This document shows, one piece after another, positions 1 through 64,000 of a stretch of DNA of 64,000 bases. The DNA is taken from positions 1 to 64,000 of the forward strand of contig CAITVK010000125.1 in assembly GCA_903895845.1 (NCBI GenBank), written 5' to 3'. The DNA is from an uncultured Chitinophagaceae bacterium (GTDB lineage: Bacteria > Bacteroidota > Bacteroidia > Chitinophagales > Chitinophagaceae). Below the pieces are notes generated by a model, which saw nothing but the letters and a program-made list of their open reading frames with translations, did no database searches and was not told the DNA's origin. The number at the start of each line of letters is the position of its first letter. The stretch's first letter is position 1. Made by a program: the position numbers and the translations under genes.

Positions 1-1
1 A

Positions 2-163
2 CTTATGTTGTTGACATTACTACCTTTTATAAGCTTTATTCTATTTTTTATCAATTTCAGAAGAAGTTATAAAGGAAATAAGGCAACTAGAATTTCAACT
101 TTAATACATTTAATTGTATTTATTTCTTTTCTAGTGCTTTATAGTTTTCGAGTTAATAAGTAA
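2..163 (+). CDS. Small membrane protein, 5' end outside window
   Basis: Open from the left edge to a TAA at 161-163; 53 codons are visible and the start lies upstream. The visible part has a hydrophobic segment, a basic stretch (INFRRSYKGNKATR) and a second hydrophobic segment ending FRVNK. The order and several words (INF, GNK/GDK, ALIH/TLIH) match the C-terminal half of the complete protein at 290-595, so the two are tandem paralogues. Function is not recognised; an integral inner-membrane protein is the most that can be inferred. Confidence 0.6.
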   Translation, partial: LMLLTLLPFISFILFFINFRRSYKGNKATRISTLIHLIVFISFLVLYSFRVNK

Positions 164-216
164 TAATACTTTGATATTAAAATTCAAAACAAGTATCTCT
201 TCTATTGTATAAACCC

Positions 217-241
217 CTATAAAGGTTTTGAACCTTTATAG
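217..241 (+). terminator. Hairpin between tandem paralogues
   Basis: An 11-bp perfect stem (217-227 with 231-241) closed by TTG and followed by CGTTTTC. It lies 54 nt after the first paralogue's stop and could be a weak intrinsic terminator; the T-run is poor. Confidence 0.45.
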
Positions 242-289
242 CGTTTTCACTTACTTTGTAATCATTAATACAATTAACAATCAAAAAGT

Positions 290-595
290 ATGAAGATAGA
301 TTTCAAAAATCCAACATCCAAAAATACAATACTCACCTTGTTGTTCTATTTATCCGTCATAATCGTAGTTGCAATCCTTAATCAGTATTCTCCTTCTGGA
401 CCATGCAATCCGGGTTTAGGAATTCTGTTGTTAATATTCGTATTATTTCTTATGACCCCTATTTTGTTTGTCATTAATTTCAATAAGACTAGAAGAGGGG
501 ACAAAACGAACCGTTATTCTGCATTAATTCATTTTATAATTTCGATTTCTATCGCAATAGTATTTATACTATTGAATTTTGGGGTAATCAAATAA
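290..595 (+). CDS. Hypothetical three-segment membrane protein
   Basis: 101 residues starting at ATG 290. It is almost entirely hydrophobic: segments near residues 14-31, 43-63 and 80-98, separated by a short loop (NQYSPSGPCNPG) and a basic loop (NFNKTRRGDKTNRYS). The second half is homologous to the partial protein at 2-163, so this is a local duplication. No domain is recognised and no catalytic residues stand out. It lies 57 nt upstream of tsaD on the same strand, but tsaD probably has its own promoter. A small inner-membrane protein of unknown role; other identities cannot be excluded. Confidence 0.6.
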   Translation: MKIDFKNPTSKNTILTLLFYLSVIIVVAILNQYSPSGPCNPGLGILLLIFVLFLMTPILFVINFNKTRRGDKTNRYSALIHFIISISIAIVFILLNFGVIK

Positions 596-652
596 CAATT
601 TAATCAAAATTAGTTCCCTAATTAATTCCCTCCGTTAATTTGCACCAGAATT

Positions 653-1684
653 ATGAATGATGTAAACGACATTTTGACGACTAATAATAAAATCACCATC
701 CTTGCCATCGAATCCTCTTGCGATGATACTAGTGCCGCCGTATGTGTGGATGGTGTCATTCGCTCCAACATCATTGCCACTCAAAAGGTGCACGCAAAAT
801 ATGGCGGCGTAGTGCCCGAACTGGCTAGCCGTGCACATATCCAGAATATTGTGCCCGCTGTACATGAAGCTTTGGAAGCCGCACAGACTACTTTGCAGGA
901 GCTGGATGCAATTGCTTTCACGCAGTCCCCCGGTCTCATTGGCAGCTTGCTGGTTGGCGTTCAGTTTGCAAAAAGTACTGCTCTGGCACTCAATAAGCCA
1001 TTAATTGCGGTACATCACATGCAAGCGCATGTATTGGCGAACCTTATTGATGCAGAAAACCGACCTTCTTTTCCGTTTTTATGCCTGACAGTGAGTGGGG
1101 GACATACGCAGATTGTGTTGGCCAAATCGCCATTGGAGCTGGAGGTTATCGGCGAAACAATTGATGATGCCGCCGGTGAGGCTTTTGATAAATGTGCCAA
1201 ATTACTCGGCTTGCCTTACCCGGGCGGCCCTTTGGTGGACAAATATGCCAAGGAGGGCAACCCGCTTGCCTTTAAGTTTGCTGAGCCTCAGATGCCCGAT
1301 CTTCAATTTAGTTTTAGTGGTCTAAAGACCTCTGTTCTCTATTTTCTTCAGAAGCAAGACGCCGGATTTATTGAGCAAAACCTGCCCGATTTATGTGCTT
1401 CTATTCAACATACCATCATTAATATCTTACTGAAAAAGCTTAACAAAGCCGTGTTGCAGACCGGCGTGAAAAGGGTGTGCATTGCGGGGGGCGTTAGTGC
1501 AAACAGTGGGTTACGCAACGGATTGCAAGAGATAGGGCGCAAATATGGCTGGCAAACTTATATCCCCGCCTTCCAATATTGCACCGACAATGCCGCCATG
1601 ATTGCTATCACTGCCTTTTATAAGTATCAGGCAGGTCTTTTTGCTGGTTTGGATGCTAGCCCGAGTGCTAGGGCTGAGTGGTAA
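653..1684 (+). CDS. tsaD: tRNA N6-adenosine threonylcarbamoyltransferase TsaD
   Basis: 343 residues, the usual TsaD length. TsaD (Kae1/Gcp family, ASKHA fold) transfers the threonylcarbamoyl group from TC-AMP to A37 of ANN-decoding tRNAs, working with TsaB and TsaE in the cytosol. The sequence shows the N-terminal ASKHA signature IESSCDDTSAA (about residues 19-29), metal-binding HHMQAH (121-126), SGGHTQ and the C-terminal AGGVSANSGLR. An in-frame ATG at 653 gives a short leader before ILAIESSCD, normal for the family. Neither tsaB nor tsaE is adjacent. A strong family call. Confidence 0.96.
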   Translation: MNDVNDILTTNNKITILAIESSCDDTSAAVCVDGVIRSNIIATQKVHAKYGGVVPELASRAHIQNIVPAVHEALEAAQTTLQELDAIAFTQSPGLIGSLLVGVQFAKSTALALNKPLIAVHHMQAHVLANLIDAENRPSFPFLCLTVSGGHTQIVLAKSPLELEVIGETIDDAAGEAFDKCAKLLGLPYPGGPLVDKYAKEGNPLAFKFAEPQMPDLQFSFSGLKTSVLYFLQKQDAGFIEQNLPDLCASIQHTIINILLKKLNKAVLQTGVKRVCIAGGVSANSGLRNGLQEIGRKYGWQTYIPAFQYCTDNAAMIAITAFYKYQAGLFAGLDASPSARAEW

Positions 1685-1770
1685 TAAAAATGGTTTACAA
1701 AGTCGGCTAAAGAGATAGACATAAATGCAAATCTTCATTCCTTTTTTTCCATTCTTACCTCTAATGTGGC

Positions 1771-1789
1771 GTTACTAGTTTTTAGTAAC
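1771..1789. terminator. Weak stem-loop after tsaD
   Basis: GTTACT (1771-1776) pairs with AGTAAC (1784-1789) around a T-rich loop, followed by AAAAAG. It is a possible weak terminator about 90 nt after the tsaD stop; six base pairs make it uncertain. Confidence 0.25.
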
Positions 1790-1933
1790 AAAAAGTGTAT
1801 TAATCGACACAATTTTCAACTCAAAATCAGGTTTTCTCTAGCAACTATTTTTACAAAATGGTAATATACCACCAATTCGCCCTTTAATGCCCCCTTTTTG
1901 TTGTGTAAAATACCCCCTAAAAACTGCATGCTA

Positions 1934-2185
1934 TCCAATATCTATAACAAGTTGTCCAATATCTATAACAAGTTGCCCGTTTTCTACCATATTTTACCCA
2001 TTTTCTATAACAAGTTGCCCAATATCTATTACAAGTTGGGCAATATCTATTACAAGTTGCCCAAAAGCGAGGCGATATCGGACAACTTGTTATAGATATT
2101 GGGCAACATGCAGTTTTTTTGGGCAACTTGCAATAGAAATCGGACTGCATGCAGTATTTCTGGGCAACTTGTAATTGCGATCGAA
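1934..2185. repeat. 21-bp periodic array with units in both orientations
   Basis: Four units match CCAATATCTATAACAAGTTG with few changes (1934-1954, 1955-1975, 2018-2038, 2039-2059). The units at 1976-1996 and 1997-2017 are diverged but stay in 21-bp register. After 2080 the same words recur as reverse complement (GACAACTTGTTATAGATATTG at 2081-2101), followed by GGGCAAC-led units at 20-21-bp steps. The left and right parts are partly self-complementary, and GCATGC is near both ends. Units are contiguous, so it is not a CRISPR. It lies between the tsaD 3' end and the 3' end of the recF/DUF721 operon. Confidence 0.85.
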
Positions 2186-2304
2186 TAATGATTCATTGAA
2201 ATCGGACAATAAGGGGAAGGAAATGGATAATTATTGATTGAAAAAGAAGCCTATTAAATTGATTGTCTACAGAAAAGGTAGTATGTTCTACTAATGCACA
2301 ATTC

Positions 2305-2348
2305 TTTTTTAATGTTTCATCTGGCAAACCCATCGAAACATTAAAAAA
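2305..2348 (-). terminator. Long AT-rich hairpin after the recF/DUF721 operon
   Basis: TTTTTTAATGTTTC (2305-2318) pairs perfectly with GAAACATTAAAAAA (2335-2348): a 14-bp stem with a 16-nt loop, about 60 nt beyond the DUF721 stop. The T-run lies inside the stem, so this is a probable minus-strand transcript end. Confidence 0.5.
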
Positions 2349-2409
2349 GTGCTAAGAATATGAAAAAAATAGAAAATGATGATGTTCTGCCGAATAATTG
2401 AACACCGCT

Positions 2410-2691
2410 TTACTCCACCACTACATGGCTGATTACCTTCTCACCAAAGGCTTCATTTACCCGTTGAATAATTTGTGGCTTTTGGTACATCAACTCATTT
2501 CTAAGTGGACCTACATTTGTAGATATAAACAAGGTTTGGTTTACAATCTTAATCTTATCTGTATATTTTGCAATGGTTTTGCCCATCAAATTCTCCCAAA
2601 CTTCTTCTATCTGCACCGCACGGACTCCATTACGAAGATTACTTTTGCTAATCATATTCTTTAGTGCATCACCAATATTATATTCTCCCAT
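2410..2691 (-). CDS. DUF721 / DciA-like protein
   Basis: 93 residues. It matches the DUF721 (DciA-like) pattern: an N-terminal helix with IGDALKNMI, then V..IEEVWENLMGKTIAKYT and a strand-rich core with KIVNQTLFISTNVGPLRNELMYQK, a KH-like fold. In proteobacteria the related DciA loads the replicative helicase DnaB. In Bacteroidota a short DUF721 protein commonly lies just downstream of recF, as here (89 nt gap, same strand). A nucleic-acid-binding role in replication is inferred from family and context. The heptamer run at 2709-2730 lies just upstream of its start. Confidence 0.8.
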   Translation of the reverse strand: MGEYNIGDALKNMISKSNLRNGVRAVQIEEVWENLMGKTIAKYTDKIKIVNQTLFISTNVGPLRNELMYQKPQIIQRVNEAFGEKVISHVVVE

Positions 2692-2708
2692 GAAACAAAA
2701 GTAAGCTA

Positions 2709-2730
2709 TTAGATAGTAGATATTAGTTAG
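2709..2730. repeat. Heptamer repeat in recF-DUF721 gap
   Basis: TAGATAG, TAGATAT and TAGTTAG in direct tandem (2710-2730), the same heptamer family as at 14714 and 41392. Confidence 0.6.
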
Positions 2731-2780
2731 AAGTTTTTAGTCTAAAAACAAATAAAACATGCTGTTTACGAATTATATAT

Positions 2781-3863
2781 TTAGAGTTCAATCAACTGAA
2801 AACCTGCTCCTACTTCCTTTAGCTGTTGTTTCAATCGGGCTGGATGTGTATCGGTGATAAAAACTTGTCCGTCATCGTCCGTACATACCCATTTTAATAG
2901 ATTGTGCATCCGCTTTTCGTCAAGCTTTTCAAATACATCATCCAATAGTAGTATGGGAGAGAATCCTTTCTTGGTTTTTAATGTTTGCCATTCGGCGAGT
3001 TTAAGCGCGAATAAAAGACTCTTACGCTGCCCTTGTGAAGCATCGTTTTTAAAGTTACTTTCGCCCATCTTAATCAACAAATCATCTTTATGAATACCAA
3101 TAGTTGTCCGTTGAAGCACACTATCTTTCTGCCTGGAAGCTAAAAGCAGGTCCAACATCTTTCCCTTTTGCAAGTCACTCTCATAAACAATAAAAACTTG
3201 GTCATCCTTACCCGCAATACGGGCGTAAAACTGCCCCACCAATACCAGAAACGACTCCATAAAAAATAAACGTTGCGCATAAATCCACTCCCCATTCTTT
3301 GACAATTGCTCATTGAACACCGACAATAGTTCCTCATTGATGTTACCCTGATCCGCCGCTTGTTTCAGCAGGCTATTTCTCTGTTGAAGCACTTTGTTAT
3401 ATTCAATAAGGTGTTGCAAATAATTGCGGTCTATCTGCGACAATATTGTATCAACAAACTTCCTACGCTCTTCGCTGCCACCTATAATCATAGAGATATC
3501 GTCGGGGGCAATCATCACACAAGGGAAACGCCCAATGTGTTCGCTAAACTTTTTATACTCTTCACCATTCAAACTAAACTCTTTCCTATTATTTTCCCGC
3601 AGGATAGACACTATTTCGTGCGGCTCATCATTTAATAAAAACTGTCCTTGCAGCCTCAACCCCGCCATCCCATGATGTACGTTCTGACCATCGTTCCGAG
3701 AGAAGTAACTCTTAGTGAACCCAAGATAATAAATAGCATCTAACAGATTGGTCTTACCACTGCCATTTAATCCACAAACACCTACCACCTTCTCGGTAAA
3801 AGAGAATTGTTGTTGTATATAATTACGAAACTGTACCAGACTTATCTGTTGCAACTGAAGCAT
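2781..3863 (-). CDS. recF: DNA replication and repair protein RecF
   Basis: 360 residues from ATG 3863; the frame extends 9 codons further but MLQLQQISLVQFRNY is the family's normal start. RecF is an SMC-like ATPase that binds gapped DNA and helps RecO/RecR load RecA. Visible motifs are Walker A GLNGSGKT (residues 31-38), NYFRN-like NFRNY near the start, the signature region GQRKSLLFALKLAEW, and Walker B PILLLDDVFEKLD. Downstream on the same strand is the DUF721 gene, a typical Bacteroidota recF-DUF721 unit. dnaA and gyrB are not adjacent. Confidence 0.95.
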   Translation of the reverse strand: MLQLQQISLVQFRNYIQQQFSFTEKVVGVCGLNGSGKTNLLDAIYYLGFTKSYFSRNDGQNVHHGMAGLRLQGQFLLNDEPHEIVSILRENNRKEFSLNGEEYKKFSEHIGRFPCVMIAPDDISMIIGGSEERRKFVDTILSQIDRNYLQHLIEYNKVLQQRNSLLKQAADQGNINEELLSVFNEQLSKNGEWIYAQRLFFMESFLVLVGQFYARIAGKDDQVFIVYESDLQKGKMLDLLLASRQKDSVLQRTTIGIHKDDLLIKMGESNFKNDASQGQRKSLLFALKLAEWQTLKTKKGFSPILLLDDVFEKLDEKRMHNLLKWVCTDDDGQVFITDTHPARLKQQLKEVGAGFQLIEL

Positions 3864-4105
3864 TACAGGCAAAGTAAAGGGATAAAACACAGACTAATAA
3901 ATAAGATTATTGCTATGCTTTTTAGCCATATAATGAGTTAGTCAAGAACTTTTTGGTCTAAAACAGAACAAGGAAAACTTTATTAAATTCTATTACAGTG
4001 AAAACTTTTCTTTTTTAAAAAATGAACCGTAAATGACACTCAGAAGATTACATGTTACAAGTATCAAAAAGGCACTACCCATCCATGCTGGAACCGAACT
4101 AACCA

Positions 4106-4327
4106 CTATCGTATTTCTATAATCTTTACAGGGCAAGCGTTGGCAACACGTTCATTTTCATCGCGTTCTTCTTCTCCTAGCTTAATCGTCCAAAAGCCTT
4201 TCTTGTTTATGGCACCAATGAGGTTGCTTTTGCCATCTTTCTTACTCATCTGCCAACGCTTAGGGGCAATCTCCTTGCAATAGTTGCATCCAATACACTT
4301 TTGTCTTTTGAAGGTTATGATCAACAT
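4106..4327 (-). CDS. Single-cluster [4Fe-4S] ferredoxin
   Basis: 73 residues. CIGCNYC gives Cys11, Cys14 and Cys17, with Cys65 in NACPVK as fourth ligand, so one [4Fe-4S] cluster. Between them is an insertion (KDGKSNLIGAINKKGFW) rather than a second cluster motif. It resembles small Bacteroidota ferredoxins annotated near U32 proteins. Its start overlaps the 3' end of the U32 gene by 7 nt, implying translational coupling and a functional link: it may supply electrons or assist the U32 tRNA-hydroxylation reaction. That link is inference from the overlap. Confidence 0.85.
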   Translation of the reverse strand: MLIITFKRQKCIGCNYCKEIAPKRWQMSKKDGKSNLIGAINKKGFWTIKLGEEERDENERVANACPVKIIEIR

Positions 4328-5580
4328 ACAGAGAGTTCTTCTTTAGCAGGGACAATTTTATAGAGTTTATCCGAATTGCGTACTTGAATTCCTGTTTCAA
4401 AGGAACAGTAGTCGCCTTTTTCAGCAGATTCTTTTGCACCATCGTTATTCACGTGCAATGTGTTGATGGTTGTTTCTATAACCCCAGTAGTAGGGCCAAT
4501 AATCATTACTTGCTGACCAATTTTTACCGAATAAGCCTCTATCAAAAACTCTCCAATACCCGAGCGAGCATAGTAATTGGTTGCTTTGCCTATGTATATC
4601 TTTTTGGTTAATGCTTGCGAGCCAGAACTGTCAGCCCATTCCCCCATTTCTCTCCCAAGATAATATCCTCCCCAAAAACCTCTGTTATAAACATTGTATA
4701 ATCTGCTCATCCAATCCTCAACCCTTTCGGAAGTGTAATTATTAGATAGATAGCTATCAATGGCTTCGCGATAGCAACGGGTAACTGTTTTTACATAATC
4801 GGGAGCCTTTCCTCTTCCTTCAATCTTCAATACTTTTACGCCAGTATCCAGCAATTGATCGATGAAATTGATGGTACATAAGTCTTTAGCGCTCATTATG
4901 TATTCATTGTCCAGCTCCAGTTCATGCCCATCTTCTAAGTCAATTACCTTATACCTTCTTCTACAATTCTGTACACATACACCTCTGTTTGCCGAAGCAT
5001 TTTGGGTATGAAGACTAAGGTGGCATTTGCCTGAAACTGCCATACACAAAGCCCCATGTGCAAACACTTCTATCTCTACAAGTTTTCCTGAAGGTCCCTT
5101 TATTTGTTGTTTTTCTATTGCCTTGCAAATTTGTTTTATCTGATTAAGACTAAGTTCACGAGAAAGAACCATGACGTCGGCAAAATGGGAATAGAACTCA
5201 ATGGTTTCTATATTGGTAATGTTTGCTTGGGTAGAAATATGTACTTCAACACCTTTTTTAAAAGCATAACTAATCACAGCTTGGTCGGCAGCTATTATGG
5301 CATCAATCCCAGTTCTTTTTACTTCATTTACAATATGTCTCATCATCGAGATGTCGTGGTCGTAAATGATTGTGTTGAGGGTTAAGTAAGACCGTACTTT
5401 ATGTTGTTTGCAGAGATGGGCAATAGCGGGAAGGTCTTCTATTACAAAGTTCATGGTAGCCCTCGCACGCATATTCAATTGCTCAACACCGAAATAAACT
5501 GCATCTGCACCTCCTTGAATTGCGGCAACCATACACTCAAAATTTCCTGCCGGGGCTAATAACTCTACCTTTTGTTGCAT
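4321..5580 (-). CDS. U32 family (TrhP/YegQ-like) tRNA hydroxylation protein
   Basis: 419 residues from ATG 5580, where MQQKVELLAPAGNFE is the canonical U32 start; the frame is open 31 codons further upstream but runs into the aconitase terminator region. The family carries four conserved cysteines binding a [4Fe-4S] cluster, seen here as Cys179, Cys186, Cys202 and Cys206 in the HGALC..SGKC..GVC..NC region. E. coli TrhP makes 5-hydroxyuridine at tRNA position 34 from prephenate; older annotation is 'collagenase-like peptidase'. The enzyme is cytosolic. It overlaps the downstream ferredoxin gene, supporting Fe-S redox chemistry. Whether it is TrhP proper or a sister subfamily (RlhA-like) cannot be settled by eye. 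Confidence 0.88.
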   Translation of the reverse strand: MQQKVELLAPAGNFECMVAAIQGGADAVYFGVEQLNMRARATMNFVIEDLPAIAHLCKQHKVRSYLTLNTIIYDHDISMMRHIVNEVKRTGIDAIIAADQAVISYAFKKGVEVHISTQANITNIETIEFYSHFADVMVLSRELSLNQIKQICKAIEKQQIKGPSGKLVEIEVFAHGALCMAVSGKCHLSLHTQNASANRGVCVQNCRRRYKVIDLEDGHELELDNEYIMSAKDLCTINFIDQLLDTGVKVLKIEGRGKAPDYVKTVTRCYREAIDSYLSNNYTSERVEDWMSRLYNVYNRGFWGGYYLGREMGEWADSSGSQALTKKIYIGKATNYYARSGIGEFLIEAYSVKIGQQVMIIGPTTGVIETTINTLHVNNDGAKESAEKGDYCSFETGIQVRNSDKLYKIVPAKEELSVC

Positions 5581-5642
5581 AAAAACATTTCGGTACAAAG
5601 TAGCAGGAAACAATTTTATTGAAAGCTGACATAAATCAGTTT

Positions 5643-5670
5643 TAGTTGTAAGTGATAAGTAATAAGTCAA
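5643..5670. repeat. Heptamer repeat upstream of U32 gene
   Basis: TAGTTGT, AAGTGAT, AAGTAAT, AAGTCAA in exact 7-nt register, between the aconitase terminator and the U32 start. Confidence 0.5.
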
Positions 5671-5673
5671 CAA

Positions 5674-5707
5674 AAAAGCCCTTGAAGAATCAACTTCAAG
5701 GGCTTTT
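5674..5707 (-). terminator. Intrinsic terminator of aconitase gene
   Basis: A 14-bp perfect stem (5674-5687 with 5694-5707) with a 6-nt loop; read on the minus strand it ends in a run of T. It lies 18 nt beyond the aconitase stop and separates that gene from the U32 gene. Confidence 0.9.
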
Positions 5708-5725
5708 ATTTATTAAAAACCTATC

Positions 5726-7993
5726 TTATTTACCAATTTGCTTCTTGATGATGTTCAAGGCCGCACCTTCCTTAAACCACTCAATTTGTTGTTGGTTGTA
5801 AGTATGGTTTGCAATAACTGTGTCAATTGTGCCATCGGAATGAGTAAAAATTAAAGTAAGTGGCGTACCTGGTGCAAAGGTGGTTAACCCAATTACATCA
5901 ATAGTATCATCTTCTTGAATCTTATCGTAATCGGCTTTGTCAGCAAAAGTCAAAGCCAACATACCTTGTTTCTTCAAGTTTGTTTCGTGGATACGAGCAA
6001 AAGACTTAGTTAATACCACACGTACACCCAAGAAGCGAGGCTCCATAGCAGCATGTTCGCGAGAAGAACCTTCACCGTAGTTTTCATCACCCACAACAAT
6101 AGAACCTACACCCGCAGCTTTGTAAGCACGTTGAGTAGCAGGAACTGGTCCATATTCACCAGTTAATTGGTTCTTAACGCTGTCTGTCTTCTCGTTGAAA
6201 TAGTTAACAGCACCAATCAACATGTTGTTACTGATATTATCTAAATGACCTCGGAACTTCAACCAAGGACCCGCCATAGAGATATGATCGGTAGTACACT
6301 TGCCCTTAGCCTTTATTAATAATTTAAGCCCCTTCAAATCAGTACCTTCCCACTCAGCAAAAGGCGCTAATAATTGTAGTCTTTTAGAATCAGGATCAAC
6401 TAATACCTCAACACCACTACCATCAGCAGCAGGCGCTTGGTAACCAGCATCCTCTACTGCAAAACCTTTAACTGGTAACTCATCACCAGTAGGCGCATCC
6501 AATTTTACTTGTTCGCCCTTATCGTTAGTCAAAGTATCAGTCAATGGGTTGAAAGACAAATCACCCGCAATAGCCAAAGCTGCAACAATTTCTGGTGAAG
6601 CTACAAACGCATACGTATTAGGATTACCATCCGCACGCTTAGCAAAGTTTCTGTTGAAACTATGAACGATGGTATTCTTTTCTTTCTTCTCAGCACCCAT
6701 TCTATCCCACATGCCGATACATGGTCCGCAAGCGTTGGTGAAGATAGTTGCGTTCAAATCAGTGAAAGTTCCCAATAGACCATCTCTGTCAGCAGTGTAA
6801 CGTACTTGTTCAGAACCAGGGTTAATACCAAATTCTGCCTTTGTAACTAACCCTTTAGCAATAGCTTGTTTTGCAATAGAAGCCGCTCTTGACAAATCTT
6901 CATAAGAAGAGTTAGTACAAGAACCAATCAAACCCCACTCTACTTTATTAGGCCAACCGTTTTCAGCAGCTACTTCTTTCATTTTAGAAATTGGTGTAGC
7001 TAAATCTGGAGTGAAAGGACCATTCAAGTGTGGTTCTAATGTATTTAAATCAATTTCAATCAATTCATCGAAATAGCTAGATGGGTCAGCATAAACCTCA
7101 GGGTCAGCATTCAAATCAGCTTTAATTGCGTCTGCTGCAGCAGCAACATCGGCACGACCAGTTGAAGCCAAGTAACGGCTCATACTTTCATCGTAACCAA
7201 AAGTAGAAGTAGTAGCACCAATTTCTGCACCCATGTTACAGATTGTACCTTTACCAGTACAACTCATAGCAGCAGCACCTTCTCCAAAATATTCAACGAT
7301 TGCACCTGTACCACCTTTTACCGTAAGGATACCAGCAACCTTTAAGATTACATCTTTAGGTGCAGCCCAACCGTTCAATTTACCCGTAAGTTTAACACCA
7401 ATAAGCTTAGGCCATTTCAATTCCCAAGCCAAACCTGCCATTACATCGCAAGCATCAGCACCACCAACACCTATGGCAACCATACCCAAACCACCAGCAT
7501 TTACGGTATGGCTATCAGTACCAATCATCATTCCACCAGGAAAAGCATAGTTTTCCAATACCACTTGGTGAATGATACCAGCACCTGGTTTCCAGAAACC
7601 AATACCATATTTATTAGACACAGAAGCCAAGAAATCATACACTTCCTTGCTTTCTGTATTAGCTACAGCCAAATCCGTTTTAGCACCAACCTTAGCAGTA
7701 ATCAAGTGATCGCAATGCACCGTAGAAGGCACAGCAACCGTAGGACGACCAGCTTGCATGAACTGTAATAAAGCCATTTGAGCAGTAGCATCTTGCATTG
7801 CTACACGGTCTGGCGCAAAGTCAACATAAGACTTTCCTCTGCCAAAATTTTCTAACTTCTGATCGGGGTGTAGATGAGAAAACAAAATCTTCTCAGACAA
7901 GGTAAGCGGTCTGCCTAAAGCCTTACGTGCAGCTTCTACTTTAGCAGGCATCTCTGCATAAACCTTCTTAATCATTTCAATGTCAAATGCCAT
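5726..7993 (-). CDS. Aconitate hydratase, mitochondrial type
   Basis: 755 residues, the length of mitochondrial-type aconitases used by Bacteroidota. It isomerises citrate to isocitrate in the TCA cycle. [4Fe-4S] ligands are visible as Cys359 (IGSCTNSS) and Cys422/Cys425 (ACGPCIGMW). The substrate-binding words GTDSHT (158-163) and the swivelling C-terminal domain with [19 protein letters not shown] are present. The start is ATG 7993 ([10 protein letters not shown]). It stands alone on the minus strand, with its own terminator at 5674-5707. No sign of disruption. Confidence 0.96.
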
Positions 7994-8141
7994 AACGCGT
8001 GTTTGATTTATGTGTTAAAAATTAAACTTTTTCTTGAAAGCTGCGAATTTAATGAAAACAAAACATGGGTAACCGATGTTTTTGTAATTATTATAATTTA
8101 TTCCATATTTTGCACCCTCAGTTAAAGAGAAATATTAAATA

Positions 8142-8363
8142 ATGATTAGTAAAATCCGCGAATTTCTAGAGTTACACGCTTTTGGCGTATGTAGTGCGAT
8201 AGGCGACAAGCTAGGCATTGCCTCTTCAAGAATAAGGATGTGGTTTATTTACATTTCTTTTCTCACGTTAGGCTCTCCGGTTGTTGTTTACATGGTTTTG
8301 GCATTCTGGATGAATATAAAAAATTACATCCTCAATGCAAAACGTAATCCACTCAGATATTAG
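8142..8363 (+). CDS. PspC-domain small membrane protein
   Basis: 73 residues. It follows the PspC pattern: VCSAIGDKLGIASSRIRMWFIYISF, then a hydrophobic helix ending VVYMVLAFWMNIKN. PspC proteins are inner-membrane components of the phage-shock envelope stress response, but stand-alone PspC peptides in Bacteroidota are mostly uncharacterised. TATTTTGCACC about 33 nt upstream resembles the local -7 element. It is convergent with the GT9 gene, stop to stop 15 nt apart, and no other psp gene is near, so the specific role is unknown. Confidence 0.75.
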   Translation: MISKIREFLELHAFGVCSAIGDKLGIASSRIRMWFIYISFLTLGSPVVVYMVLAFWMNIKNYILNAKRNPLRY

Positions 8364-8378
8364 CTGCTTACTCTAATT

Positions 8379-9446
8379 TTAAAGTTGTTGAATTACTTCC
8401 ATCACAGCTCCATAGACTTCGTTGGGGGTGATGGAGAGAATACATTTTTTCTTTTGCTCTGTGCAAACTGTCAAACCACAACCTGCACAATCTGTCTTGT
8501 GGTAGATAATATGATTTTTTTCTCCTCTGGGAAACCACTTCCGGGGAATATTAATTGAAGCAAAGACAGCCACAATTGGAACGCCCATGGCGCCAGCTAG
8601 ATGCATAGGCCCACTATCATGTCCTACAAACAAACTTGTCTTTTTAAGAACTGCAGCACACTGACGCAACGAAACTTTGCCACAAATATTTAATACCTGA
8701 TCTTTGTGCCATGCTGCTTCACATTGGTCAGCCGCATCAATTTCATCGGGAGCACCAATAATAACCAATGCCCAATCTGGTAGTGCGGCAGCTAACAATT
8801 TAATAAGTGCAACCCAATTTGCTACAGTCCAATCTTTTGATTGCATCTTAGTGCCGGGAGATAAACTGATGAGTTTCATTCCTTTTGGAAGCTTACTCAA
8901 CTGATACCCTGCTTCTGCAGTTTCGGGCAGGGTTAATTTCAAATCCCAATTGGATTCAATGGATAAATCGGGGATACCAATAGGTGCAATTCTGCGTGCA
9001 ATCCGTTTAGCTTCCCATTCTTTTTCTCCAGTTTCAACATCGGTAAGTAAGTTAAAATCACCGTATTCGCTGGGGAAGCCTACCATTCTTTTAATGCCTG
9101 CGAGCCCAAAGAACACCTTATCTCTTTTTGCTGCTCCTTCACTTCTGGCAGCTGTCAGGTTCACCATGCAATCAAACTTATAGGTACGTAGTTTGAATAA
9201 TAGCTTTAAGAGTAACAAGGGATTGCGACTGCCTACGGGATAATCTATTATTTCATTAAAAAACAAGTCTTTGCCGAGTACCGCTTCCAAGGGAGCCGCT
9301 TTTGAAGCAACTGGTTTATTGGTCAATAGGACAATATTTGCACCCGGGAAAGCCGTCAAAACCTGATGAAAACATGGGAGTACCATGATAGTATCACCCA
9401 AACTACCCAATCTGTATATCAATATGTTTTTATTTGAATTCTTCAT
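8379..9446 (-). CDS. Glycosyltransferase family 9 (heptosyltransferase-like)
   Basis: 355 residues. The GT9 hallmarks are an N-terminal nucleotide-fold start, ILIYRLGSLGDTIMVLPCFHQV (written here in two parts: ILIYRLGSLGD, TIMVLPCFHQV), SPGTKMQSKDWTVANW, and SLFVGHDSGPMHLAGAMGV near the C-terminus. Family members transfer heptose, or in some groups other sugars, from an ADP-activated donor to the LPS core at the cytosolic face of the inner membrane. Four cysteines near the C-terminus (CAGCGLTVCTEQKKKC) are reminiscent of a metal site, as in some Bacteroidota GT9 proteins. It is a single gene; no LPS cluster surrounds it, so the acceptor is unknown. Confidence 0.88.
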   Translation of the reverse strand: MKNSNKNILIYRLGSLGDTIMVLPCFHQVLTAFPGANIVLLTNKPVASKAAPLEAVLGKDLFFNEIIDYPVGSRNPLLLLKLLFKLRTYKFDCMVNLTAARSEGAAKRDKVFFGLAGIKRMVGFPSEYGDFNLLTDVETGEKEWEAKRIARRIAPIGIPDLSIESNWDLKLTLPETAEAGYQLSKLPKGMKLISLSPGTKMQSKDWTVANWVALIKLLAAALPDWALVIIGAPDEIDAADQCEAAWHKDQVLNICGKVSLRQCAAVLKKTSLFVGHDSGPMHLAGAMGVPIVAVFASINIPRKWFPRGEKNHIIYHKTDCAGCGLTVCTEQKKKCILSITPNEVYGAVMEVIQQL

Positions 9447-9690
9447 TGCAGTTTTATTGAATCATTGATTGGCATTAGGATTAAAGTGGTGCAATATAAA
9501 GCTTTCAATCTAAAGGGTATTTTATTTGAGTTATGAAATCTGATTTTAGTGCATTAATCTTTTAATCTGGCATCCTAAAGGGTTGATGGAGAGCAAGGAT
9601 GCTTTGAAAGAGATGGGGCTATTTGCGCAACTAGCAACCTACAACTGATTTTTCTTCGTTTATTTGCCGCCTTCACCCAATAAAATAACA

Positions 9691-10053
9691 ATGATTAATT
9701 ACGAGGAACTGGTAAAGACCCAATCGGGGGATCTGATAGAAAAGTTAGTAACCTATGTGGTAAGTCAAGACCCTGTTGAGGTACATTTTAATTACCTGGA
9801 TAAAGACCAATGGGCTATTATTTCGATGCATAACTATGAAGAAGATCTAGAGATTTCGCTTCGGTTGCATTTTAATAACGTCTACGATTTATACATCGGA
9901 TATTACGACGACGATGATGAATTTTTTGAAGTAATACATTTGTTGACGGAAGAAGAAAAGGACATACTGCCTCCTGCCTTAAGAAAAATAATGACTAAAG
10001 TGTTGATAGATGAAAGGGGAATGAGATTGTCTGGCAAGTTTCTATCGAGGTAA
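9691..10053 (+). CDS. Conserved hypothetical acidic protein
   Basis: 120 residues from ATG 9691 (MINYEELVKTQSG); a TTG 27 nt upstream is possible but less likely. The protein is strongly acidic in the middle (YYDDDDEFFEV) and has no signal peptide, membrane segment or recognised motif. It lies 28 nt upstream of rluF on the same strand, so the two probably form an operon. No function is assigned. Confidence 0.6.
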   Translation: MINYEELVKTQSGDLIEKLVTYVVSQDPVEVHFNYLDKDQWAIISMHNYEEDLEISLRLHFNNVYDLYIGYYDDDDEFFEVIHLLTEEEKDILPPALRKIMTKVLIDERGMRLSGKFLSR

Positions 10054-10081
10054 AAATCATTCATACTTCAAATAATCAATC

Positions 10082-10819
10082 TTGAACGATACATCCATTA
10101 GTTTAAATAAATTTATTAGTGATACCGGCTATTGTTCTCGCCGGGAAGCCGATAATTTAATAACACAGGGGAGGGTTTTACTGAACGACCAACCTGCGCA
10201 ACTAGGCAATCGCTATCAACCCGGCGATACCGTGGAAGTGGATGGTAGTATTATTTCTACCATTAGTGAAAAGAAGAAAAAGGAGAAACTGATTTATATC
10301 GCTTTCAACAAACCAAAAGGGATTACGACAACCACCGAGGAGAAGATTCCAGGTAATATTATTTCTTTTATCAATCATCCTAAACGTATTTTCCCTATCG
10401 GGCGATTGGACAAAGATTCGGAGGGACTGATTTTGCTAACTAATGATGGGGATATCGTTAACAAGATTTTGCGTGCCGGCAATAACCACGAAAAAGAGTA
10501 TATCGTGCGAGTGAGTCTTCCAATTGATGGACATTTTATTCAACGAATGGCCAGTGGTGTTCGTATAAAAGATGGTATGACCAAGCCCTGCATCGTAAAG
10601 AGATTGAGCACCCACAACTTCAAAATAATACTGACACAAGGACTTAACCGACAAATACGCCGTATGTGTGAAGCGCTTGGAAACAAAGTGCAGACACTGG
10701 AACGCATTCGCATTATGAACATAAAAATAGATTGTATTGCCGTTGGTAAATGGCGTAACCTGAGCGATGTGGAACTAAAACAAATGATGGAAATGATTGG
10801 AAATTCTTCGAATAATTGA
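10082..10819 (+). CDS. rluF: 23S rRNA pseudouridine synthase RluF
   Basis: 245 residues with a TTG start at 10082; an in-frame TAA at 10073 rules out a longer reading, and no ATG precedes the S4 domain. The N-terminal S4 RNA-binding domain (LNKFISDTGYCSRREADNLI) is followed by the RsuA/RluB/E/F catalytic core with GRLDKDSEGLILLTNDGD, whose Asp is the catalytic residue, and QGLNRQIRRMCEALG. The match to E. coli RluF is close throughout (ILRAGN.HEKEY), so U2604 modification is likely. The TGA stop (10817-10819) lies inside a heptamer array. Confidence 0.93.
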   Translation: MNDTSISLNKFISDTGYCSRREADNLITQGRVLLNDQPAQLGNRYQPGDTVEVDGSIISTISEKKKKEKLIYIAFNKPKGITTTTEEKIPGNIISFINHPKRIFPIGRLDKDSEGLILLTNDGDIVNKILRAGNNHEKEYIVRVSLPIDGHFIQRMASGVRIKDGMTKPCIVKRLSTHNFKIILTQGLNRQIRRMCEALGNKVQTLERIRIMNIKIDCIAVGKWRNLSDVELKQMMEMIGNSSNN

Positions 10820-10905
10820 TAATTAATAATTGACAATTGATATAAAAGAAATCTGCTTAATATCGTATCAATTGTCAATTGTCAATTGTCAATTATTAAT
10901 TATCA
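10816..10905. repeat. Inverted heptamer arrays containing both flanking stop codons
   Basis: Left arm TTGATAA, TTAATAA, TTGACAA, TTGATAT (10816-10843). Right arm ATTGTCA x3, ATTATTA, ATTATCA (10871-10905). The arms are complementary and would form a long AT-rich hairpin between convergent rluF and the Smr gene. The rluF TGA (10817-10819) and the Smr-gene TGA (complement of 10903-10905) both lie within the heptamers. Confidence 0.85.
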
Positions 10906-11925
10906 ATTAAATAGTATTTCCGTAGCTCCAAAGCCAAAGCGGCTATCATATTTGTTGATGAAGCTTTTTACTTGCTTTTTTGGTTTCAGGAAGTCGTGTA
11001 TGTCTTCCTTCAATCGTCCCTTTCCGATGCCGTGGATGACTATCAAACTTGGTTGACGATGTGCAATGGCGAGGTCAAACCACTTCTCAAACTCTTTCAA
11101 TTGTATGTCCAGAATCTGTCGGTTAGAAAGCCCCTTCCAATCATCCGTAAGCTTTTCTATATGCAAGTCAACAATAGAACGGGCAGGTTCCAAATTCTGT
11201 CTTGTTTTTCCTACTTCATAAATTTTAAAACCATTAGCTACCAGCGGACTCAATTCAAACTTGTCTTCTGGAATATAATCCGGATAAATATCAAATAGTT
11301 TGTAGGTGATAGAAGGCAGATTCTTATCCTTCATCTCCTCAATCCTTTGGAAAAGTTGTTTGGGCTTAATCTTTAACGCAGTTTCATAGTGTGCCAATTT
11401 CTTTTTGTCTTGGTTAACCAAAGAAAAATCTGTAGTGAAAGACGGGCTGTCATTCACTTTCTCAAAATCTATATCGTGCAGATAAAAATCTTGAAAAGCG
11501 CCAATCTGGTTGTGAATCTCAAAGTTGGTCTCGTTAAGAAATTGTTGTTTGTAGATGAAGGTGTAGGCGGTATTTGTTTTATTAACCAGATAAATCTTCA
11601 GAATATCCACTACTTCATCATTAAAATCATCTAAGGAGAACTTTGGAATCAATACAATCCAAACACCATCTTCTGTTTTAATTTGACTTGGCTGTGGCTT
11701 TTCTTTTGGGATATTATCCAAAAATACCTTTGGCTTCTTGGGTTCTTCTACCACTTTCTTTTTAGAGAACCGATAGAAATAAGGGAAATCAATCTGATCC
11801 ATATAAGCAGGAAACTTCACGCCCCTCACTTCAATCATCACCATTTTGTCGTTCATCAGTTCAACAACCCTGCCTTCCTCGTTACTATGCAAAACAATAA
11901 TCTCGTCGCCCACCTCATACTTCAT
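10903..11925 (-). CDS. DUF2027 and Smr domain protein
   Basis: 340 residues from ATG 11925 (MKYEVGDEIIVLHSNEEGRVV); the frame extends 7 codons further. The N-terminus is a small beta-barrel-like module seen in DUF2027, the middle is a beta-rich DUF2027 region, and the C-terminus (about 250-340) is an Smr domain with DLHIEKL and VIHGIGKGRL (the HGxGxGxL loop). Smr domains bind or nick nucleic acids and occur in MutS2. There is no MutS ATPase here, so it is not MutS2. A nuclease or RNA-related role is plausible, cytosolic, but untested. Its TGA is supplied by the heptamer array at 10871-10905. Confidence 0.85.
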   Translation of the reverse strand: MKYEVGDEIIVLHSNEEGRVVELMNDKMVMIEVRGVKFPAYMDQIDFPYFYRFSKKKVVEEPKKPKVFLDNIPKEKPQPSQIKTEDGVWIVLIPKFSLDDFNDEVVDILKIYLVNKTNTAYTFIYKQQFLNETNFEIHNQIGAFQDFYLHDIDFEKVNDSPSFTTDFSLVNQDKKKLAHYETALKIKPKQLFQRIEEMKDKNLPSITYKLFDIYPDYIPEDKFELSPLVANGFKIYEVGKTRQNLEPARSIVDLHIEKLTDDWKGLSNRQILDIQLKEFEKWFDLAIAHRQPSLIVIHGIGKGRLKEDIHDFLKPKKQVKSFINKYDSRFGFGATEILFN

Positions 11926-11965
11926 ATTCGTCCTTTTAAAACGCAAATGTAAGAACTAGTAAGAA

Positions 11966-12000
11966 GGTTATAGGTTGTAAGTAATAAGTAATGGGTTATA
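11966..12000. repeat. Heptamer repeat upstream of Smr gene
   Basis: GGTTATA, GGTTGTA, AGTAATA, AGTAATG, GGTTATA: five contiguous heptamers in perfect register, 41 nt upstream of the Smr-gene start. Confidence 0.7.
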
Positions 12001-12079
12001 TGTAGCTAATTTGGGGTGAAGTAGATGGTATTTAGAAGCTGTTTGCGTTGATTATTTACAGAAGATATGCCTTTTATAA

Positions 12080-12268
12080 ATTATCGTATCTCTTAGTAAC
12101 ATTATTGCATCTCTCACAAGGATTATTGAATCTCTTTGTAAGATTATTGTATCTCTCACTAAGATTATTGCATCTCTTAGTAAGATTATCGTATCTCTCA
12201 GTAAGATTATTGCATCTCGCAATAGTTTTATTGCGTTTCACAATGAGATTTCTGCTACTCGCATCTAC
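12080..12268. repeat. 21-bp tandem array
   Basis: Nine contiguous 21-bp units starting at 12080, 12101, 12122 and so on to 12248. Consensus is ATTATTGCATCTCTNANTAAG; the first seven units are well conserved and the last two decayed. There are no spacers. A leucine-rich frame runs through it (heptad LLxLLVR-like) but looks like a product of the repeat. It fills the gap between the divergent Smr gene and the nuclease gene; otherwise 11926-12447 holds only the heptamers at 11966 and the promoter at 12412. Confidence 0.9.
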
Positions 12269-12411
12269 ATTTCGCTATCTAACAATAATTTGAGGCATTT
12301 GATGGGTGGATAAGGGCTTATTTGTGTGTATTATTGAATGAAATCAGATGATATATTGCCGTATAACCAAAAACTTATTATATACAGTTTAACTATCTAA
12401 GGCTTTAACCT

Positions 12412-12419
12412 TAATTTTG
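12412..12419 (+). promoter_or_regulatory. -7 promoter element for bifunctional nuclease gene
   Basis: TAATTTTG fits the Bacteroidota primary-sigma -7 consensus TAnnTTTG, 28 nt before the ATG at 12448. Confidence 0.5.
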
Positions 12420-12447
12420 TCGACCTTTCAAAAAAGAACGGGTTGTT

Positions 12448-13038
12448 ATGAAGAAGATTGAATTAGAAATTGTTGCCTTGTCACACAGCATTACGCAAAC
12501 ACATTCCTATGCCGTGGTGTTGGGCGAGGTGAATGGGCTGCGCAGATTGCCCATTGTAATTGGAGGATTTGAGGCGCAAGCAATAGCTGTTGCATTGGAA
12601 AGGATGAGCCCAAGCCGACCACTTACGCACGATTTGATGAAGAACTTTATGAACGCTTTTGATGTGCAATTGCAAGAAATTGTAATCAACGACTTACAAG
12701 AAGGCATCTTTTATTCTAAACTTATTTGTTTTACAGAACACGATACGGTTGAAATTGATAGCCGTACCAGCGATGCACTTGCTTTGGCAGTCCGCTTTCA
12801 ATGCCCAATTTATACCTACGAAAGCATCCTGGATAATGCAGGTATTTTGATGGGTGATGCTGCACCTAAGAAAGAAAAAGGCGAAGCAGTTGGTATAGAA
12901 GAAACCGGCGGCGGTGAAAGAGATGATCTTTCTTTGCTGAGTCTTGCAGAGCTTGAGACTTTACTGAATGAAGTATTAGAAAACGAAGACTACATAAGAG
13001 CAATTTCCATTAGGGATGAGATAAATAAACGCAAATAA
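12448..13038 (+). CDS. Bifunctional nuclease (BFN/DUF151) with UVR motif
   Basis: 196 residues. The BFN/DUF151 domain covers about residues 1-130: LPIVIGGFEAQAIAVALE, RPLTHDLMKNF, and EIDSRTSDALALAVRFQCPIY (residues given in two parts: EIDSRTSDALALA, VRFQCPIY). A linker leads to a C-terminal UvrB/UvrC-like motif (LSLAELETLLNEVL and YIRAISIRDEINKRK, 160-196). The family includes plant BFN nucleases and many bacterial homologues of uncertain activity. Here it precedes ispE by 72 nt, with heptamer repeats filling the gap, so co-transcription is uncertain. The stop TAA directly abuts a heptamer array. Confidence 0.88.
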   Translation: MKKIELEIVALSHSITQTHSYAVVLGEVNGLRRLPIVIGGFEAQAIAVALERMSPSRPLTHDLMKNFMNAFDVQLQEIVINDLQEGIFYSKLICFTEHDTVEIDSRTSDALALAVRFQCPIYTYESILDNAGILMGDAAPKKEKGEAVGIEETGGGERDDLSLLSLAELETLLNEVLENEDYIRAISIRDEINKRK

Positions 13039-13108
13039 TTATGAGTGATGAGTGAAGGTTTAGGGTTCCTCAAACTCATAACTCATAATTCATAACTCAT
13101 AACTAACT
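13039..13108. repeat. Inverted heptamer repeats between nuclease gene and ispE
   Basis: TTATGAG, TGATGAG (13039-13052) start at the first base after the stop codon. ACTCATA x2, ATTCATA, ACTCATA (13074-13101) form the complementary arm, ending 9 nt before the ispE ATG. A hairpin here could attenuate ispE or set its translation. Confidence 0.8.
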
Positions 13109-13110
13109 AC

Positions 13111-13998
13111 ATGGTCGTTTTTCCCAACTGCAAAATAAACCTCGGATTAAACATTCTTCGCAAGCGAGCGGATGGCTACCACGATTTGGAAACTGTTTTC
13201 TATCCTATTCCGTTAAAAGATGCGTTGGAAGTAGTCCGTCAAGCGTTGACCTTTGACAGTTTACCGTTAGCCGAGGTTGCAGAACATTCGACGGCCTTCG
13301 GTGAACGGAATACGGTAAAAGGTATTCATTTAACGACTTCGGGATTAGAGATAAATGGTAATCCCGAAACCAACCTCTGCATAAAAGCCTATCATTTACT
13401 TAAAAAAGATTTCCCTACACTACCTGATGTTCAGATGCACTTGCATAAAGTAATTCCGATGGGAGCAGGATTGGGCGGCGGTAGTGCCGATGGTGCTTTT
13501 GCTTTGAAGCTATTGAATAATAACTTTCACCTCAACTTATCTCAGGAGCAATTGATTGATTATGCCTTGCAATTGGGTAGCGACTGCCCATTCTTTATTC
13601 TCAATAAGCCTTGTTTCGCAACAGGTAGGGGAGAAGTGATGGAAGAAATTTCGTTGGATTTATCTGCTTATCAATTTGTAATCGTCAATCCTAAGATACA
13701 TATAGGCACAGGTTGGGCATTTAGTAATATCATTCCCACGACTCCCAATAATTCACTAAAGGATATTATCCAACAACCCATAAACACTTGGAAAGATGTT
13801 TTGATAAATGATTTCGAGTTTCCTGCCATCAATCACTATCCAGAAATTGGTTCCATAAAAGCTGAACTCTACAAACAAGGAGCAATCTATAGTAGTATGA
13901 CGGGCAGTGGAAGCACCGTCTTCGGAATCTTTGAAAAAGGTGCGAATGTGAAACTATCTTTCCCCGAAAATTGTTTTGTGTTCACAAGTAGCAAATGA
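13111..13998 (+). CDS. ispE: 4-diphosphocytidyl-2-C-methyl-D-erythritol kinase
   Basis: 295 residues. IspE phosphorylates CDP-methylerythritol in the MEP isoprenoid pathway, in the cytosol. The GHMP-kinase layout is clear: N-terminal PNCKINLGLNILRKRADGYH, the ATP-binding glycine motif PMGAGLGGGSADGA at about residues 113-126, the GSDCPFF segment, and C-terminal SMTGSGSTVFGIF. The start ATG 13111 (MVVFPNCKINLGL) agrees with family starts. The stop overlaps the start of the acyltransferase gene by four bases (ATGA), so the two are translationally coupled. Confidence 0.96.
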   Translation: MVVFPNCKINLGLNILRKRADGYHDLETVFYPIPLKDALEVVRQALTFDSLPLAEVAEHSTAFGERNTVKGIHLTTSGLEINGNPETNLCIKAYHLLKKDFPTLPDVQMHLHKVIPMGAGLGGGSADGAFALKLLNNNFHLNLSQEQLIDYALQLGSDCPFFILNKPCFATGRGEVMEEISLDLSAYQFVIVNPKIHIGTGWAFSNIIPTTPNNSLKDIIQQPINTWKDVLINDFEFPAINHYPEIGSIKAELYKQGAIYSSMTGSGSTVFGIFEKGANVKLSFPENCFVFTSSK

Positions 13999-14720
13999 AA
14001 ATCCTCCGCATCACATACTGCATCTACGCCTATCTTATCTTCATTTTATTGATGTTCATTGCTTTTCCATTGGTGATGTGCAGCCTGTTATTTGGCGAAA
14101 AAGCTAGTGGCAACTTTGTTTATAAAGTTGCTAAAGTGTGGGCGAGAATCTGGTATCTGCTCATTGGTATCAGGCATCAATCCACTGCTGAGGATTTTCC
14201 TCATGCTGATAAACAATACATTTTCGTTGCCAACCACATCTCCTATCTGGATATTCCAACTACTATGCTAGCCATCAGTCAGCCATATCGTGTTTTAGGA
14301 AAGCATGATATTGTCAAGATTCCCATCTTCGGGCTCATCTATAAAGCAGCGGTGATATTGGTAGACAGAAGCGATATGAAAAATCGTTCGCAGAGTGTAC
14401 GGGAATTAAATGCAGCAATAAACAAAGGCATATCTATCCTCATCTTTCCCGAAGGCACTTTTAACGAAACCGATCAGCCGCTGAAAGATTTTTATGACGG
14501 CGCATTCCGCCTTGCCATTCAAACACAAACACCCATTAAACCTGTTTTGTATTTAGACAACAAGAAAAGGCTACATTACGATAGCATTTTCTCACTCACG
14601 CCAGGTATTAGTCGCGTGGTCTATCTCCCCGCCATTTCCACAGAAGGTTACACAACTAAAGAAGTAGCAATACTAAAAGAAAAGGTCTATAAGGCGATGG
14701 AAGAAGGACTACTTAGATAG
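13995..14720 (+). CDS. plsC: 1-acyl-sn-glycerol-3-phosphate acyltransferase
   Basis: 241 residues. An N-terminal membrane helix (residues 5-35) precedes the PlsC domain with NHISYLD (the NHx4D catalytic motif, about 75-81), the FPEGTF acyltransferase motif and VLVDRSD. It acylates lysophosphatidate to phosphatidate at the inner membrane. The ATG overlaps the ispE stop (ATGA). The final codons CTT AGA TAG lie in a TAGATAG heptamer pair (14714-14727), so the stop codon is part of the repeat. The family also includes ornithine-lipid acyltransferases (OlsA), which cannot be excluded. Confidence 0.9.
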   Translation: MKILRITYCIYAYLIFILLMFIAFPLVMCSLLFGEKASGNFVYKVAKVWARIWYLLIGIRHQSTAEDFPHADKQYIFVANHISYLDIPTTMLAISQPYRVLGKHDIVKIPIFGLIYKAAVILVDRSDMKNRSQSVRELNAAINKGISILIFPEGTFNETDQPLKDFYDGAFRLAIQTQTPIKPVLYLDNKKRLHYDSIFSLTPGISRVVYLPAISTEGYTTKEVAILKEKVYKAMEEGLLR

Positions 14721-14727
14721 TAGATAG
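14714..14727. repeat. TAGATAG heptamer pair containing plsC stop
   Basis: Two perfect TAGATAG heptamers; the plsC TAG is 14718-14720. Confidence 0.65.
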
Positions 14728-14734
14728 TATTGCA

Positions 14735-16237
14735 TTACTGAGTGACCACCACTTTTTGAGTAGAGGTTAAATTTCCACTAGTATCATTTATAGAAACGAA
14801 ATAAATCCCTTCAGACAACTTGTAAGTCTTTATTACAACTGAAGAACTTTGTGCAGTTGCCTGATGAACCAATTGCCCCTTTAGGTCTGTTATACTGATA
14901 ACATTTCCTGCATTCAAACCTTTAATTGTAAATGCACCTCCTTGTTTTAGTGATGTGGGATTAGGGTAAATAGTAACTTGTTGTTTTTTGAAAGGACTTA
15001 TTGAAACTACACTTGAGTAATTACAAGTGCCATTCTCAACAGCCTTAATCCGATAATAAGTTGTAGCATCAAGCTCAGTTTTGCTTTGCCATTGGTAATG
15101 TTCAATACCGTTATTATTGGTTTTATTGATGGAAACACTTCCTACAACTTCAAAGTTTTTACCATCTGTAGATTGCTCTATAGTATAATCATCATTAAAG
15201 TTGATAGCACTCACATGCCAATCTATTACTGCAAAATTGTTTACGTTCTTACCTGTTACGTCAATAAAGTTAACTGGCAGGGTAGTGTCTGTTGTAGCCA
15301 ACCAAATTGTAGAATTCATAAACATGTATCTATGATTATCCCCTACTTTACTGTCTCCAGAATAGCTTTTGTATAACCCCGAGTTAGTAAAACCTGTACC
15401 ATCATCTGGGGGCGAACTATCGCCTGTTGCAACAATTTTCCCTTTGCCATAACGAGCATAAACAACCATCGCACCACTGATTGTGCTTTTAGATTCATTT
15501 GCAAATATGACGCCTTTAACAGTATTGTTGGCAACAGTGTCTAGCACCATGGTAGAGCCATCCGAATAACTAAACTTTGTTACTGTTCCATAGCTTCCGT
15601 TAGTTATTGGATTACTTATTTTGGTAACATTTGTACTAACTTCTGTAATATCGGATGGGTATAATTTTTTATTCGGATTTGTTGTGTCGAAACTTATTCC
15701 AAACGGATTTTTTACTGCTCCATTATTATTTGAGAAATCATTCCATATTTGAGTAGCGTCTTTACCGTCACTATTTCTGTCGGCACCCGCATGGTCGGAT
15801 ATCATAAACAAGCCTCCTCCATTTTTCACAAAGTTTAGCATAGCAGTCTTTTCTGTGGCTGTAAAAAGTATGTTGGGCTCACAAATAATGTAAACCTTGT
15901 AATTGCTTAAATCTTGCACATTTGTCTTGTCGCCATAAGTTATTTTACCATTTGATGGTAACGATTCTACAATGTATCCTTTGTTTACACAATCGATCCC
16001 CCAGTTAGATAAAGCGCCCGTCCAATAAGTTTCGGGGGTAGAGGGAGTGATAGTACTTTGAAGCGGTGTAGGTACACGCTGTGCGCTGCCTTTACTTGCA
16101 TCTGCATCAACTACCCAGTCGGCACTACCTGCTGTTTCTGCTTTTGTGTTATCGAACAGTATTTTTGTTTGGGCATTGGCTAGTGTTCCAATGAGGGTAG
16201 TAGTTGCAAATAAGAAAAAAAATAGAAAATGCCTCAT
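14735..16237 (-). CDS. Secreted T9SS type A sorting-domain protein
   Basis: 500 residues from ATG 16237 (MRHFLFFFLFATTTLIGTLANAQ, a clear signal peptide); the frame is open 62 codons further, but that part spans the terminator at 16338-16375. Residues about 25-300 look like a GATase-like/DUF4350-type alpha/beta domain (VYIICEPN, GGGLFMISDHAGADRN). A fibronectin-III-like segment follows (VIDWHVS...YTIEQSTDGKNFEVVGS), then a type A T9SS sorting domain (YPNPTS...GIYFVSI...KVVV). It should be exported by Sec and then to the surface by T9SS. Substrate unknown. It lies downstream of the TonB receptor gene, with a terminator between them. Confidence 0.82.
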   Translation of the reverse strand: MRHFLFFFLFATTTLIGTLANAQTKILFDNTKAETAGSADWVVDADASKGSAQRVPTPLQSTITPSTPETYWTGALSNWGIDCVNKGYIVESLPSNGKITYGDKTNVQDLSNYKVYIICEPNILFTATEKTAMLNFVKNGGGLFMISDHAGADRNSDGKDATQIWNDFSNNNGAVKNPFGISFDTTNPNKKLYPSDITEVSTNVTKISNPITNGSYGTVTKFSYSDGSTMVLDTVANNTVKGVIFANESKSTISGAMVVYARYGKGKIVATGDSSPPDDGTGFTNSGLYKSYSGDSKVGDNHRYMFMNSTIWLATTDTTLPVNFIDVTGKNVNNFAVIDWHVSAINFNDDYTIEQSTDGKNFEVVGSVSINKTNNNGIEHYQWQSKTELDATTYYRIKAVENGTCNYSSVVSISPFKKQQVTIYPNPTSLKQGGAFTIKGLNAGNVISITDLKGQLVHQATAQSSSVVIKTYKLSEGIYFVSINDTSGNLTSTQKVVVTQ

Positions 16238-16337
16238 ACTGCTGTAATATTTATTAATGATTGTATTATCGATACCTGTCTTGCTTTTTATGCTGTCTTG
16301 CTCAACAAAAAGAATAATCAATTTGAAAAATAAAAGT

Positions 16338-16375
16338 AAAAGCCCAAGAAATCCAATAGGATTTCTTGGGCTTTT
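16338..16375 (-). terminator. Intrinsic terminator of TonB receptor gene
   Basis: A 17-bp perfect stem (16338-16354 with 16359-16375), loop AATA, T-run on the minus strand. It lies 18 nt beyond the receptor stop. Confidence 0.9.
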
Positions 16376-16392
16376 TAATAAGCTATCTTTAT

Positions 16393-19146
16393 CTATAGAT
16401 TTATCTTCGCTGTGAAAGCCCACGTTCTCCCAAAGCCAGGATAAACAGTATTTAATTTACCTGAACCTTTGTCTCCAATAACAAAATCTTTGGGTGTAGT
16501 TTTCTTGTAGGGAGTATCTGTTGTTGATTCAGCAATGTATGTCTTATCCAAGATGTTATCTACATTCAATTCCAAAGTAATCTTTTTGCCTTCAACTCTG
16601 GTTGTATAAATAAGACCGGCATTTACTAAGCCATAATCTGGCAATTGCCATGCCTGACGACCACTATCAGCTTTATCTGAACGACCAGAACTTCCAAAAT
16701 CTGCATAAATAGCATCACTTAATCGATAGTTGGCTCTTACAGTAAGCCCCTTCAATACTTCATATCTGGTTCCTAAGCTGAAAGTATTCTGTGGATTGGC
16801 ACCTACCTTAACACCCTTTAAATAATAGAGTTGAGTGCCTAAGTATTTATTGTTGTTGTCATATAGTGCGGCATTAACATTGTTTTTATATCTCCAATCA
16901 CCCAGTGACCCCATCACATTAATTTCAAATTTTCTAACTGGCCGTATTACAGATTCTAATTCAATTCCTTTGTGATCCTCTATTAGCCCATTAATGTTTG
17001 CAATAAAAGTGTTTTGATTGGCATCTGTAGTTGAATAAACCAAGTTTTTATTCCATAATGTATGGTAGATATTAACTGTTACATTTACAATGCTTGAGCG
17101 ATAGTTGTACCCAGCCTCTTCTGATGAAGTAGTTTCATTGTGCAGATCATGTGTAATTGTAGTGTTGTCGTAGTTGTAGAAGACAGAACCAAATAATGGG
17201 GCTTTTTCGAAGTAACCAATATTACCAAATACAAAGTGATTGTTATTAATACGATAGCTAACACCACCTTTTATTGAATAACCATTATAAGTAATAATCT
17301 TTGAATTACGTGTAGGATCGGTTGACTTGTACAAGAAATAGTCTACACGTTGGTAAGAGGTGGTATTATAAGACCCAGAAGCCGAAATGGTTAACTTGTT
17401 CTTTTCATAAGACCCACCCAAATAACCACCGTATTGTTTTACCAGGTCATTATTGTCGTTAAAAATCTTTGTTTTTCTATCACCAGCAGCCACATATTTA
17501 GCAGGATTGTTTATATCACCAGAATTATTTGATTGAGAATAAGCCTCATAATAAGCATCAGTTCCCAATGCATCCTGCACTCTTCTATAATGAAGTCCTT
17601 TGTAGATACGGATGTCAACCCCACCATCCAACTCTAAATATTTTGATGGCTTGTGCGTTAAATTAACAATAGTACCATACCAATTGTGTTCATTCATTGC
17701 TGCAATTCTATTTAGTCCTCTTGCTAAGTTAGTTGCAGTATTGGAAGCGCTAGCTACATACTTTCCGATGTAAGAAGGGTAATTGCTAGGGCTAGCAGTT
17801 CCCCATTGCTTAAATTGAGAGCCGAATCCTGATACTGACATCCCTTTATTCCAATTGCTAATATCATCAAATCGTATCAAATTATTAGCGTCTCTCGGTG
17901 CAGTCAAAAATGTATAGCCATTCAAAGTACCAGCAGTGTATGAATAAGATGTTCCACCACCTCTTCCAATAGAACCGTATAAGATAGCACTTAACTCAGT
18001 TTTAGGGTTCATCTTGTAGTAGTAATTGATGTTTGCCACTGGCTTATGATAAAAGTTCATATTTGTATTAAACTCTTTACCACTCAGATAGCCCCAGTTA
18101 TTATTGTAACGAGGTCCTCTTTTTATAACAGTAGAGTCTAGCGGATTGCCATAATAGGTTTGATAAGTTTGTGCAACCCTCATATCGTGCCATTGTGGTG
18201 CACCAGTAGCTGTAGCAGTCAACGTGCTCTTACTGTTAATCTCCCATGAAAGGGTTGCGAAGTAATTGTACACTTCGGAAGCAGTACCTTGCACATACCC
18301 AGAACTTGTTTCATGAGAAAGCAGCATGGTGTAAGCAAGATTACTTTTCCCTTTACCTGTAGAAAAGCCAACGCTTGTTTTTTCAAAACCACTATTTCCA
18401 ACAGAAGCACTAATCATAGTACCGGGTCTCATCTCAGAAGCTTTGGTAATGACATTGATGCTACCACCTACCGCAGGCGTAGACAATTTAGAATTACCCA
18501 AACCTCTCTGAACTTGTATCTGTGCACCAATTTCGGACATGCCCTTCCAGTTGCTCCAATAGACACTAGAATTCTCCATATCATTCACAGGAACACCATT
18601 TACCATTACTGCTATTTGTGCTTGTTCAAAGCCCCTGATGGCTATTCTGGAGTCTCCATTGCCACCCCCTTGTTTAGAAATATTGACAGACGGAGTATTC
18701 TCCAACAACTCAGGGAACTCTCTGTTAGGACTAAATTCTTCTATCTGAGCTAGATTAATAGTTGAAACCGCAACGGGTGTTTTGCGGGCAATAGCAATGT
18801 TGTTGGTAACAACCACCTCTTTCAAAGTGGTTTGGCTAGAAGTCAGCTCAATTGTTGCAATTTTATTACTGCCTACAATACGACTCAAATATCCTGTGGA
18901 CGTTAATTCTAAGCTATCACCTGCTGCTGCTTTTATTGAGAATGAACCATCGATACCCGAAGCTGTAAACACTTTTTTGCCCTTAACCTTGATTGTTACA
19001 CCCGGTAATGCTTCCTTTGTAGTAGCATCTACGATCTTCCCCTTGATTACTGTTTGCGCAGAAAGATTACTTGCTGATACTACCACTAAAAATAGTAATG
19101 CAACTCCCTTTAGCATAAAAATTAACATGTTCTTTTTTAAATTCAT
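16393..19146 (-). CDS. TonB-dependent outer-membrane receptor
   Basis: 917 residues. Signal peptide (1-30, ending NLSAQ), a carboxypeptidase-regulatory-like domain (VIKGKIVDATTKEALPGVTI, about 33-110), a plug domain (TPVAVSTINLAQIEEF...LENTPSVNISKQGGGNGDSRIAIRGF) and a 22-strand type barrel ending in AFTAKINL. The family imports large substrates across the outer membrane with TonB energy. No SusD partner is adjacent, so this is not a SusCD pair; the substrate is unknown. The closest neighbour in orientation is the T9SS-sorted protein downstream. A TAAATTTG -7 element lies about 65 nt upstream. Confidence 0.93.
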   Translation of the reverse strand: MNLKKNMLIFMLKGVALLFLVVVSASNLSAQTVIKGKIVDATTKEALPGVTIKVKGKKVFTASGIDGSFSIKAAAGDSLELTSTGYLSRIVGSNKIATIELTSSQTTLKEVVVTNNIAIARKTPVAVSTINLAQIEEFSPNREFPELLENTPSVNISKQGGGNGDSRIAIRGFEQAQIAVMVNGVPVNDMENSSVYWSNWKGMSEIGAQIQVQRGLGNSKLSTPAVGGSINVITKASEMRPGTMISASVGNSGFEKTSVGFSTGKGKSNLAYTMLLSHETSSGYVQGTASEVYNYFATLSWEINSKSTLTATATGAPQWHDMRVAQTYQTYYGNPLDSTVIKRGPRYNNNWGYLSGKEFNTNMNFYHKPVANINYYYKMNPKTELSAILYGSIGRGGGTSYSYTAGTLNGYTFLTAPRDANNLIRFDDISNWNKGMSVSGFGSQFKQWGTASPSNYPSYIGKYVASASNTATNLARGLNRIAAMNEHNWYGTIVNLTHKPSKYLELDGGVDIRIYKGLHYRRVQDALGTDAYYEAYSQSNNSGDINNPAKYVAAGDRKTKIFNDNNDLVKQYGGYLGGSYEKNKLTISASGSYNTTSYQRVDYFLYKSTDPTRNSKIITYNGYSIKGGVSYRINNNHFVFGNIGYFEKAPLFGSVFYNYDNTTITHDLHNETTSSEEAGYNYRSSIVNVTVNIYHTLWNKNLVYSTTDANQNTFIANINGLIEDHKGIELESVIRPVRKFEINVMGSLGDWRYKNNVNAALYDNNNKYLGTQLYYLKGVKVGANPQNTFSLGTRYEVLKGLTVRANYRLSDAIYADFGSSGRSDKADSGRQAWQLPDYGLVNAGLIYTTRVEGKKITLELNVDNILDKTYIAESTTDTPYKKTTPKDFVIGDKGSGKLNTVYPGFGRTWAFTAKINL

Positions 19147-19521
19147 AAAAATAAATGATTGATTGTGAGCGGTAAGAATGAAAAAATGTTGTTTTAAAAG
19201 ATGTATAACTGCAAATTTAGTAGAAAAATTAAGAATAATTTAGCAAATAAACAAAATATTTCCTCTGCCCGAATCAATTGTGGAAAAGATAATAATAAGT
19301 TAATGCTGATTTTTATCCAAAATCACAAGATTGGCGTCTTACAAAAGTCTTTAGCTATGGAAACAATCTTAGCAAAGCCACCCGCCACAGACAGTGCGAC
19401 AGTAGTCACTAACTGAGTTAATTCGATGTCCAACTAGCAAGAATGACATGGACTAGCTAAGGATCTAAGGGAATCTAAGAGCCTCTTCGACATCGATAAC
19501 CTTTTCGAGACATTCGTCTGT
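19147..19521. other. Intergenic region, receptor to xerD
   Basis: 375 nt. It holds the receptor promoter at 19212-19219. A 71-codon plus-strand frame (19201-19416) has no recognisable features and is judged spurious. I see no hairpin, repeat or RNA gene in 19260-19521. Confidence 0.5.
19212..19219 (-). promoter_or_regulatory. -7 promoter element for TonB receptor gene
   Basis: On the minus strand, TAAATTTG matches TAnnTTTG, 65 nt before the receptor ATG. Confidence 0.45.
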
Positions 19522-20424
19522 TTAGTATTTGTATGCAGGATGAAACCGCTGCAGTGTGCTTCTGAGAAACTCTTTATCTAAATGAGTATAGATTTCGGTT
19601 GTGGTAATGCTTTCGTGCCCTAACATCTCTTGTACGGCTCTTAAATCAGCTCCTCCCTCTACTAAGTGCGTAGCAAATGAATGACGGAAAGTATGCGGAG
19701 AAATGACTTTGGTTATGTTCGCCTTTAGTGCCAAATCTTTGATGATATAAAATACCATCACCCTCGATAAAGATGTTCCCCTATTATTAAGGAATACAAT
19801 GTCTTCGAAGTCTTTTTTGATACGTATCTGTTTACGATCTGTTTCAACATATAACCGAATATATTTCATGGCATCGCTGCCTATGGGTACCAGCCTTTCT
19901 TTATCACCTTTACCTATAACACGTATGTAACCTTCATTGAAAAACAGGCAACTGAGCTGCAAGTTTATGGTTTCGCTAACTCGTAATCCGCAGCTATACA
20001 TCGTCTCTAATATTGCTTTGTTCCGATGCCCTTCTGCCCTACTCAGGTCGATTGCCGCAATCATACTTTCTATTTCTTCGAAGCTAAGTGTATCAGGCAA
20101 TAACCTGATTGTCTTGGGGGCATCCAACAAAGTAGAAGGATCTGTTTTGGATATATCTTCCAACAAACAATACTTATAAAACCCACGGATACCCGAGATA
20201 ATACGCGCTTGTGAAGTAGCTGTCATCCCTAGTTCTGCCACCCATTTCACGAAAGCTTGTAAGTCTTTCAGCTCAATTTCTGCAGGATTCTTCATTGTCT
20301 TAGATGCCAACAAATACTCCGTCAGCTTCTCTACATCACGCAGATAAGCTTCCACCGAGTTATCACTCAGCGACTTCTCTAGTTGTAAATACGCCTTAAA
20401 TCCTTTTTTATATGGTTCCCACAC
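19522..20424 (-). CDS. xerD: Site-specific tyrosine recombinase XerD
   Basis: 300 residues, typical XerC/D size. The catalytic set is complete: Arg148 (CGLRVSE), Lys172 (GKGDKER), His244 and Arg247 (HTFRHSF), His270 (LGHESI) and nucleophile Tyr279 (TEIYTH). The N-terminal SAM-like core-binding domain spans 5-100. With XerC it resolves chromosome dimers at dif. It sits downstream of priA on the same strand, separated by a perfect 32-bp inverted repeat. Its chromosomal housekeeping context argues against a mobile integrase; XerC rather than XerD is the main alternative. Confidence 0.92.
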   Translation of the reverse strand: MWEPYKKGFKAYLQLEKSLSDNSVEAYLRDVEKLTEYLLASKTMKNPAEIELKDLQAFVKWVAELGMTATSQARIISGIRGFYKYCLLEDISKTDPSTLLDAPKTIRLLPDTLSFEEIESMIAAIDLSRAEGHRNKAILETMYSCGLRVSETINLQLSCLFFNEGYIRVIGKGDKERLVPIGSDAMKYIRLYVETDRKQIRIKKDFEDIVFLNNRGTSLSRVMVFYIIKDLALKANITKVISPHTFRHSFATHLVEGGADLRAVQEMLGHESITTTEIYTHLDKEFLRSTLQRFHPAYKY

Positions 20425-20430
20425 GTCTTT

Positions 20431-20544
20431 TAGTTATGAGTTATGAATGATGAGTTATGAGTTTTTGCATTTAGTAATTAATTATGAAATAGGATGAGTT
20501 TTTCTTCCTTTCACTCATAACTCATCATTCATAACTCATAACTA
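20431..20544. repeat. Perfect 32-bp inverted repeat made of heptamers, between priA and xerD
   Basis: Arms 20431-20462 and 20513-20544 are perfect reverse complements, built from TTATGAG, TTATGAA, TGATGAG, TTATGAG preceded by TAG. The spacer is 50 nt. The TAG at the outer right edge is the priA stop codon. It would form a strong hairpin in the priA-xerD transcript. Confidence 0.9.
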
Positions 20545-23046
20545 ATTTGGGTCTACATCCACTACAATACTTACACTTCTCCATCGTTTATCGCTTTGTA
20601 CTATTGCTATCTGTTGTTGAATCTCCCGTTTACACTGGTTGATGGTTGCTGCATCCTTTGGCAATTTAATCAATAGTTCCCAAAGATACTGATTACGCAC
20701 CCTATCCACAGGTGGTTGCGCTGGTCCATTTACGTATTGCCTAAAGTTTACTTGCAACCCTAGCAACATTATATTAGCCGCTTCCTCCGCCACATAACTA
20801 TCTCTATGTTTAAAGGTCAACTGTATGATTCTAAAGAAAGGCGGATATTGATACACAAGCCTCCCCTCAGTTTCATAATTATATAGTTGCAGATAGTTAT
20901 GACTCTGTACAAATCCCAATACCGGATGCTGCACATTGCTCACTTGTATCAATACCTTACCCTTGCCATCTTTCCGTCCCGCCCTTCCACTCACTTGCTC
21001 CATCAACTGGAAGGCTCGTTCGTTTACCCTAAAGTCTGCAAAGTGCAAGATACCATCGCCGTCTATGATGCCCACCAGATTCACATGTTCAAAGTCCAAT
21101 CCCTTCACCACCATTTGCGTACCCACCAATATGTTTATCCGTTGTTGTTCGAATAGTTTTATCAGGTTATCATGGTCATGCTTTCCTTTTACCGTATCAT
21201 AATCCATCCTAGCGACACGTGCGTTAGGAAACTGTTCTGCTACCATCTCCTCAAGCTTTTCTGTACCGAAGTTCTTCTGGATAAAGTTGTGACTACCACA
21301 TGCCGCACAAGTATGCAATACGGGATAGGTGGTGCCGCAGTAGTGACAACTTAATTTATTCTTCGCTTTATGATAGGTGAGACTCACATTGCAATGCTGA
21401 CATTGAGGTATCCAACCACAGTTGTTGCAGATCATATAGGGACTATACCCTCTCCTGTTCTGAAAGAGTATCACTTGCTTGTTCTGTGATAAAGACACTT
21501 CTATGGCAGCTAACATCTGAGGCGATAAAGCAATCTTGCTCTTGTCTTTATTGGCAATCAGTTTTAAATCTATCAGCTCAATAGTAGGTAAATCTACCTT
21601 ACCAAAGCGTTCAGATAAAGTCACCAATCCGTATTTATTCTGTAAGCAATTGTAGTAAGTTTCGATGGATGGCGTGGCACTTCCCAACAACACTTTTGCA
21701 TTAAACAAGGAGGCATAATAAATGGCTGAATCCCTTGCATGATAGCGTGGTGCAGGTTCTTGTTGTTTGTAACTGGCATCGTGTTCTTCATCCACCACTA
21801 TCAATCCTAAGTCTTTAAAAGGAAGAAACAAAGAGCTTCTAGCTCCCAAAACAACTTTTATCTGCCCATCCTTTACCTTATTCCATATCTCTACCCGTTC
21901 ATTGGGGTTGAATTTGGAATGATAGATGGCAATGTTCCCACCAAAATGCAATTGCAATCTGCGTATCATTTGTGCCGTCAATGCAATCTCGGGCAGCATA
22001 TACAATACCTGTTTGCCTTGTTGCATAAACTGTTCAATCAGCTTCATATACACCTGTGTCTTTCCACTGGCAGTAACGCCGTGCAATAGGCATACATTCT
22101 TTTCTTCGAACGATTTATTGATGGCATCAAAGGCTATTTGCTGCGCTTCTGATAGAACAAAGTCCAAATTCATATCCTTGGGCAGTGCCTTAATCCGATC
22201 TGTTGCCCGCTTCTCTCCTACTAATATCTTCTTTTCTATCAATCCCTTAAGCTGTGCAGCACTCGCATTTGCCTTCTTTAAAAGCGTTGATTGTGTTACC
22301 TCTCCTTCCGTTTTGGATAAATGCAGGTAAGCCAATAACAACTCCATTTGCTTTGGCGCATTAAATTTAGGTTCATTAAACAGTTGCGATAGCTTCTCTT
22401 CGTCCTTATAAACTGGATTCAATAGTATGTAGGTCTCAGTCTTGGTTTTGAATTTCTCTTTCAATTCCTCCCATACAAAACACACTTGTTTATCAATCAG
22501 TTTCTTGATAACAGGATACACATTTTGTGTGTCTAGTATTTGATGCACTTCACTCAATCGTAACTCTTTCTTCAATTCCAATGCCTGTGCCACCAAGTAT
22601 TCATTGTCCGTAAATGCCGAGCCATCATTGAGGTCGTAGTTGGTTTCTTCATTCCAGATCAGGATACTTTCACTAGATAGTTTCAGGTTAGCAGGGACGG
22701 CGGCCTGCATCACTTCCCCCTCACAACACATATAATAATTACTGATCCAGTTCCATAGTTTCAGTTGATTCTGATACAAAACCGGTTCATCATCCAATAT
22801 ATTCAGTAATTCTTTCGGCTCGAAGGCAGCCGGTTTTTCTTTGGTGATTGATTTAATGATGCCTGCATATTTTTTATTCCGCAAGTCTACTTCCACCCGC
22901 AATCCAATCTTTGCAGCGTCCCGCAGATGCGTAGGGATAGCCCAGGTATAGGTAACCGGCAACCAAAGCGGAATGATTACCTCGGCGTACAAACCATCTG
23001 TGGAGGGGGTGTGAGGAAAGAGACTACTGTTTTTGTTCGCACGCAT
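20542..23046 (-). CDS. priA: Primosomal replication helicase PriA
   Basis: 834 residues. PriA reloads the replisome at stalled forks. An N-terminal DNA-binding domain (YAEVIIPLWLPVTYTWAIP) is followed by the helicase core with Walker A GVTASGKT, DEEHD box II and the QVSGRAGR motif VI, and by the zinc-binding cysteines between them (CNNCGWIPQCQHC, CHYCGTTYP, CAACGS: eight Cys in pairs). The start ATG 23046 follows family length. The gene precedes xerD on the minus strand. Its TAG stop is the first element of the heptamer hairpin at 20513-20544. Confidence 0.95.
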   Translation of the reverse strand: MRANKNSSLFPHTPSTDGLYAEVIIPLWLPVTYTWAIPTHLRDAAKIGLRVEVDLRNKKYAGIIKSITKEKPAAFEPKELLNILDDEPVLYQNQLKLWNWISNYYMCCEGEVMQAAVPANLKLSSESILIWNEETNYDLNDGSAFTDNEYLVAQALELKKELRLSEVHQILDTQNVYPVIKKLIDKQVCFVWEELKEKFKTKTETYILLNPVYKDEEKLSQLFNEPKFNAPKQMELLLAYLHLSKTEGEVTQSTLLKKANASAAQLKGLIEKKILVGEKRATDRIKALPKDMNLDFVLSEAQQIAFDAINKSFEEKNVCLLHGVTASGKTQVYMKLIEQFMQQGKQVLYMLPEIALTAQMIRRLQLHFGGNIAIYHSKFNPNERVEIWNKVKDGQIKVVLGARSSLFLPFKDLGLIVVDEEHDASYKQQEPAPRYHARDSAIYYASLFNAKVLLGSATPSIETYYNCLQNKYGLVTLSERFGKVDLPTIELIDLKLIANKDKSKIALSPQMLAAIEVSLSQNKQVILFQNRRGYSPYMICNNCGWIPQCQHCNVSLTYHKAKNKLSCHYCGTTYPVLHTCAACGSHNFIQKNFGTEKLEEMVAEQFPNARVARMDYDTVKGKHDHDNLIKLFEQQRINILVGTQMVVKGLDFEHVNLVGIIDGDGILHFADFRVNERAFQLMEQVSGRAGRKDGKGKVLIQVSNVQHPVLGFVQSHNYLQLYNYETEGRLVYQYPPFFRIIQLTFKHRDSYVAEEAANIMLLGLQVNFRQYVNGPAQPPVDRVRNQYLWELLIKLPKDAATINQCKREIQQQIAIVQSDKRWRSVSIVVDVDPN

Positions 23047-23080
23047 AATTCAAGGTGCAAGATAAGGTTTTAGTGGTAAG

Positions 23081-23108
23081 TGATGAGTGGTGAATAGTGA
23101 GTGATGAG
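23081..23108. repeat. Degenerate heptamers upstream of priA
   Basis: TGATGAG occurs at 23081-23087 and 23102-23108, exactly 21 nt apart, with related heptamers (TGGTGAA, TAGTGAG) between. Confidence 0.5.
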
Positions 23109-23250
23109 TTGAATGATATGATAGTGAAAAAGGAAAATATTGGGGCAAAAAAATAGTTTTCACCCTTCAAAACAACTATCCACCCATTTTTAACAATAAG
23201 CAAGGAAACAAATTTTAATATTTGCGTGTCTTACTTAAAAAAATATTAGT

Positions 23251-23925
23251 ATGAAAAAATATTTTGCTTTCACAATTGCTTCTGTAATCGTTGTCCTCTC
23301 AATTATTGCCTGCAATAAAAGCGCACAAGTGGTTAATATAAACAATCTTAATACAAGCACTACGGCTTTACTTCCACTTAAAGTTGGCGATACCTGGATT
23401 TACCAAGACTCTATTTATGATACAGCTACCAACGCTGCTTTTGTTTCGATAGATACTGCACAAGTCATTAATAAGTCCGTAACGGTAGGCGGAAATCCAT
23501 ATTGGGGTGTTGTAGAAACAGATTCTCTTGGCTGTTTCGACTACGGAGGATATCTTACAAATTATCAGGATCAGTATGGCAACTATGATGTTTTAGAACT
23601 TGATAGTTCCGGTTCACCCTATTTATTCTGGGGTGCTACAACCGTAAACGGTTCTCAGTTAACACAAACTTATACCGACTTCAGCAACTTATCTTGTGGA
23701 CTTACCGAAAACACTTATGGTTTCACCACCCAATACAGCATTGCTGGCTACACCTGCTACAGAAACATTGTTCAGGTTCAAGATTGTCATGGCACAGCTA
23801 GTTACGTCACCTATATTTCGGCAGGCGTAGGTGTGGTTCGTTACGAAATTTGGCAACAAAACGCTGGTAGTTCAACAACTTCAATCCTCTATTCTCAAAC
23901 ACTTACCAAGTTTATTCCTAAGTAA
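23251..23925 (+). CDS. Lipoprotein of unknown function
   Basis: 224 residues. The N-terminus MKKYFAFTIASVIVVLSIIAC is a lipoprotein signal with lipobox SIIAC and Cys21 as the lipidation site. The rest is beta-rich and polar: LLPLKVGDTWIYQDSIYD begins a domain seen in Bacteroidota lipoproteins starting 'Y-P-L-x-x-G-x-x-W-x-Y'. Six or so cysteines in the mature part (LGCFD, LSCGL, YTCYR, QDCHG) suggest disulfides. It is probably outer-membrane anchored. It lies 92 nt upstream of the MbnP-like gene on the same strand; co-transcription is possible but not shown. Confidence 0.75.
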   Translation: MKKYFAFTIASVIVVLSIIACNKSAQVVNINNLNTSTTALLPLKVGDTWIYQDSIYDTATNAAFVSIDTAQVINKSVTVGGNPYWGVVETDSLGCFDYGGYLTNYQDQYGNYDVLELDSSGSPYLFWGATTVNGSQLTQTYTDFSNLSCGLTENTYGFTTQYSIAGYTCYRNIVQVQDCHGTASYVTYISAGVGVVRYEIWQQNAGSSTTSILYSQTLTKFIPK

Positions 23926-24017
23926 GTACAGCTTATAAATAGAATTGTATTGAAAAGAGGAACTTAGCAATTCTTAAAAAGAAAGTACCTTGCACGCACT
24001 CCCTAAATATTTCTGGT

Positions 24018-24731
24018 ATGCGTAACCTTATTTTTTTATTCCTTTTAATAAGCAGCTTTTATGTATCCGCACAAAAGGATACTACGATACAGCTAACGTT
24101 TATTGCAGTTTATAATATTCCACAAAAGTCTACCGAACTTATTCATTTACAAGATTCTGCCTTCTATTCCAACGACAAAGACAGTATCGAGATACGCACC
24201 TTGAAATTCTATATTTCGGGTATTGAATTATATAACAAAGGAACTTCAGTTTGGAAAGAAGCAAATAGTTACCATCTGATTGATGCAAGCGATAAAAAAA
24301 CGCTTTCTATCCCTTTAAGTTTCCCTACATCATTGGACTATACGATTCTTTCTTTTAATTTAGGCATTGATAGTGCCACCAATACAATGGGTGTACAGGG
24401 TGGCGACTTGGACCCGATGCGAGGTATGTATTGGACCTGGCAAAGTGGCTATATCAACTTTAAACTAGAAGGAAGTAGTCCCCTTTGCAATACACGTCAC
24501 CATGCATTTGAGTTTCACATTGGCGGGTATCATCATCCTTATAACTCATTGCAGCGCATATCCCTAAATGTTTCAAAAGACATCAATACAGTTGCATATA
24601 TTGAGATAGGAAAGCTGTTATCTGTTATTGATCTTACTAAAACAAATCAGATAATGACACCCGGAAAAGAAGCCGTTTGGATAGCAGAACAGGTGAAAAG
24701 TTGTTTTTATTCGCAAGTGGATATCAAATAA
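24018..24731 (+). CDS. MbnP-family copper-binding-type protein
   Basis: 237 residues with a signal peptide (residues 1-18). MbnP hallmarks are LGIDSATN (115-122), DLDPMRGMYWTWQSGY (130-145) and a histidine-rich stretch TRHHAFEFHIGGYHH (159-173). In methanotrophs MbnP is a periplasmic protein in which one tryptophan is oxidised to kynurenine by the di-heme enzyme MbnH, allowing copper binding; here Trp139 or Trp141 is the obvious candidate. The gene is followed after 13 nt by an MbnH/CcpA-like di-heme gene, as expected for a functional pair. No methanobactin biosynthesis genes are present, so the role is copper- or redox-related without methanobactin. Confidence 0.85.
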   Translation: MRNLIFLFLLISSFYVSAQKDTTIQLTFIAVYNIPQKSTELIHLQDSAFYSNDKDSIEIRTLKFYISGIELYNKGTSVWKEANSYHLIDASDKKTLSIPLSFPTSLDYTILSFNLGIDSATNTMGVQGGDLDPMRGMYWTWQSGYINFKLEGSSPLCNTRHHAFEFHIGGYHHPYNSLQRISLNVSKDINTVAYIEIGKLLSVIDLTKTNQIMTPGKEAVWIAEQVKSCFYSQVDIK

Positions 24732-24744
24732 ACGTGTTTTCATT

Positions 24745-25764
24745 ATGAAGAAACTGATGGTACTTTTATTGGTTATCAGCATTGCTACATCTGCCTATAA
24801 AGTAACAGACACTATCCATTTTATCGTTCCAAAAGGATGGCCCCAACCCGAATATGACTTCACCCAAAACCCACTTACTACAGATAAGATTTCGCTAGGA
24901 ACCGCCTTGTTTTATGACCCCATACTTTCTAGAGACAGTACCATTGCCTGCGCCACTTGTCATTCAAACAAGACTGCATTTGCGCAAACAGATCAATCAT
25001 TTAGCAGAGGAATCGATAATAAACTCGGTACCCGCAATGCTCCTGCCCTGATGAACTTGGCTTGGAATACTTCTTTTATGTGGGATGGGGCGGTAAAGCA
25101 TCTGGACATGCAAGCACTGGCACCCATGAGCAATCCAGATGAGATGGACGAGTCGATAAAGCATGTGGTAAGCAAGTTGCAACAAAGTAAACACTACCCT
25201 ATGTTATTCTTTAAAGCCTTTGGCGATAGTATTATTACTGGTGAGCATACGCTGAAAGCCATGTCGCAGTTTATGCTTACACTCGTTAGCTACAATGCAA
25301 AATATGATAGTGTACTGAGAAGAGAAGCCTTGTTTACACAGCAAGAGAACAATGGTTATCGGTTGTTTAGAGCCAATTGCGCCTCTTGCCATAGAGAACC
25401 ACTATTTACCAATAATCAATTTGAAAACAATGGATTGCCTGTTGACACTTCCTTACATGACAATGGAAGAATGCGCATTACGCAAGATTCTGCAAACTAC
25501 CTACAGTTTAAAGTTCCCACACTAAGGAACATACAAGTTAGCTATCCCTATATGCACGACGGCAGATTTGTACGGCTGCAACAAGTGTTGAATCATTATA
25601 CCAATGGAATTGTAAGGAGTAAGACTTTATCTAAGCAATTGCAACAAAGGATTGTACTATCCAATTGCGAGAAGGAAGAAATTATTGCTTTCTTAGCTAC
25701 CCTAACCGACAAAAACTATCTCAACAACGTACAGTTTGCGTATCCCAAAAACATTCTACACTAG
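24745..25764 (+). CDS. Di-heme c-type cytochrome, MbnH/CcpA/MauG family
   Basis: 339 residues with an N-terminal signal peptide. Two c-heme sites are visible: CATCH (69-73) and CASCH (212-216). FMWDGA places Trp113 where family members have the tryptophan between the hemes. KISLGTALFYDPILSRD and PYMHDGRF are standard for the superfamily, which includes cytochrome c peroxidases, MauG and MbnH. Being only 13 nt after the MbnP-like gene, MbnH-type protein-tryptophan oxidation is favoured over simple peroxide removal. The protein is periplasmic. Whether it is MbnH or a peroxidase cannot be decided from sequence alone. Confidence 0.88.
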   Translation: MKKLMVLLLVISIATSAYKVTDTIHFIVPKGWPQPEYDFTQNPLTTDKISLGTALFYDPILSRDSTIACATCHSNKTAFAQTDQSFSRGIDNKLGTRNAPALMNLAWNTSFMWDGAVKHLDMQALAPMSNPDEMDESIKHVVSKLQQSKHYPMLFFKAFGDSIITGEHTLKAMSQFMLTLVSYNAKYDSVLRREALFTQQENNGYRLFRANCASCHREPLFTNNQFENNGLPVDTSLHDNGRMRITQDSANYLQFKVPTLRNIQVSYPYMHDGRFVRLQQVLNHYTNGIVRSKTLSKQLQQRIVLSNCEKEEIIAFLATLTDKNYLNNVQFAYPKNILH

Positions 25765-25880
25765 TGCGAAGGTTTATTTCTACTTCAACGTCTATTGATA
25801 TAACAAATAGATTTTAGCAGTTAATTGTACAAGCAATCTAGCAGTTACAAGTAAAAATAAATAATTCAATATCCACAACT

Positions 25881-25912
25881 AAAAAGGTGATGGCTTATGC
25901 TATCACCTTTTT
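25881..25912. terminator. Bidirectional terminator
   Basis: AAAAAGGTGAT (25881-25891) pairs with ATCACCTTTTT (25902-25912), with extra pairs inside the loop. It terminates the di-heme gene and also reads as a terminator on the other strand. Confidence 0.85.
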
Positions 25913-25949
25913 CATTTGCAATCAGCGGAAGGAGAGATACTAAAATAAA

Positions 25950-25991
25950 AGCGCCGCAAAACAAGGGTTAAACAACTTGTTTTGCGACGCT
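25950..25991 (-). terminator. Terminator of second TonB receptor gene
   Basis: An 11-bp core stem CGCAAAACAAG (25955-25965) with CTTGTTTTGCG (25976-25986), extended by AGCG/CGCT, then TTTTATTTTA on the minus strand. Confidence 0.85.
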
Positions 25992-26011
25992 AACTATTTG
26001 ATTACTGTAAA

Positions 26012-28939
26012 TTAAAAGTTAAAAGCTAGCTTAGTAAATAGCCTTAATCCATTATACCCCATTTGAACGGCATCAAATGGTCCACCAGACTCGCTATCTC
26101 CCCAAGAACTTTGGTGTGCACCAGCAGTAACTGCCAAATCCGGATGAACATTAAATATGTTATCTGCTCCAATAGTCCAAGTTGTTTTCTTTGATATTTT
26201 GTATGAAGCATAAATATCTGTAGTGAATTTGCCATGAAATACGAAGTCTTCTGGTACAGCTCCTGTACCATCATCTTTCGCAGTGTATGGATCCCATCCA
26301 GAATATTGGTCGGAGATACCTGCACCACCTGGCCCATTATCGGGAGCTCCAGCCAAAGAAGCATTACCAAACCCTTTGGTAGTTAGCTTTCCGAAATAAG
26401 TAATATGAGATCCTGCGGCAAACTTGTTGTAAGAATATTCCAGTGCCAATGAAAACTTAGCATGAGGTGCAGAAGCTACTAAGAATGCTTGTTCTCTTGA
26501 ACTAAAGAACGCTTGTTGATCGGCATAACTAGTTCCTAAAGCAGTAGGAACATTAATGTTATCAATATTTACGTTTTGAATATTACCAGCTAGTAATGCT
26601 TTAAAACCATGCTTTCCCCATTTATTTGTATAATCTAAAACGACATCTACACCTGTATTTGTTGTGTTTACAGCATTTACAAAGAAATTAGCCGCAAATA
26701 AAGGCGGATTATTATTTGCCAATACATTAGTTAAAGCAGAAATAGAAGAACCATAATTACCAGTAATTACTATTCTATTCTTCATTTGAATCAAATAGCC
26801 ATCAACTGTTGCAGTAAAATTCTTGGCAGGTTTCCAAGTAAAGCCTAGACTATAATTTAATGAAGTTTCTTCCTTTAATTTGGGAATACCAACCGCTCTG
26901 GCAATTGAACTGTAATTTGGAACCAACTTAACATAGACTAGCGTTGGAGTGCCATTTATTTTTTGTACATTGGTATTTGTGTTGCTAAAGTTTATTTGCT
27001 GTAAGGTAGGAGCCCTAAAACCAGTACTTACTGAGCCTCTAAGATTGAAATCGTTTGAAACCTTATATCGTAAAGCTACTTTTTGAGTGGCTACAGAGCC
27101 AAAGTCTGAGTAATTTTCAAACCTTTCAGCTAAATCCAACAAGATTTCTTTTGTAATATCAATGGAAGCATCCACATAAGCTCCTACATTGGTGCGACTT
27201 GCATTTGCAGCATCTCCTGGAGTAAATCCAGGAAACCCTTGTGAACCAGAGGCAGGTGGTTGGATTGAGTCATTATTACTATCACCATTAAGATTAGGGA
27301 AATATTTATTTGCTGCGGAATAACCATAAGAATCAGGTTCACCAGCATATAATTTATAGCGCTCATATCGATATTCTCCACCAAAAGCTAAGGTTAGTCC
27401 ATTCGCAAATTCTTCAAAGTGTTTACTAAAGTCTAGGTTTGTAGTATTTTGTAAAAAATTGAACCCCCCATCATTAAAATTTGTTTTTAATGGAGAAAGA
27501 GGTAAAGCATTATTCAATGATGCATTAAAAGTGTTTTCTCCATAATAATGGAAATCATTATAACCAATCACATTACTTAAGTCCCAATCCCAACCACTTT
27601 TATTGGTCCCTCTCAATCCTGCCGCAAAAGATAGGTCAGTGATGTGAACATCTTCTTGTGGGTTATAAAACACATTAGCTGTATCTAAAACTCCAGGAGT
27701 TGGGTCAGCAACATGCATGATACTTGGAACAAAAATGAGACTTCCATCAGGATTCGTCGGAAACTTTTGTGGGCTTCCAGAGAAATTCCGTGTCCAAGCG
27801 TAAACATTAGAGTGCTTATAATTTGCTCCTCCAAAAGAGTAGATGGTCGTTTTTGTTCCAGCCAAAGGAACTTCAAGATTAAACATACCACCGCCAGAAG
27901 TTACACTACCATCGCCAAATGCCCTTCTCCAAGCATCAGGAGTAAGTGCTTGGCTATTTGTAGATATATTAGTATCAGGATCTGCCCTAAATGTTTTGCC
28001 CTGATCCATCAGGTTAACACCAATATTCAGGAATCCTCCATTTTTACCAATTGCGAATCCATCATTAAGACCGAGTGTAAAAGTTTTACCATCTATTTTA
28101 CTTCCAGTGTAATATTGGCTTGGATCGACATTGTTTAATGTATTATACTTATGGTCATAATAACCAGACCAACCTGCATTGACAGATAAATGATCGACAT
28201 CCTTCTTCAAAATGATATTGATAACACCAGCAATTGCATCCGAACCATACTGTGCAGAAGCACCATCTCGTAGTATTTCAACTCTATCTATTGAAGCTTC
28301 GGGTATTGCATTTAAATCTGTTCCACTGTTACCACGTCCCCTAGTGCCTAACTCATTAACAAAAGCAGATAAGTGACGACGCTTTCCATTTACCAACACA
28401 AGTGTTTGGTCGAAACCAAGTCCTCTCAAACTAGCAAAGTCTATCGCATCAGATCCGTCAGCACCACTCTGTTTATTATAATTAAAAGAAGGAACAGCCA
28501 TATTCAGTTGACTCATCAAGTCTGGCTTGGCTGTTGTTTGTCCAGTTTGATTTACATTTATCACATCAACCGGCACTGGAGAGTCGGTCTTTACCCTACC
28601 GCCTCTGCGACTACCCACCATTACAACCTCTTTCAATTCAACTGCACTTGTTTCTAGTGCGATATTCAAATTGGAACTAGCATTAGTTACATGTACTTTC
28701 TTGGTTGTAAAGCCAATACCACTGATTTCCAAATCATCAATCGCTGCAACTGATACAGTAAAAGAACCGTCCTTAGCTGTAGCAGTACCCGACCGGGAAG
28801 ACTTAACCTTTACCAAGATACCCTCAACCGGGACACCGTTACTAGTTACAACACCTGAGATTTTTGTCTTCTGTGCAAACAATACACACGAAAAAGAAAC
28901 TAATAAAAGGGTAAACAATGACTTCATACATTTTTTCAT
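26012..28939 (-). CDS. TonB-dependent outer-membrane receptor
   Basis: 975 residues. Signal peptide (1-22, ending LFAQ), carboxypeptidase-regulatory-like domain (KISGVVTSNGVPVEGILVKV), a well-conserved plug (SADGSDAIDF-like ASLRGLGFDQTLVLVNGKRRH, VEILRDGASAQYGSDAIAGVINI, each shorter than 20 in the conserved cores) and a barrel ending LRLFTKLAFNF. The plug resembles classic siderophore/vitamin/metal-type receptors more than SusC. No SusD is adjacent. It is convergent with the MbnP/MbnH pair, so a link to metal uptake is only a guess from proximity. Substrate unknown. Confidence 0.92.
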   Translation of the reverse strand: MKKCMKSLFTLLLVSFSCVLFAQKTKISGVVTSNGVPVEGILVKVKSSRSGTATAKDGSFTVSVAAIDDLEISGIGFTTKKVHVTNASSNLNIALETSAVELKEVVMVGSRRGGRVKTDSPVPVDVINVNQTGQTTAKPDLMSQLNMAVPSFNYNKQSGADGSDAIDFASLRGLGFDQTLVLVNGKRRHLSAFVNELGTRGRGNSGTDLNAIPEASIDRVEILRDGASAQYGSDAIAGVINIILKKDVDHLSVNAGWSGYYDHKYNTLNNVDPSQYYTGSKIDGKTFTLGLNDGFAIGKNGGFLNIGVNLMDQGKTFRADPDTNISTNSQALTPDAWRRAFGDGSVTSGGGMFNLEVPLAGTKTTIYSFGGANYKHSNVYAWTRNFSGSPQKFPTNPDGSLIFVPSIMHVADPTPGVLDTANVFYNPQEDVHITDLSFAAGLRGTNKSGWDWDLSNVIGYNDFHYYGENTFNASLNNALPLSPLKTNFNDGGFNFLQNTTNLDFSKHFEEFANGLTLAFGGEYRYERYKLYAGEPDSYGYSAANKYFPNLNGDSNNDSIQPPASGSQGFPGFTPGDAANASRTNVGAYVDASIDITKEILLDLAERFENYSDFGSVATQKVALRYKVSNDFNLRGSVSTGFRAPTLQQINFSNTNTNVQKINGTPTLVYVKLVPNYSSIARAVGIPKLKEETSLNYSLGFTWKPAKNFTATVDGYLIQMKNRIVITGNYGSSISALTNVLANNNPPLFAANFFVNAVNTTNTGVDVVLDYTNKWGKHGFKALLAGNIQNVNIDNINVPTALGTSYADQQAFFSSREQAFLVASAPHAKFSLALEYSYNKFAAGSHITYFGKLTTKGFGNASLAGAPDNGPGGAGISDQYSGWDPYTAKDDGTGAVPEDFVFHGKFTTDIYASYKISKKTTWTIGADNIFNVHPDLAVTAGAHQSSWGDSESGGPFDAVQMGYNGLRLFTKLAFNF

Positions 28940-29245
28940 TTAGAGTGTTTAAAGTTAAAAAAGAACTTTGTTGAAATGCCAAAATACAAGTTTTATTTCA
29001 ATTTAGTCAAAAAATATCTATTAAAGAAATTAATTTGAAAACATCTTAATAAAATATATTCGAAACATTACTGATGTATAAGACATATAAAAAAGCGTTT
29101 TGTTGTTAAACATGCCCTAATTTTTTAATTTGAATCAAACATAAAATACGCTCAGCCAATTTTATAGATGCATATTGCAACCGTTCCTTCCTTTACATTT
29201 GGGAGCATCACATTTTATCTACCTGATTGATAGAGAACAGCAACT
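28940..29245. other. Divergent intergenic region
   Basis: 306 nt between the divergent receptor and permease genes. AT-rich; it holds the permease -7 element at 29194-29201 and, on the minus strand, a TATTTTGG near 28980-28990 that may serve the receptor. No repeats seen. Confidence 0.45.
29194..29201 (+). promoter_or_regulatory. -7 promoter element for permease gene
   Basis: TACATTTG matches TAnnTTTG, 44 nt upstream of the ATG at 29246. Confidence 0.5.
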
Positions 29246-30556
29246 ATGAAGAGACAACTTGGTATTCCAACAGCAATTGCCCTTGTAATTGCCAATATGA
29301 TTGGCAGCGGCATTTATACTAGTCTTGGTTTTCAACTTAGCAATATGCAAACCCTGTTTGGGGTACTGATGTTGTGGGTCGTTGGAGGTATCATTGCCGT
29401 ATGCGGTGCCTTAGTTTATGGAAAACTTGGTGCAGCATTCCCAAATAATGGTGGGGAATACAATTTCTTGAAGAACCTTTACAACCCACTACTTGGTTTC
29501 TTGGCTGGATGGGTATCTGCTTTTGTGGGATTTGCTGCCCCTGTAGCAGCTGTTTCTATTGCATTGGGTAATTATCTGCACAGTGTATTCCCTGTTTTAC
29601 CTGTGTTGATAACAGGGTTGGGTATGCTGATACTCATCACCGCCATTCACTCCTGGCATGTGATGATTGGGAGCAAGTTCCAGCAATTGGCAACTATTGC
29701 CAACATCTGTATTATCTGTTTTTTGATAGCAGCAGGTTTCTTAACCAAAGCCCACCACACCATCAACGTTACCCCGTCAGCCAAAGCGTGGAAAGAGGTT
29801 TTTACCAGTCCCTTTTTTGGCGTAAATCTCTATTGGGTTTCGTATGCTTATACTGGATGGAATGCGGCTTCATACATAGCCGGCGAAATGAAGAACCCAG
29901 AAAAGAAATTACCCATCGCTTTGATTGCAGGCACTGGCATTGTTACTGTGCTATATGTATTACTCAACTGGGCTTTTCTTCATGCTGCTCCTGTTGATGC
30001 AATGAAAGGGCAATTAGAGGTAGGCTTTGTGGCTGCGCAATATATGTTTGGTAAGATTGGAGCTTCTTTGATGGCAATCATCATCTCTGTTTCATTGGTA
30101 AGCACCATCAGTGCCATGACTTTTGCAGGCCCTCGCGTTAGTGCATGCTTGCAGGATGAAGTACCTAAACTTGCTTTTTTGGCACGCACCAATAAACATG
30201 GTTCTCCTTCATATGCCATCATTACACAGTCTTTAGTTGCTGCCGTATTGGTACTAATCAACCAGTTTCAATTTGTAATAGATCTTATTGGCTTTACATT
30301 GACTCTCTCCACAAGCCTGACTGTGTTTGGTATCTTCAAACTACGTAGAAACTTTCCTTCGCAACCTCATTCCTATAAAACATGGGGCTATCCTTTTACG
30401 CCTGTACTGTTTTTAACCATCAACGCATGGATTTTATATTACGGCTTCACCCTGAAACCATGGGTTAGTTTCTATGGACTATTTTTGATACTAGTAGGCG
30501 CTATTGTTTATTGGATCTGGGGTAAAAAGAAATTAACGAGTCAAAGAGGATTGTAA
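29246..30556 (+). CDS. APC-family amino acid permease
   Basis: 436 residues, about 12 membrane helices. The first helix carries the APC substrate-binding motif (IANMIGSGIYTSLG), the second helix region has GALVYGKLGAAFPNNGGEYNF (cores YGKLGAAFP and GGEYNF), and helix 6 has YWVSYAYTGWNAASYIAGEM (20 residues), typical of LAT/glutamate-type permeases. It is an inner-membrane amino-acid transporter or exchanger; the substrate is not determinable. It stands alone on the plus strand. The TAA abuts a heptamer-type repeat (30556 onward). Confidence 0.9.
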   Translation: MKRQLGIPTAIALVIANMIGSGIYTSLGFQLSNMQTLFGVLMLWVVGGIIAVCGALVYGKLGAAFPNNGGEYNFLKNLYNPLLGFLAGWVSAFVGFAAPVAAVSIALGNYLHSVFPVLPVLITGLGMLILITAIHSWHVMIGSKFQQLATIANICIICFLIAAGFLTKAHHTINVTPSAKAWKEVFTSPFFGVNLYWVSYAYTGWNAASYIAGEMKNPEKKLPIALIAGTGIVTVLYVLLNWAFLHAAPVDAMKGQLEVGFVAAQYMFGKIGASLMAIIISVSLVSTISAMTFAGPRVSACLQDEVPKLAFLARTNKHGSPSYAIITQSLVAAVLVLINQFQFVIDLIGFTLTLSTSLTVFGIFKLRRNFPSQPHSYKTWGYPFTPVLFLTINAWILYYGFTLKPWVSFYGLFLILVGAIVYWIWGKKKLTSQRGL

Positions 30557-30597
30557 GTTATAATTTTGAGTTATACGTTTTGAGTTATAAGTTTTGC
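30556..30597. repeat. Heptamer repeat after permease stop
   Basis: AGTTATA, ATTTTGA, GTTATAC, GTTTTGA, GTTATAA, GTTTTGC: 7-nt register with a 14-nt alternation, starting at the last base of the stop codon. Confidence 0.65.
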
Positions 30598-30700
30598 ATC
30601 CGAGACAGTATTTAGGCTTATTACAGCTTTCTCAAATCATTTTGAACATATTCAATAGCAATCTACAGCCCCGGTCACATCTTAGACCTTGCTAATTTCT

Positions 30701-30744
30701 ATTAACAAAAAAGCCTCTTCAATTGAAGAGGCTTTTTTGTTAAT
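30701..30744. terminator. 44-bp perfect palindrome, bidirectional terminator
   Basis: 30701-30744 equals its own reverse complement over 44 nt, with GAAGAGGC/GCCTCTTC stems flanked by A6/T6 runs. It serves the L25 gene (14 nt from its stop) and probably the permease transcript from the other side. Confidence 0.92.
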
Positions 30745-30757
30745 AGCATGAGTGAGA

Positions 30758-31348
30758 TTATTTTTTCTTCTCGTCTTTCGCAGCATTTGCTTCTGCTTGT
30801 TTCAACTGACGAGTCATTACTACAGACGCAATTGGAATACGTGGTGAGTTCATCACCTCATAATCAGATGTAACTATGTCTGAAACGCGTAAGTTTGCGT
30901 TCAACTCAAGGTTTGTGATATCTACTTCTATAAATTCTTTCAAAAACTTAGGAAGCGTTTTCACCTTGATGCTTTTCATTTTAACTACAAGCTTACCACC
31001 TTCTTTAACCCCTTTTGAAGTACCTACGTATTTCAAAGGCAAATCGGCAATTACTTTTTTAGTATCTACTAATTCAAGTAGATCTACGTGTATCAAAGCA
31101 TCGCTTACAGTATCAAACTGCAAGTCCTTTAAAATACATTTATAACTCTTCCCTTCCAGATTTACTTGCGCATACTGAAATTCGCCTGTGTACACTAATG
31201 GTTTGAAAGCTTTTGCTGGAGCAGCAAAAGTCAATTCAGTTGGCCCACCATAAATTACACCAGGCACTAATTCTTGAGCGCGTAGTTGACGGGCAGCTTT
31301 TTTGCCAACTCCGGTTCTCAATTGTCCTTCGATTGTAACTGTTTTCAT
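30758..31348 (-). CDS. rplY: 50S ribosomal protein L25 / CTC type
   Basis: 196 residues, the longer TL5/CTC form with a C-terminal domain. L25 binds 5S rRNA. Visible: N-terminal L25 domain (VTIEGQLRTGVGKKAARQLRAQ cores TVTIEGQLR and GKKAARQLR, LVPGVIYG), YKCILKDLQFD, then the beta-rich TL5 C-domain (DLPLKYVGTSKGVKEGGKL, PKFLKEFIEVDIT) and a lysine-rich tail. Single gene with its own promoter (31372-31379) and the palindromic terminator at 30701-30744. Pth, often next to it in other Bacteroidota, is absent. Confidence 0.95.
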   Translation of the reverse strand: MKTVTIEGQLRTGVGKKAARQLRAQELVPGVIYGGPTELTFAAPAKAFKPLVYTGEFQYAQVNLEGKSYKCILKDLQFDTVSDALIHVDLLELVDTKKVIADLPLKYVGTSKGVKEGGKLVVKMKSIKVKTLPKFLKEFIEVDITNLELNANLRVSDIVTSDYEVMNSPRIPIASVVMTRQLKQAEANAAKDEKKK

Positions 31349-31371
31349 TTTACTTAAAATTTTTTAGGCGG

Positions 31372-31379
31372 CAAAAGTA
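31372..31379 (-). promoter_or_regulatory. -7 promoter element for L25 gene
   Basis: On the minus strand TACTTTTG matches TAnnTTTG, 24 nt before the ATG. Confidence 0.55.
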
Positions 31380-31421
31380 GGGAAATTTGGTTAGATGTAT
31401 TTACAAATTTTTAAACCCTGC

Positions 31422-32132
31422 TTACAGGTATAGATAATAGTCCTTTAATAAGGCAATAAAATCCGCTGTATAACTATCATTTTCTTTAATTACCAACTTA
31501 CTCTCAGAGATCATCACCTGTTCATATCCAAACAAAAGCATACATCGGAAGGGGGGATGCTTGGGAGTCTGCTTCACCAGTACTTTTTCCCTCAAATAAA
31601 ACCCCGCTAAAAGTGCTTTACCTTCAAATTCAACAGACCGATGCGTAGGTAACAAGATGGCAAACAGCCCTCCTGCCTTTAATAATCGCTCAATAGATAC
31701 CAACAATTCATCCAGGCTCAGTGCTTCACTATGCATGGCAAGATTCCTTTTGTTGGAATCACTCTTCAGGTCATTGTTAAAAAAAGGAGGATTCGTGATT
31801 ATGAAATCATACAAATCCCCAACCTTATACTTTATGATATTCTCCCTGATAAGGTCAACCCTTTCATTCCATGGCGAAGCCTTGAAGTTAGTTGCTGCTT
31901 CTTTTGCCGCCTCGCTATCTATTTCTACTGCATCTATTTGTGCATCGTTTGTTTTTTGTGCCACCATCAATGTTAGCAAACCTGTGCCAGCCCCTATGTC
32001 CAATACTCTTTTACAATCCCCAACTCTCTCGGCTACCCAAGCCCCAAAAAGGCAGGCATCGGTAGTCACTTTCATGGCACAATACCGTTGGTGTATCAAA
32101 AATTGCTTAAATTGAAAGTAGTTATTTGCCAT
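31422..32132 (-). CDS. trmN6: tRNA1(Val) (adenine37-N6)-methyltransferase
   Basis: 236 residues. Class I SAM methyltransferase with motif I LDIGAGTGLL (44-53) and the N6-adenine catalytic motif NPPFF (114-118). The opening YFQFKQFLIHQRYCAMKVTTDA is the TrmN6/YfiC N-terminus (cores FQFKQF and CAMKVTTDACLFGAW). It methylates A37 of tRNA1(Val). Cytosolic. Its own -7 element is at 32179-32186. Other NPPF/Y methyltransferases are less likely because of the KVTTDA...LGAW-type start. Confidence 0.92.
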   Translation of the reverse strand: MANNYFQFKQFLIHQRYCAMKVTTDACLFGAWVAERVGDCKRVLDIGAGTGLLTLMVAQKTNDAQIDAVEIDSEAAKEAATNFKASPWNERVDLIRENIIKYKVGDLYDFIITNPPFFNNDLKSDSNKRNLAMHSEALSLDELLVSIERLLKAGGLFAILLPTHRSVEFEGKALLAGFYLREKVLVKQTPKHPPFRCMLLFGYEQVMISESKLVIKENDSYTADFIALLKDYYLYL

Positions 32133-32178
32133 TCATCCAGTTCATTAGATTCTTAAATACTTTTTAACGAATACTTGC

Positions 32179-32186
32179 CAAAGGTA
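32179..32186 (-). promoter_or_regulatory. -7 promoter element for trmN6
   Basis: On the minus strand TACCTTTG matches TAnnTTTG, 46 nt before the ATG. Confidence 0.5.
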
Positions 32187-32370
32187 CTGTTACATTTACT
32201 GCCGTTGAGTACTTGTAAATATTGCAGGTTATTTTAAAAGAACCTGACAAAATGTAATTAGTCGTAAAAAAATTGTTAATTGAAAGATAAGAGTTACTGA
32301 CTAAGCAACAGGTTTAAATATTTACAATTGGAAAGGCATATTATTTGTTAATCGCACAAAAAAAAGTACT

Positions 32371-33882
32371 ATGAATGTAAAAAACATCTTAACGATTGTG
32401 GGCATCAGTGCCACAACAGCATTAGTGAGTGTTTTTGGGTACACCAAACTAATGCAAAGTCAGTATGTGGGCACGCAAGAACCCGGTAAAATACCCGCCA
32501 ACTATGCTGGTTTTTTTGGCAACAACAACGGGCCTAGTTCTAATATTGACTTCACTTCGGCCGCTCTTACTGCGACACCAGCTGTAGTGCACATCAAAAC
32601 AAAAACAAAAGCGCGTCAGATAACAAGCAATGCTCCTCAGCAGAAGAATCCTTTTGGGGATATGTTTGGTGGCGATTTGTTCGAACAGTTCTTTAACGGC
32701 CCTCGTGTTCAGACTATTCCTGAACAAAGAGCAAGTGGCAGTGGCGTGATTATCAGTGAAGACGGTTTAATCGTTACCAATAACCACGTAGTAGATGGTG
32801 CCGACGAAATAAACATTACCCTCACCAACAAAAAAAGCTATAAAGCTACATTGGTGGGTACCGACCCAAGCAGTGACCTAGCCGTATTGAAAATTGATGC
32901 AAAAGACCTTCCTTACCTTGTTTATGGCAACAGTGATGAAGCCAAACTAGGACAATGGGTACTTGCAATTGGTTATCCTTTGAATCTGGATGTGACTGTG
33001 ACTGCTGGTATTGTGAGTGCAAAAGCAAGAAGTATCAATATCAACGAGAAACAAAGCTCTACACCTGTTGAGTCTTTCATTCAAACAGATGCTGCCGTAA
33101 ATCCGGGTAACAGTGGTGGTGCTTTAATCAATACCAATGGTGAACTAATAGGCATCAACTCTGCTATCGCCTCCCCTACTGGTTCTTATGCAGGCTATTC
33201 CTACGCAATTCCTGTGAATATTGTGAAGAAAGTAGTGAATGATATCATCAAGTTTGGTACAGTACAGAGGGCTTTCATAGGTATTTCTTATCCTAATGAA
33301 GCTATGAGCGACGAGGAAAAAGCCAAACAAGGTATTAAAGATGTAGATGGTGTTTATGTGATGGAAACTCCTGCTGGTGGTGCTGCCAACTTGGCTGGCA
33401 TCAAAAAAGGAGATGTAGTAACAAAGATAAACGGCGTGAAAGTGGTGACTGGCCCCGAACTGGTAGAGCAAGTTGCACGCTACAAACCAGGCGATAAAAT
33501 TACGATTACCTACCTGAGAGATGGAAAGGAGACGACTACCAATGTAGTATTGAAAAATAAAGTAGGCAATACAGATGTGGTCAAGAATCAAGGTATCATA
33601 GAATCTTTAGGTGCCGATCTTGAAAATGTAGACAAAAAGATAGCTTCTGCCAACGACATCAGTGGTGGTGTATTGGTGAAGAAGATAAAAGAGGGCTTGT
33701 TGAAAGCTACTAAAATGCAGGACGGTTTTGTTATTACAAGTGTAAATGACGAGGAGATAAAGAATGTAGACGACCTGAAAAAGGCATTGAACAATGCCAA
33801 GGGGGGCACCGTAAGGTTGATGGGTATTTATCCTGGCTTCCAAGGAACGTATGCTTATCCTTTGACATTGACTGGAGAATAG
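32371..33882 (+). CDS. HtrA/Deg-family periplasmic serine protease
   Basis: 503 residues. An N-terminal membrane anchor or uncleaved signal (residues 5-28) is followed by a trypsin-like domain with triad His139 (TNNHVVDG), Asp169 (SSDLAVLK) and Ser248 (GNSGGAL), then two PDZ domains (about 295-390 and 410-500; GVYVMETPAGGAANLAGIKKGDVV carries the first carboxylate loop region). It degrades or refolds misfolded envelope proteins in the periplasm. Single gene with a terminator at 33912-33940. DegQ and DegS types cannot be separated by eye; two PDZ domains favour DegP/Q. Confidence 0.95.
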   Translation: MNVKNILTIVGISATTALVSVFGYTKLMQSQYVGTQEPGKIPANYAGFFGNNNGPSSNIDFTSAALTATPAVVHIKTKTKARQITSNAPQQKNPFGDMFGGDLFEQFFNGPRVQTIPEQRASGSGVIISEDGLIVTNNHVVDGADEINITLTNKKSYKATLVGTDPSSDLAVLKIDAKDLPYLVYGNSDEAKLGQWVLAIGYPLNLDVTVTAGIVSAKARSININEKQSSTPVESFIQTDAAVNPGNSGGALINTNGELIGINSAIASPTGSYAGYSYAIPVNIVKKVVNDIIKFGTVQRAFIGISYPNEAMSDEEKAKQGIKDVDGVYVMETPAGGAANLAGIKKGDVVTKINGVKVVTGPELVEQVARYKPGDKITITYLRDGKETTTNVVLKNKVGNTDVVKNQGIIESLGADLENVDKKIASANDISGGVLVKKIKEGLLKATKMQDGFVITSVNDEEIKNVDDLKKALNNAKGGTVRLMGIYPGFQGTYAYPLTLTGE

Positions 33883-33911
33883 TTTGTTTTGTTGTTTGTT
33901 TGGTTTAAAAG

Positions 33912-33940
33912 AAAGGCTGTCTCAAATTGAGGCAGCCTTT
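33912..33940 (+). terminator. Intrinsic terminator of HtrA gene
   Basis: AAAGGCTGTCTCA pairs with TGAGGCAGCCTTT (13 bp, one G-T), loop AAT, followed by GTTATTT. Confidence 0.88.
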
Positions 33941-34661
33941 GTTATTTATATACTTCAGCTGATTTAGATAACCAATTTTGTTTTGATTTTATCTTCTTTG
34001 TTTTGGGTTGTGTCAATGTGTTTATATTGTTTTTTTCTCATTGAAGTTGTTTAAACTTTCATCACAACTATTATCAGTATTAAGCTGTCGAACAAGTTAT
34101 TAATAACGTGAGTTCGGGATAAGAAAACAAGAAAAAAGGTTTAAGTTAGAGGATATAATGCACCGCCATTTTATCACTAAAATACACTCTTATGTTGCGG
34201 GATAAAAGATAATGTACACTAAGGTGTGTAAATGATTAAAAATGCTCTTAAATACTGTATTACAAAGAGTATAAGAGAGTATAAAGGGAGTATAAAGCAG
34301 TTTGTGTAAACAGGTTTTTTTAATATTGCATCTGCTTTCAAAATAATTAAAAATTGGTTCAATATCAACTACCAGTGTTTGATAGGGTGAGAGTATGAAG
34401 TAGCCTTTTTAATCTAGGATTCTGGCAAAAAAATGAGAGAGAAATCTAAAAAAATACCTATTTGAATGTGCTTCAAGTATATAGTCTCTTTTACAATACG
34501 AACAGACATCACTGCATTAAGTTAAAAATTAGATTGATCACAACATTATCCCTCAGATAATTTATGCAGTAACATTGTGCATAATGTTTAAGCTTTAATG
34601 TAATATACATTTCGTATTATTACTATCTTAACACCCTACATCTGTACAGAAAGCACGTATT
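33941..34661. other. Long AT-rich intergenic region before LacI regulator
   Basis: About 720 nt without a gene. GAGTATAA occurs three times at 10-11-nt spacing (34267, 34277, 34288), on one helical face. Otherwise only AT-rich sequence; no palindromic operator or RNA gene is obvious. Confidence 0.45.
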
Positions 34662-35693
34662 ATGAAGAAAATGTCTATTAAACAGTTGGCAAAAGAATTA
34701 AATATTTCTACTGCAACTATATCCTATATTATTAATGGCAAAGCAAGAGAAAAGCGGATAAGTGAAGAGTTGGAAATTAAAGTTCAGAAATATGTAAAAG
34801 AACAAAATTATATTCCTAATCATCTGGCAAGTAGCCTTCGATCAGGCAAAACAAAGATAATTTGCCTGATGGTTGAAGACATTTCCGATGTATTTTTTGC
34901 TGGGGTAGCTGGTCTCATTGAGCAGATTGCTTACGAGAAGGGTTATAAAATTATTTATTGTAGTACCAAGAACGACACTAACAAAACCAAAGAGTTAATA
35001 AGCACCTTTTTTAGCCGGAATGTTGATGGCTATATTATCACACCACCAAATGGAATCGAAAAAGATATTCAATCTTTACTAAATGAAAAAATACCTATTG
35101 TAACCTTTGACCGTTATCTTACAGACACCAACGTAAGTTATGTAGGTACAGATAACTTGAATAGCTCCTACAAAGCTACCAAGCATTTATTGGATCAGGG
35201 ATTTAAAAATATTGCATTTATTACTTTAGAATCGACCCAAAGTCAAATGCAAGAAAGGCTTGAAGGCTATAAAAAAGCAATGGCCGAAGCCGGAAAAGAG
35301 ACTATCATTGAAAAGATTGACTACTCTGCAAGGCTTCAAGATTTACCAATAAACAAAATTGAGTCCTTACTCAGAGAGAATCCAGCCATCGATGCGGTTT
35401 ACTTTGGCACTAACTATCTTGCTGTAAGTGGCTTAAAAGCAATAAACAAAGTAGGGCTCAAGCTAGGAAAAAACATTGGCATGGTAGTTTTTGATGACAG
35501 CGATTTATTTATGGTCCACCAGCCTACAATTACAGCTGTAGCACAACCAATTGAAGCAATGTCAGTACAGCTAATTAATATTTTACTCTCTCACCTTGAG
35601 AAAGTAGATGTTTACACTTCTCAAAAAGCTATCATCTCAGGCGAACTCATTATCAGGGAGTGTTCAATTAAGAAAGCAATTAGCAAGTTGTAG
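34662..35693 (+). CDS. LacI-family transcriptional regulator
   Basis: 343 residues. The LacI helix-turn-helix (SIKQLAKELNISTATISYII, residues 4-23) and hinge (NYIPNHLASSLRSGKT) precede a periplasmic-binding-like effector domain (GTDNLNSSYKATKHLLDQGF, IGMVVFDDSDLF, AVAQPIEAMSVQ). Effector is unknown. It is followed by a GH43 gene in opposite orientation, and about 14 kb away a xylose block begins, so control of hemicellulose-sugar use is a reasonable inference. A possible site, AACGTT, occurs at the xylB and SSS-transporter promoters. Confidence 0.9.
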   Translation: MKKMSIKQLAKELNISTATISYIINGKAREKRISEELEIKVQKYVKEQNYIPNHLASSLRSGKTKIICLMVEDISDVFFAGVAGLIEQIAYEKGYKIIYCSTKNDTNKTKELISTFFSRNVDGYIITPPNGIEKDIQSLLNEKIPIVTFDRYLTDTNVSYVGTDNLNSSYKATKHLLDQGFKNIAFITLESTQSQMQERLEGYKKAMAEAGKETIIEKIDYSARLQDLPINKIESLLRENPAIDAVYFGTNYLAVSGLKAINKVGLKLGKNIGMVVFDDSDLFMVHQPTITAVAQPIEAMSVQLINILLSHLEKVDVYTSQKAIISGELIIRECSIKKAISKL

Positions 35694-35760
35694 TAAAGGA
35701 GTAATCACTATAATAATCATGGTAACTTACTATTTTCAGGAGTTAACTTGATTAAATTAC

Positions 35761-36747
35761 TTATTCAGCTTTCCACTCTCCTGTTTTCACGTTGATGCTC
35801 CAAGGCTTTGGCCGTGGGACCCAAAGTTTGCCATCACCAATTTCCAATGGCATCCATATATAACGAGAATCCCACTGGGTTTTAGGTTTCCATATATCAG
35901 CCAGAAATATTACAGTAGTCGTTTTTGTTCCAACAACCTTTAAAAGCATGGTAGATTGTCCGCCATACGTATTTGTTTCGGGTGGGGCTATATCTTTAAA
36001 CTCACTCCATGGCCCGCTTAAAGAAGTGGCGGTTGCATACTTGTTTGGGTTTGCACGCCAACCTGTAAGGGCAGAACCGATAGAGTAATACAACCCATTG
36101 TAATGAACAATAGCACCCCCTTCCATGTGTGCCGGAATAAGACAAACTTCTTTTTCTACATTCATATAATCATCTGAAAGAGTGGCAATACGAAAGCCGA
36201 AGGGACGGTCTTCGAACACTAAATAAGGCGTTCCATCATCATCTATAAACTGGCCAACATCTCTACTTTCATGCCCAAGTGGACGGAATCTTTTAACGAA
36301 TTTAAAGTCACCATCTGGCTTGTCGCTAACAGCTATTCCTACCTGAGCAACTTTGTAGGTTCTGTTATCTATGTGCATATACATGACATATTTTTTAGTT
36401 TTTTTATTATAAAACACTTTGGGTCTTTCTAAAATCCATTTAGCACCAAGACTATCTGGATCGCTCATTTTGACTACATCGCCCCTAAACTTCCAATTCG
36501 TTAAATCGGTAGAGGAATAACAGCTTACAAAGCGAAAGTTGGTATCCAGTCCTTTAGCCCGTTCTTCCCCGTACCAATAGTAGGTTTTGCCAACCTTGGT
36601 GATGCCACCACCATGTGCTTGAATATGGTTGCCATTTTCGTCTGGCCATAACTCTGTAGGTTTGATAATGGATTGCTTTTGTGCTTGTGCAATACTTGTA
36701 ACTGCGACAACAGAAGCTAGAAAAAAAGACTTGAAAAATATATTCAT
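35761..36747 (-). CDS. Glycoside hydrolase family 43-like, secreted
   Basis: 328 residues with a signal peptide (1-22, ending AQA/Q). Five-bladed propeller words of GH43: HIQAHGGGITKVGKTYYWYGE (cores HIQAHGGGI and YYWYGE), WILERPKVFYNKKT, SRDVGQFIDDDGTPYLVF, AHMEGGAIVHYNGLYY (Glu as likely acid). The HIQAHGGG opening and TYGGQST near residue 255 resemble subfamily 24, the exo-beta-1,3-galactanases, where a Gln takes the place of the usual catalytic Asp. Subfamily 34 and other arabinan/xylan-active groups are alternatives. Periplasmic or secreted. Convergent with the LacI gene. Confidence 0.85.
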   Translation of the reverse strand: MNIFFKSFFLASVVAVTSIAQAQKQSIIKPTELWPDENGNHIQAHGGGITKVGKTYYWYGEERAKGLDTNFRFVSCYSSTDLTNWKFRGDVVKMSDPDSLGAKWILERPKVFYNKKTKKYVMYMHIDNRTYKVAQVGIAVSDKPDGDFKFVKRFRPLGHESRDVGQFIDDDGTPYLVFEDRPFGFRIATLSDDYMNVEKEVCLIPAHMEGGAIVHYNGLYYSIGSALTGWRANPNKYATATSLSGPWSEFKDIAPPETNTYGGQSTMLLKVVGTKTTTVIFLADIWKPKTQWDSRYIWMPLEIGDGKLWVPRPKPWSINVKTGEWKAE

Positions 36748-36768
36748 AATGATGATTTTGAAGAAAGA

Positions 36769-37224
36769 CTATTTAGTGTATGGAATGTTTGTATTTGAAT
36801 CAATAAACTTCTCTATTGCTATAGTGAAGCCTTCTGCATTTTCGAGGTTACTAACATGCCCTGCATTAGGAATGAACACCTGCTTTGCGGAAGGAATTAA
36901 CGCCAATAACTTATTCTTTTTATTGGCATCAACATCGCCTGTTAAAACCATAACGGGAATAGTAATCTTTTGCGACTGAAGCTTTCCTGCCAAATCATTT
37001 CCTAATAAGAAACGAGGTTCGATGTGTAGCGGTTGCCAAGCTGTCCACTTATAAATCATATTCCACAGTGGTTTGCGCAGATTTTTTATGGGCTTACCCT
37101 CTCGAATGGTAAGTGCATTGTACCATGCTATTTTTTTTTGCAAGACTCCCTTCTTTTTATATAATTCAATTTCCGTTCTTCTCTTAGCAATCAGCGAATG
37201 AGTGTTTGGGAAGGTGCTTGGCAA
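36769..37224 (-). pseudogene. C-terminal half of an alpha/beta hydrolase
   Basis: 151 codons, of which all but the first few align with the C-terminal half of an alpha/beta hydrolase: PVMVLTGDVDANK carries the catalytic-Asp strand, and FIPNAGHVSNLENAEGF carries the catalytic His. The N-terminal half with the GxSxG nucleophile is missing. The reading frame enters directly from the repeat element at 37198-37387. The gene was probably cut by arrival of the cassette and is non-functional. No matching N-terminal half is found elsewhere in the window. Confidence 0.75.
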
Positions 37225-37387
37225 GAATGTTCCGTCTGCCGATGGACAATTGCTTAATTCTTGTTACAAAAGCCAAAAGTAAGAACAGAAGCCCAATAGT
37301 GTGACGTCCCCCGAAACAAAAGCTTAAAGAAAGTGCTGAAGCCGAGTTTGCTCCGTCCCCAGCCATATTTACTGATGTAAGCAGCAG
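37198..37387. repeat. Cassette-flanking repeat, copy 1
   Basis: It aligns over its length with 38027-38224. The most conserved block is 37288-37378 versus 38121-38215, sharing GAAGCCCAAT, CCGAAACAAAAGCTTAAAGA, TGCTGAAGCCGAGTTTG and CCAGCCATATTT in order. The left part is also related (TGTTCCGTC, CCGA). Terminal complementarity is poorer than in copy 2. It borders the truncated hydrolase gene on one side and the Imm33-like gene on the other. Confidence 0.75.
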
Positions 37388-37404
37388 TTTTTTCTAGCAG
37401 TCTC

Positions 37405-38004
37405 TCATATATTTTTAAGCGTGTCGTCATACCAAATGTCTTCATAGCCGTTTTTGTCTATAAGAAATCTATAACCAATATCAAGTCCCAAATACTTGAT
37501 AATGTCTGGTCTTAGTTGCAACAAATGTTCTGCACATATTGGTTGAAAAAAGTCGTCACGTTCTGAATAGTCGCCTGTCCAAATGAACCAACCTGTTGTT
37601 CCTTTTTCGTTTGGATGGCGTAGTCCATTAATTGGGTCTTTGTCAAGGTTAGCAGAAAAACCAACTCGCAATTTTTTGTTTATTGGCTTCCATTGAGAAT
37701 TATATGTTGCACAAACTTCTTTTTGTCGTTCAATATGCGAGTTCCAAGAATTGTAACTAATCAAGTCATCATGACCTGTCAAAAGTCTGTTTTTCCAAAG
37801 CTGGATATTGATTTTGTTTATTTCAAAGCTCATGTCTTCGCTGTCCCAGTCAAAAATTGTCTCTGAAATAACATCGTCATCTCGCCACTCTGTTTCGTCA
37901 TCAGTAATTACTTCCCAAGCAAAGTCTTGAATGAAAGTTTTATCAATCTTGTCATCCAAGAATTTGTCGCAGATGTCAATTAAATTTTGTCTGGTTATTC
38001 TCAT
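37405..38004 (-). CDS. Imm33/DUF2185-like protein, cassette gene
   Basis: 199 residues, no signal peptide. The C-terminal ~100 residues (LRVGFSANLDKDPINGLRHP, GTTGWFIWTGDYSERDDFFQP, HLLQLRPDIIKYLGLDIGYR, FLIDKNGYEDIWYDD; quoted in pieces) have the order typical of the DUF2185/Imm33 immunity-like fold, in which a GW..W.GEYS..DDFF.P segment is followed by LGL..GYRFLID..GYEDIW. N-terminal half: acidic, unassigned. Such proteins occur as immunity or orphan-immunity genes for polymorphic toxins. No toxin is adjacent. The gene lies between two copies of a ~200-bp repeat, so horizontal arrival is likely. The immunity role is inference. Confidence 0.7.
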   Translation of the reverse strand: MRITRQNLIDICDKFLDDKIDKTFIQDFAWEVITDDETEWRDDDVISETIFDWDSEDMSFEINKINIQLWKNRLLTGHDDLISYNSWNSHIERQKEVCATYNSQWKPINKKLRVGFSANLDKDPINGLRHPNEKGTTGWFIWTGDYSERDDFFQPICAEHLLQLRPDIIKYLGLDIGYRFLIDKNGYEDIWYDDTLKNI

Positions 38005-38026
38005 TAAACGGGTTGTCTAAAATTAC

Positions 38027-38224
38027 TGCCAACGACTAGTATTGAAAATGTGGCTGCCAAGGTTGTTCCGTCCACCGACCACTAAAACCCAATTACTAAT
38101 CGAAAACCAAATGTGGGCTCGAAGCCCAATATTGTATGATCAGCCGAAACAAAAGCTTAAAGAAATTGCTGAAGCCGAGTTTGTTCCGTTCCCAGCCATA
38201 TTTGCAATACTGATGTTGGTGGCA
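38027..38224. repeat. Cassette-flanking repeat, copy 2, with inverted ends
   Basis: Left arm 38027-38056 (TGCCAACGACTAGTATTG...TGGCTG) and right arm 38193-38224 are imperfect reverse complements over about 30 nt, enclosing ~136 nt. A folded single strand would be a long hairpin with bulges, as attC sites are. The internal block matches copy 1. Confidence 0.75.
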
Positions 38225-38251
38225 GGCGGTTGTCGTCAAGGTGATTGTGCT

Positions 38252-38953
38252 TTATTCGCTATGCTTTATTTGCTTTTTGCGTATGTACCCTTGAAATTGG
38301 ATGCTGTCCCTGCCATAGATTTCAACCTGTATAAAGTAATTTGTTTCTTTTAAAGCAGTCAAGGTTGTTCCCTCAGAAACAGTTGTCAATGGTGTCGAGT
38401 TCACATTTGGCTCGCTGTATAAAGTTGCTGCTTGTGTTGTCGTCCATGTAGCAGAGTTGTTGGTAGTAATGTTGGTGACTGATGAATATCGTGGACGGAC
38501 AAAGACCCATAAGAAAAGCAGCACCAAGATAGACAAGAGGACTTTTGCAAACGTGAAATGCCGTGGCTTGGGTATGTACCCTGCGTTTGTTTTTGCGATA
38601 TACTTCTGATTTGCTATTTTCTCAAGCCTAAAATATTCATTAATACTTTTCAGTACGTCAATAATGGCTGTTGATTCGGGGTAGTTGTTCGGATTGTAAT
38701 TTGAATTGCCATTTGAATTGTTCCCGATGTCCTCAAATGATTTCAAGGTATCGTCATATTCTTTACGCTTGGTTGGGTTTGATAAGATTTCGTTTGCCTC
38801 GTTGATGTTCTTAAACATTTCTGCAAGGAAGTCGTCCCCATTGTTTTTATCTGGGTGGAATTTCATTGATAGCTTCCTGTAGGCTGATTTCACTTCTTCC
38901 TGTGTTGCGGAATGTGTCAAGCCTAATATGTCGTAGTAATTTTTAAAAGCCAT
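38252..38953 (-). CDS. Membrane-anchored DnaJ-domain protein with SH3-like C-terminus
   Basis: 233 residues. A J domain covers residues 5-70 (YYDILGLTHSATQEEVKSAYRKL cores YYDILGL and KSAYRKLSMKFHPDK, the HPD motif included), then an Asn-rich linker, a membrane helix (about 133-152, FAKVLLSILVLLFLWVFV), and a bacterial SH3-like region (TTQAATLYSEPNVNSTPLTTVSEG...). J proteins stimulate DnaK; the anchor would place that activity at the inner membrane with the SH3 part outside. It ends a three-gene minus-strand operon (39663-38252; gaps of 5 and 3 nt) in an island. Specific role unknown. Confidence 0.85.
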   Translation of the reverse strand: MAFKNYYDILGLTHSATQEEVKSAYRKLSMKFHPDKNNGDDFLAEMFKNINEANEILSNPTKRKEYDDTLKSFEDIGNNSNGNSNYNPNNYPESTAIIDVLKSINEYFRLEKIANQKYIAKTNAGYIPKPRHFTFAKVLLSILVLLFLWVFVRPRYSSVTNITTNNSATWTTTQAATLYSEPNVNSTPLTTVSEGTTLTALKETNYFIQVEIYGRDSIQFQGYIRKKQIKHSE

Positions 38954-38956
38954 TGT

Positions 38957-39220
38957 CTAATGTTTAGAAATATAGAATAGGAATGCGGCTACTGCTACAA
39001 GCAAAAAGAATACGATGACATTCCGATTGGTCCGCTTTCTTGCCTCATCAATTGCACTGGCGCAATCGTAGCAAACGCTTTTTACTGTATAATGTGTACT
39101 GTTTCCATAAGTTATGCGTTTGCCATAGTTGACCCTTTTGGTTTGTCCACTATATATTTCACGCCTGTAAACATTTTCATTTGCCGGCATTTGTTTGCCG
39201 CAGTTGTTGCAAATAGCCAT
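38957..39220 (-). CDS. Zinc-ribbon small membrane protein
   Basis: 87 residues. CNNCGK (Cys4, Cys7) and VCYDC form a four-cysteine zinc ribbon; the C-terminal helix VIVFFLLVAVAAFLFYI anchors it. Between them are charged Tyr-rich residues. No known family recognised. It lies 5 nt after the 145-residue gene and 3 nt before the DnaJ gene, so the three are co-transcribed and likely act together at the membrane. Confidence 0.75.
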   Translation of the reverse strand: MAICNNCGKQMPANENVYRREIYSGQTKRVNYGKRITYGNSTHYTVKSVCYDCASAIDEARKRTNRNVIVFFLLVAVAAFLFYISKH

Positions 39221-39225
39221 TGTAA

Positions 39226-39663
39226 TTATTTTAAGTCCCGAAAGCCAACTAAGTAATCATTCTCAAGTATAAGCTCAAGTGTATATCTATAATTCCCCAA
39301 CCTGTTTACATATTCCCCGTAGTACCATTTTTCAGTTACGGTGTCTTTGTAAATGCTTTTCTTGATGTCGTTCGGCTTCCCACGGCACATTAGCAATAAG
39401 TGCATCGGCATATCCATCCAGATTTCCCCATCGATTACTTTTTGGGCCGTGTCTTGCCCGTAGGCTTTTGCAATCTGGGCAATTGCATTTGATTTTGCGG
39501 TTTGGGCATTTTGTTCTGCGGCTTCATATTCGGATATTGCTGTTGAAATTGCATCGTTCCTTTCATCGCTCTTTGTTAGTTGTAACCAAAAATTGTAACC
39601 AATGAAGGCGAGTGTCAAAAATACCCCAATGTAAAAAATCATTTCCCTGTCCATAAGGTTCAT
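39226..39663 (-). CDS. Hypothetical membrane protein, first gene of the DnaJ operon
   Basis: 145 residues. One N-terminal membrane helix (about 8-25), an Ala/Gln-rich helical linker (NDAISTAISEYEAAEQNAQTA), then a small beta domain with WMDMPMHLLLMCRGKPNDIK and EKWYYGEYVN. The latter pattern (G-x-P-x-x-I ... E-x-W-x-Y) resembles BamE/SmpA-like small domains, but this is only a resemblance. ATG 39663 follows a likely promoter region at 39664-39745; no precise box recognised. Confidence 0.65.
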   Translation of the reverse strand: MNLMDREMIFYIGVFLTLAFIGYNFWLQLTKSDERNDAISTAISEYEAAEQNAQTAKSNAIAQIAKAYGQDTAQKVIDGEIWMDMPMHLLLMCRGKPNDIKKSIYKDTVTEKWYYGEYVNRLGNYRYTLELILENDYLVGFRDLK

Positions 39664-39821
39664 AAGTTTGATGTTTATGGAGTCGGGGCTTTAGCTTGCC
39701 ACCAACTCTTAAATAGAGCGCACAGCAGATGGGTAACTATTTTTTTTGTATGTTAGAAATCAATCCGTTACAAAAATATCCGCCACTTTCTTGTGTGTCG
39801 CCAATACAATATTACAGCTTT

Positions 39822-39923
39822 TTATATTTCTAAATCCAAACTATCCAATGTGCTTAATATTTTCAATAAATCCTTGTCACTGTTGTGCAAATAGCGAAAA
39901 GTGGTTTTTATGCCATTATGTCC
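39822..39923 (-). pseudogene. Remnant of tyrosine integrase (C-terminal tail)
   Basis: The 33 codons before the TAA at 39822-39824 read GHNGIKTTFRYLHNSDKDLL..STLDSLDLE (in part). That is the box II/tyrosine tail of Bacteroidota tyrosine recombinases: GH followed by the nucleophile Tyr in RYLH and the conserved LD-N/S-L end. The frame further upstream turns into the 42-bp repeat array and does not encode the rest of the enzyme. It is a decayed integrase end. Confidence 0.7.
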
Positions 39924-40458
39924 CACTATCTTTTTGCTCCACTCCTGCCATATTGCTGGTAAACATGACACACAAATATCTATTCCTAAAAGATTAACAT
40001 TTGGGCACTGCCACCCCAAAACACCTCTTTTAGTCCCTAAAATAGTAGTAAATAGCCTTTTTTTGCCCCAAATCAGGCTTTTTGCCAATACTAGGTGTGT
40101 TTCCTCGCGAGGAAAGTGACCTAAAGTTTCCCCTAGGTGGGTTTCCTCGCGAGGAAAGTGACCTAAAGTTTCCCTTAGGTGGGTTTCCTCGCGAGGAAAG
40201 TGACCTAAAGTTTCCCTTAGGTGGGTTCTTTTCTGCCTTATCAGACACAAATTAAAAATAGCAGTCAGCTAAAAGTAGAAATAAAGGCCAAGTACTAAAG
40301 GTGGCATCCTATTTGACCTTTATGCCAACAGAATTATCGTTTCTTATTAGGTTACCACTCCACTCCAGCAAAGTGTAGCCGCAGCAGGGGATATCGCGAT
40401 GGTTGGTTGAATCGGTTTTTATTAAATCATTTTTTCATCACCTTCAAAATTTTCACCC
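39924..40458. other. Intergenic region between island and the 40459 gene
   Basis: Apart from the 42-bp array (40091-40225), I see no gene. Frames through the array (minus strand) encode PPKGNFRSLSSRGN-type repeats and are probably products of the repeat. The remainder is unremarkable. Confidence 0.45.
40091..40225. repeat. 42-bp tandem array of two alternating palindromes at 21-bp spacing
   Basis: Three units at 40100-40141, 40142-40183 and 40184-40225. Each has the perfect 16-bp palindrome TTTCCTCGCGAGGAAA followed by ACCTAA-N8-TTAGGT, itself a dyad. The centres of the two dyads are exactly 21 bp apart (40107.5 and 40128.5). A half-unit (CTAGGTGTG) precedes the first copy at 40091. No spacers, so not a CRISPR. 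Confidence 0.92.
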
Positions 40459-41391
40459 ATGGGCACTACAAGAGAATCTCCTCAATCTATTATTGGTCGC
40501 CTGAAAGCATTGACCACCGGAAAAAACAAAAAAGATGGCGTTGTAGTTCCAGCAGATAATGTACTGTCTGCCACCACATCCGCCCGGCTAGATGCTGGCT
40601 TCACCAATTATTCCAATGGCATTGCCGCCATCCGGCTCGCCAAAACAACGTATCATAGTAAAGTAGAACTTGCCCGTCCCGAGCGTGTCCTGATGAAAAA
40701 CAACATCACCGGCTTCTACGATTCGTTGAATGGACTAATTACAAGAGGCAAAGTGCCTGCATCGGCCCGGGGTTATTACGGCTTGGCCATCACCAACAAA
40801 AAGATGCCCAAAATGGATACAGATGTGGAGCTTTTGTTAGCTGCCGAAACCGTATTGAGTGGCGATATTTTGAGGGTGGCTGCTGGCGGCATTGCCATGA
40901 GTGGCCCTACTATTGCAGAATATACCATTGTTTATGACCTTGCAAAACCTGCCATCATTGCCATCAGCAATGCACATACAGCATGGAACACTGCCACCAA
41001 AAACCTGAAACTTCAAATACCAGAAATAAAAGATCTTATCACACATATATGGGACGAAGCAGAGGCACATTATAGCATGAATACGCCTACGGAACGTAGG
41101 GTTGAATGTCGCTTGTGGGGTGTGCGCTACGTGAGTACAGGCGTATTGTCGGTAGTTACTGGTACTGTAAAAGATGAAGCAGGTGTGGTAATAGCTGGCG
41201 TAAAAGTGCGCATCATCGGCTCCAGTAACAGTACCTTGACCGATGCACTGGGTCATTTCTCGCTTAATACTTCCCTGTATGGCGACCTGGAAATAGAAGC
41301 TTCCCACATTAACTACGAAAAAACAATTACCGACTTTGTAAAAGAAGACGGTGTTGCAATGGCAGTGGAAGTGGTGATGGCACACGTTTAA
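40459..41391 (+). CDS. Hypothetical with C-terminal carboxypeptidase-regulatory-like domain
   Basis: 310 residues with no signal peptide. Residues 1-215 are an unrecognised, mostly alpha-helical region (RLDAGFTNYSNGIAAIRLAK, RGYYGLAITNKKMPKMDTD). From 228 there is a CarboxypepD_reg-like beta-sandwich: VTGTVKDEAGVVIAGVKVRI and GHFSLNTSLYGDLEIEASHI, normally found at the start of surface receptors. This domain at the C-terminus of a protein without export signal is unusual. Function unknown. The TAA is followed at once by heptamers. Confidence 0.7.
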   Translation: MGTTRESPQSIIGRLKALTTGKNKKDGVVVPADNVLSATTSARLDAGFTNYSNGIAAIRLAKTTYHSKVELARPERVLMKNNITGFYDSLNGLITRGKVPASARGYYGLAITNKKMPKMDTDVELLLAAETVLSGDILRVAAGGIAMSGPTIAEYTIVYDLAKPAIIAISNAHTAWNTATKNLKLQIPEIKDLITHIWDEAEAHYSMNTPTERRVECRLWGVRYVSTGVLSVVTGTVKDEAGVVIAGVKVRIIGSSNSTLTDALGHFSLNTSLYGDLEIEASHINYEKTITDFVKEDGVAMAVEVVMAHV

Positions 41392-41450
41392 TAGATAGTA
41401 GATAGTAGATAGTAGTTATAAGTTATAAGTTATGAGTTATGAGATAGTAG
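41392..41450. repeat. Heptamer array after the 40459 gene
   Basis: TAGATAG x3 (41392-41412), then (A/G)AGTTAT-type heptamers (TAGTTAT, AAGTTAT x2, GAGTTAT), immediately after the stop codon at 41389-41391. Confidence 0.8.
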
Positions 41451-41452
41451 AT

Positions 41453-41488
41453 AATCCCTTGAGGCTGCGTGTTTCAAGGGATTTTTTA
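41453..41488 (+). terminator. Intrinsic terminator after the 40459 gene
   Basis: AATCCCTTGA (41453-41462) pairs with TCAAGGGATT (41474-41483), followed by TTTTT. It lies directly after the heptamer array. Confidence 0.85.
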
Positions 41489-41648
41489 GTATTAATCATC
41501 CATCATTAATCACTAATCACTATTATTGCATAATTATGGTGTAGCACCCAACTAACAAAATATACTTTTCGGCTAAGCAGGCACTAAAAAGAAACAACCG
41601 CACAAGCTCGTCCGAAACTTTAGCTACATCTCACTTAGATCATAACAA

Positions 41649-42929
41649 ATGATAGAATTTCTGGTTATTCTTGGTCTTATCTTATTGAATGGACTATTTG
41701 CCATGGCAGAAATATCGCTGGTCTCTGCAAGAAAAGCAAGACTGGAATCGCAAGCCAACAAAGGTGACAAGAAAGCAAAACGCGCACTGGAACTAGCCAA
41801 CCACCCCGACAAATTTATTGCTACCGTACAGATAGGCATCACCTTTATCAGTATCTTATTGGGTATCTACTCGGAAGAAAGCATCCGACAGCATCTGGCA
41901 GACTGGCTGCAACAATTCACCTTTCTCAAAGCGCATATTGGCTCCATATCCAAAGCATTTATGTTGCTTATCATCACCTACACTTCATTGGTATTGGGCG
42001 AACTGGTGCCCAAGAGAATTGGTCTGAGCAAGCCCGAAAACATTGCAAAAGCAGTGGCGGGGCCTATGCGGGTTCTCTCTGCCATCACCTTTCCATTTGT
42101 GTGGTTGCTCAACCATTCGTCCAACTTATTGGTACATCTGATGGGCATCAAACACAACGATACCACCGTTACCGAAGAAGAGATAAAGGCAATCATCAGC
42201 GAAGGCACCGAACAAGGCACCATTGAAGAAGCCGAACAAGAGATTATTGAAAGGGTATTTCACCTGAGCGACCGGAATATTACCAGCCTGATGACGCACC
42301 GTAGTGACATTGTTTGGCTGGAAGCTAACAAGACAATAGGTGAAGTGAAAGCAGACCTGAAAGAAGCGATGCATACCGTTTACCCGGTGTGCGAAGGAAA
42401 TATCGACAAGATAAAGGGTTTTGTGAGCATCAAGGAATTATTTACTGCCGATGTAGATGTGTTGTTGGGCAGCATTGTGAAACAGCCAATGTATGTACCC
42501 GAAAACAACACAGCCTATATGGTGCTGGAAAAGTTTAAGGAAACGAAGATTCACCAGTGCTTTATTGTTAACGAATATGGTAGTATTGAGGGATTGATTA
42601 CACTGAATGACATATTGGAAGCCATTGTGGGAGACATTCCGCAACCCGATGAAGAAACCTACCAGATAACCGAAAGACCTGATGGCAGCTTCTTGATAGA
42701 TGCGCAGATTTCTTTCTACGACTTCCTGAAACATATTGACAAAACAGAATGGATTGAAGAAGGCGAACAGGAATTTGATACCCTTGCGGGCTTTGTACTG
42801 GAAGAATTGCAAGAGATACCTAAAACAGGCGACACCCTACAATGGCGCGGTTACGACTTTGAAATAGTGGACATGGATGGACATCGTATTGACAAGATAT
42901 TAGTGAAAGAAGTGGGAGAAGAACAGTAG
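41649..42929 (+). CDS. CNNM/CorC-type hemolysin-family protein
   Basis: 426 residues. N-terminal CNNM/DUF21 membrane domain with about four helices (MIEFLVILGLILLNGLFAMAEISLV; ITFISILLGIYSEES; LLIITYTSLVLGELVPKR), two CBS domains (about 205-320; TSLMTHRSDIVWLEANKTIGEV region), and a C-terminal CorC/HlyC domain (about 340-425, EFDTLAGFVLEELQEIP). Family members export Mg2+/Co2+ or are otherwise linked to divalent metal balance. Inner membrane. Stop TAG 42927-42929 is followed after 3 nt by heptamers. Confidence 0.92.
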   Translation: MIEFLVILGLILLNGLFAMAEISLVSARKARLESQANKGDKKAKRALELANHPDKFIATVQIGITFISILLGIYSEESIRQHLADWLQQFTFLKAHIGSISKAFMLLIITYTSLVLGELVPKRIGLSKPENIAKAVAGPMRVLSAITFPFVWLLNHSSNLLVHLMGIKHNDTTVTEEEIKAIISEGTEQGTIEEAEQEIIERVFHLSDRNITSLMTHRSDIVWLEANKTIGEVKADLKEAMHTVYPVCEGNIDKIKGFVSIKELFTADVDVLLGSIVKQPMYVPENNTAYMVLEKFKETKIHQCFIVNEYGSIEGLITLNDILEAIVGDIPQPDEETYQITERPDGSFLIDAQISFYDFLKHIDKTEWIEEGEQEFDTLAGFVLEELQEIPKTGDTLQWRGYDFEIVDMDGHRIDKILVKEVGEEQ

Positions 42930-42932
42930 GAC

Positions 42933-43164
42933 AGTAGATAGTAGATGATAGTTATTAGTTATTAGTTATAATTGCGTATCCGACTATCTACTATCTAATA
43001 TCTATCATCTACTATCTACTATCTATCATCTATCATCTACTATCTACTATCTATCATCTATCATCTAATATCTAATATCTAATATCTACTATCTAATATC
43101 TAATATCTAGTATCTAGTATCTAGTATCTACTATCTACTATCTACTATCTAATATCTAATATCT
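42933..43164. repeat. Large heptamer array with inverted arms, containing the DUF6702 stop
   Basis: Plus-strand heptamers (AGATAGT, AGTTATT x2, AGTTATA; 42933-42970) are followed by 25-26 contiguous TANTATC-type heptamers (42985-43164: TATCTAC, TATCTAA, CATCTAT and others). The arms are complementary. The last units encode the terminal residues DIRY and the TAG (complement of 43149-43151) of the DUF6702 gene. Confidence 0.9.
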
Positions 43165-43673
43165 GTCTCCGGGTAGTCCAGCTTAAAGCTTTGCTCCTTT
43201 CCATTTGCCTTAATGTGAAATATATTGGATTGCTTATCCTGATAATCATATAACAGGCTACAATTAACTGCTAATTTGTGCATGGTCGGCACATCCTTCA
43301 CTTCCAGATATGTCCAGATGCTTTCTAGTTGTTGCTCATAGCCCAGATAATGCATCGTCACCGGTTTGCCTTCAATATTTAGTTGCAGCTTATGCTGGAT
43401 ATAATCATTCAAAAGTTTATCTATTGCTGCCTTATTTGCGGGATGCAACAGATCAACTTTGGCATTGCCATACTTCCTGAGGGTCGCTTCCAGGTCTTCG
43501 GTAAAGATGCGGATACTTATCTCGGCGGTCTTTTCCTTGGCATTATGATTAATCTCTATGACAGAAACATAAAAAGGATGCAGTGTTTTGGGAGAATCAT
43601 GTTCCGCCCGATGCACCAATGAAAACAAAGGCATCAGTGATAACAGACACCATCTAAATAGAATATTAACCAT
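43149..43673 (-). CDS. DUF6702-family protein
   Basis: 174 residues from ATG 43673 (MVNILFRWCLLSLMPLFS, a signal peptide); the frame is open 19 codons further, into the divergent promoter region. Mature part: HPFYVSVIEINHNAKEKTAEISIRIFTEDLEATL (core HPFYVSVIEINHN) and VPTMHKLAVNCSLLYDYQDKQSNI (core LLYDYQDKQSN). It matches DUF6702, periplasmic or outer-membrane proteins of unknown role that co-occur with HupE/UreJ and M1-peptidase genes in Bacteroidota, as here. The last four codons and the stop come from a heptamer array. Confidence 0.8.
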   Translation of the reverse strand: MVNILFRWCLLSLMPLFSLVHRAEHDSPKTLHPFYVSVIEINHNAKEKTAEISIRIFTEDLEATLRKYGNAKVDLLHPANKAAIDKLLNDYIQHKLQLNIEGKPVTMHYLGYEQQLESIWTYLEVKDVPTMHKLAVNCSLLYDYQDKQSNIFHIKANGKEQSFKLDYPETDIRY

Positions 43674-43743
43674 TCGAGCAATTTCTTTTATTTGCAACAA
43701 AAGTGGTGATTTATTTTCACCTCTCGGCAATTACTTACGCTTC

Positions 43744-44325
43744 ATGAATGATTTTGGTTTATACTTCACACTCGGCAGGCAACACATTGCAGATTGGCAG
43801 GGGATAGACCATATCCTTTTTATCATGGCATTATGCCTTCGTTATCAACTTGCCGACTGGCGAAAGATTTTGGTATTGGTTACGGCTTTCACCATCGGGC
43901 ATTCCATCACTTTGGCATTGAGTGTATTGAATGTGGTGCATTACTCAAGTAAATGGATTGAGTTTCTTATTCCCGTAACCATCGTTATCACCGCCATCAG
44001 CAATGTATTTGTGAAGCGGTTTACGTTCAGGAATAAGTTTCCGTTCATCTATTTTATGGCTTTATTCTTTGGATTGATACATGGACTCGGCTTTAGTAAT
44101 TACCTCAAAAGCTTATTGGGAAAAGACAGTAACATCATTATACAGCTATTCGCCTTCAACATAGGGCTGGAAGCAGGACAATTGTTGATTGTATCTGGCG
44201 TTTTGTTACTTTCTTTTGTAACAGTGGGATTATTGAAGGTGAGCAGACGAGAATATGTTTTATATTGCAGCGGAGGCGTTTTTGCACTGGCAATGCAGAT
44301 GGTACTGCAACGGTGGGTTTGGTAA
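43744..44325 (+). CDS. HupE/UreJ-family membrane protein
   Basis: 193 residues from ATG 43744; the frame extends upstream into the DUF6702 region but MNDFGLYFTLGRQHIADWQG is the proper start. HupE/UreJ-2 features: GIDHILFIMAL (near 20-31), TIGHSITLALS and FGLIHGLGFSNYL, histidines in helices that suggest metal (nickel or similar) handling, and about six membrane helices. Divergent from DUF6702 with only 70 nt between starts. No urease or hydrogenase is nearby, so the metal and purpose are open. Confidence 0.88.
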   Translation: MNDFGLYFTLGRQHIADWQGIDHILFIMALCLRYQLADWRKILVLVTAFTIGHSITLALSVLNVVHYSSKWIEFLIPVTIVITAISNVFVKRFTFRNKFPFIYFMALFFGLIHGLGFSNYLKSLLGKDSNIIIQLFAFNIGLEAGQLLIVSGVLLLSFVTVGLLKVSRREYVLYCSGGVFALAMQMVLQRWVW

Positions 44326-44332
44326 AGACAAC

Positions 44333-44524
44333 TAACCGCAAAGGACACAAAGATTTACGCAAAGAACACGAAACGGTAATGAGTAAAGGAAAATGCCACT
44401 GAGACACAGAAAAAGAAATGAAGAAACATCTATCTATTCCTCACTCTCTTTCCTCTATGCCTCAGTGGCAAGAGAGTATCACTTGTGCACCTTGTGGTTC
44501 TTTTTATAGTGTCCTTTGTGGTTA
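44333..44524. repeat. Nested inverted-repeat element
   Basis: Outer arms: TAACCGCAAAGGACAC (44333-44348) with GTGTCCTTTGTGGTTA (44509-44524), 15 of 16 paired. Inner arms: TGCCACTGAG (44394-44403) with CTCAGTGGCA (44461-44470), perfect. The 192-nt element fills the gap between HupE and the first M1 gene and resembles 'CACAAAGRACACAAAG' dispersed repeats of Bacteroidota. A related stretch is at 51440-51490. Confidence 0.75.
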
Positions 44525-44609
44525 AATGCTTACTTGTATTACATCGAACAACTATTTTACACTACCGTTATAGGTCTTACTTTATTAATAAAACAATACA
44601 ACTACATAC

Positions 44610-46997
44610 ATGACTAAGAAACTGGTTTTCATATTGATGGTTTGCACACTCGGTGCCAAGGCGCAGGACATACACAACAATCCTTCTTCCAACCACGGCA
44701 ATAAGTTTGAGGAACTGGGCACCATACTTCCAACGCCCAATGAGTATCGTACTGCTAGTGGTGCACCTGGCCCACTCTATTGGCAACAGCGTGCAGACTA
44801 TGACATCACCTGTTCATTGGACGAAAAGAAACAGACCCTTACAGGTAGCGAGACAGTGACATACTACAATAACTCCCCCAACGATTTAACCTACATCTGG
44901 CTTCAACTGGATGAGAACCAACATAGCACCATCAACAATGCAAACTACCAACTAGCTAGTAGTCTTGCTAAATCATACAATATTCGCGACTTGAAGAAGC
45001 TGGAAGAGAATGAGAAGATTGACAATGGCTATGGCGACATCATTACGAAACTAACAGATGGCATCACTGGTAAGCCTTTGGAATACACCATCAACAAAAC
45101 GATGATGCGTATAGAATTACCCACTACGCTGAAGTCCAAGCAAACATTTGTATTTAAGCTAAACTGGCACTACAAAATCGCAGAAATTGTGACCATGGGC
45201 GGCAGAGGAGGCTATGAATACTTCCCAGAGGATGGCAATTATTTGTTTACAATGAGTCAATGGTATCCAAGACTATGCGTTTACAGCGACTTTCAAGGAT
45301 GGCAACACCACCAGTTTACGGGCAGAGGTGAGTTTGCGCTCACCTTTGGCAACTTTAAAGTAGCTATGACAGTTCCTGCAGACCATGTAGTAATGGCTAC
45401 AGGACAAGGGCAGAACTATCCCGAAGTTTTATCTGCGGCACAATTGGCAAGGTGGCAGACTGCACAAACGGCAACAGAACCAGTAGAGATTGTGACGCTT
45501 GATGAAGCTAAGAAAAGAGAGAAATCACCATCATCGGAGACAAAGACCTGGGTATTTAAAGCAGAGAATGTACGCGACTTCGCTTGGACAAGCTCGCGTA
45601 AACTCATCTGGGATGCCATGCCTGCTTATGTGGATGGCAAAAAGATAATGTGTATGAGTGCCTATGGCAAAGAAGCCTACAACCTGTGGCGCAAGTATTC
45701 AACCAAAGTAGTAGCACATACCGTTAAGACCTACTCGCATTTTACGTTCACCTACCCATACCCTGTTGCACAAAGTATAGAAGCTAGCAGTGGCATGGAG
45801 TATCCGATGATATGTTTCAACTTTGGTCGTACCGAGAAGGATGGCACTTATACTGAAACAGCAAAGAATGGAATGATTGGCGTTATAACACACGAAGTGG
45901 GTCATAACTTCTTTCCTATGATTGTAAATAGCGACGAACGTCAGTGGAGCTGGATGGATGAAGGATTAAATTCTTTTTGCCAATACCTTACTGAACAACT
46001 TTGGGACAACAAGTTCCCTTCCAAAAGAGGTCCGGCTTATCTGATAACAGACTATATGCGGATGCCAAAGAATCTGTTGGAACCCATTATGACCAACAGC
46101 GAAAACATAGAAAACTTCAGAGACAATGCCTACTCAAAACCAGCAACAGCCTTGAATATATTGCGCGAAACGGTGATGGGCAGAGACTTGTTTGACTATG
46201 CTTTTAAACAATATGCCAGCAGGTGGGCATTTAAACATCCTACGCCTGCTGATTTATTCAGGACAATGGGCGATGCTAGTGCAGAGAACCTTGATTGGTT
46301 CTGGCGTGGCTGGTTTTATGGCACAGACGCTTGCGACATATCTATAGACTCTGTAAAACATGCTGTTTATGACCCAGAACAAAGAATGAGAAGATTGTCA
46401 AAAGGCAACAAATCAATTCCTGCCAAACCACAGATACTACCCTTTGATGACATTGCGAAGGTTAGGAACAGAGCAGACAAAAGAATTGTTTTTCAGGTTG
46501 ATGCAGATACATCACTTAAAGATTTCTACTGGAGATATGACAGAGGGATTGAACCTTATGATAGCACCCTTGATGCTAGTTTGCCCGAGAAAGCGGCTAC
46601 TGCCTTAGACCCCTTGGAAAAAGAAGAGATTGAGAAATATAAAAAAGTGCATCTCTACGAAGTTTCTTTCACTAACAAAGGAGGATTGGTAATGCCTATC
46701 ATCGTTCAATTTAAGTTTGATGATAGCACCACTGAAACGGAGAAGATACCTGCACAGATATGGAGACACAATGAGAATAACGTGAGTAAGGTGTTCTTAA
46801 CAACAAAAAATGTTGTTTCCATTCAGCTGGATCCAATGAGAGAGACAGCAGATATAGATGAGAGTAACAACTATTGGGGAGAGATTCCACAGGCTAGTAA
46901 GTTTGCCATATTTAAAGCAAATGCACCAAACCTGAGAAACCCGGAAGCCACACAGAAAAACCCGATGCAACTTTCCAACGAACAAAAGAAGAAGTAA
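44610..46997 (+). CDS. M1-family metallopeptidase
   Basis: 795 residues with a signal peptide (1-19, ending AKAQ). Zinc motif HEVGH (428-432) and the third ligand Glu451 in WMDEGLNSF (18 residues later) are present. The GxMEN-type exopeptidase loop is replaced by SSGMEYP (GMEYP), so substrate specificity probably differs from standard aminopeptidases. N-terminal beta-sandwich (ETVTYYNNSPNDLTYIWLQLD). Periplasmic or surface. Together with DUF6702 and HupE it forms a cluster often seen in Bacteroidota. No T9SS tail is visible. Confidence 0.9.
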   Translation: MTKKLVFILMVCTLGAKAQDIHNNPSSNHGNKFEELGTILPTPNEYRTASGAPGPLYWQQRADYDITCSLDEKKQTLTGSETVTYYNNSPNDLTYIWLQLDENQHSTINNANYQLASSLAKSYNIRDLKKLEENEKIDNGYGDIITKLTDGITGKPLEYTINKTMMRIELPTTLKSKQTFVFKLNWHYKIAEIVTMGGRGGYEYFPEDGNYLFTMSQWYPRLCVYSDFQGWQHHQFTGRGEFALTFGNFKVAMTVPADHVVMATGQGQNYPEVLSAAQLARWQTAQTATEPVEIVTLDEAKKREKSPSSETKTWVFKAENVRDFAWTSSRKLIWDAMPAYVDGKKIMCMSAYGKEAYNLWRKYSTKVVAHTVKTYSHFTFTYPYPVAQSIEASSGMEYPMICFNFGRTEKDGTYTETAKNGMIGVITHEVGHNFFPMIVNSDERQWSWMDEGLNSFCQYLTEQLWDNKFPSKRGPAYLITDYMRMPKNLLEPIMTNSENIENFRDNAYSKPATALNILRETVMGRDLFDYAFKQYASRWAFKHPTPADLFRTMGDASAENLDWFWRGWFYGTDACDISIDSVKHAVYDPEQRMRRLSKGNKSIPAKPQILPFDDIAKVRNRADKRIVFQVDADTSLKDFYWRYDRGIEPYDSTLDASLPEKAATALDPLEKEEIEKYKKVHLYEVSFTNKGGLVMPIIVQFKFDDSTTETEKIPAQIWRHNENNVSKVFLTTKNVVSIQLDPMRETADIDESNNYWGEIPQASKFAIFKANAPNLRNPEATQKNPMQLSNEQKKK

Positions 46998-47213
46998 ATA
47001 ACTATAGTGAACAGGTATAAGTTATCAATCAGATTAAAAAATGCAACACATTAATCATTGATAACTTATACCTGTTTTCTATACCAGATTCTTTATCAGC
47101 CCAACCTTCAATCATCGCTTACAGCCCTCTACTGAACATTATTTACCGTTAATCATTATAATATAATAGAAGGGATATTATAATTATTTTGCAACCCTAA
47201 ATTATATTTAACA

Positions 47214-49694
47214 ATGAGAAAACTACTTACATTCCTTTTTTCCTGTACAGCTATCTGTGCTATTGCCCAACAATCTGACCCGCCAAAAGAGGCAGACTGG
47301 ACAAAACTTTACCGTGCTACCGCTACCAAGGTAAATGACCTGGTGCATACCAAAGTAGACGTGCGTTTCGATTTTAAGAAGACATACATGTATGGTAAAG
47401 CATGGATTACCCTAAAACCACACTTCTATCCTACCGATAGTCTGGCTTTAGACGCTAAGGGAATGAACATTAATAAAGTTGAATTGGTGACTGCTGGTGG
47501 AAAAATCCCCTTGAAGTACACATACGATAGCCTTATCCTAAATATAAAGCTTAACAAAACTTACAAAAACAACGAGAAATACACGGTCTACATAGATTAC
47601 GTATCTAAGCCAAATGAACTACAAGAAAAAGGCAGTGCTGCAATCAATGACGCGAAAGGATTGTATTTCATCAATCCAACAGGAGAAGATACCACAAAGC
47701 CTACTGAGATATGGACGCAGGGAGAAACTGAAGCCAATTCTGCCTGGTTACCCACGATTGACAAGCCTAATCAAAAAATGACAGATGAGATAATAATGAC
47801 TGTCCCTGATAAGTATGTAACCTTAAGTAATGGCCGACTTGTTTCGCAAGTAAAGAATGCCGACGGCACACGTACAGATGATTGGAAGATGGACTTACCT
47901 CACTCTCCTTATTTACTTTTTATGGGCGTAGGTGACTATGTAATTACAAAAGACAGCTACAAAGGCAAGGAAGTGAGTTATTATGTGGAGAAGAAATATA
48001 AAAATGAGACGAGGAAAATGTTTGGACTAACGCCCGAAATGATGAAGTTCTTTAGTGAGAAAGTAACAGGAATAGAATATCCATGGAATAAATATGCGCA
48101 GATTGTAGGTACAGACTATGTGAGCGGCGCCATGGAAAACACAACTGCTACGCTACATGGCGGTGCTGCCCAAAAGAATTCCAGAGAACTAATAGACGGT
48201 AATGAGTGGGAGACTGCTATTGCTCATGAACTGTTTCACCAGTGGTTTGGTGATTATGTAACGACAGAAAGCTGGAGCAACATCACCGTAAATGAATCGA
48301 TGGCGGATTATAGTGAGTATTTGTGGGAAGAATACAAGTACGGCGCCGATGCAGCAGGTGACGAAAACTACAGCAAAATGCAACGTTACCTGAACAACCC
48401 CAACGATGAAAAGAAAAATCTAGTACGGTTTTATTATGCAGATAAAGAAGACGTTTTTGACAATGTTAGCTATCCAAAAGGAGGCAGAATCTTAAATATG
48501 TTACGTCATTATGTTGGGGATAGCGCCTTCTTCAAATCATTGAACCTTTACCTCAACACATATAAGTTTGGCAATGGTAGTGCACACAAATTGCGCTTAG
48601 CCTTTGAACAGGTGACTGGAAAAGATTTGAACTGGTATTTTAACCAATGGTATTTTAACAGCGGGCATCCAAAAGTAGAAATAAACTACGGCTATGATGA
48701 TGCTGTAAAAAAGGCTTTTGTTTACATCAATCAAACGCAGGATAGCAACAAAATATTCAAGTTGCCATTGGATATTGATGTTTATACAGGGGGTAACAAG
48801 AAAAGATATTCAGTTTGGGCAACAAACAAAGCAGATACTTTTTCCTTCAGCGTTGATGCAAAGCCCGATTGGATTGATGTTGACCCTGATAAGCTTACAC
48901 TCTGGCAAAAGAAAGACAATAAAACAACCGAAGGATTTATTGATGAATACAAGTACGGCAAAACCTATGTGGACAGACGCGAAGCCATCAACTACTGTGG
49001 CGATCATAAAAGCGAACCTGCTGCAATGGCTTTGTTGAAAGAGGCTTTGAACGACAAACACTATACCCTTAGGTTGAGAACCCTCAACAAGCTTGCTACA
49101 TCAAAACTAGATGCAGAAACGATTGCAACCATCGAGAAGCTAGCTAAAACAGATGAAAACAGACCTGTTCGTGCTGCGGCTATTGATGCGTTGTCCAGAA
49201 CAAAAGATGCCAAATACCTTCCGCTCTACATTGCATCTGTTACAGATAGTTCTTACAGTGTGGCAGGTGCTGCGTTACTAGCTGTAAAAAGTCTGGATAC
49301 TGCCAAAGCAATCAGTCTTTTGCCTTTGGTTAAGAAGGATTGCAAAGGAAGATTGAAACTAGCAGTTGACTTAGTAGACATGTTGACCAAAGGAGACAAT
49401 GATTTTGACGAGATTACGAAAGGCTTTAGGGATGAGAAGAACCTGCAGAAGAAATTTGACGGACTATCTACCTACATTGATTTCTTGGGAAGGGTGAATA
49501 ACACCACCAACTTCAAGAAAGGTGTTGATGAAGTGGTTGCTTTTCGTGAGAAGGTAGCGCAATATGGTGCAGCAGTCCCCATTAATGGGATGTTGGAAGG
49601 TCTTGCTAAAAACAAAGAAGACAACAAAGCAAAAGGTGGCAATGCAACTGACTTAGATGCGCAGATTGCTTACATAAAAGAGAAGCTGAAGTAA
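47214..49694 (+). CDS. M1-family aminopeptidase with HEAT-like C-terminus
   Basis: 826 residues with a signal peptide (1-18, ending AIAQ). Exopeptidase motif GAMEN (305-309), zinc motif HELFH (338-342) and third ligand Glu361 (TVNESMADY) are intact. The C-terminal third is helical and HEAT-like (ALNDKHYTLRLRTLNKL, RPVRAAAIDALSRTKDAKY). It should be an active periplasmic aminopeptidase. It lies 216 nt after the first M1 gene with its own terminator at 49731-49777; the two M1 proteins are diverged and not a recent duplication. Confidence 0.92.
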   Translation: MRKLLTFLFSCTAICAIAQQSDPPKEADWTKLYRATATKVNDLVHTKVDVRFDFKKTYMYGKAWITLKPHFYPTDSLALDAKGMNINKVELVTAGGKIPLKYTYDSLILNIKLNKTYKNNEKYTVYIDYVSKPNELQEKGSAAINDAKGLYFINPTGEDTTKPTEIWTQGETEANSAWLPTIDKPNQKMTDEIIMTVPDKYVTLSNGRLVSQVKNADGTRTDDWKMDLPHSPYLLFMGVGDYVITKDSYKGKEVSYYVEKKYKNETRKMFGLTPEMMKFFSEKVTGIEYPWNKYAQIVGTDYVSGAMENTTATLHGGAAQKNSRELIDGNEWETAIAHELFHQWFGDYVTTESWSNITVNESMADYSEYLWEEYKYGADAAGDENYSKMQRYLNNPNDEKKNLVRFYYADKEDVFDNVSYPKGGRILNMLRHYVGDSAFFKSLNLYLNTYKFGNGSAHKLRLAFEQVTGKDLNWYFNQWYFNSGHPKVEINYGYDDAVKKAFVYINQTQDSNKIFKLPLDIDVYTGGNKKRYSVWATNKADTFSFSVDAKPDWIDVDPDKLTLWQKKDNKTTEGFIDEYKYGKTYVDRREAINYCGDHKSEPAAMALLKEALNDKHYTLRLRTLNKLATSKLDAETIATIEKLAKTDENRPVRAAAIDALSRTKDAKYLPLYIASVTDSSYSVAGAALLAVKSLDTAKAISLLPLVKKDCKGRLKLAVDLVDMLTKGDNDFDEITKGFRDEKNLQKKFDGLSTYIDFLGRVNNTTNFKKGVDEVVAFREKVAQYGAAVPINGMLEGLAKNKEDNKAKGGNATDLDAQIAYIKEKLK

Positions 49695-49730
49695 GTGTTG
49701 GTTACACGAGGCTGATTAAGCAATAAACAA

Positions 49731-49777
49731 ACAAAAAGTCCCATCAATCTTAATTGTAGATTGATGGGACTTTTTGT
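49731..49777 (+). terminator. Intrinsic terminator of second M1 gene
   Basis: A 20-bp stem (49731-49750 with 49758-49777) of AAAAAGTCCCATCAATCT type with loop TAATTGT, T-run after. Confidence 0.9.
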
Positions 49778-49942
49778 TTCCTGCTCTTGTGTGAATGAAT
49801 ATAAGCAATATTCATTTACACAAACTACTATTTTAACACTATTACCAACCAAAAGATAGATTATCTGTTAATATAGTTCACTCAATTCATAAGAAAGTAT
49901 AATCAAATATAAAATTCAATCTCTAATTTGCACCCCGAATTA

Positions 49943-49948
49943 AACGTT
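49943..49948. promoter_or_regulatory. Possible LacI-type operator core at xylB promoter
   Basis: AACGTT lies 15 nt after a TAATTTGC -7-like element (49926-49933) and 7 nt before the xylB ATG. The same core is found in the same relation to the SSS-transporter promoter (52963-52968). Flanks are not palindromic; the call is weak. Confidence 0.3.
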
Positions 49949-49955
49949 GTTTGCT

Positions 49956-51437
49956 ATGTTGTTATTAGGAATAGATATTGGCACCTCTTCAATTAAAGTT
50001 GCAATTGTAGATGCAACTACGCAACAGACAATTGTAACTACACAATTCCCCGAAACAGAAACTCCTATCACCTCTTTACAGAATGGTTGGGCAGAACAAA
50101 GTCCAGAAATGTGGTGGCAACATGTGCAACAAGCCATCCTGAAGGCAAATGCTACTGGCAAATACAATCCTAAATATATAGCTGCAATTGGCATTGCTTA
50201 TCAGATGCACGGATTGGTTTGTGTAGATAAAAATCAACAAGTATTAAGAGATAGTATAATCTGGTGTGATAGCCGTGCAGTACAGTATGGCAATAAAGCT
50301 TTCGAAGCTATTGGGGAAGAAAAGTGCTTGTCTCATTTATTAAACTCACCAGGAAACTTCACTGCCAGCAAACTAGCTTGGGTAAAGGAAAATGAGCCGC
50401 TCATCTATGAGCAGATAGATAAGATTATGCTTCCCGGCGATTTTATTGCTATGAAACTTACTGGCACAATCACTACCTCTGCATCTGCTTTATCCGAAGG
50501 GGTACTTTGGGATTTTAAAAACAAGGAAATCTCAAGAGATGTGATGAACTATTATGGGTTCAGTGCAAATATCATCCCCGATATTAAAGATGTATTTACA
50601 GAACATGGATTGTTAGGTAAGGAAATAGCGGAAAGCTTATCTCTCTCAGCTAATATTCCAGTTACTTATAAAGCAGGTGATCAGCCTAATAATGCATTGT
50701 CTTTGAATGTATTGCAACCCGGCGAAGTAGCTGCAACAGCAGGAACTTCCGGTGTAATCTATGGTGTTGGTGACACCTTGAGTTATGATAAACAAAGCCG
50801 CATCAACAGTTTTGCACATGTAAATCATACTTCAAAAGAAACGAGAATCGGAACGCTATTATGTATTAATGGAACAGGTATTGCCAATAGTTTCACCCGT
50901 AAATTGTTAGCTGCCGATAAAACCTATCCACTAATTAATGAAGCGGCAAAGCAAATTCCTATTGGCTCAGAAGGTTTGTCCGTATTGCCTTTTGGTAATG
51001 GTGCGGAGCGGATATTTAATAATAAAACAGTTGGGGCACATTATCAGAATATCAACTTCAATATACACACCAAAGCACACATATTCAGGGCAGTACAAGA
51101 GGGTATTGCTTTTTCTTTCAGGTATGGATTAGATATTATGAAGGAAAACGGCATTACTCCTTCTGTTATCCGTGCGGGGAAAGCGAATCTGTTTTTGAGT
51201 GATGTATTTATCAGTGCCTTCGTAAATGCTACCAACGTGCCAGTAGAATTATATGAAGTAGATGGGAGTGTTGGTGCAGCGAAGGGGGCTGGAATCGGTG
51301 CAAAGATATTTGCATCTGAAAAAGAAGCGTTTGCCAATGCGAATCCTTTAGACTTGATAGAACCTACTGTTCATACTGCTTATAATGAGGAATATGAGGT
51401 TTGGAAAGCATTGTTGCAAAGACAATTAGGAAAGTAG
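49956..51437 (+). CDS. xylB: Xylulokinase
   Basis: 493 residues from ATG 49956 (MLLLGIDIGTSSIKVAIVD); a TTG 9 nt upstream is unlikely. FGGY kinase: N-terminal DIGTSSIK phosphate-binding loop, GWAEQSPEMWW, IGIAYQMHGLV, IWCDSRA, and DQPNNALSLN (conserved Asp as catalytic base). It phosphorylates D-xylulose to xylulose 5-phosphate, the second step of the isomerase pathway. It is followed by xylA after 96 nt. The first gene of the xylose block; a possible LacI-type site overlaps its 5' region. Confidence 0.93.
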   Translation: MLLLGIDIGTSSIKVAIVDATTQQTIVTTQFPETETPITSLQNGWAEQSPEMWWQHVQQAILKANATGKYNPKYIAAIGIAYQMHGLVCVDKNQQVLRDSIIWCDSRAVQYGNKAFEAIGEEKCLSHLLNSPGNFTASKLAWVKENEPLIYEQIDKIMLPGDFIAMKLTGTITTSASALSEGVLWDFKNKEISRDVMNYYGFSANIIPDIKDVFTEHGLLGKEIAESLSLSANIPVTYKAGDQPNNALSLNVLQPGEVAATAGTSGVIYGVGDTLSYDKQSRINSFAHVNHTSKETRIGTLLCINGTGIANSFTRKLLAADKTYPLINEAAKQIPIGSEGLSVLPFGNGAERIFNNKTVGAHYQNINFNIHTKAHIFRAVQEGIAFSFRYGLDIMKENGITPSVIRAGKANLFLSDVFISAFVNATNVPVELYEVDGSVGAAKGAGIGAKIFASEKEAFANANPLDLIEPTVHTAYNEEYEVWKALLQRQLGK

Positions 51438-51501
51438 GGAAAGGTGCCACAAGACGCAAAGACAGAAAGAAGCACAAAAGGAGTCACTATTTATATAAGT
51501 T

Positions 51502-51529
51502 CAATTATTAATTAACAATTATCAATTAA
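51502..51529. repeat. Heptamer repeat before xylA
   Basis: CAATTAT, TAATTAA, CAATTAT, CAATTAA in 7-nt register, ending 4 nt before the xylA ATG. Confidence 0.6.
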
Positions 51530-51533
51530 AGAA

Positions 51534-52865
51534 ATGAGTAAAGTAATCACAGGAGAAAAAGAATTCTTCAAAGGTATTGGTCAGGTAAAATTTGAAGGCT
51601 TAGGGAGCGACAATCCACTAGCTTTCCGTTGGTATGATGAAAATAGAATCGTTGCAGGCAAGCCGTTGAAAGAGCACTTGCGTTATGCATGTGCTTATTG
51701 GCATAGCTTCTGCGGCAGTGGTGCAGATCCTTTTGGCGAAGCAACCCATTTGTTTCCATGGAGCGTTAAATCTGATCCGGTGGAAAGAGCAAAAGACAAA
51801 ATGGATGCTGCTTTTGAATTCATTACCAAAATGAATATTCCTTTCTATTGTTTTCATGATGTAGACGTAGTTGACTATGGCAATGACATCGTTGAGAATG
51901 AAAGACGTTTACAAGCTTTAGTCGCTTATGCTAAAGAAAAGCAAGCTGCTAGCGGAGTGAAGCTATTATGGGGTACTGCCAACTTGTTTTCTCACAGAAG
52001 ATATATGAATGGTGCGTCTACCAATCCTGATTTTCATGTGGTTGCCCATGGTGGTGCACAAGTGAAAGCTGCAATTGATGCTACTATTGAATTAGGAGGT
52101 AGCGGTTATACTTTCTGGGGAGGTAGAGAAGGTTATATGAGCCTTTTGAATACAGATATGAAGCGTGAACAAGAGCATTTTGCCAAGTTCTTACATGCAT
52201 CTAAAGATTATGCAAGGGCCAATGGCTTCAAAGGTGTATTCTTTATTGAACCTAAACCTTGTGAACCTAGCAAACACCAATACGACTATGATAGTGAAAC
52301 TGTAATTGGCTTCTTGCGTAAATTTGATTTACTAGAAGACTTTAAATTGAATCTCGAAGTAAACCACGCTACTTTGGCTGGTCATACCTTCCAACATGAA
52401 GTACAAGTAGCTGTTGACAATGGTTTATTAGGTAGCATGGATGCCAACAGGGGTGACTATCAAAATGGTTGGGATACCGATCAGTTCCCTAATAACATCA
52501 ATGAATTGGTTGAAACAATGTTGCCTGTTTTAGAAGGCGGTGGATTGCAAGGTGGAGGCATCAATTTCGATGCTAAAATCAGAAGAAACAGTACCGACCC
52601 AGCCGATTTGTTCTATGCACATGTGGGTGGTATGGACATTTTTGCCAGAGCATTGATTGTTGCGGATGAAATATTAAACAAGTCTGATTACAAGAAAATT
52701 CGTTCAGACAGATATGCTTCTTTCAACAGTGGAGAAGGAAAAGCTTTTGAAGAAGGGAAGCTTTCTTTAGAAGACTTGCGCGACTATGCTATCAAAAATG
52801 GCGAGCCTGCGACCATTAGCGGTAAGCAAGAATATCTGGAGAACATTATCAATCGTTTTATTTAA
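51534..52865 (+). CDS. xylA: Xylose isomerase
   Basis: 443 residues, class II length. It converts D-xylose to D-xylulose using two divalent metal ions. Signature residues: FHDVD (catalytic His and Asp, near residue 103), [11 protein letters not shown], and the metal ligands in [15 protein letters not shown] and [11 protein letters not shown]. The end, [19 protein letters not shown], matches class II enzymes. Cytosolic. Downstream of xylB and upstream of the SSS transporter; terminator at 52872-52906. Confidence 0.97.
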
Positions 52866-52871
52866 TACAAG

Positions 52872-52906
52872 AAAGGTCGGAATAGTAAAACATTTCGACC
52901 TTTTTA
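52872..52906 (+). terminator. Intrinsic terminator of xylBA
   Basis: AAAGGTCGGAAT (52872-52883) pairs with ATTTCGACCTTT (52892-52903; one G-T) followed by T-run. Confidence 0.85.
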
Positions 52907-52948
52907 ATAAAAAGAATAAATGTCTACTTTACACTTCAAGTAAGAATA

Positions 52949-52956
52949 TATATTTG
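52949..52956 (+). promoter_or_regulatory. -7 promoter element for SSS transporter
   Basis: TATATTTG matches TAnnTTTG, with CTTTA about 20 nt upstream as a possible -33 element. The start codon is 50 nt downstream. Confidence 0.55.
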
Positions 52957-52962
52957 CACGAT

Positions 52963-52968
52963 AACGTT
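52963..52968. promoter_or_regulatory. Possible LacI-type operator core at SSS-transporter promoter
   Basis: AACGTT, 7 nt after the -7 element, where a repressor would cover the transcription start. Its counterpart is at 49943-49948. Confidence 0.3.
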
Positions 52969-53005
52969 TTAATCAAACATTTAAAAACAGTTTAATTATT
53001 GCCAC

Positions 53006-54712
53006 ATGAAGACACTCTCATCGATGGATTACTTCGTATTCCTAATTTACTTTTTAGTTGTAGCAGGTTATGGTTATTGGGTTTATAGCCGCAAAAAAAA
53101 GGCCGCTACTTCTGCTTCTCATGATTACTTTCTAGCAGAAGGTTCCCTTACCTGGTGGGCAATCGGGGCTTCCCTCATTGCATCTAACATTTCTGCCGAA
53201 CAATTTATTGGCATGAGTGGCAATGGTTTTAAAATGGGATTAGCCATTGCAACCTACGAATGGATGGCTGCTGCAACTTTGATGATTGTAGCTGTTTTCT
53301 TTATTCCGGTGTATTTGAAAAACAAGATATACACCATGCCTCAATTCCTTAACACACGCTACAACAGCACCGTTGCAATGATTATGGCAGTGTTCTGGCT
53401 TTTGTTGTATGTAATTGTAAACCTCACTTCTATTCTTTATCTAGGCGCATTGGCCATCAGTACGATTTCTGGCATCAACTTGTTTGTATGTATGTACGGA
53501 CTTGCCATTTTTGCTGTTATTATCACTCTAGGAGGTATGAAAGTGATTGGCTTTACCGATGTGATACAAGTATTCTTTTTGATTCTTGGTGGTTTGGTAA
53601 CTACATATCTGGCACTGGACTTAGTGGCGCATTTAAATCATCAAAGTGGTGTGGTTGCTGGATTTAAGGCGATGCTTTCCGGCAATAACGATCACTTTCA
53701 CATGATATTCTCAAAGAGCAATCCAAACTTTCCTAGCTTACCGGGCCTCACCGTTCTATTAGGCGGTATGTGGATTGTGAACCTAAACTATTGGGGTTGC
53801 AACCAATACATCACGCAACGTGCCTTGGGTGCGGATCTTAAAACGGCTCGTGGCGGTATTCTTTTCGCAGCATTCCTTAAGTTATTGATGCCTGTTATTG
53901 TTGTTCTTCCTGGTATTGCAGCCTATGTATTGTACCAAAACGGACAGTTTCATGGAGAAGGCGAAATGATGATGAAGAACACAAGTGGTGCATTGGAACT
54001 AGTGCAAGACAGGGCTTACCCGGTGTTGTTGAATCTGCTTCCTTCTGGATTGAAAGGCATTGCAGTTGCCGCTTTGACCGCTGCCATTGTAGCTTCTTTG
54101 GCCGGTAAGGCAAACAGTATTTCTACCATCTTTACACTAGATATCTACAAAAAGAAATTGAATGTAAATGCCGATGAAAACAAAATGGTTAGTGTAGGCA
54201 AGACAACCGTATTGGTTGCAATGATCATTGCGTGTATCTTGTCTCCATTTATGGGAATTGACAAAAAGGGAGGCTTCGAATTTATACAGGAATATACAGG
54301 CTTTGTTAGTCCCGGCATTTTCGCCATGTTTATTCTAGGATTCTTCTGGAAAAAGACAACTTCCAATGCAGCTTTATTTGCAACAGTGGGAGGCTTTGCC
54401 CTATCTGTTCTATTCAAGTTTCTTCCACACATTATAAATCTTGCTTTCCTTGCACCTTTGGGATATGCAACCAACGTACAGCAACCTGATGGTAGTTTCT
54501 TGTACGAAATACCATTCTTAGACAGGATGGGTTTTGTCTTTGTAATATCTGTGATTGTCATGTACTTCATTAGCACTTTAGAAACTAAAAAAGGAGCACA
54601 TCCTCATGGGTTAGAAGTAGATACAAAGATGTTTAAGACCACCAACTCATTTGCAGTAGGGGCTTTGATTATCTTCGGTGTCATTACAGCACTATATTCT
54701 TTCTTCTGGTAA
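53006..54712 (+). CDS. Sodium/sugar symporter of the SSS family
   Basis: 568 residues, about 14 membrane helices. SSS features: DYFLAEGSLTWWAIGASLIASNISAEQFIGMSG (cores YFLAEGSLTWW and ASNISAEQFIGMSG), GGMKVIGFTDVIQVFFLILGG (core GFTDVIQ) and ALTAAIVASLAGKANSISTIFTLDIY (core KANSISTIFTLDIYK). Members transport glucose, galactose or xylose with Na+. Directly downstream of xylBA, so D-xylose is the best guess. Own promoter (52949) and terminator (54738). Confidence 0.93.
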   Translation: MKTLSSMDYFVFLIYFLVVAGYGYWVYSRKKKAATSASHDYFLAEGSLTWWAIGASLIASNISAEQFIGMSGNGFKMGLAIATYEWMAAATLMIVAVFFIPVYLKNKIYTMPQFLNTRYNSTVAMIMAVFWLLLYVIVNLTSILYLGALAISTISGINLFVCMYGLAIFAVIITLGGMKVIGFTDVIQVFFLILGGLVTTYLALDLVAHLNHQSGVVAGFKAMLSGNNDHFHMIFSKSNPNFPSLPGLTVLLGGMWIVNLNYWGCNQYITQRALGADLKTARGGILFAAFLKLLMPVIVVLPGIAAYVLYQNGQFHGEGEMMMKNTSGALELVQDRAYPVLLNLLPSGLKGIAVAALTAAIVASLAGKANSISTIFTLDIYKKKLNVNADENKMVSVGKTTVLVAMIIACILSPFMGIDKKGGFEFIQEYTGFVSPGIFAMFILGFFWKKTTSNAALFATVGGFALSVLFKFLPHIINLAFLAPLGYATNVQQPDGSFLYEIPFLDRMGFVFVISVIVMYFISTLETKKGAHPHGLEVDTKMFKTTNSFAVGALIIFGVITALYSFFW

Positions 54713-54737
54713 TAAGCTTAAGTATCCTTTTGATACT

Positions 54738-54776
54738 AACAGGCTGTTTCAATACGTTTGAGGCAGCCTGTTTTAT
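54738..54776 (+). terminator. Intrinsic terminator of SSS-transporter gene
   Basis: AACAGGCTGTTTCA (54738-54751) pairs with TGAGGCAGCCTGTT (54759-54772; G-T twice), then T-rich. Confidence 0.85.
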
Positions 54777-55021
54777 TTTCATTACCTAACTACAGTTTTC
54801 AACACCTTTTCAGTACAGCAACATTCAACTGGTCGTTTAAGACAGAAAATTAGACCAATTAGCTAAAATCTTAACATCCATTTATTTCCGGAAACGCTAC
54901 CGTTGATTTTTACTAGAAATATAAGTGTAGCTACTAATTTTACCCAATCATTTTAAGGTCTCAAAAAAGGTTCAACCATCAGAATTGCTATTAGATTGCT
55001 CACTGCCCAAAATATGTAGAT
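54777..55021. other. Intergenic region before MFS gene
   Basis: About 245 nt. GAAACGCTACCGTTGA (54892-54907) is a weak dyad that could be regulatory. No clear -7 element or repeat recognised. Confidence 0.35.
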
Positions 55022-56497
55022 ATGAAAATAAAAGGCTTGCGTTGGTTTGTTCTCGGGTTGGTTGTTTTGATAACAATTATTAACTATCTCGACAGGGGGA
55101 CATTGAATTATATGTGGATTACAAATACCAAGGTAAATTATACACTGCTCGCCCCAAATGCCATCGGAACTACACCCAATTATGCGACCTACAATCCGAC
55201 TTTAAAGAACTATACATTACAAAACGCCAATAATACAACTAAGACAGTAGGTGAAGAATTTATAGTCGTAAATAGTGATAAGAACAGTGTTCAATACATT
55301 AAAAAAGGCGGCATAGCTATAGACTTAGGATTGGTAGATGCCAATGCTTCATCAGTTGAAATGAGCAAACAATCCAAGAAAATACTTTCCTATATTACTA
55401 TGTTTTTCATGTTTGCTTATGGAACTAGTCAATTAATTTCAGGGAAAATATATGACAAAGTCGGCACCAGAAAAGGTTTTCTTTTCTCTGTAATCCTATG
55501 GAGCTTTTCCGACATGGCAACCTTTTTTGCAAGTGGTGTATCATCGCTTATTTCTTTCAGGGTATTGCTTGGCTTAGGAGAAGCCGGTCCTTGGCCAGGT
55601 GCCGTAAAAAGTAATGCCGAATGGTTTCCTTTAAAAGAACGCGCCTTTGCACAAGGGCTCTTTGGTGCAGGAGGATCAGTGGGTTCTATCCTTGCACCTG
55701 TCATTATTTCTGTGTTATACATCGCGTTCGGATGGCAGCATACCTTCATCGTAGTGGGTTCTTTGGGGGTACTATGGCTGATTCCTTGGTTTATTATCAA
55801 TAAAACTTCTCCGGCCAATCACCTATGGATCACTAATGAAGAAAAAGAATACATATTGAGTGGCCAACCCGAAACCAAAATAGTCAATGACAACGCAAAG
55901 AGCTGGGGTGAATTGTTACAAAGAAAAGATAGCTATGCGCTGATACTAGGCAGGTTCTTTCTTGACCCCATTTGGTGGATGTTTGTCACCTGGTTACCAA
56001 TTTATCTCGGAGAAGTATTTAAATTGGACATCAAACAAATTGCCTTCTCTGCATGGGTTCCCTACGTGGGAGCAGCCATTGGCGCAATTGCTGGCGGATG
56101 GTTCTCTGGGTCGCTTATCAAGAAAGGTTACACCGTAAATAAGGCAAGAAAAAGGGCTATATTAATAGGTGCGGCAATCATTTTACCTGCAATGATTGCC
56201 GCAGCCTATGCCTCCACGGCTTTAATTGCTGTGATATTGATGGCATTTATATTAGGTGGATTCCAGTTTGCCGTTGTTAATATCCAAACCCTCGCTAGTG
56301 ACTTTCATACAGGCAAAACTGTAGGTTCATTGGCCGGTCTTGGCGGTGCGGCTGCCGTATTGGGTACCATTATCAGTATGTTTGCCGTACCTTATATCAC
56401 TGCTGGAGGAAACTGGTTTCTGTTTTTTGCAATGGGTACCGCAATGCTACCGCTCTCCATCATATCTATCATTATCTTTTCGCCAAGCAGCAAGTAA
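55022..56497 (+). CDS. MFS transporter, hexuronate (ExuT/ACS-like), with a large extra loop
   Basis: 491 residues. The pattern is of the anion:cation symporter group: TM1 INYLDRGTLNY, RVLLGLGEAGPWPGAVKSNAEWFP in TM4 region (core GLGEAGPWPGAVK), GLFGAGGSVGSILAP and AGGWFSGSLI. Between TM1 and TM2 (about residues 34-115) is an extra ~75-residue hydrophilic segment (NPTLKNYTLQNANNTTKTV...) that standard ExuT proteins lack; it would face the periplasm. The substrate is probably a uronate or related acid sugar. Downstream of the xylose genes, upstream of the aldo/keto reductase (54 nt). Confidence 0.88.
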   Translation: MKIKGLRWFVLGLVVLITIINYLDRGTLNYMWITNTKVNYTLLAPNAIGTTPNYATYNPTLKNYTLQNANNTTKTVGEEFIVVNSDKNSVQYIKKGGIAIDLGLVDANASSVEMSKQSKKILSYITMFFMFAYGTSQLISGKIYDKVGTRKGFLFSVILWSFSDMATFFASGVSSLISFRVLLGLGEAGPWPGAVKSNAEWFPLKERAFAQGLFGAGGSVGSILAPVIISVLYIAFGWQHTFIVVGSLGVLWLIPWFIINKTSPANHLWITNEEKEYILSGQPETKIVNDNAKSWGELLQRKDSYALILGRFFLDPIWWMFVTWLPIYLGEVFKLDIKQIAFSAWVPYVGAAIGAIAGGWFSGSLIKKGYTVNKARKRAILIGAAIILPAMIAAAYASTALIAVILMAFILGGFQFAVVNIQTLASDFHTGKTVGSLAGLGGAAAVLGTIISMFAVPYITAGGNWFLFFAMGTAMLPLSIISIIIFSPSSK

Positions 56498-56551
56498 CAG
56501 AATTATATTTTTGAGTCTCAAATAATTTTATAATCATTAATACAAAAATTC

Positions 56552-57544
56552 ATGGAAAAGAGAAAATTACCAGGAACAGACATTTTACTATCGCCAATTA
56601 CTTATGGTGCATTTGCAATTGGAGGATGGTTTTGGGGTGGAGCCGATGAAGGCGAAGCCATCAAAGCGATTGAAGCTGCAATTGACAATGGCATTACTAC
56701 CATTGATACAGCCCCAATTTATGGAATGGGACACAGCGAGAATGTAGTTGGCAATACCATCAAAGGCAGAAGGGACAAAGTTCAAATATTGACTAAGTTT
56801 GGGATGCGCTGGGATGTAACGACAGGAGATTTCACATTCGATACGAAGGACAATTATGGTAATCCTGTAAAAGTGTATAAATATAATGGCAAAGAAAGTG
56901 TAATTTATGAGTGTGAGCAAAGCCTGAAACGTTTGCAAACAGACTACATTGATTTATTGCAAATGCACTGGCCTGATAGTACTACCCCTATCGAGGAGAC
57001 AATGGAAGCTTTAGAAATATTGAAACAGCAAGGTAAGATCAGGGCTGCCGGTGTTTGTAATACGCCTGTTGCATTGTTGGAGAAGGCTATAAAATGTACC
57101 ACAATATCCACTAACCAAGTAGGTTATAGTATGGTGAACAGAAGTATAGAAAAAGAGCTAGTTCCTTTTTGTTTGGAACACGGCATTGGCATATTACCAC
57201 ATACTTCTTTGCAAAAGGGATTATTAACTGGCAAAATAAAACCCGGACATCAGTTTGGAGAAGGAGATCACAGACCCAATACGCCTTATTTCCAGCCTCA
57301 TAACCATCAGGAAGTAATGAAGATGTTGGAAACAATTCAACCAATTGCAGCTGCAAGAGAAATTAGTTTGGCACAATTGACAATTAACTGGACGATGCAG
57401 CAACCTGCCATTACATCGGTATTAGTAGGTGCCAGAAATGCAGAACAGATGTTAGATAATGTGAAAGCTGTATCCTTTAAATTGACAGCGGATGAATTGG
57501 AAACGATAAACAATGCATTGGCGGGGATGGATTTGAAGTTGTAA
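56552..57544 (+). CDS. Aldo/keto reductase
   Basis: 330 residues. AKR tetrad visible: Asp and Tyr in DTAPIYG (residues about 52-58), Lys in ILTKFGM, His in LLQMHWPD; the NADP-binding end SVLVGARNAEQM is intact. Related to L-glyceraldehyde-3-phosphate reductase/D-threo-aldose dehydrogenase types. In the sugar-transporter block it may reduce a pentose or uronate. NADPH use is inferred from family. The gene lies 54 nt after the MFS gene. Confidence 0.9.
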   Translation: MEKRKLPGTDILLSPITYGAFAIGGWFWGGADEGEAIKAIEAAIDNGITTIDTAPIYGMGHSENVVGNTIKGRRDKVQILTKFGMRWDVTTGDFTFDTKDNYGNPVKVYKYNGKESVIYECEQSLKRLQTDYIDLLQMHWPDSTTPIEETMEALEILKQQGKIRAAGVCNTPVALLEKAIKCTTISTNQVGYSMVNRSIEKELVPFCLEHGIGILPHTSLQKGLLTGKIKPGHQFGEGDHRPNTPYFQPHNHQEVMKMLETIQPIAAAREISLAQLTINWTMQQPAITSVLVGARNAEQMLDNVKAVSFKLTADELETINNALAGMDLKL

Positions 57545-57560
57545 GTAAATGGTATTCTTT

Positions 57561-57686
57561 ATTTTAAATTAGGTAATAATGACTTTAAACACTACTGTTT
57601 TTACTTTTAATTAGCTAATAAAAGTTTTTAATTACCTAATTTAATCTTTTGATTAGCTAATTTATTTTTTAAACTAGCTAATTTAA
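57561..57686. repeat. 21-bp array of AT-rich dyads
   Basis: Units at 57561, 57603, 57624, 57645 and 57666 in exact 21-bp register (57582 is decayed). Core TTAATTAGCTAATTTA, with ATTAGCTAAT a perfect 10-bp palindrome at 57610 and a near copy in each unit. It fills the gap between the aldo/keto reductase and the PBP1A terminator. Confidence 0.88.
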
Positions 57687-57715
57687 TTCACTCAAAACAG
57701 TTTATTCTATAATTA

Positions 57716-57750
57716 GAAAGGGTAAGAAGATTAATCCTTCTTACCCTTTC
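57716..57750. terminator. Terminator between aldo/keto reductase and PBP1A genes
   Basis: GAAAGGGTAAGAAG (57716-57729) pairs perfectly with CTTCTTACCCTTTC (57737-57750), loop ATTAATC. It can serve both convergent genes. Confidence 0.88.
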
Positions 57751-57782
57751 CTTTATTAAAATCTTATATTACTAACACCTTT

Positions 57783-60230
57783 TTAAAACGGTTTCATTAC
57801 CGCTTTAGGTTTTTGTTTGTTATCTCCATTGGGCAAAGCAGCGGGAGGCTTATTTCCGACTGGAGGCTTTTGCTTTGGTTTATGAATTGGTGTCGTGTCA
57901 TCATTATTTGCAGGAAGCTGTGACTCGGTAGGGATATTGGTCTCTGGTTTAATATCCTTTGGTATCACACCACCATAATCGCTAGATGTACCATTCCCCA
58001 CATCTTCGCCTTCTGCACCCAACGTTGGGGCAATATTGTTAATTTCATCAAAGTGAATGTCTCCCTTCATCACTTCTGGCTTCACAAAGCTAGCATTGGG
58101 GTCAATGCCAATGATGTTGCGGTCGTTCTGAACCTTCTCATAGAAATAAGCCCATATAGGCATTGCAGCCTCAGAACCCTGACCCAAAGTAGTAGATTTG
58201 ATACGTATAAAACGATCGTCATTACCTACCCAAGCACCGCAAAGCAACTGAGGGGTATAGCCAATAAACCATGCATCACTATTGTCATTTGTAGTCCCGG
58301 TTTTACCTGCAATTTCTCCATGAACATCGTAATTAGCAATCCCTCTACCGGTACCAAATTGCATTACACCTTGCATCATTTTGATAACAGAGTAAGCTGT
58401 TACATCGCTGATAACTTCCTTACGTTGTGGCAAGAAGTTTTGTAAGGTATTACCATTCTTGTCTTCTATCCTTGAAATGAATATTGGTTTTACATTAAAT
58501 CCCCTGCCAGGGAACATACTGTAAGCCTGCATCATCTCGAACAAAGAGATTTCACAAGCTCCTAAAGCAATAGAAGGATTAGGATCAATCTTGGTTTGCA
58601 ATCCACATTTATTATTCAAGAAATCAACAAAACGTTTGGCAGAGTTATTACCTACATTATCCAGTTGTTTCATAATATAAGCCGTTGCACAGTTCTTAGA
58701 GCGTGCCAAAGCTTCTGCCATCTCCATCGAAGCGCCCGAACAAGACTTAGTTGTTGCTGGCACCATGCCATAGGCTCCGAAGTTTTGTTGTTGATCCTGT
58801 ACAATCGTATTTGGCGTAAAACCAGCCTCTTCAATTGCCAAACTATATAATAAAGGCTTCATAGTAGAACCAACCTGCCTTTTTGTATTGAAGTTTACGT
58901 GATCGTATTTAAAGGTCTTAAAGTCTATACCACCAACCCATGCCCTCACTTCTCCACTTGCCGCATCCATTGCCATAAAACCACTTTCCATCATTTGGCG
59001 GTGATATTTTATAGAGTCCAAAGGCGACATAATCGTGTCAGTAGAACGTTTACTATTCCAAGCGAAGACCTTCATCTTTACCGGGATACTGAAATTCTTG
59101 ATGATATCTTCGTCCTTCATACCCTTCTGGCTCAGGTTCTTCCATCGGTCACTTTGCCTCATACCTGCCTGCAACACATTCTCAAAGCCATTCCATACCG
59201 AACCATCTTTTATGTAGGATTGTGCATTCATTATCTGCTGCATGTAGCTCATATGCTTTGCAACAGCTTCCTCGGCATACAACTGCATACGAGGGTTTAT
59301 TGTAGTGTAAATCTTCAACCCATCTTTGTACAAATCGTAGTTATCGCCATTACTCTTCTTGTGTTCTTTGCACCATTTCTTCATCTCCTCCCCTAGTATC
59401 ATCCTAAAATATGGACCAAGACCGGCTGTTTCATCTAACTTCTTATAGTTAAGTTCAATTGGCTTCAGTTTCAATTTAGCAGCTTCATCAGCGGCAAGAA
59501 AGTTATTCCGGACCATCTGATCCAATACTACATTCCTTCTATCCAATGACTTCTTGGGGTTCACCCTCGGGTTGTACAGATTTGACCCCTTCAACATACC
59601 AATCAATACGGCGGCCTCTTCTACAGTTAATCGATCCGGTTCTTTCTGAAAGAATGTTTTTGAGGCATTACGGATACCATATACATTATCTCCAAAAGGA
59701 ACGGTATTCAGATACAATGTTATAATCTCATCCTTGGTAAAGTTCTGTTCAAGCTTGATGGCAATAATCCCCTCTTTCAGTTTCTGTAATGAGCGGATTA
59801 CCTTGTTTCTTTTATAGTTTGTGAATAGATTTTTTGCCGTTTGCATGGTGATAGTGCTTGCCCCGCCCTGCTTTCCTAAGAAGACAAAGGCGCGCATCAA
59901 TGAGCGTCCATCAATACCACTATGGTCATAAAAACGTTCATCCTCAGTAGCAACCAATGCATTCACCACATATTTACTGATGTCTTTGTATTCTACATTC
60001 ACACGGTCTTCCAGATAGTATTTACCCATCAGCGTACCATCCTGTGCATATACTTGGGTAGATTGTTTAGCAGTAGGGTTTTCCAGTTCCGCGATGGAAG
60101 GCATTTCTCCCAACAACCCAAAATCCGCCATCAGGATAATGAGGAATACCAAACCCACCAATCCAAAGAATATACGCCAGAATATCAATACCGATCGACT
60201 CATATTATTATTGTTTATCTTCTTTTTCAT
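57783..60230 (-). CDS. Penicillin-binding protein 1A, bifunctional
   Basis: 815 residues. One N-terminal membrane helix (13-35), a GT51 glycosyltransferase domain with EDERFYDHSG (catalytic Glu96), RKAxE-like region and a transpeptidase domain with SxxK (VGSTMKP), SxN (SKNCATA) and KTG (KTGTTND). The C-terminal tail is Pro/Lys-rich. It polymerises and cross-links peptidoglycan. ATG immediately follows the TAG of the PorW-like gene with no gap, so the two are translated from one message. Family is mrcA-like. Confidence 0.94.
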   Translation of the reverse strand: MKKKINNNNMSRSVLIFWRIFFGLVGLVFLIILMADFGLLGEMPSIAELENPTAKQSTQVYAQDGTLMGKYYLEDRVNVEYKDISKYVVNALVATEDERFYDHSGIDGRSLMRAFVFLGKQGGASTITMQTAKNLFTNYKRNKVIRSLQKLKEGIIAIKLEQNFTKDEIITLYLNTVPFGDNVYGIRNASKTFFQKEPDRLTVEEAAVLIGMLKGSNLYNPRVNPKKSLDRRNVVLDQMVRNNFLAADEAAKLKLKPIELNYKKLDETAGLGPYFRMILGEEMKKWCKEHKKSNGDNYDLYKDGLKIYTTINPRMQLYAEEAVAKHMSYMQQIMNAQSYIKDGSVWNGFENVLQAGMRQSDRWKNLSQKGMKDEDIIKNFSIPVKMKVFAWNSKRSTDTIMSPLDSIKYHRQMMESGFMAMDAASGEVRAWVGGIDFKTFKYDHVNFNTKRQVGSTMKPLLYSLAIEEAGFTPNTIVQDQQQNFGAYGMVPATTKSCSGASMEMAEALARSKNCATAYIMKQLDNVGNNSAKRFVDFLNNKCGLQTKIDPNPSIALGACEISLFEMMQAYSMFPGRGFNVKPIFISRIEDKNGNTLQNFLPQRKEVISDVTAYSVIKMMQGVMQFGTGRGIANYDVHGEIAGKTGTTNDNSDAWFIGYTPQLLCGAWVGNDDRFIRIKSTTLGQGSEAAMPIWAYFYEKVQNDRNIIGIDPNASFVKPEVMKGDIHFDEINNIAPTLGAEGEDVGNGTSSDYGGVIPKDIKPETNIPTESQLPANNDDTTPIHKPKQKPPVGNKPPAALPNGDNKQKPKAVMKPF

Positions 60231-63200
60231 CTAAAATTTGTTTGGCAATGCTTTGTGTAAGAACTTATTATACCCATCCACATTTTTATTGTCTTGCAAC
60301 AGAAGCAGGTTCCTTTCATCGATGATACTATACTTGAACCGACTCTTAGGCAACCAAGGAATAATATTCTTGGATACATAAGGACTTATCTTGTTCTCAT
60401 AATCGATAGCAGCTTGTGCATTACTGAATGGCCCGAAATAAATAAACGAATACCTGTCATTTATCTTGTTGGAATAAATCTCGATATCATCTTTAAACGT
60501 TCGCTTATTGAACTTACTAAAGGCATCGGTTGCATTGTTTATAAATACCTTCATCACGTCATCCAACTGCAACGTAGCGTAGTGTGGTTCATTCGGTTCG
60601 AAGATAAATCCAGTATCACTACTATTATTTACCCTTCTCAGGGAATCAGCAATCTTCGCTCGATTGATGGCGGCTGCCATCCTCAGTTTATTCAATGAAT
60701 CCAACGTGTGCTTGTCCTTGCCAACTTCGTTTGCCAAACTAGCTTTTCTCAGAGAATCCGCTGTATGTTTTTGTCGTAAGGACTCAGCAAGTGCCGCCTT
60801 TCGCAAAGAGTCTGCCAAATGTTGTTTTCGCAAAGACTCAGCTAAACTTGCTTGCCGTAGTGAATCGGCAATATGTTGTTTTCGGAGCGACTCGGCTAAG
60901 GCCAGATTCCGTAAAGAATCTGCGATGTGTTGCTTCCTCAGAGACTCGACCAATGAAGCTTTTCGCAGGGAGTCTGCCAAATGTTGCTTACGTAAGGACT
61001 CAGCTAAACTTGCTTGCCTCAATGAATCGGTCAAGTGCTGCTTTCGGAGTGACGCTGCTATCCTGAGTCGATCAAGCGAATCTAGTGTATGTGCATTTCG
61101 TAAAGAATCTGCAATAAATGCTTTTCTCAGGGAGTCATCTAGCCGCTGTTTATCGAATGCACCCGCAATTCTTGTTTTATTGATCGAATCCGCTACATGT
61201 ATTCTCCAGAGAGAGTCAGCAACATGTTGTTTCCTTGCGGCTTCGAGCATAGCAACCATCTTTAAAGAATCGTAGTTAATGTGAGACAAACTATCTTTTA
61301 TGTGCTGCGCATATACTATAGCGGCAAGGCTATCTGCCCTTCTCCGGCCTCTCAAACGCAAGTAATCAATCATCCGTTGTGCTTTCTCGGCCAACGGTGT
61401 ATTTGGAACCTTGGCTTTAGCAAGCTCCAGCTTATTAATCGCTTTAAAATCGTCTTCTTGCTTAATATAGTGAACAGATTCTATCAATAACAACTGAGGC
61501 GTCCAATGAGAAGTTCCATATTTTTTATCAGCAGAATCTTTGGCAACTTTTGCCTCATCATATTTCTCCTCTACAAACTGATCGTAAATCTTTTGATAAA
61601 CCAACGTTGTATCATCAGCCACCACATCTTTCTTGTGCGGATTCAACAAATCGGCCGTGAAAGTTCCTTTGGGATAGGTAGATTTAAGATAATTACTAAT
61701 TGAATCTGCCAGATATTCCAATCCCAGTTGGTGATAACAAAAAATGAGGTTATAGGTCGCTTGCTCTACGTCTTTATGCTCGGGAAAACGTTTCACAAAG
61801 GGTTCGTACGAATAAATAGCTGCCAGATATTCGCGTAAGTTATTCTGAAAGATAACTCCATTGTTAAACATAGCTTTTGCTACATTGCTATCAGACTTTG
61901 CTTTTTGCTCAGGGCGCAAAGGAACAAAGCGCATCAATCCCTCGTAAGTTAATTCTACTTTATCGCTGTCCACTGCAGGTTTGTCGGCAGGCTTGGTATC
62001 ATCTACCACATCACTGCCCGCTACCATACTCATATCGCCCGGCGTAGCATCCGGGTTAGCAGCAGGAGCAGCAGGTTTATTAAATGCCTCTTGTCGTCTC
62101 CAGTTATCCGCATTCGGACGGCTGCCCCATCTGGCTTTAAATTCCCTTGCACCCGATGCTACGAGTTGTGGATTATTAAAGTAGAACTCTCCGGGAGTAC
62201 TCGAAAATAAGGTTGTGGGCGTACTTGCCTGCGTATCCTCCAAACCAAAGTCAATTGCTTCCTCTTCTTTGATACCTTGCTCTTTACGAAGTCTTCTTAG
62301 CACCTTCTTTATCAACGAACGCCTATCAGCATCACTCATGCTTGCAACTCTTTGCAAGCTATCTTCCTTGTCTATCTTATCCAAGTTATCCGCAATCAGT
62401 TTCAAAGCTGGCTTACGTTCTGCCACTCTCCCAGAATCGATTGAAGTCATTCCTACTAACCCAACAATACTGTCATAGTAATCATGAGAATGCCTGTAGT
62501 CTCTGTTCTCAAAGTATGTATCAGCCAACAGCAAGAAGGTCTTTTGTTTCTGGTCGGTATTATCAGGGTTATAGTACTTCAAACTTTTTTGCAAAGAATT
62601 GATAGCACCTGTATTGTTATGATTTTGCTTTTCAAGCTTACCAGCAACGAAGTAAATAACATCACGATAATTGGCAAACTTGTCTTTATGAGCCATCTTA
62701 TAAAGCTCATCAATGCTGTTCTGGAGTGTATATCCCTTGTCTTGACTATGCAGATCAACCAGATTAAGTCTGGCAAACACTTCCATGAGAGGGTCGGTTG
62801 TATGGACAATGCTCTTCTCATAAAATTTGGCAGCAAGCGAATCATTGTCGCCAGCCATGTGTAGCATCTGAGCAATCAAATATTCCCAACGAGCAGTTTC
62901 CAGAGGGCCATCGGCATCATCCAAGGCTTTCATCAAGTTGTAAGCTGAGCTATCCCACTGTTGTTTTTTATAGTATGAATAAGCTTCCATTTCGTGTAAT
63001 GGCGTTCGCAATCGTTCCGGAAAGTAGACATCGGCCTTCAATATTGCCATCAACGCATCGGCTTTTGCAATCCTGTCTTGCTCAAGGTAAGTCCGGGTGC
63101 GCCACAAAAAACTCTCATTGCGGCTAGGGGCTGTTTGCAATCTTAGTTTATAGTCCAACTCCTTTTTGTGCTCGATAGTAGAGATGGTGAAAATGCCTTT

Positions 63201-63755
63201 ATCATTACTGATATTACTACCTATGGGAATATCATATCCATCATCTTTGGGTGCCCAAGCATAGTTTACGTATTGAAAAACATAACCGGCAGAATCAAAG
63301 TCATGCTTCAACAAAAAAGTCCTTCCCATCAGCATATAGATGTTGTCTACCCAATCGTTCCTCAGATCGTGCAACAAAACGCCTGCTGCCACCTTATACA
63401 TGATAGAGTCTATCTGCACTTTATCTTTCTTGGTATCATCAAAGCTATAGTTGTAAAAAGAAAGCAGTTGGGTATAATCATCTTTGTGAAGCAGCTTGGC
63501 ACGGTCAATAATATCATTCACTTTTTGTTCGATATTAAACTCATAGTTGAAGTGGGTAAACATATTCTGGAAGAAATGTTTTGACTTCGAGAACCCCGTC
63601 TCTCCAGATTTTTCAGAGAGTAAGACACGCTCCGAATACTGAGCAGGTTTCTTGCCATATAGGTTTACAGTTGAGTAGGGTTGCGCAATTATGGAGTGGG
63701 TCATTGCACAGATAATTGTCAACATCAACAAAAGAAAACGAGCGCATTTTATCAT
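60231..63755 (-). CDS. PorW/SprE-like TPR protein of the type IX secretion system
   Basis: 1174 residues from ATG 63755 (MIKCARFLLLMLTIICAMTH, a signal peptide); a start 9 codons upstream is less likely. Residues 60-820: TPR repeats (ELYKMAHKDKFANYRDVIYF and others). Residues about 840-1045: 18-residue repeats (AESLRKQHLADSLRKASL type), strongly helical. C-terminus: a SPOR-like beta domain (RYSFIYFGPFSNAQAA). Similar proteins (SprE in Flavobacterium, PorW in Porphyromonas) are needed for T9SS. Adjacent PBP1A is consistent with family genome context. Periplasmic or membrane-bound. Confidence 0.82.
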   Translation of the reverse strand: MIKCARFLLLMLTIICAMTHSIIAQPYSTVNLYGKKPAQYSERVLLSEKSGETGFSKSKHFFQNMFTHFNYEFNIEQKVNDIIDRAKLLHKDDYTQLLSFYNYSFDDTKKDKVQIDSIMYKVAAGVLLHDLRNDWVDNIYMLMGRTFLLKHDFDSAGYVFQYVNYAWAPKDDGYDIPIGSNISNDKGIFTISTIEHKKELDYKLRLQTAPSRNESFLWRTRTYLEQDRIAKADALMAILKADVYFPERLRTPLHEMEAYSYYKKQQWDSSAYNLMKALDDADGPLETARWEYLIAQMLHMAGDNDSLAAKFYEKSIVHTTDPLMEVFARLNLVDLHSQDKGYTLQNSIDELYKMAHKDKFANYRDVIYFVAGKLEKQNHNNTGAINSLQKSLKYYNPDNTDQKQKTFLLLADTYFENRDYRHSHDYYDSIVGLVGMTSIDSGRVAERKPALKLIADNLDKIDKEDSLQRVASMSDADRRSLIKKVLRRLRKEQGIKEEEAIDFGLEDTQASTPTTLFSSTPGEFYFNNPQLVASGAREFKARWGSRPNADNWRRQEAFNKPAAPAANPDATPGDMSMVAGSDVVDDTKPADKPAVDSDKVELTYEGLMRFVPLRPEQKAKSDSNVAKAMFNNGVIFQNNLREYLAAIYSYEPFVKRFPEHKDVEQATYNLIFCYHQLGLEYLADSISNYLKSTYPKGTFTADLLNPHKKDVVADDTTLVYQKIYDQFVEEKYDEAKVAKDSADKKYGTSHWTPQLLLIESVHYIKQEDDFKAINKLELAKAKVPNTPLAEKAQRMIDYLRLRGRRRADSLAAIVYAQHIKDSLSHINYDSLKMVAMLEAARKQHVADSLWRIHVADSINKTRIAGAFDKQRLDDSLRKAFIADSLRNAHTLDSLDRLRIAASLRKQHLTDSLRQASLAESLRKQHLADSLRKASLVESLRKQHIADSLRNLALAESLRKQHIADSLRQASLAESLRKQHLADSLRKAALAESLRQKHTADSLRKASLANEVGKDKHTLDSLNKLRMAAAINRAKIADSLRRVNNSSDTGFIFEPNEPHYATLQLDDVMKVFINNATDAFSKFNKRTFKDDIEIYSNKINDRYSFIYFGPFSNAQAAIDYENKISPYVSKNIIPWLPKSRFKYSIIDERNLLLLQDNKNVDGYNKFLHKALPNKF
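60636..61250 (-). repeat. 54-bp coding repeat in the PorW-like gene
   Basis: Eighteen-residue units (two 9-residue halves, each with a SLR word) in tandem; adjacent copies differ by a few codons. The DNA period is 27/54 nt. 18 residues are exactly 5 turns of a 3.6-residue helix. Confidence 0.8.
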
Positions 63756-63782
63756 TGTTACCTCTATAGAGTCCACAAACAT

Positions 63783-64000
63783 AAATTATTTAGCTACAAT
63801 AAGGTGCAATAAAATATTAAACCTTTGATAATTAGCTGATTTATCAACCTTAACTAACTGCATTCAGTGGATACAATAAAGGTGATGACTAGGCTATTTA
63901 TCGCTATTTTAACAATGTTCTTTGTCTATTTCCACTTTGTCGAGTACCGAAATCCGGTATCAATCAGGTTTAGTCCCAACATAATCTTCCTAAAAATGCA
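63783..64000. other. Right edge of window
   Basis: 218 nt of AT-rich sequence without a supported gene or repeat. Confidence 0.4.

What the first reader, a model, noticed from the sequence alone, without database searches (positions are those of the whole stretch)
37198..38224. Cassette-like unit: repeat, Imm33-like gene, repeat
Two ~200-bp repeats with related internal blocks flank one minus-strand gene. Copy 2 has ~30-nt inverted ends, so single-stranded folding as in attC sites is possible. A hydrolase gene was cut at the junction. Such foldable repeats in front of small accessory genes may be a Bacteroidota cassette system without a known integrase.
Basis: partly seen in the sequence, partly recalled or inferred. 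Interest (0 to 1): 0.65.

Follow-up and report, generated by a model that had tools for sequence, protein, structure and literature searches.

The report
Unrecognised integron-like gene-cassette system in Bacteroidota
The window holds a worn-out member of a widespread bacterial system that collects single genes as exchangeable cassettes, built like the integrons that spread antibiotic resistance but run by a different recombinase, and apparently not described before.

Summary
Observation confirmed. The two ~205-bp repeats are recombination sites of an integron-like cassette system. The same genome has arrays of them; the largest starts beside a tyrosine recombinase gene (contig C98). Of 39 fetched integrase loci of relatives, 29 have such sites nearby. 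Decisive test: the 7 nt after GTT at the right end of one site match (reverse-complemented) the 7 nt before AAC at the left end of the NEXT site (at least 6 of 7 in 88 of 93 pairs), not of the same site (3 of 105). So the mobile unit is a gene plus its own site, cut at G|TT, as in integrons. A matching attI-like core lies 3' of the integrase in 24 of 24 readable loci. Site arms covary, and 91 of 92 cassettes read in the array's direction. The window holds integrase remnant, attI, three-gene cassette, site, Imm33-like cassette, site, and a hydrolase gene cut within 3 nt of the core; a same-genus genome keeps that hydrolase intact.

The integrase is not IntI: the ~40-residue IntI insertion is absent in 40 of 40, and it lies outside the IntI clade. 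Plasmid tet(X3) lies beside a truncated member and before a site arm. No activity was tested.

The parts
39825..39935 (-). remnant of the integrase C-terminus (aa 377-413 of the C98 integrase); no more of the gene was matched in the window
   Evidence: 78% identity, E 1e-10; frame read
39691..39725 (-). attI-like site, ...TCTATTTAAGA|GTTGGTGGCAAG; cut inferred between 39706 and 39705
   Evidence: exact 10-mer match to the left core of att2; 7 of 7, the only one of 12 GTT positions between 38230 and 39820 with at least 5 of 7; same ATTTAAGAGTT beside the C98 integrase
39226..39663 (-). 145-aa gene, first gene of cassette 1, no Pfam family at E 0.001
38957..39220 (-). 87-aa gene in cassette 1 (weak hits to two small families, under cut-off)
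38252..38953 (-). DnaJ-SH3_3 protein, 233 aa, in cassette 1
   Evidence: Pfam DnaJ 1e-25, SH3_3 5e-6
38019..38228 (-). att2, attC-like site that ends cassette 1; left core TGCCACC-AAC (38224-38215), right core G|TT (38033/38032)
37405..38004 (-). Imm33-like protein, 199 aa, single gene of cassette 2
   Evidence: Pfam PF24719 8e-41
37184..37390 (-). att1, attC-like site that ends cassette 2; left core decayed (TAC for AAC), 5 of 7 to the att2 right core
36769..37194 (-). 3' part of a hydrolase gene joined to att1 at or within 3 nt of its inferred cut point (37195|37194); the host DNA there reads CTGATTGCTAA, close to the site core
   Evidence: 79% identity over 132 aa to aa 513-644 of an intact 648-aa protein of same-genus genome G047 (L252), next to the same GH43 gene

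Best explanation
This is an integron-like gene-cassette system of Bacteroidota. Shown by sequence: each ~205-bp repeat belongs with the gene before it; a cassette is one gene (or a few) plus its own site; the unit runs from G|TT of one site to the same point of the next; a tyrosine recombinase and an attI-like site head arrays. Inferred: the integrase excises a cassette as a circle by joining two cores at G|TT and inserts circles at attI or at another site; the arms of the site pair into a hairpin, so the site is probably used as one folded strand, as attC is, although the integrase lacks the IntI-specific insertion that does this in IntI. In the window the integrase has decayed to a stub, leaving two cassettes; the array's last site was joined to a hydrolase gene at a sequence like the core, as expected of recombination at a secondary site.
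For: Boundary rule: 88 of 93 consecutive pairs (25 loci) match at 6 or 7 of 7 nt (66 perfect), against 3 of 105 left/right pairs of one site and 25 of 427 other pairs of the same array; the highest mean in 5000 within-locus permutations was 4.85 against 6.60 observed. attI: 24 of 24 loci with a readable first site have a matching GTT 3' of the integrase, 19 perfect, 18 within 220 nt of its stop; also in the window. Covariation on 51 sites: 90.7% of cells paired against 59.9% in shuffles, covariation score 0.700 against 0.184 (0 of 500 as high) and at most 0.149 when slid by 1-3 columns; but 'pairs with a change on both sides' (12 against 11.4) and 'further pair types' (37 against 33.3) do not stand out from the shuffles. 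Integrase next to sites: 29 of 39 fetched relatives' loci at E 0.01, 26 co-directional and 3 divergent. Genome level: 53 of 57 integrase-positive genomes have 3 or more sites, against 38 of 90 without a hit (p 1e-10). 91 of 92 cassettes with an ORF of 80 aa or more have the longest one in the array direction; median 702 bp between cores. Catalytic R,K,H,R,H,Y columns invariant in 40 of 40. Best fold match is IntI4 with attC, 2a3v.
Against: No recombination was observed; everything is sequence inference. Single-strand use is unproven, and the literature ties it to the I2 helix, whose region is absent here. att1 does not fold better than shuffles. 55 of 90 genomes without an integrase hit still have at least one site. 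L123 has an integrase and 9 kb 3' of it without a detected site. In L095, L097, L099 and L112 the sites on the integrase's 3' side are only partial hits under 25 bits, and L097 has a stronger hit on the other side. Only one pair of identical cassettes was found among 95 compared, so direct evidence of recent shuffling is thin.
Confidence: 0.93

Rival explanations
1. It is an ordinary, merely divergent integron: IntI integrase and attC sites that survey tools miss because they are long and diverged.
For: Architecture, core position (GTT/AAC), attI, cargo and gene order all match integrons; the best solved-structure match is IntI4 with attC; TIGR02249 is the second-best NCBIfam model at 169 bits.
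Against: TIGR02249 cut-off of 265 bits not reached. Residues between the conserved R and H: 58-61 in 40 of 40 here, 62 and 66 in two of the genome's own Xer-like proteins, 100 in 19 of 19 IntI from the same phylum. On the tree the 19 IntI rows and 4 non-Bacteroidota rows form one clade (SH-aLRT 100); these integrases lie in another, weak one (81) that also holds 4 non-Bacteroidota rows. Sites of the A3 set are 186-198 nt from AAC to GTT (median 189) with core GTTRNNNG(C/T) rather than GTTRRRY (consensus recalled).
Confidence: 0.12
2. The sites are moved by the housekeeping XerC/XerD recombinases (like pdif modules or IMEX), and the neighbouring integrase is incidental.
For: Own XerC/D-like genes exist; many genomes have sites without an integrase hit; Xer-dependent modules are known in other bacteria (recalled; one such abstract start was seen in the listing).
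Against: Integrase and attI-like core stand at the head of arrays in many genomes of the family; integrase presence and site number go together. That the sites are not dif-like is from recall, not tested.
Confidence: 0.04
3. The repeats are REP/MITE-like or terminator elements that merely lie between genes.
For: They are near-palindromic and lie between ORFs; half-copies without a second arm occur in the own genome.
Against: Neither predicts that the end of one copy matches the start of the next copy rather than its own other end, nor an attI-like core by the integrase.
Confidence: 0.01

Closest known systems
Integrons (IntI integrase, attI, attC cassettes), including chromosomal integrons of Vibrio and the reverse-orientation integrons of Spirochaetota
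   Same: Head integrase and attI, tandem mostly one-gene cassettes in one direction, site after each gene, cut at G|TT, core complementarity across each cassette, paired boxes separated by unpaired, unequal spacers (4-6 nt left, 6-8 nt right), very diverse cargo, a decayed integrase in one array.
   Different: Integrase is outside the IntI clade, lacks the IntI-specific insertion and carries an extra N-terminal domain (beta-beta-alpha-beta-beta-alpha in the one model made; weak DUF5710 hits, E up to 1, in 11 of 21); most sites of this family are ~205 nt, with shorter ones too; the integrase usually points the same way as the cassettes (26 of 29), seldom the classic divergent way (3 of 29).
Archaeal XerA / XerC-XerD recombinases
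   Same: Nearest enzyme family by NCBIfam score (XerA 194 bits) and first in the PDB sequence search (4a8e).
   Different: Those resolve chromosome dimers at one dif site and are not known to head cassette arrays (recalled).
attC-like 140-bp segment moved with aph(3')-IVb in Riemerella anatipestifer (PMC13148043)
   Same: Gene plus a 3' foldable segment enters the chromosome without homology in a Flavobacteriales host; the authors compare the segment with attC (section 11).
   Different: The paper's text has no hit for 'integrase' or 'recombinase'; the segment was not compared by sequence here.
tet(X3) - 'xerD/TnpF' region of Acinetobacter plasmids
   Same: The gene is a truncated member of this integrase family (52.5% to the Seonamhaeicola protein over 62% of it), and an arm of this site type follows tet(X3).
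   Different: Only the left arm was found (model 2-85), and no core pair of 6 of 7 or better links the two sides of tet(X3); by my reading 4 of 7.

Membership tests
Integron (IntI-based) | IntI-type integrase with the IntI-specific additional domain (I2 helix region) | tested here: not met
   58-61 residues between conserved R and H in 40 of 40 against 100 in 19 of 19 IntI; TIGR02249 169 bits under the 265 cut-off, its positions 180-239 unmatched on C98
Integron (IntI-based) | Integrase falls inside the IntI clade | tested here: not met
   95-row quick tree: 19 IntI rows plus 4 non-Bacteroidota relatives form one clade at SH-aLRT 100; the Bacteroidota integrases lie in another (81, weak)
Integron (IntI-based) | attI next to the integrase | tested here: met
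   24 of 24 readable loci of 40, 18 of them within 220 nt; window
Integron (IntI-based) | Tandem cassettes, one gene each, one direction, site at the 3' end | tested here: met
   75 of 93 with exactly one ORF of 80 aa or more; longest ORF in array direction in 91 of 92
Integron (IntI-based) | attC: outer core boxes complementary in the circular cassette, cut at G|TT | tested here: met
   88 of 93 pairs; the exact cut base is inferred
Integron (IntI-based) | attC folds into a hairpin by conserved pairing | tested here: met
   15-pair helix, 12 pairs with changes on both sides; covariation 0.700 against 0.184, slid at most 0.149; single-sequence folding of the window copies is weak
Integron (IntI-based) | attC recognised by the survey models (HattCI / IntegronFinder) | not testable with these tools
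   models not held; Rfam at gathering threshold had no hit on the repeats of L021-L023
Integron (IntI-based) | Integrase catalyses attC x attI recombination on single-stranded attC | not testable with these tools
   needs a bench assay
Xer/dif systems | Integrase is an ortholog of XerC/XerD acting at one dif site | tested here: not met
   159 bits against XerC/XerD cut-offs of 335 and 330; two other Xer-like genes in the genome match it at only 27-28%; dif itself was not looked for

The most novel reading that the evidence does not exclude
Bacteroidota (class Bacteroidia) run a second integron system: a recombinase lineage separate from IntI that moves gene cassettes through folded sites without the IntI-specific domain thought to make this possible. 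It is widespread in a class where true IntI was found in only one listed genome, and it is the source of cassettes such as tet(X3) and the answer to the unexplained homology-free gene capture seen in Riemerella.
Probability: 0.55. Interest if true: 0.95.

Novelty: new variant of a known kind. Interest (0 to 1): 0.87.

Why it matters
Complete integrons have been reported only rarely from Bacteroidetes proper: IntegronFinder 2.0 names one, in Salinibacter (passages), while a review counts Bacteroidota among integron-bearing phyla (passage). Here 110 of 147 genomes of the window's family carry at least one of these sites and 91 of 147 three or more. The integrase lacks the I2 region held to be the innovation behind single-strand recombination (PMC7790495, abstract and passages), so the system can test whether that step was needed, or whether another domain does the job. 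It also gives a concrete, testable identity to the 'xerD' gene beside tet(X) genes, whose role was called interesting to validate (PMC7473080, passages), and to gene capture without homology in Riemerella (PMC13148043, section 11). A survey tool that demands the IntI-specific domain, as IntegronFinder does (PMC9668308, passage), would be expected to miss it; this was not run.

Tried and rejected
Rfam at gathering threshold on L021-L023 found no family for the repeats (its one hit, DUF805b RNA, is elsewhere). The att model learnt in the window's family finds few sites in other families, so a sequence-free rule (exact 7-mer core chains) was used there: chains of 2 or more in 8 of 80 named loci against 6 of 1600 shuffled sequences, 3 or more in 3 of 80 against 0 of 1600. 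Cassette sharing between genomes: none among 93 cassettes plus the window's two; one identical 280-bp cassette twice within L115. tet(X3): no core pair of 6 of 7 or better.

Considered and rejected: IntI membership, Xer/dif modules, MITE/REP or terminator repeats (see rivals). 'Always 3' of the integrase' was my first reading, and stands in my notebook; L119, L120 and L127 have sites on the other side in divergent order, so I dropped it. My notes said 25 attI loci; the output shows 24. A note also says that the tet(X3) arm is cut by ISVsa3; I did not show that and do not claim it.

Rows dropped: A3 uses 51 of 52 non-redundant sites (under 70% identity, at least 195 nt) out of 99 full-length sites; decayed att1 was left out. 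One search uses only pairs whose AAC and GTT could be located. 39 of the 70 relatives' integrase places listed were fetched. The tree left out rows under 250 or over 620 aa and used hand-picked named rows. A5 holds 109 of the 114 array-direction cassette ORFs plus 4 of the window. One search scored at most 16 candidates a genome, so site counts are lower bounds.

Full report
Observation. The two repeats are real, at 37184-37390 and 38019-38228, around one Imm33-like gene. BLAST with copy 2 finds 22 places in the same genome. On contig C98 ten copies follow each other in one direction, 0.75-4.7 kb start to start (one cut by the contig end, one degenerate), on C93 five, on C67 three, one of them weak and partial. 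Half-copies (left arm only) also exist as singletons.

Integrase. A tyrosine recombinase of 413 aa (C98:19435-20673, minus) stands at the head of the C98 array. The window carries a 37-residue remnant of the same protein at 39825-39935, 78% identical, and contig C134 another (81%).

The boundary rule. In an integron each cassette is a circle before insertion, and its site is closed by joining its two ends at G|TT (recalled). In a linear array the right end of a site therefore belongs to the next cassette, and its core should match the left core of the next site, not of its own. Over all arrays with locatable cores (25 loci), 88 of 93 consecutive pairs match at 6 or 7 of 7 nt (66 perfect; mean 6.60), against 3 of 105 own-site pairs (mean 3.47) and 25 of 427 other pairs in the same array (mean 3.41); the largest mean of 5000 within-locus permutations was 4.85. 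Five pairs fail (5, 5, 5, 3 and 2 of 7). The window's own cassette 2 pair, not among the 93, has 5 of 7.

attI. If the first cassette was inserted next to the integrase, the core matching its left end should lie there. In 24 of 24 loci with an integrase and a readable first site, a GTT followed by 6 or 7 of 7 matching bases was found 3' of the integrase stop; 19 perfect; 18 within 220 nt, the other six at 325-1520 nt, where it may be the end of a missed site and not attI. The sequence before it is alike in many loci (GCGTATATTTA.GA|GTT). In the 16 other loci no test was possible (14 without a first site, 2 without a clear AAC). In the window, GTTGGTGGCA at 39706-39697 matches the att2 left core 7 of 7, the only one of 12 GTT positions with 5 or more; over the whole window, both strands, 8 of 2409 GTT positions reach 6 of 7.

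The site as a hairpin. On 51 sites under 70% identical, RNAalifold finds 15 pairs just inside the cores, 12 with changes on both sides. Counted on that structure, 90.7% of cells pair (shuffled 59.9%), 231 cells changed on both sides (shuffled 88), covariation score 0.700 (shuffled 0.184; slid by 1-3 columns at most 0.149); two other measures, pairs with a change on both sides (12 against 11.4) and further pair types (37 against 33.3, 34 of 500 shuffles as high), do not stand out. The structure came from the same alignment, which favours it over the slid versions. Between outer core and stem lie 4-6 unpaired bases on the left and 6-8 on the right, an asymmetry like that of attC (attC comparison recalled). 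Folded alone, att2 is only modestly stable (z -1.93) and att1 not at all (z +0.62).

Anatomy of arrays. Of 39 fetched relatives' loci, 26 have site hits (E 0.01 or better) 3' of the integrase and in its direction, 3 (L119, L120, L127) on the other side in divergent order as in classic integrons, and 10 none; 9 of these 10 have under 1.6 kb of contig left 3' of the integrase, and L123 has 9 kb and still none. In L095, L097, L099 and L112 the hits on that side are partial and under 25 bits, and L097 also has a 32-bit hit on the other side. 93 cassettes: median 702 bp between cores; 92 have an ORF of 80 aa or more, the longest in the array direction in 91; 75 have exactly one such ORF (mechanical ORFs). 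Cargo is very mixed: among 113 proteins 83 Pfam families were hit; of the 25 listed, ranked by number of proteins, two were in 2 proteins and 23 in one. Examples are Imm33-like, streptomycin adenylyltransferase family, D12 methylase, AbiV, PD-(D/E)XK, FRG, glyoxalase.

Genome-wide link. In what is by its handles the same draw of 147 genomes of the window's family, the integrase was found in 57 at E 1e-40 or better and sites in 110 at E 0.001. Three or more sites: 53 of 57 with the integrase, 38 of 90 without (Fisher p 1e-10). Sites without integrase may be like integrase-less attC clusters (CALIN), or belong to divergent integrases missed by the strict cut.

Beyond the family. The search for related loci gave 80 named loci. 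The sequence-free core rule finds chains of 2 or more cassettes in 8 of 80 (Flavobacterium enshiense, Winogradskyella ursingii, Seonamhaeicola aphaedonensis, Algibacter onchidii, Rufibacter sp., a Flavobacteriaceae bacterium, a Sphingobacteriales MAG, a Bacteroidetes MAG) against 6 of 1600 shuffles. In L143, L149, L157 and L168 the first core lies 35-179 nt after the integrase stop. A homologue of the protein is found in 145 of 295 genomes of the class (E 1e-40; not all need have arrays). True IntI (over the TIGR02249 cut-off) is in 105 of 395 genomes of the phylum, but in the listing only one of these (G180, same order) is marked as of the window's class; how many of the 395 are of that class is not given.

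Not IntI. Best NCBIfam models are XerA 194 bits (cut-off 220) and integron integrase 169 (cut-off 265). Between the conserved R and H of the catalytic domain there are 58-61 residues in 40 of 40 of these integrases, 62 and 66 in two of the genome's own Xer-like proteins and 100 in 19 of 19 IntI, so the IntI insertion is absent. That insertion is called a defining, activity-giving domain (PMC9668308 passages; PMC7790495 passages; the original Messier and Roy paper is not held). The tree keeps the two apart, but the support of the clade with the Bacteroidota integrases is only 81, it also holds 4 non-Bacteroidota rows, and deep order is unresolved. A model of the F. enshiense protein (mean pLDDT 85, pTM 0.58) has a small beta-beta-alpha-beta-beta-alpha domain before the usual two; its best PDB match is IntI4 with attC. 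Catalytic residues are invariant.

The window's own history. The order is integrase remnant, attI, cassette 1 (145 aa, 87 aa, DnaJ-SH3), att2, cassette 2 (Imm33-like), att1, hydrolase 3' part, GH43. Of 12 other same-genus genomes, one (G047) matches the hydrolase piece; there it is whole (648 aa) and next to the same GH43 gene (86% identical) with no array between. The window's hydrolase match begins at 37191, 3 nt from the inferred cut of att1 (ATTCG|CTGATTGCTAAG), and the host DNA there resembles the core (GTTRNNNGC; one T changed to C by my reading). The 5' part of the hydrolase is not in the window, so the join came with a rearrangement or a deletion.

A link to resistance. tblastn of PLSDB gives 467 records at E 1e-20, among them Bacteroidota plasmids with near full-length matches and Acinetobacter plasmids with a truncated one (52.5% identity over 62%); many others are probably unrelated Xer-like proteins. 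On pJAT2044 and pHH1107 the truncated gene lies 189 nt before tet(X3), and a left arm of this site type (26.4 bits, E 9e-8) begins 9 nt after tet(X3); no right arm was found. Against a simple reading: no core pair of 6 of 7 or better links the two sides. Papers note xerD beside tet(X14) and a tetX-catB11 cluster beside XerD (PMC7473080 and PMC11194056, passages), and gene capture without homology in Riemerella with an attC-like segment (PMC13148043, section 11).

Literature. Nine answered full-text searches of the open PMC library listed no paper whose title or abstract start describes this system in Bacteroidota; only the top of each list is shown (20 of 1,161), and subscription papers and preprints are not held, so this is not proof of absence.

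Verdict. It works like an integron (confidence 0.93). By the usual definition it is not one, because the IntI domain and clade tests fail. I rate it a new variant of a known kind.

Noticed in passing
window 40091-40227; L053 5498-5717: 42-nt tandem repeats (3.3 and 5.2 copies, different sequence, same period) lie upstream of the integrase remnant in the window and upstream of the intact integrase on C98.
   Followed up: partly
L026, L027, L028, L029, L030, L031, L033 (own genome): Solitary left halves of the site without the right arm (L030 has a piece of it); L028 and L029 run into a shared-looking tail (AAACCAGTTT.TAACT.GAAT).
   Followed up: partly
L255 around 11116, 13211, 15592 and 18661: On a Chryseobacterium plasmid a ~190-bp element (GTTGGGAAAAATCG...GAGCTGGCC) sits four times, apparently at the G|TT point of sites, beside an integrase that NCBI names 'site-specific tyrosine recombinase/integron integrase'; it may be a mini-cassette or a site-specific insert.
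   Followed up: partly
L034 2633-2983 (C98): An ORF that reads like a single-strand DNA-binding protein (my reading, no family search) lies just upstream of the intact integrase; whether this neighbourhood is kept elsewhere was not tested.
   Followed up: no
L115 16406-16685 and 18717-18996: Two identical 280-bp cassettes in one array, a sign of cassette duplication.
   Followed up: partly
L021 3933-3968: DUF805b RNA motif (Rfam RF02914) inside the cassette array.
   Followed up: no
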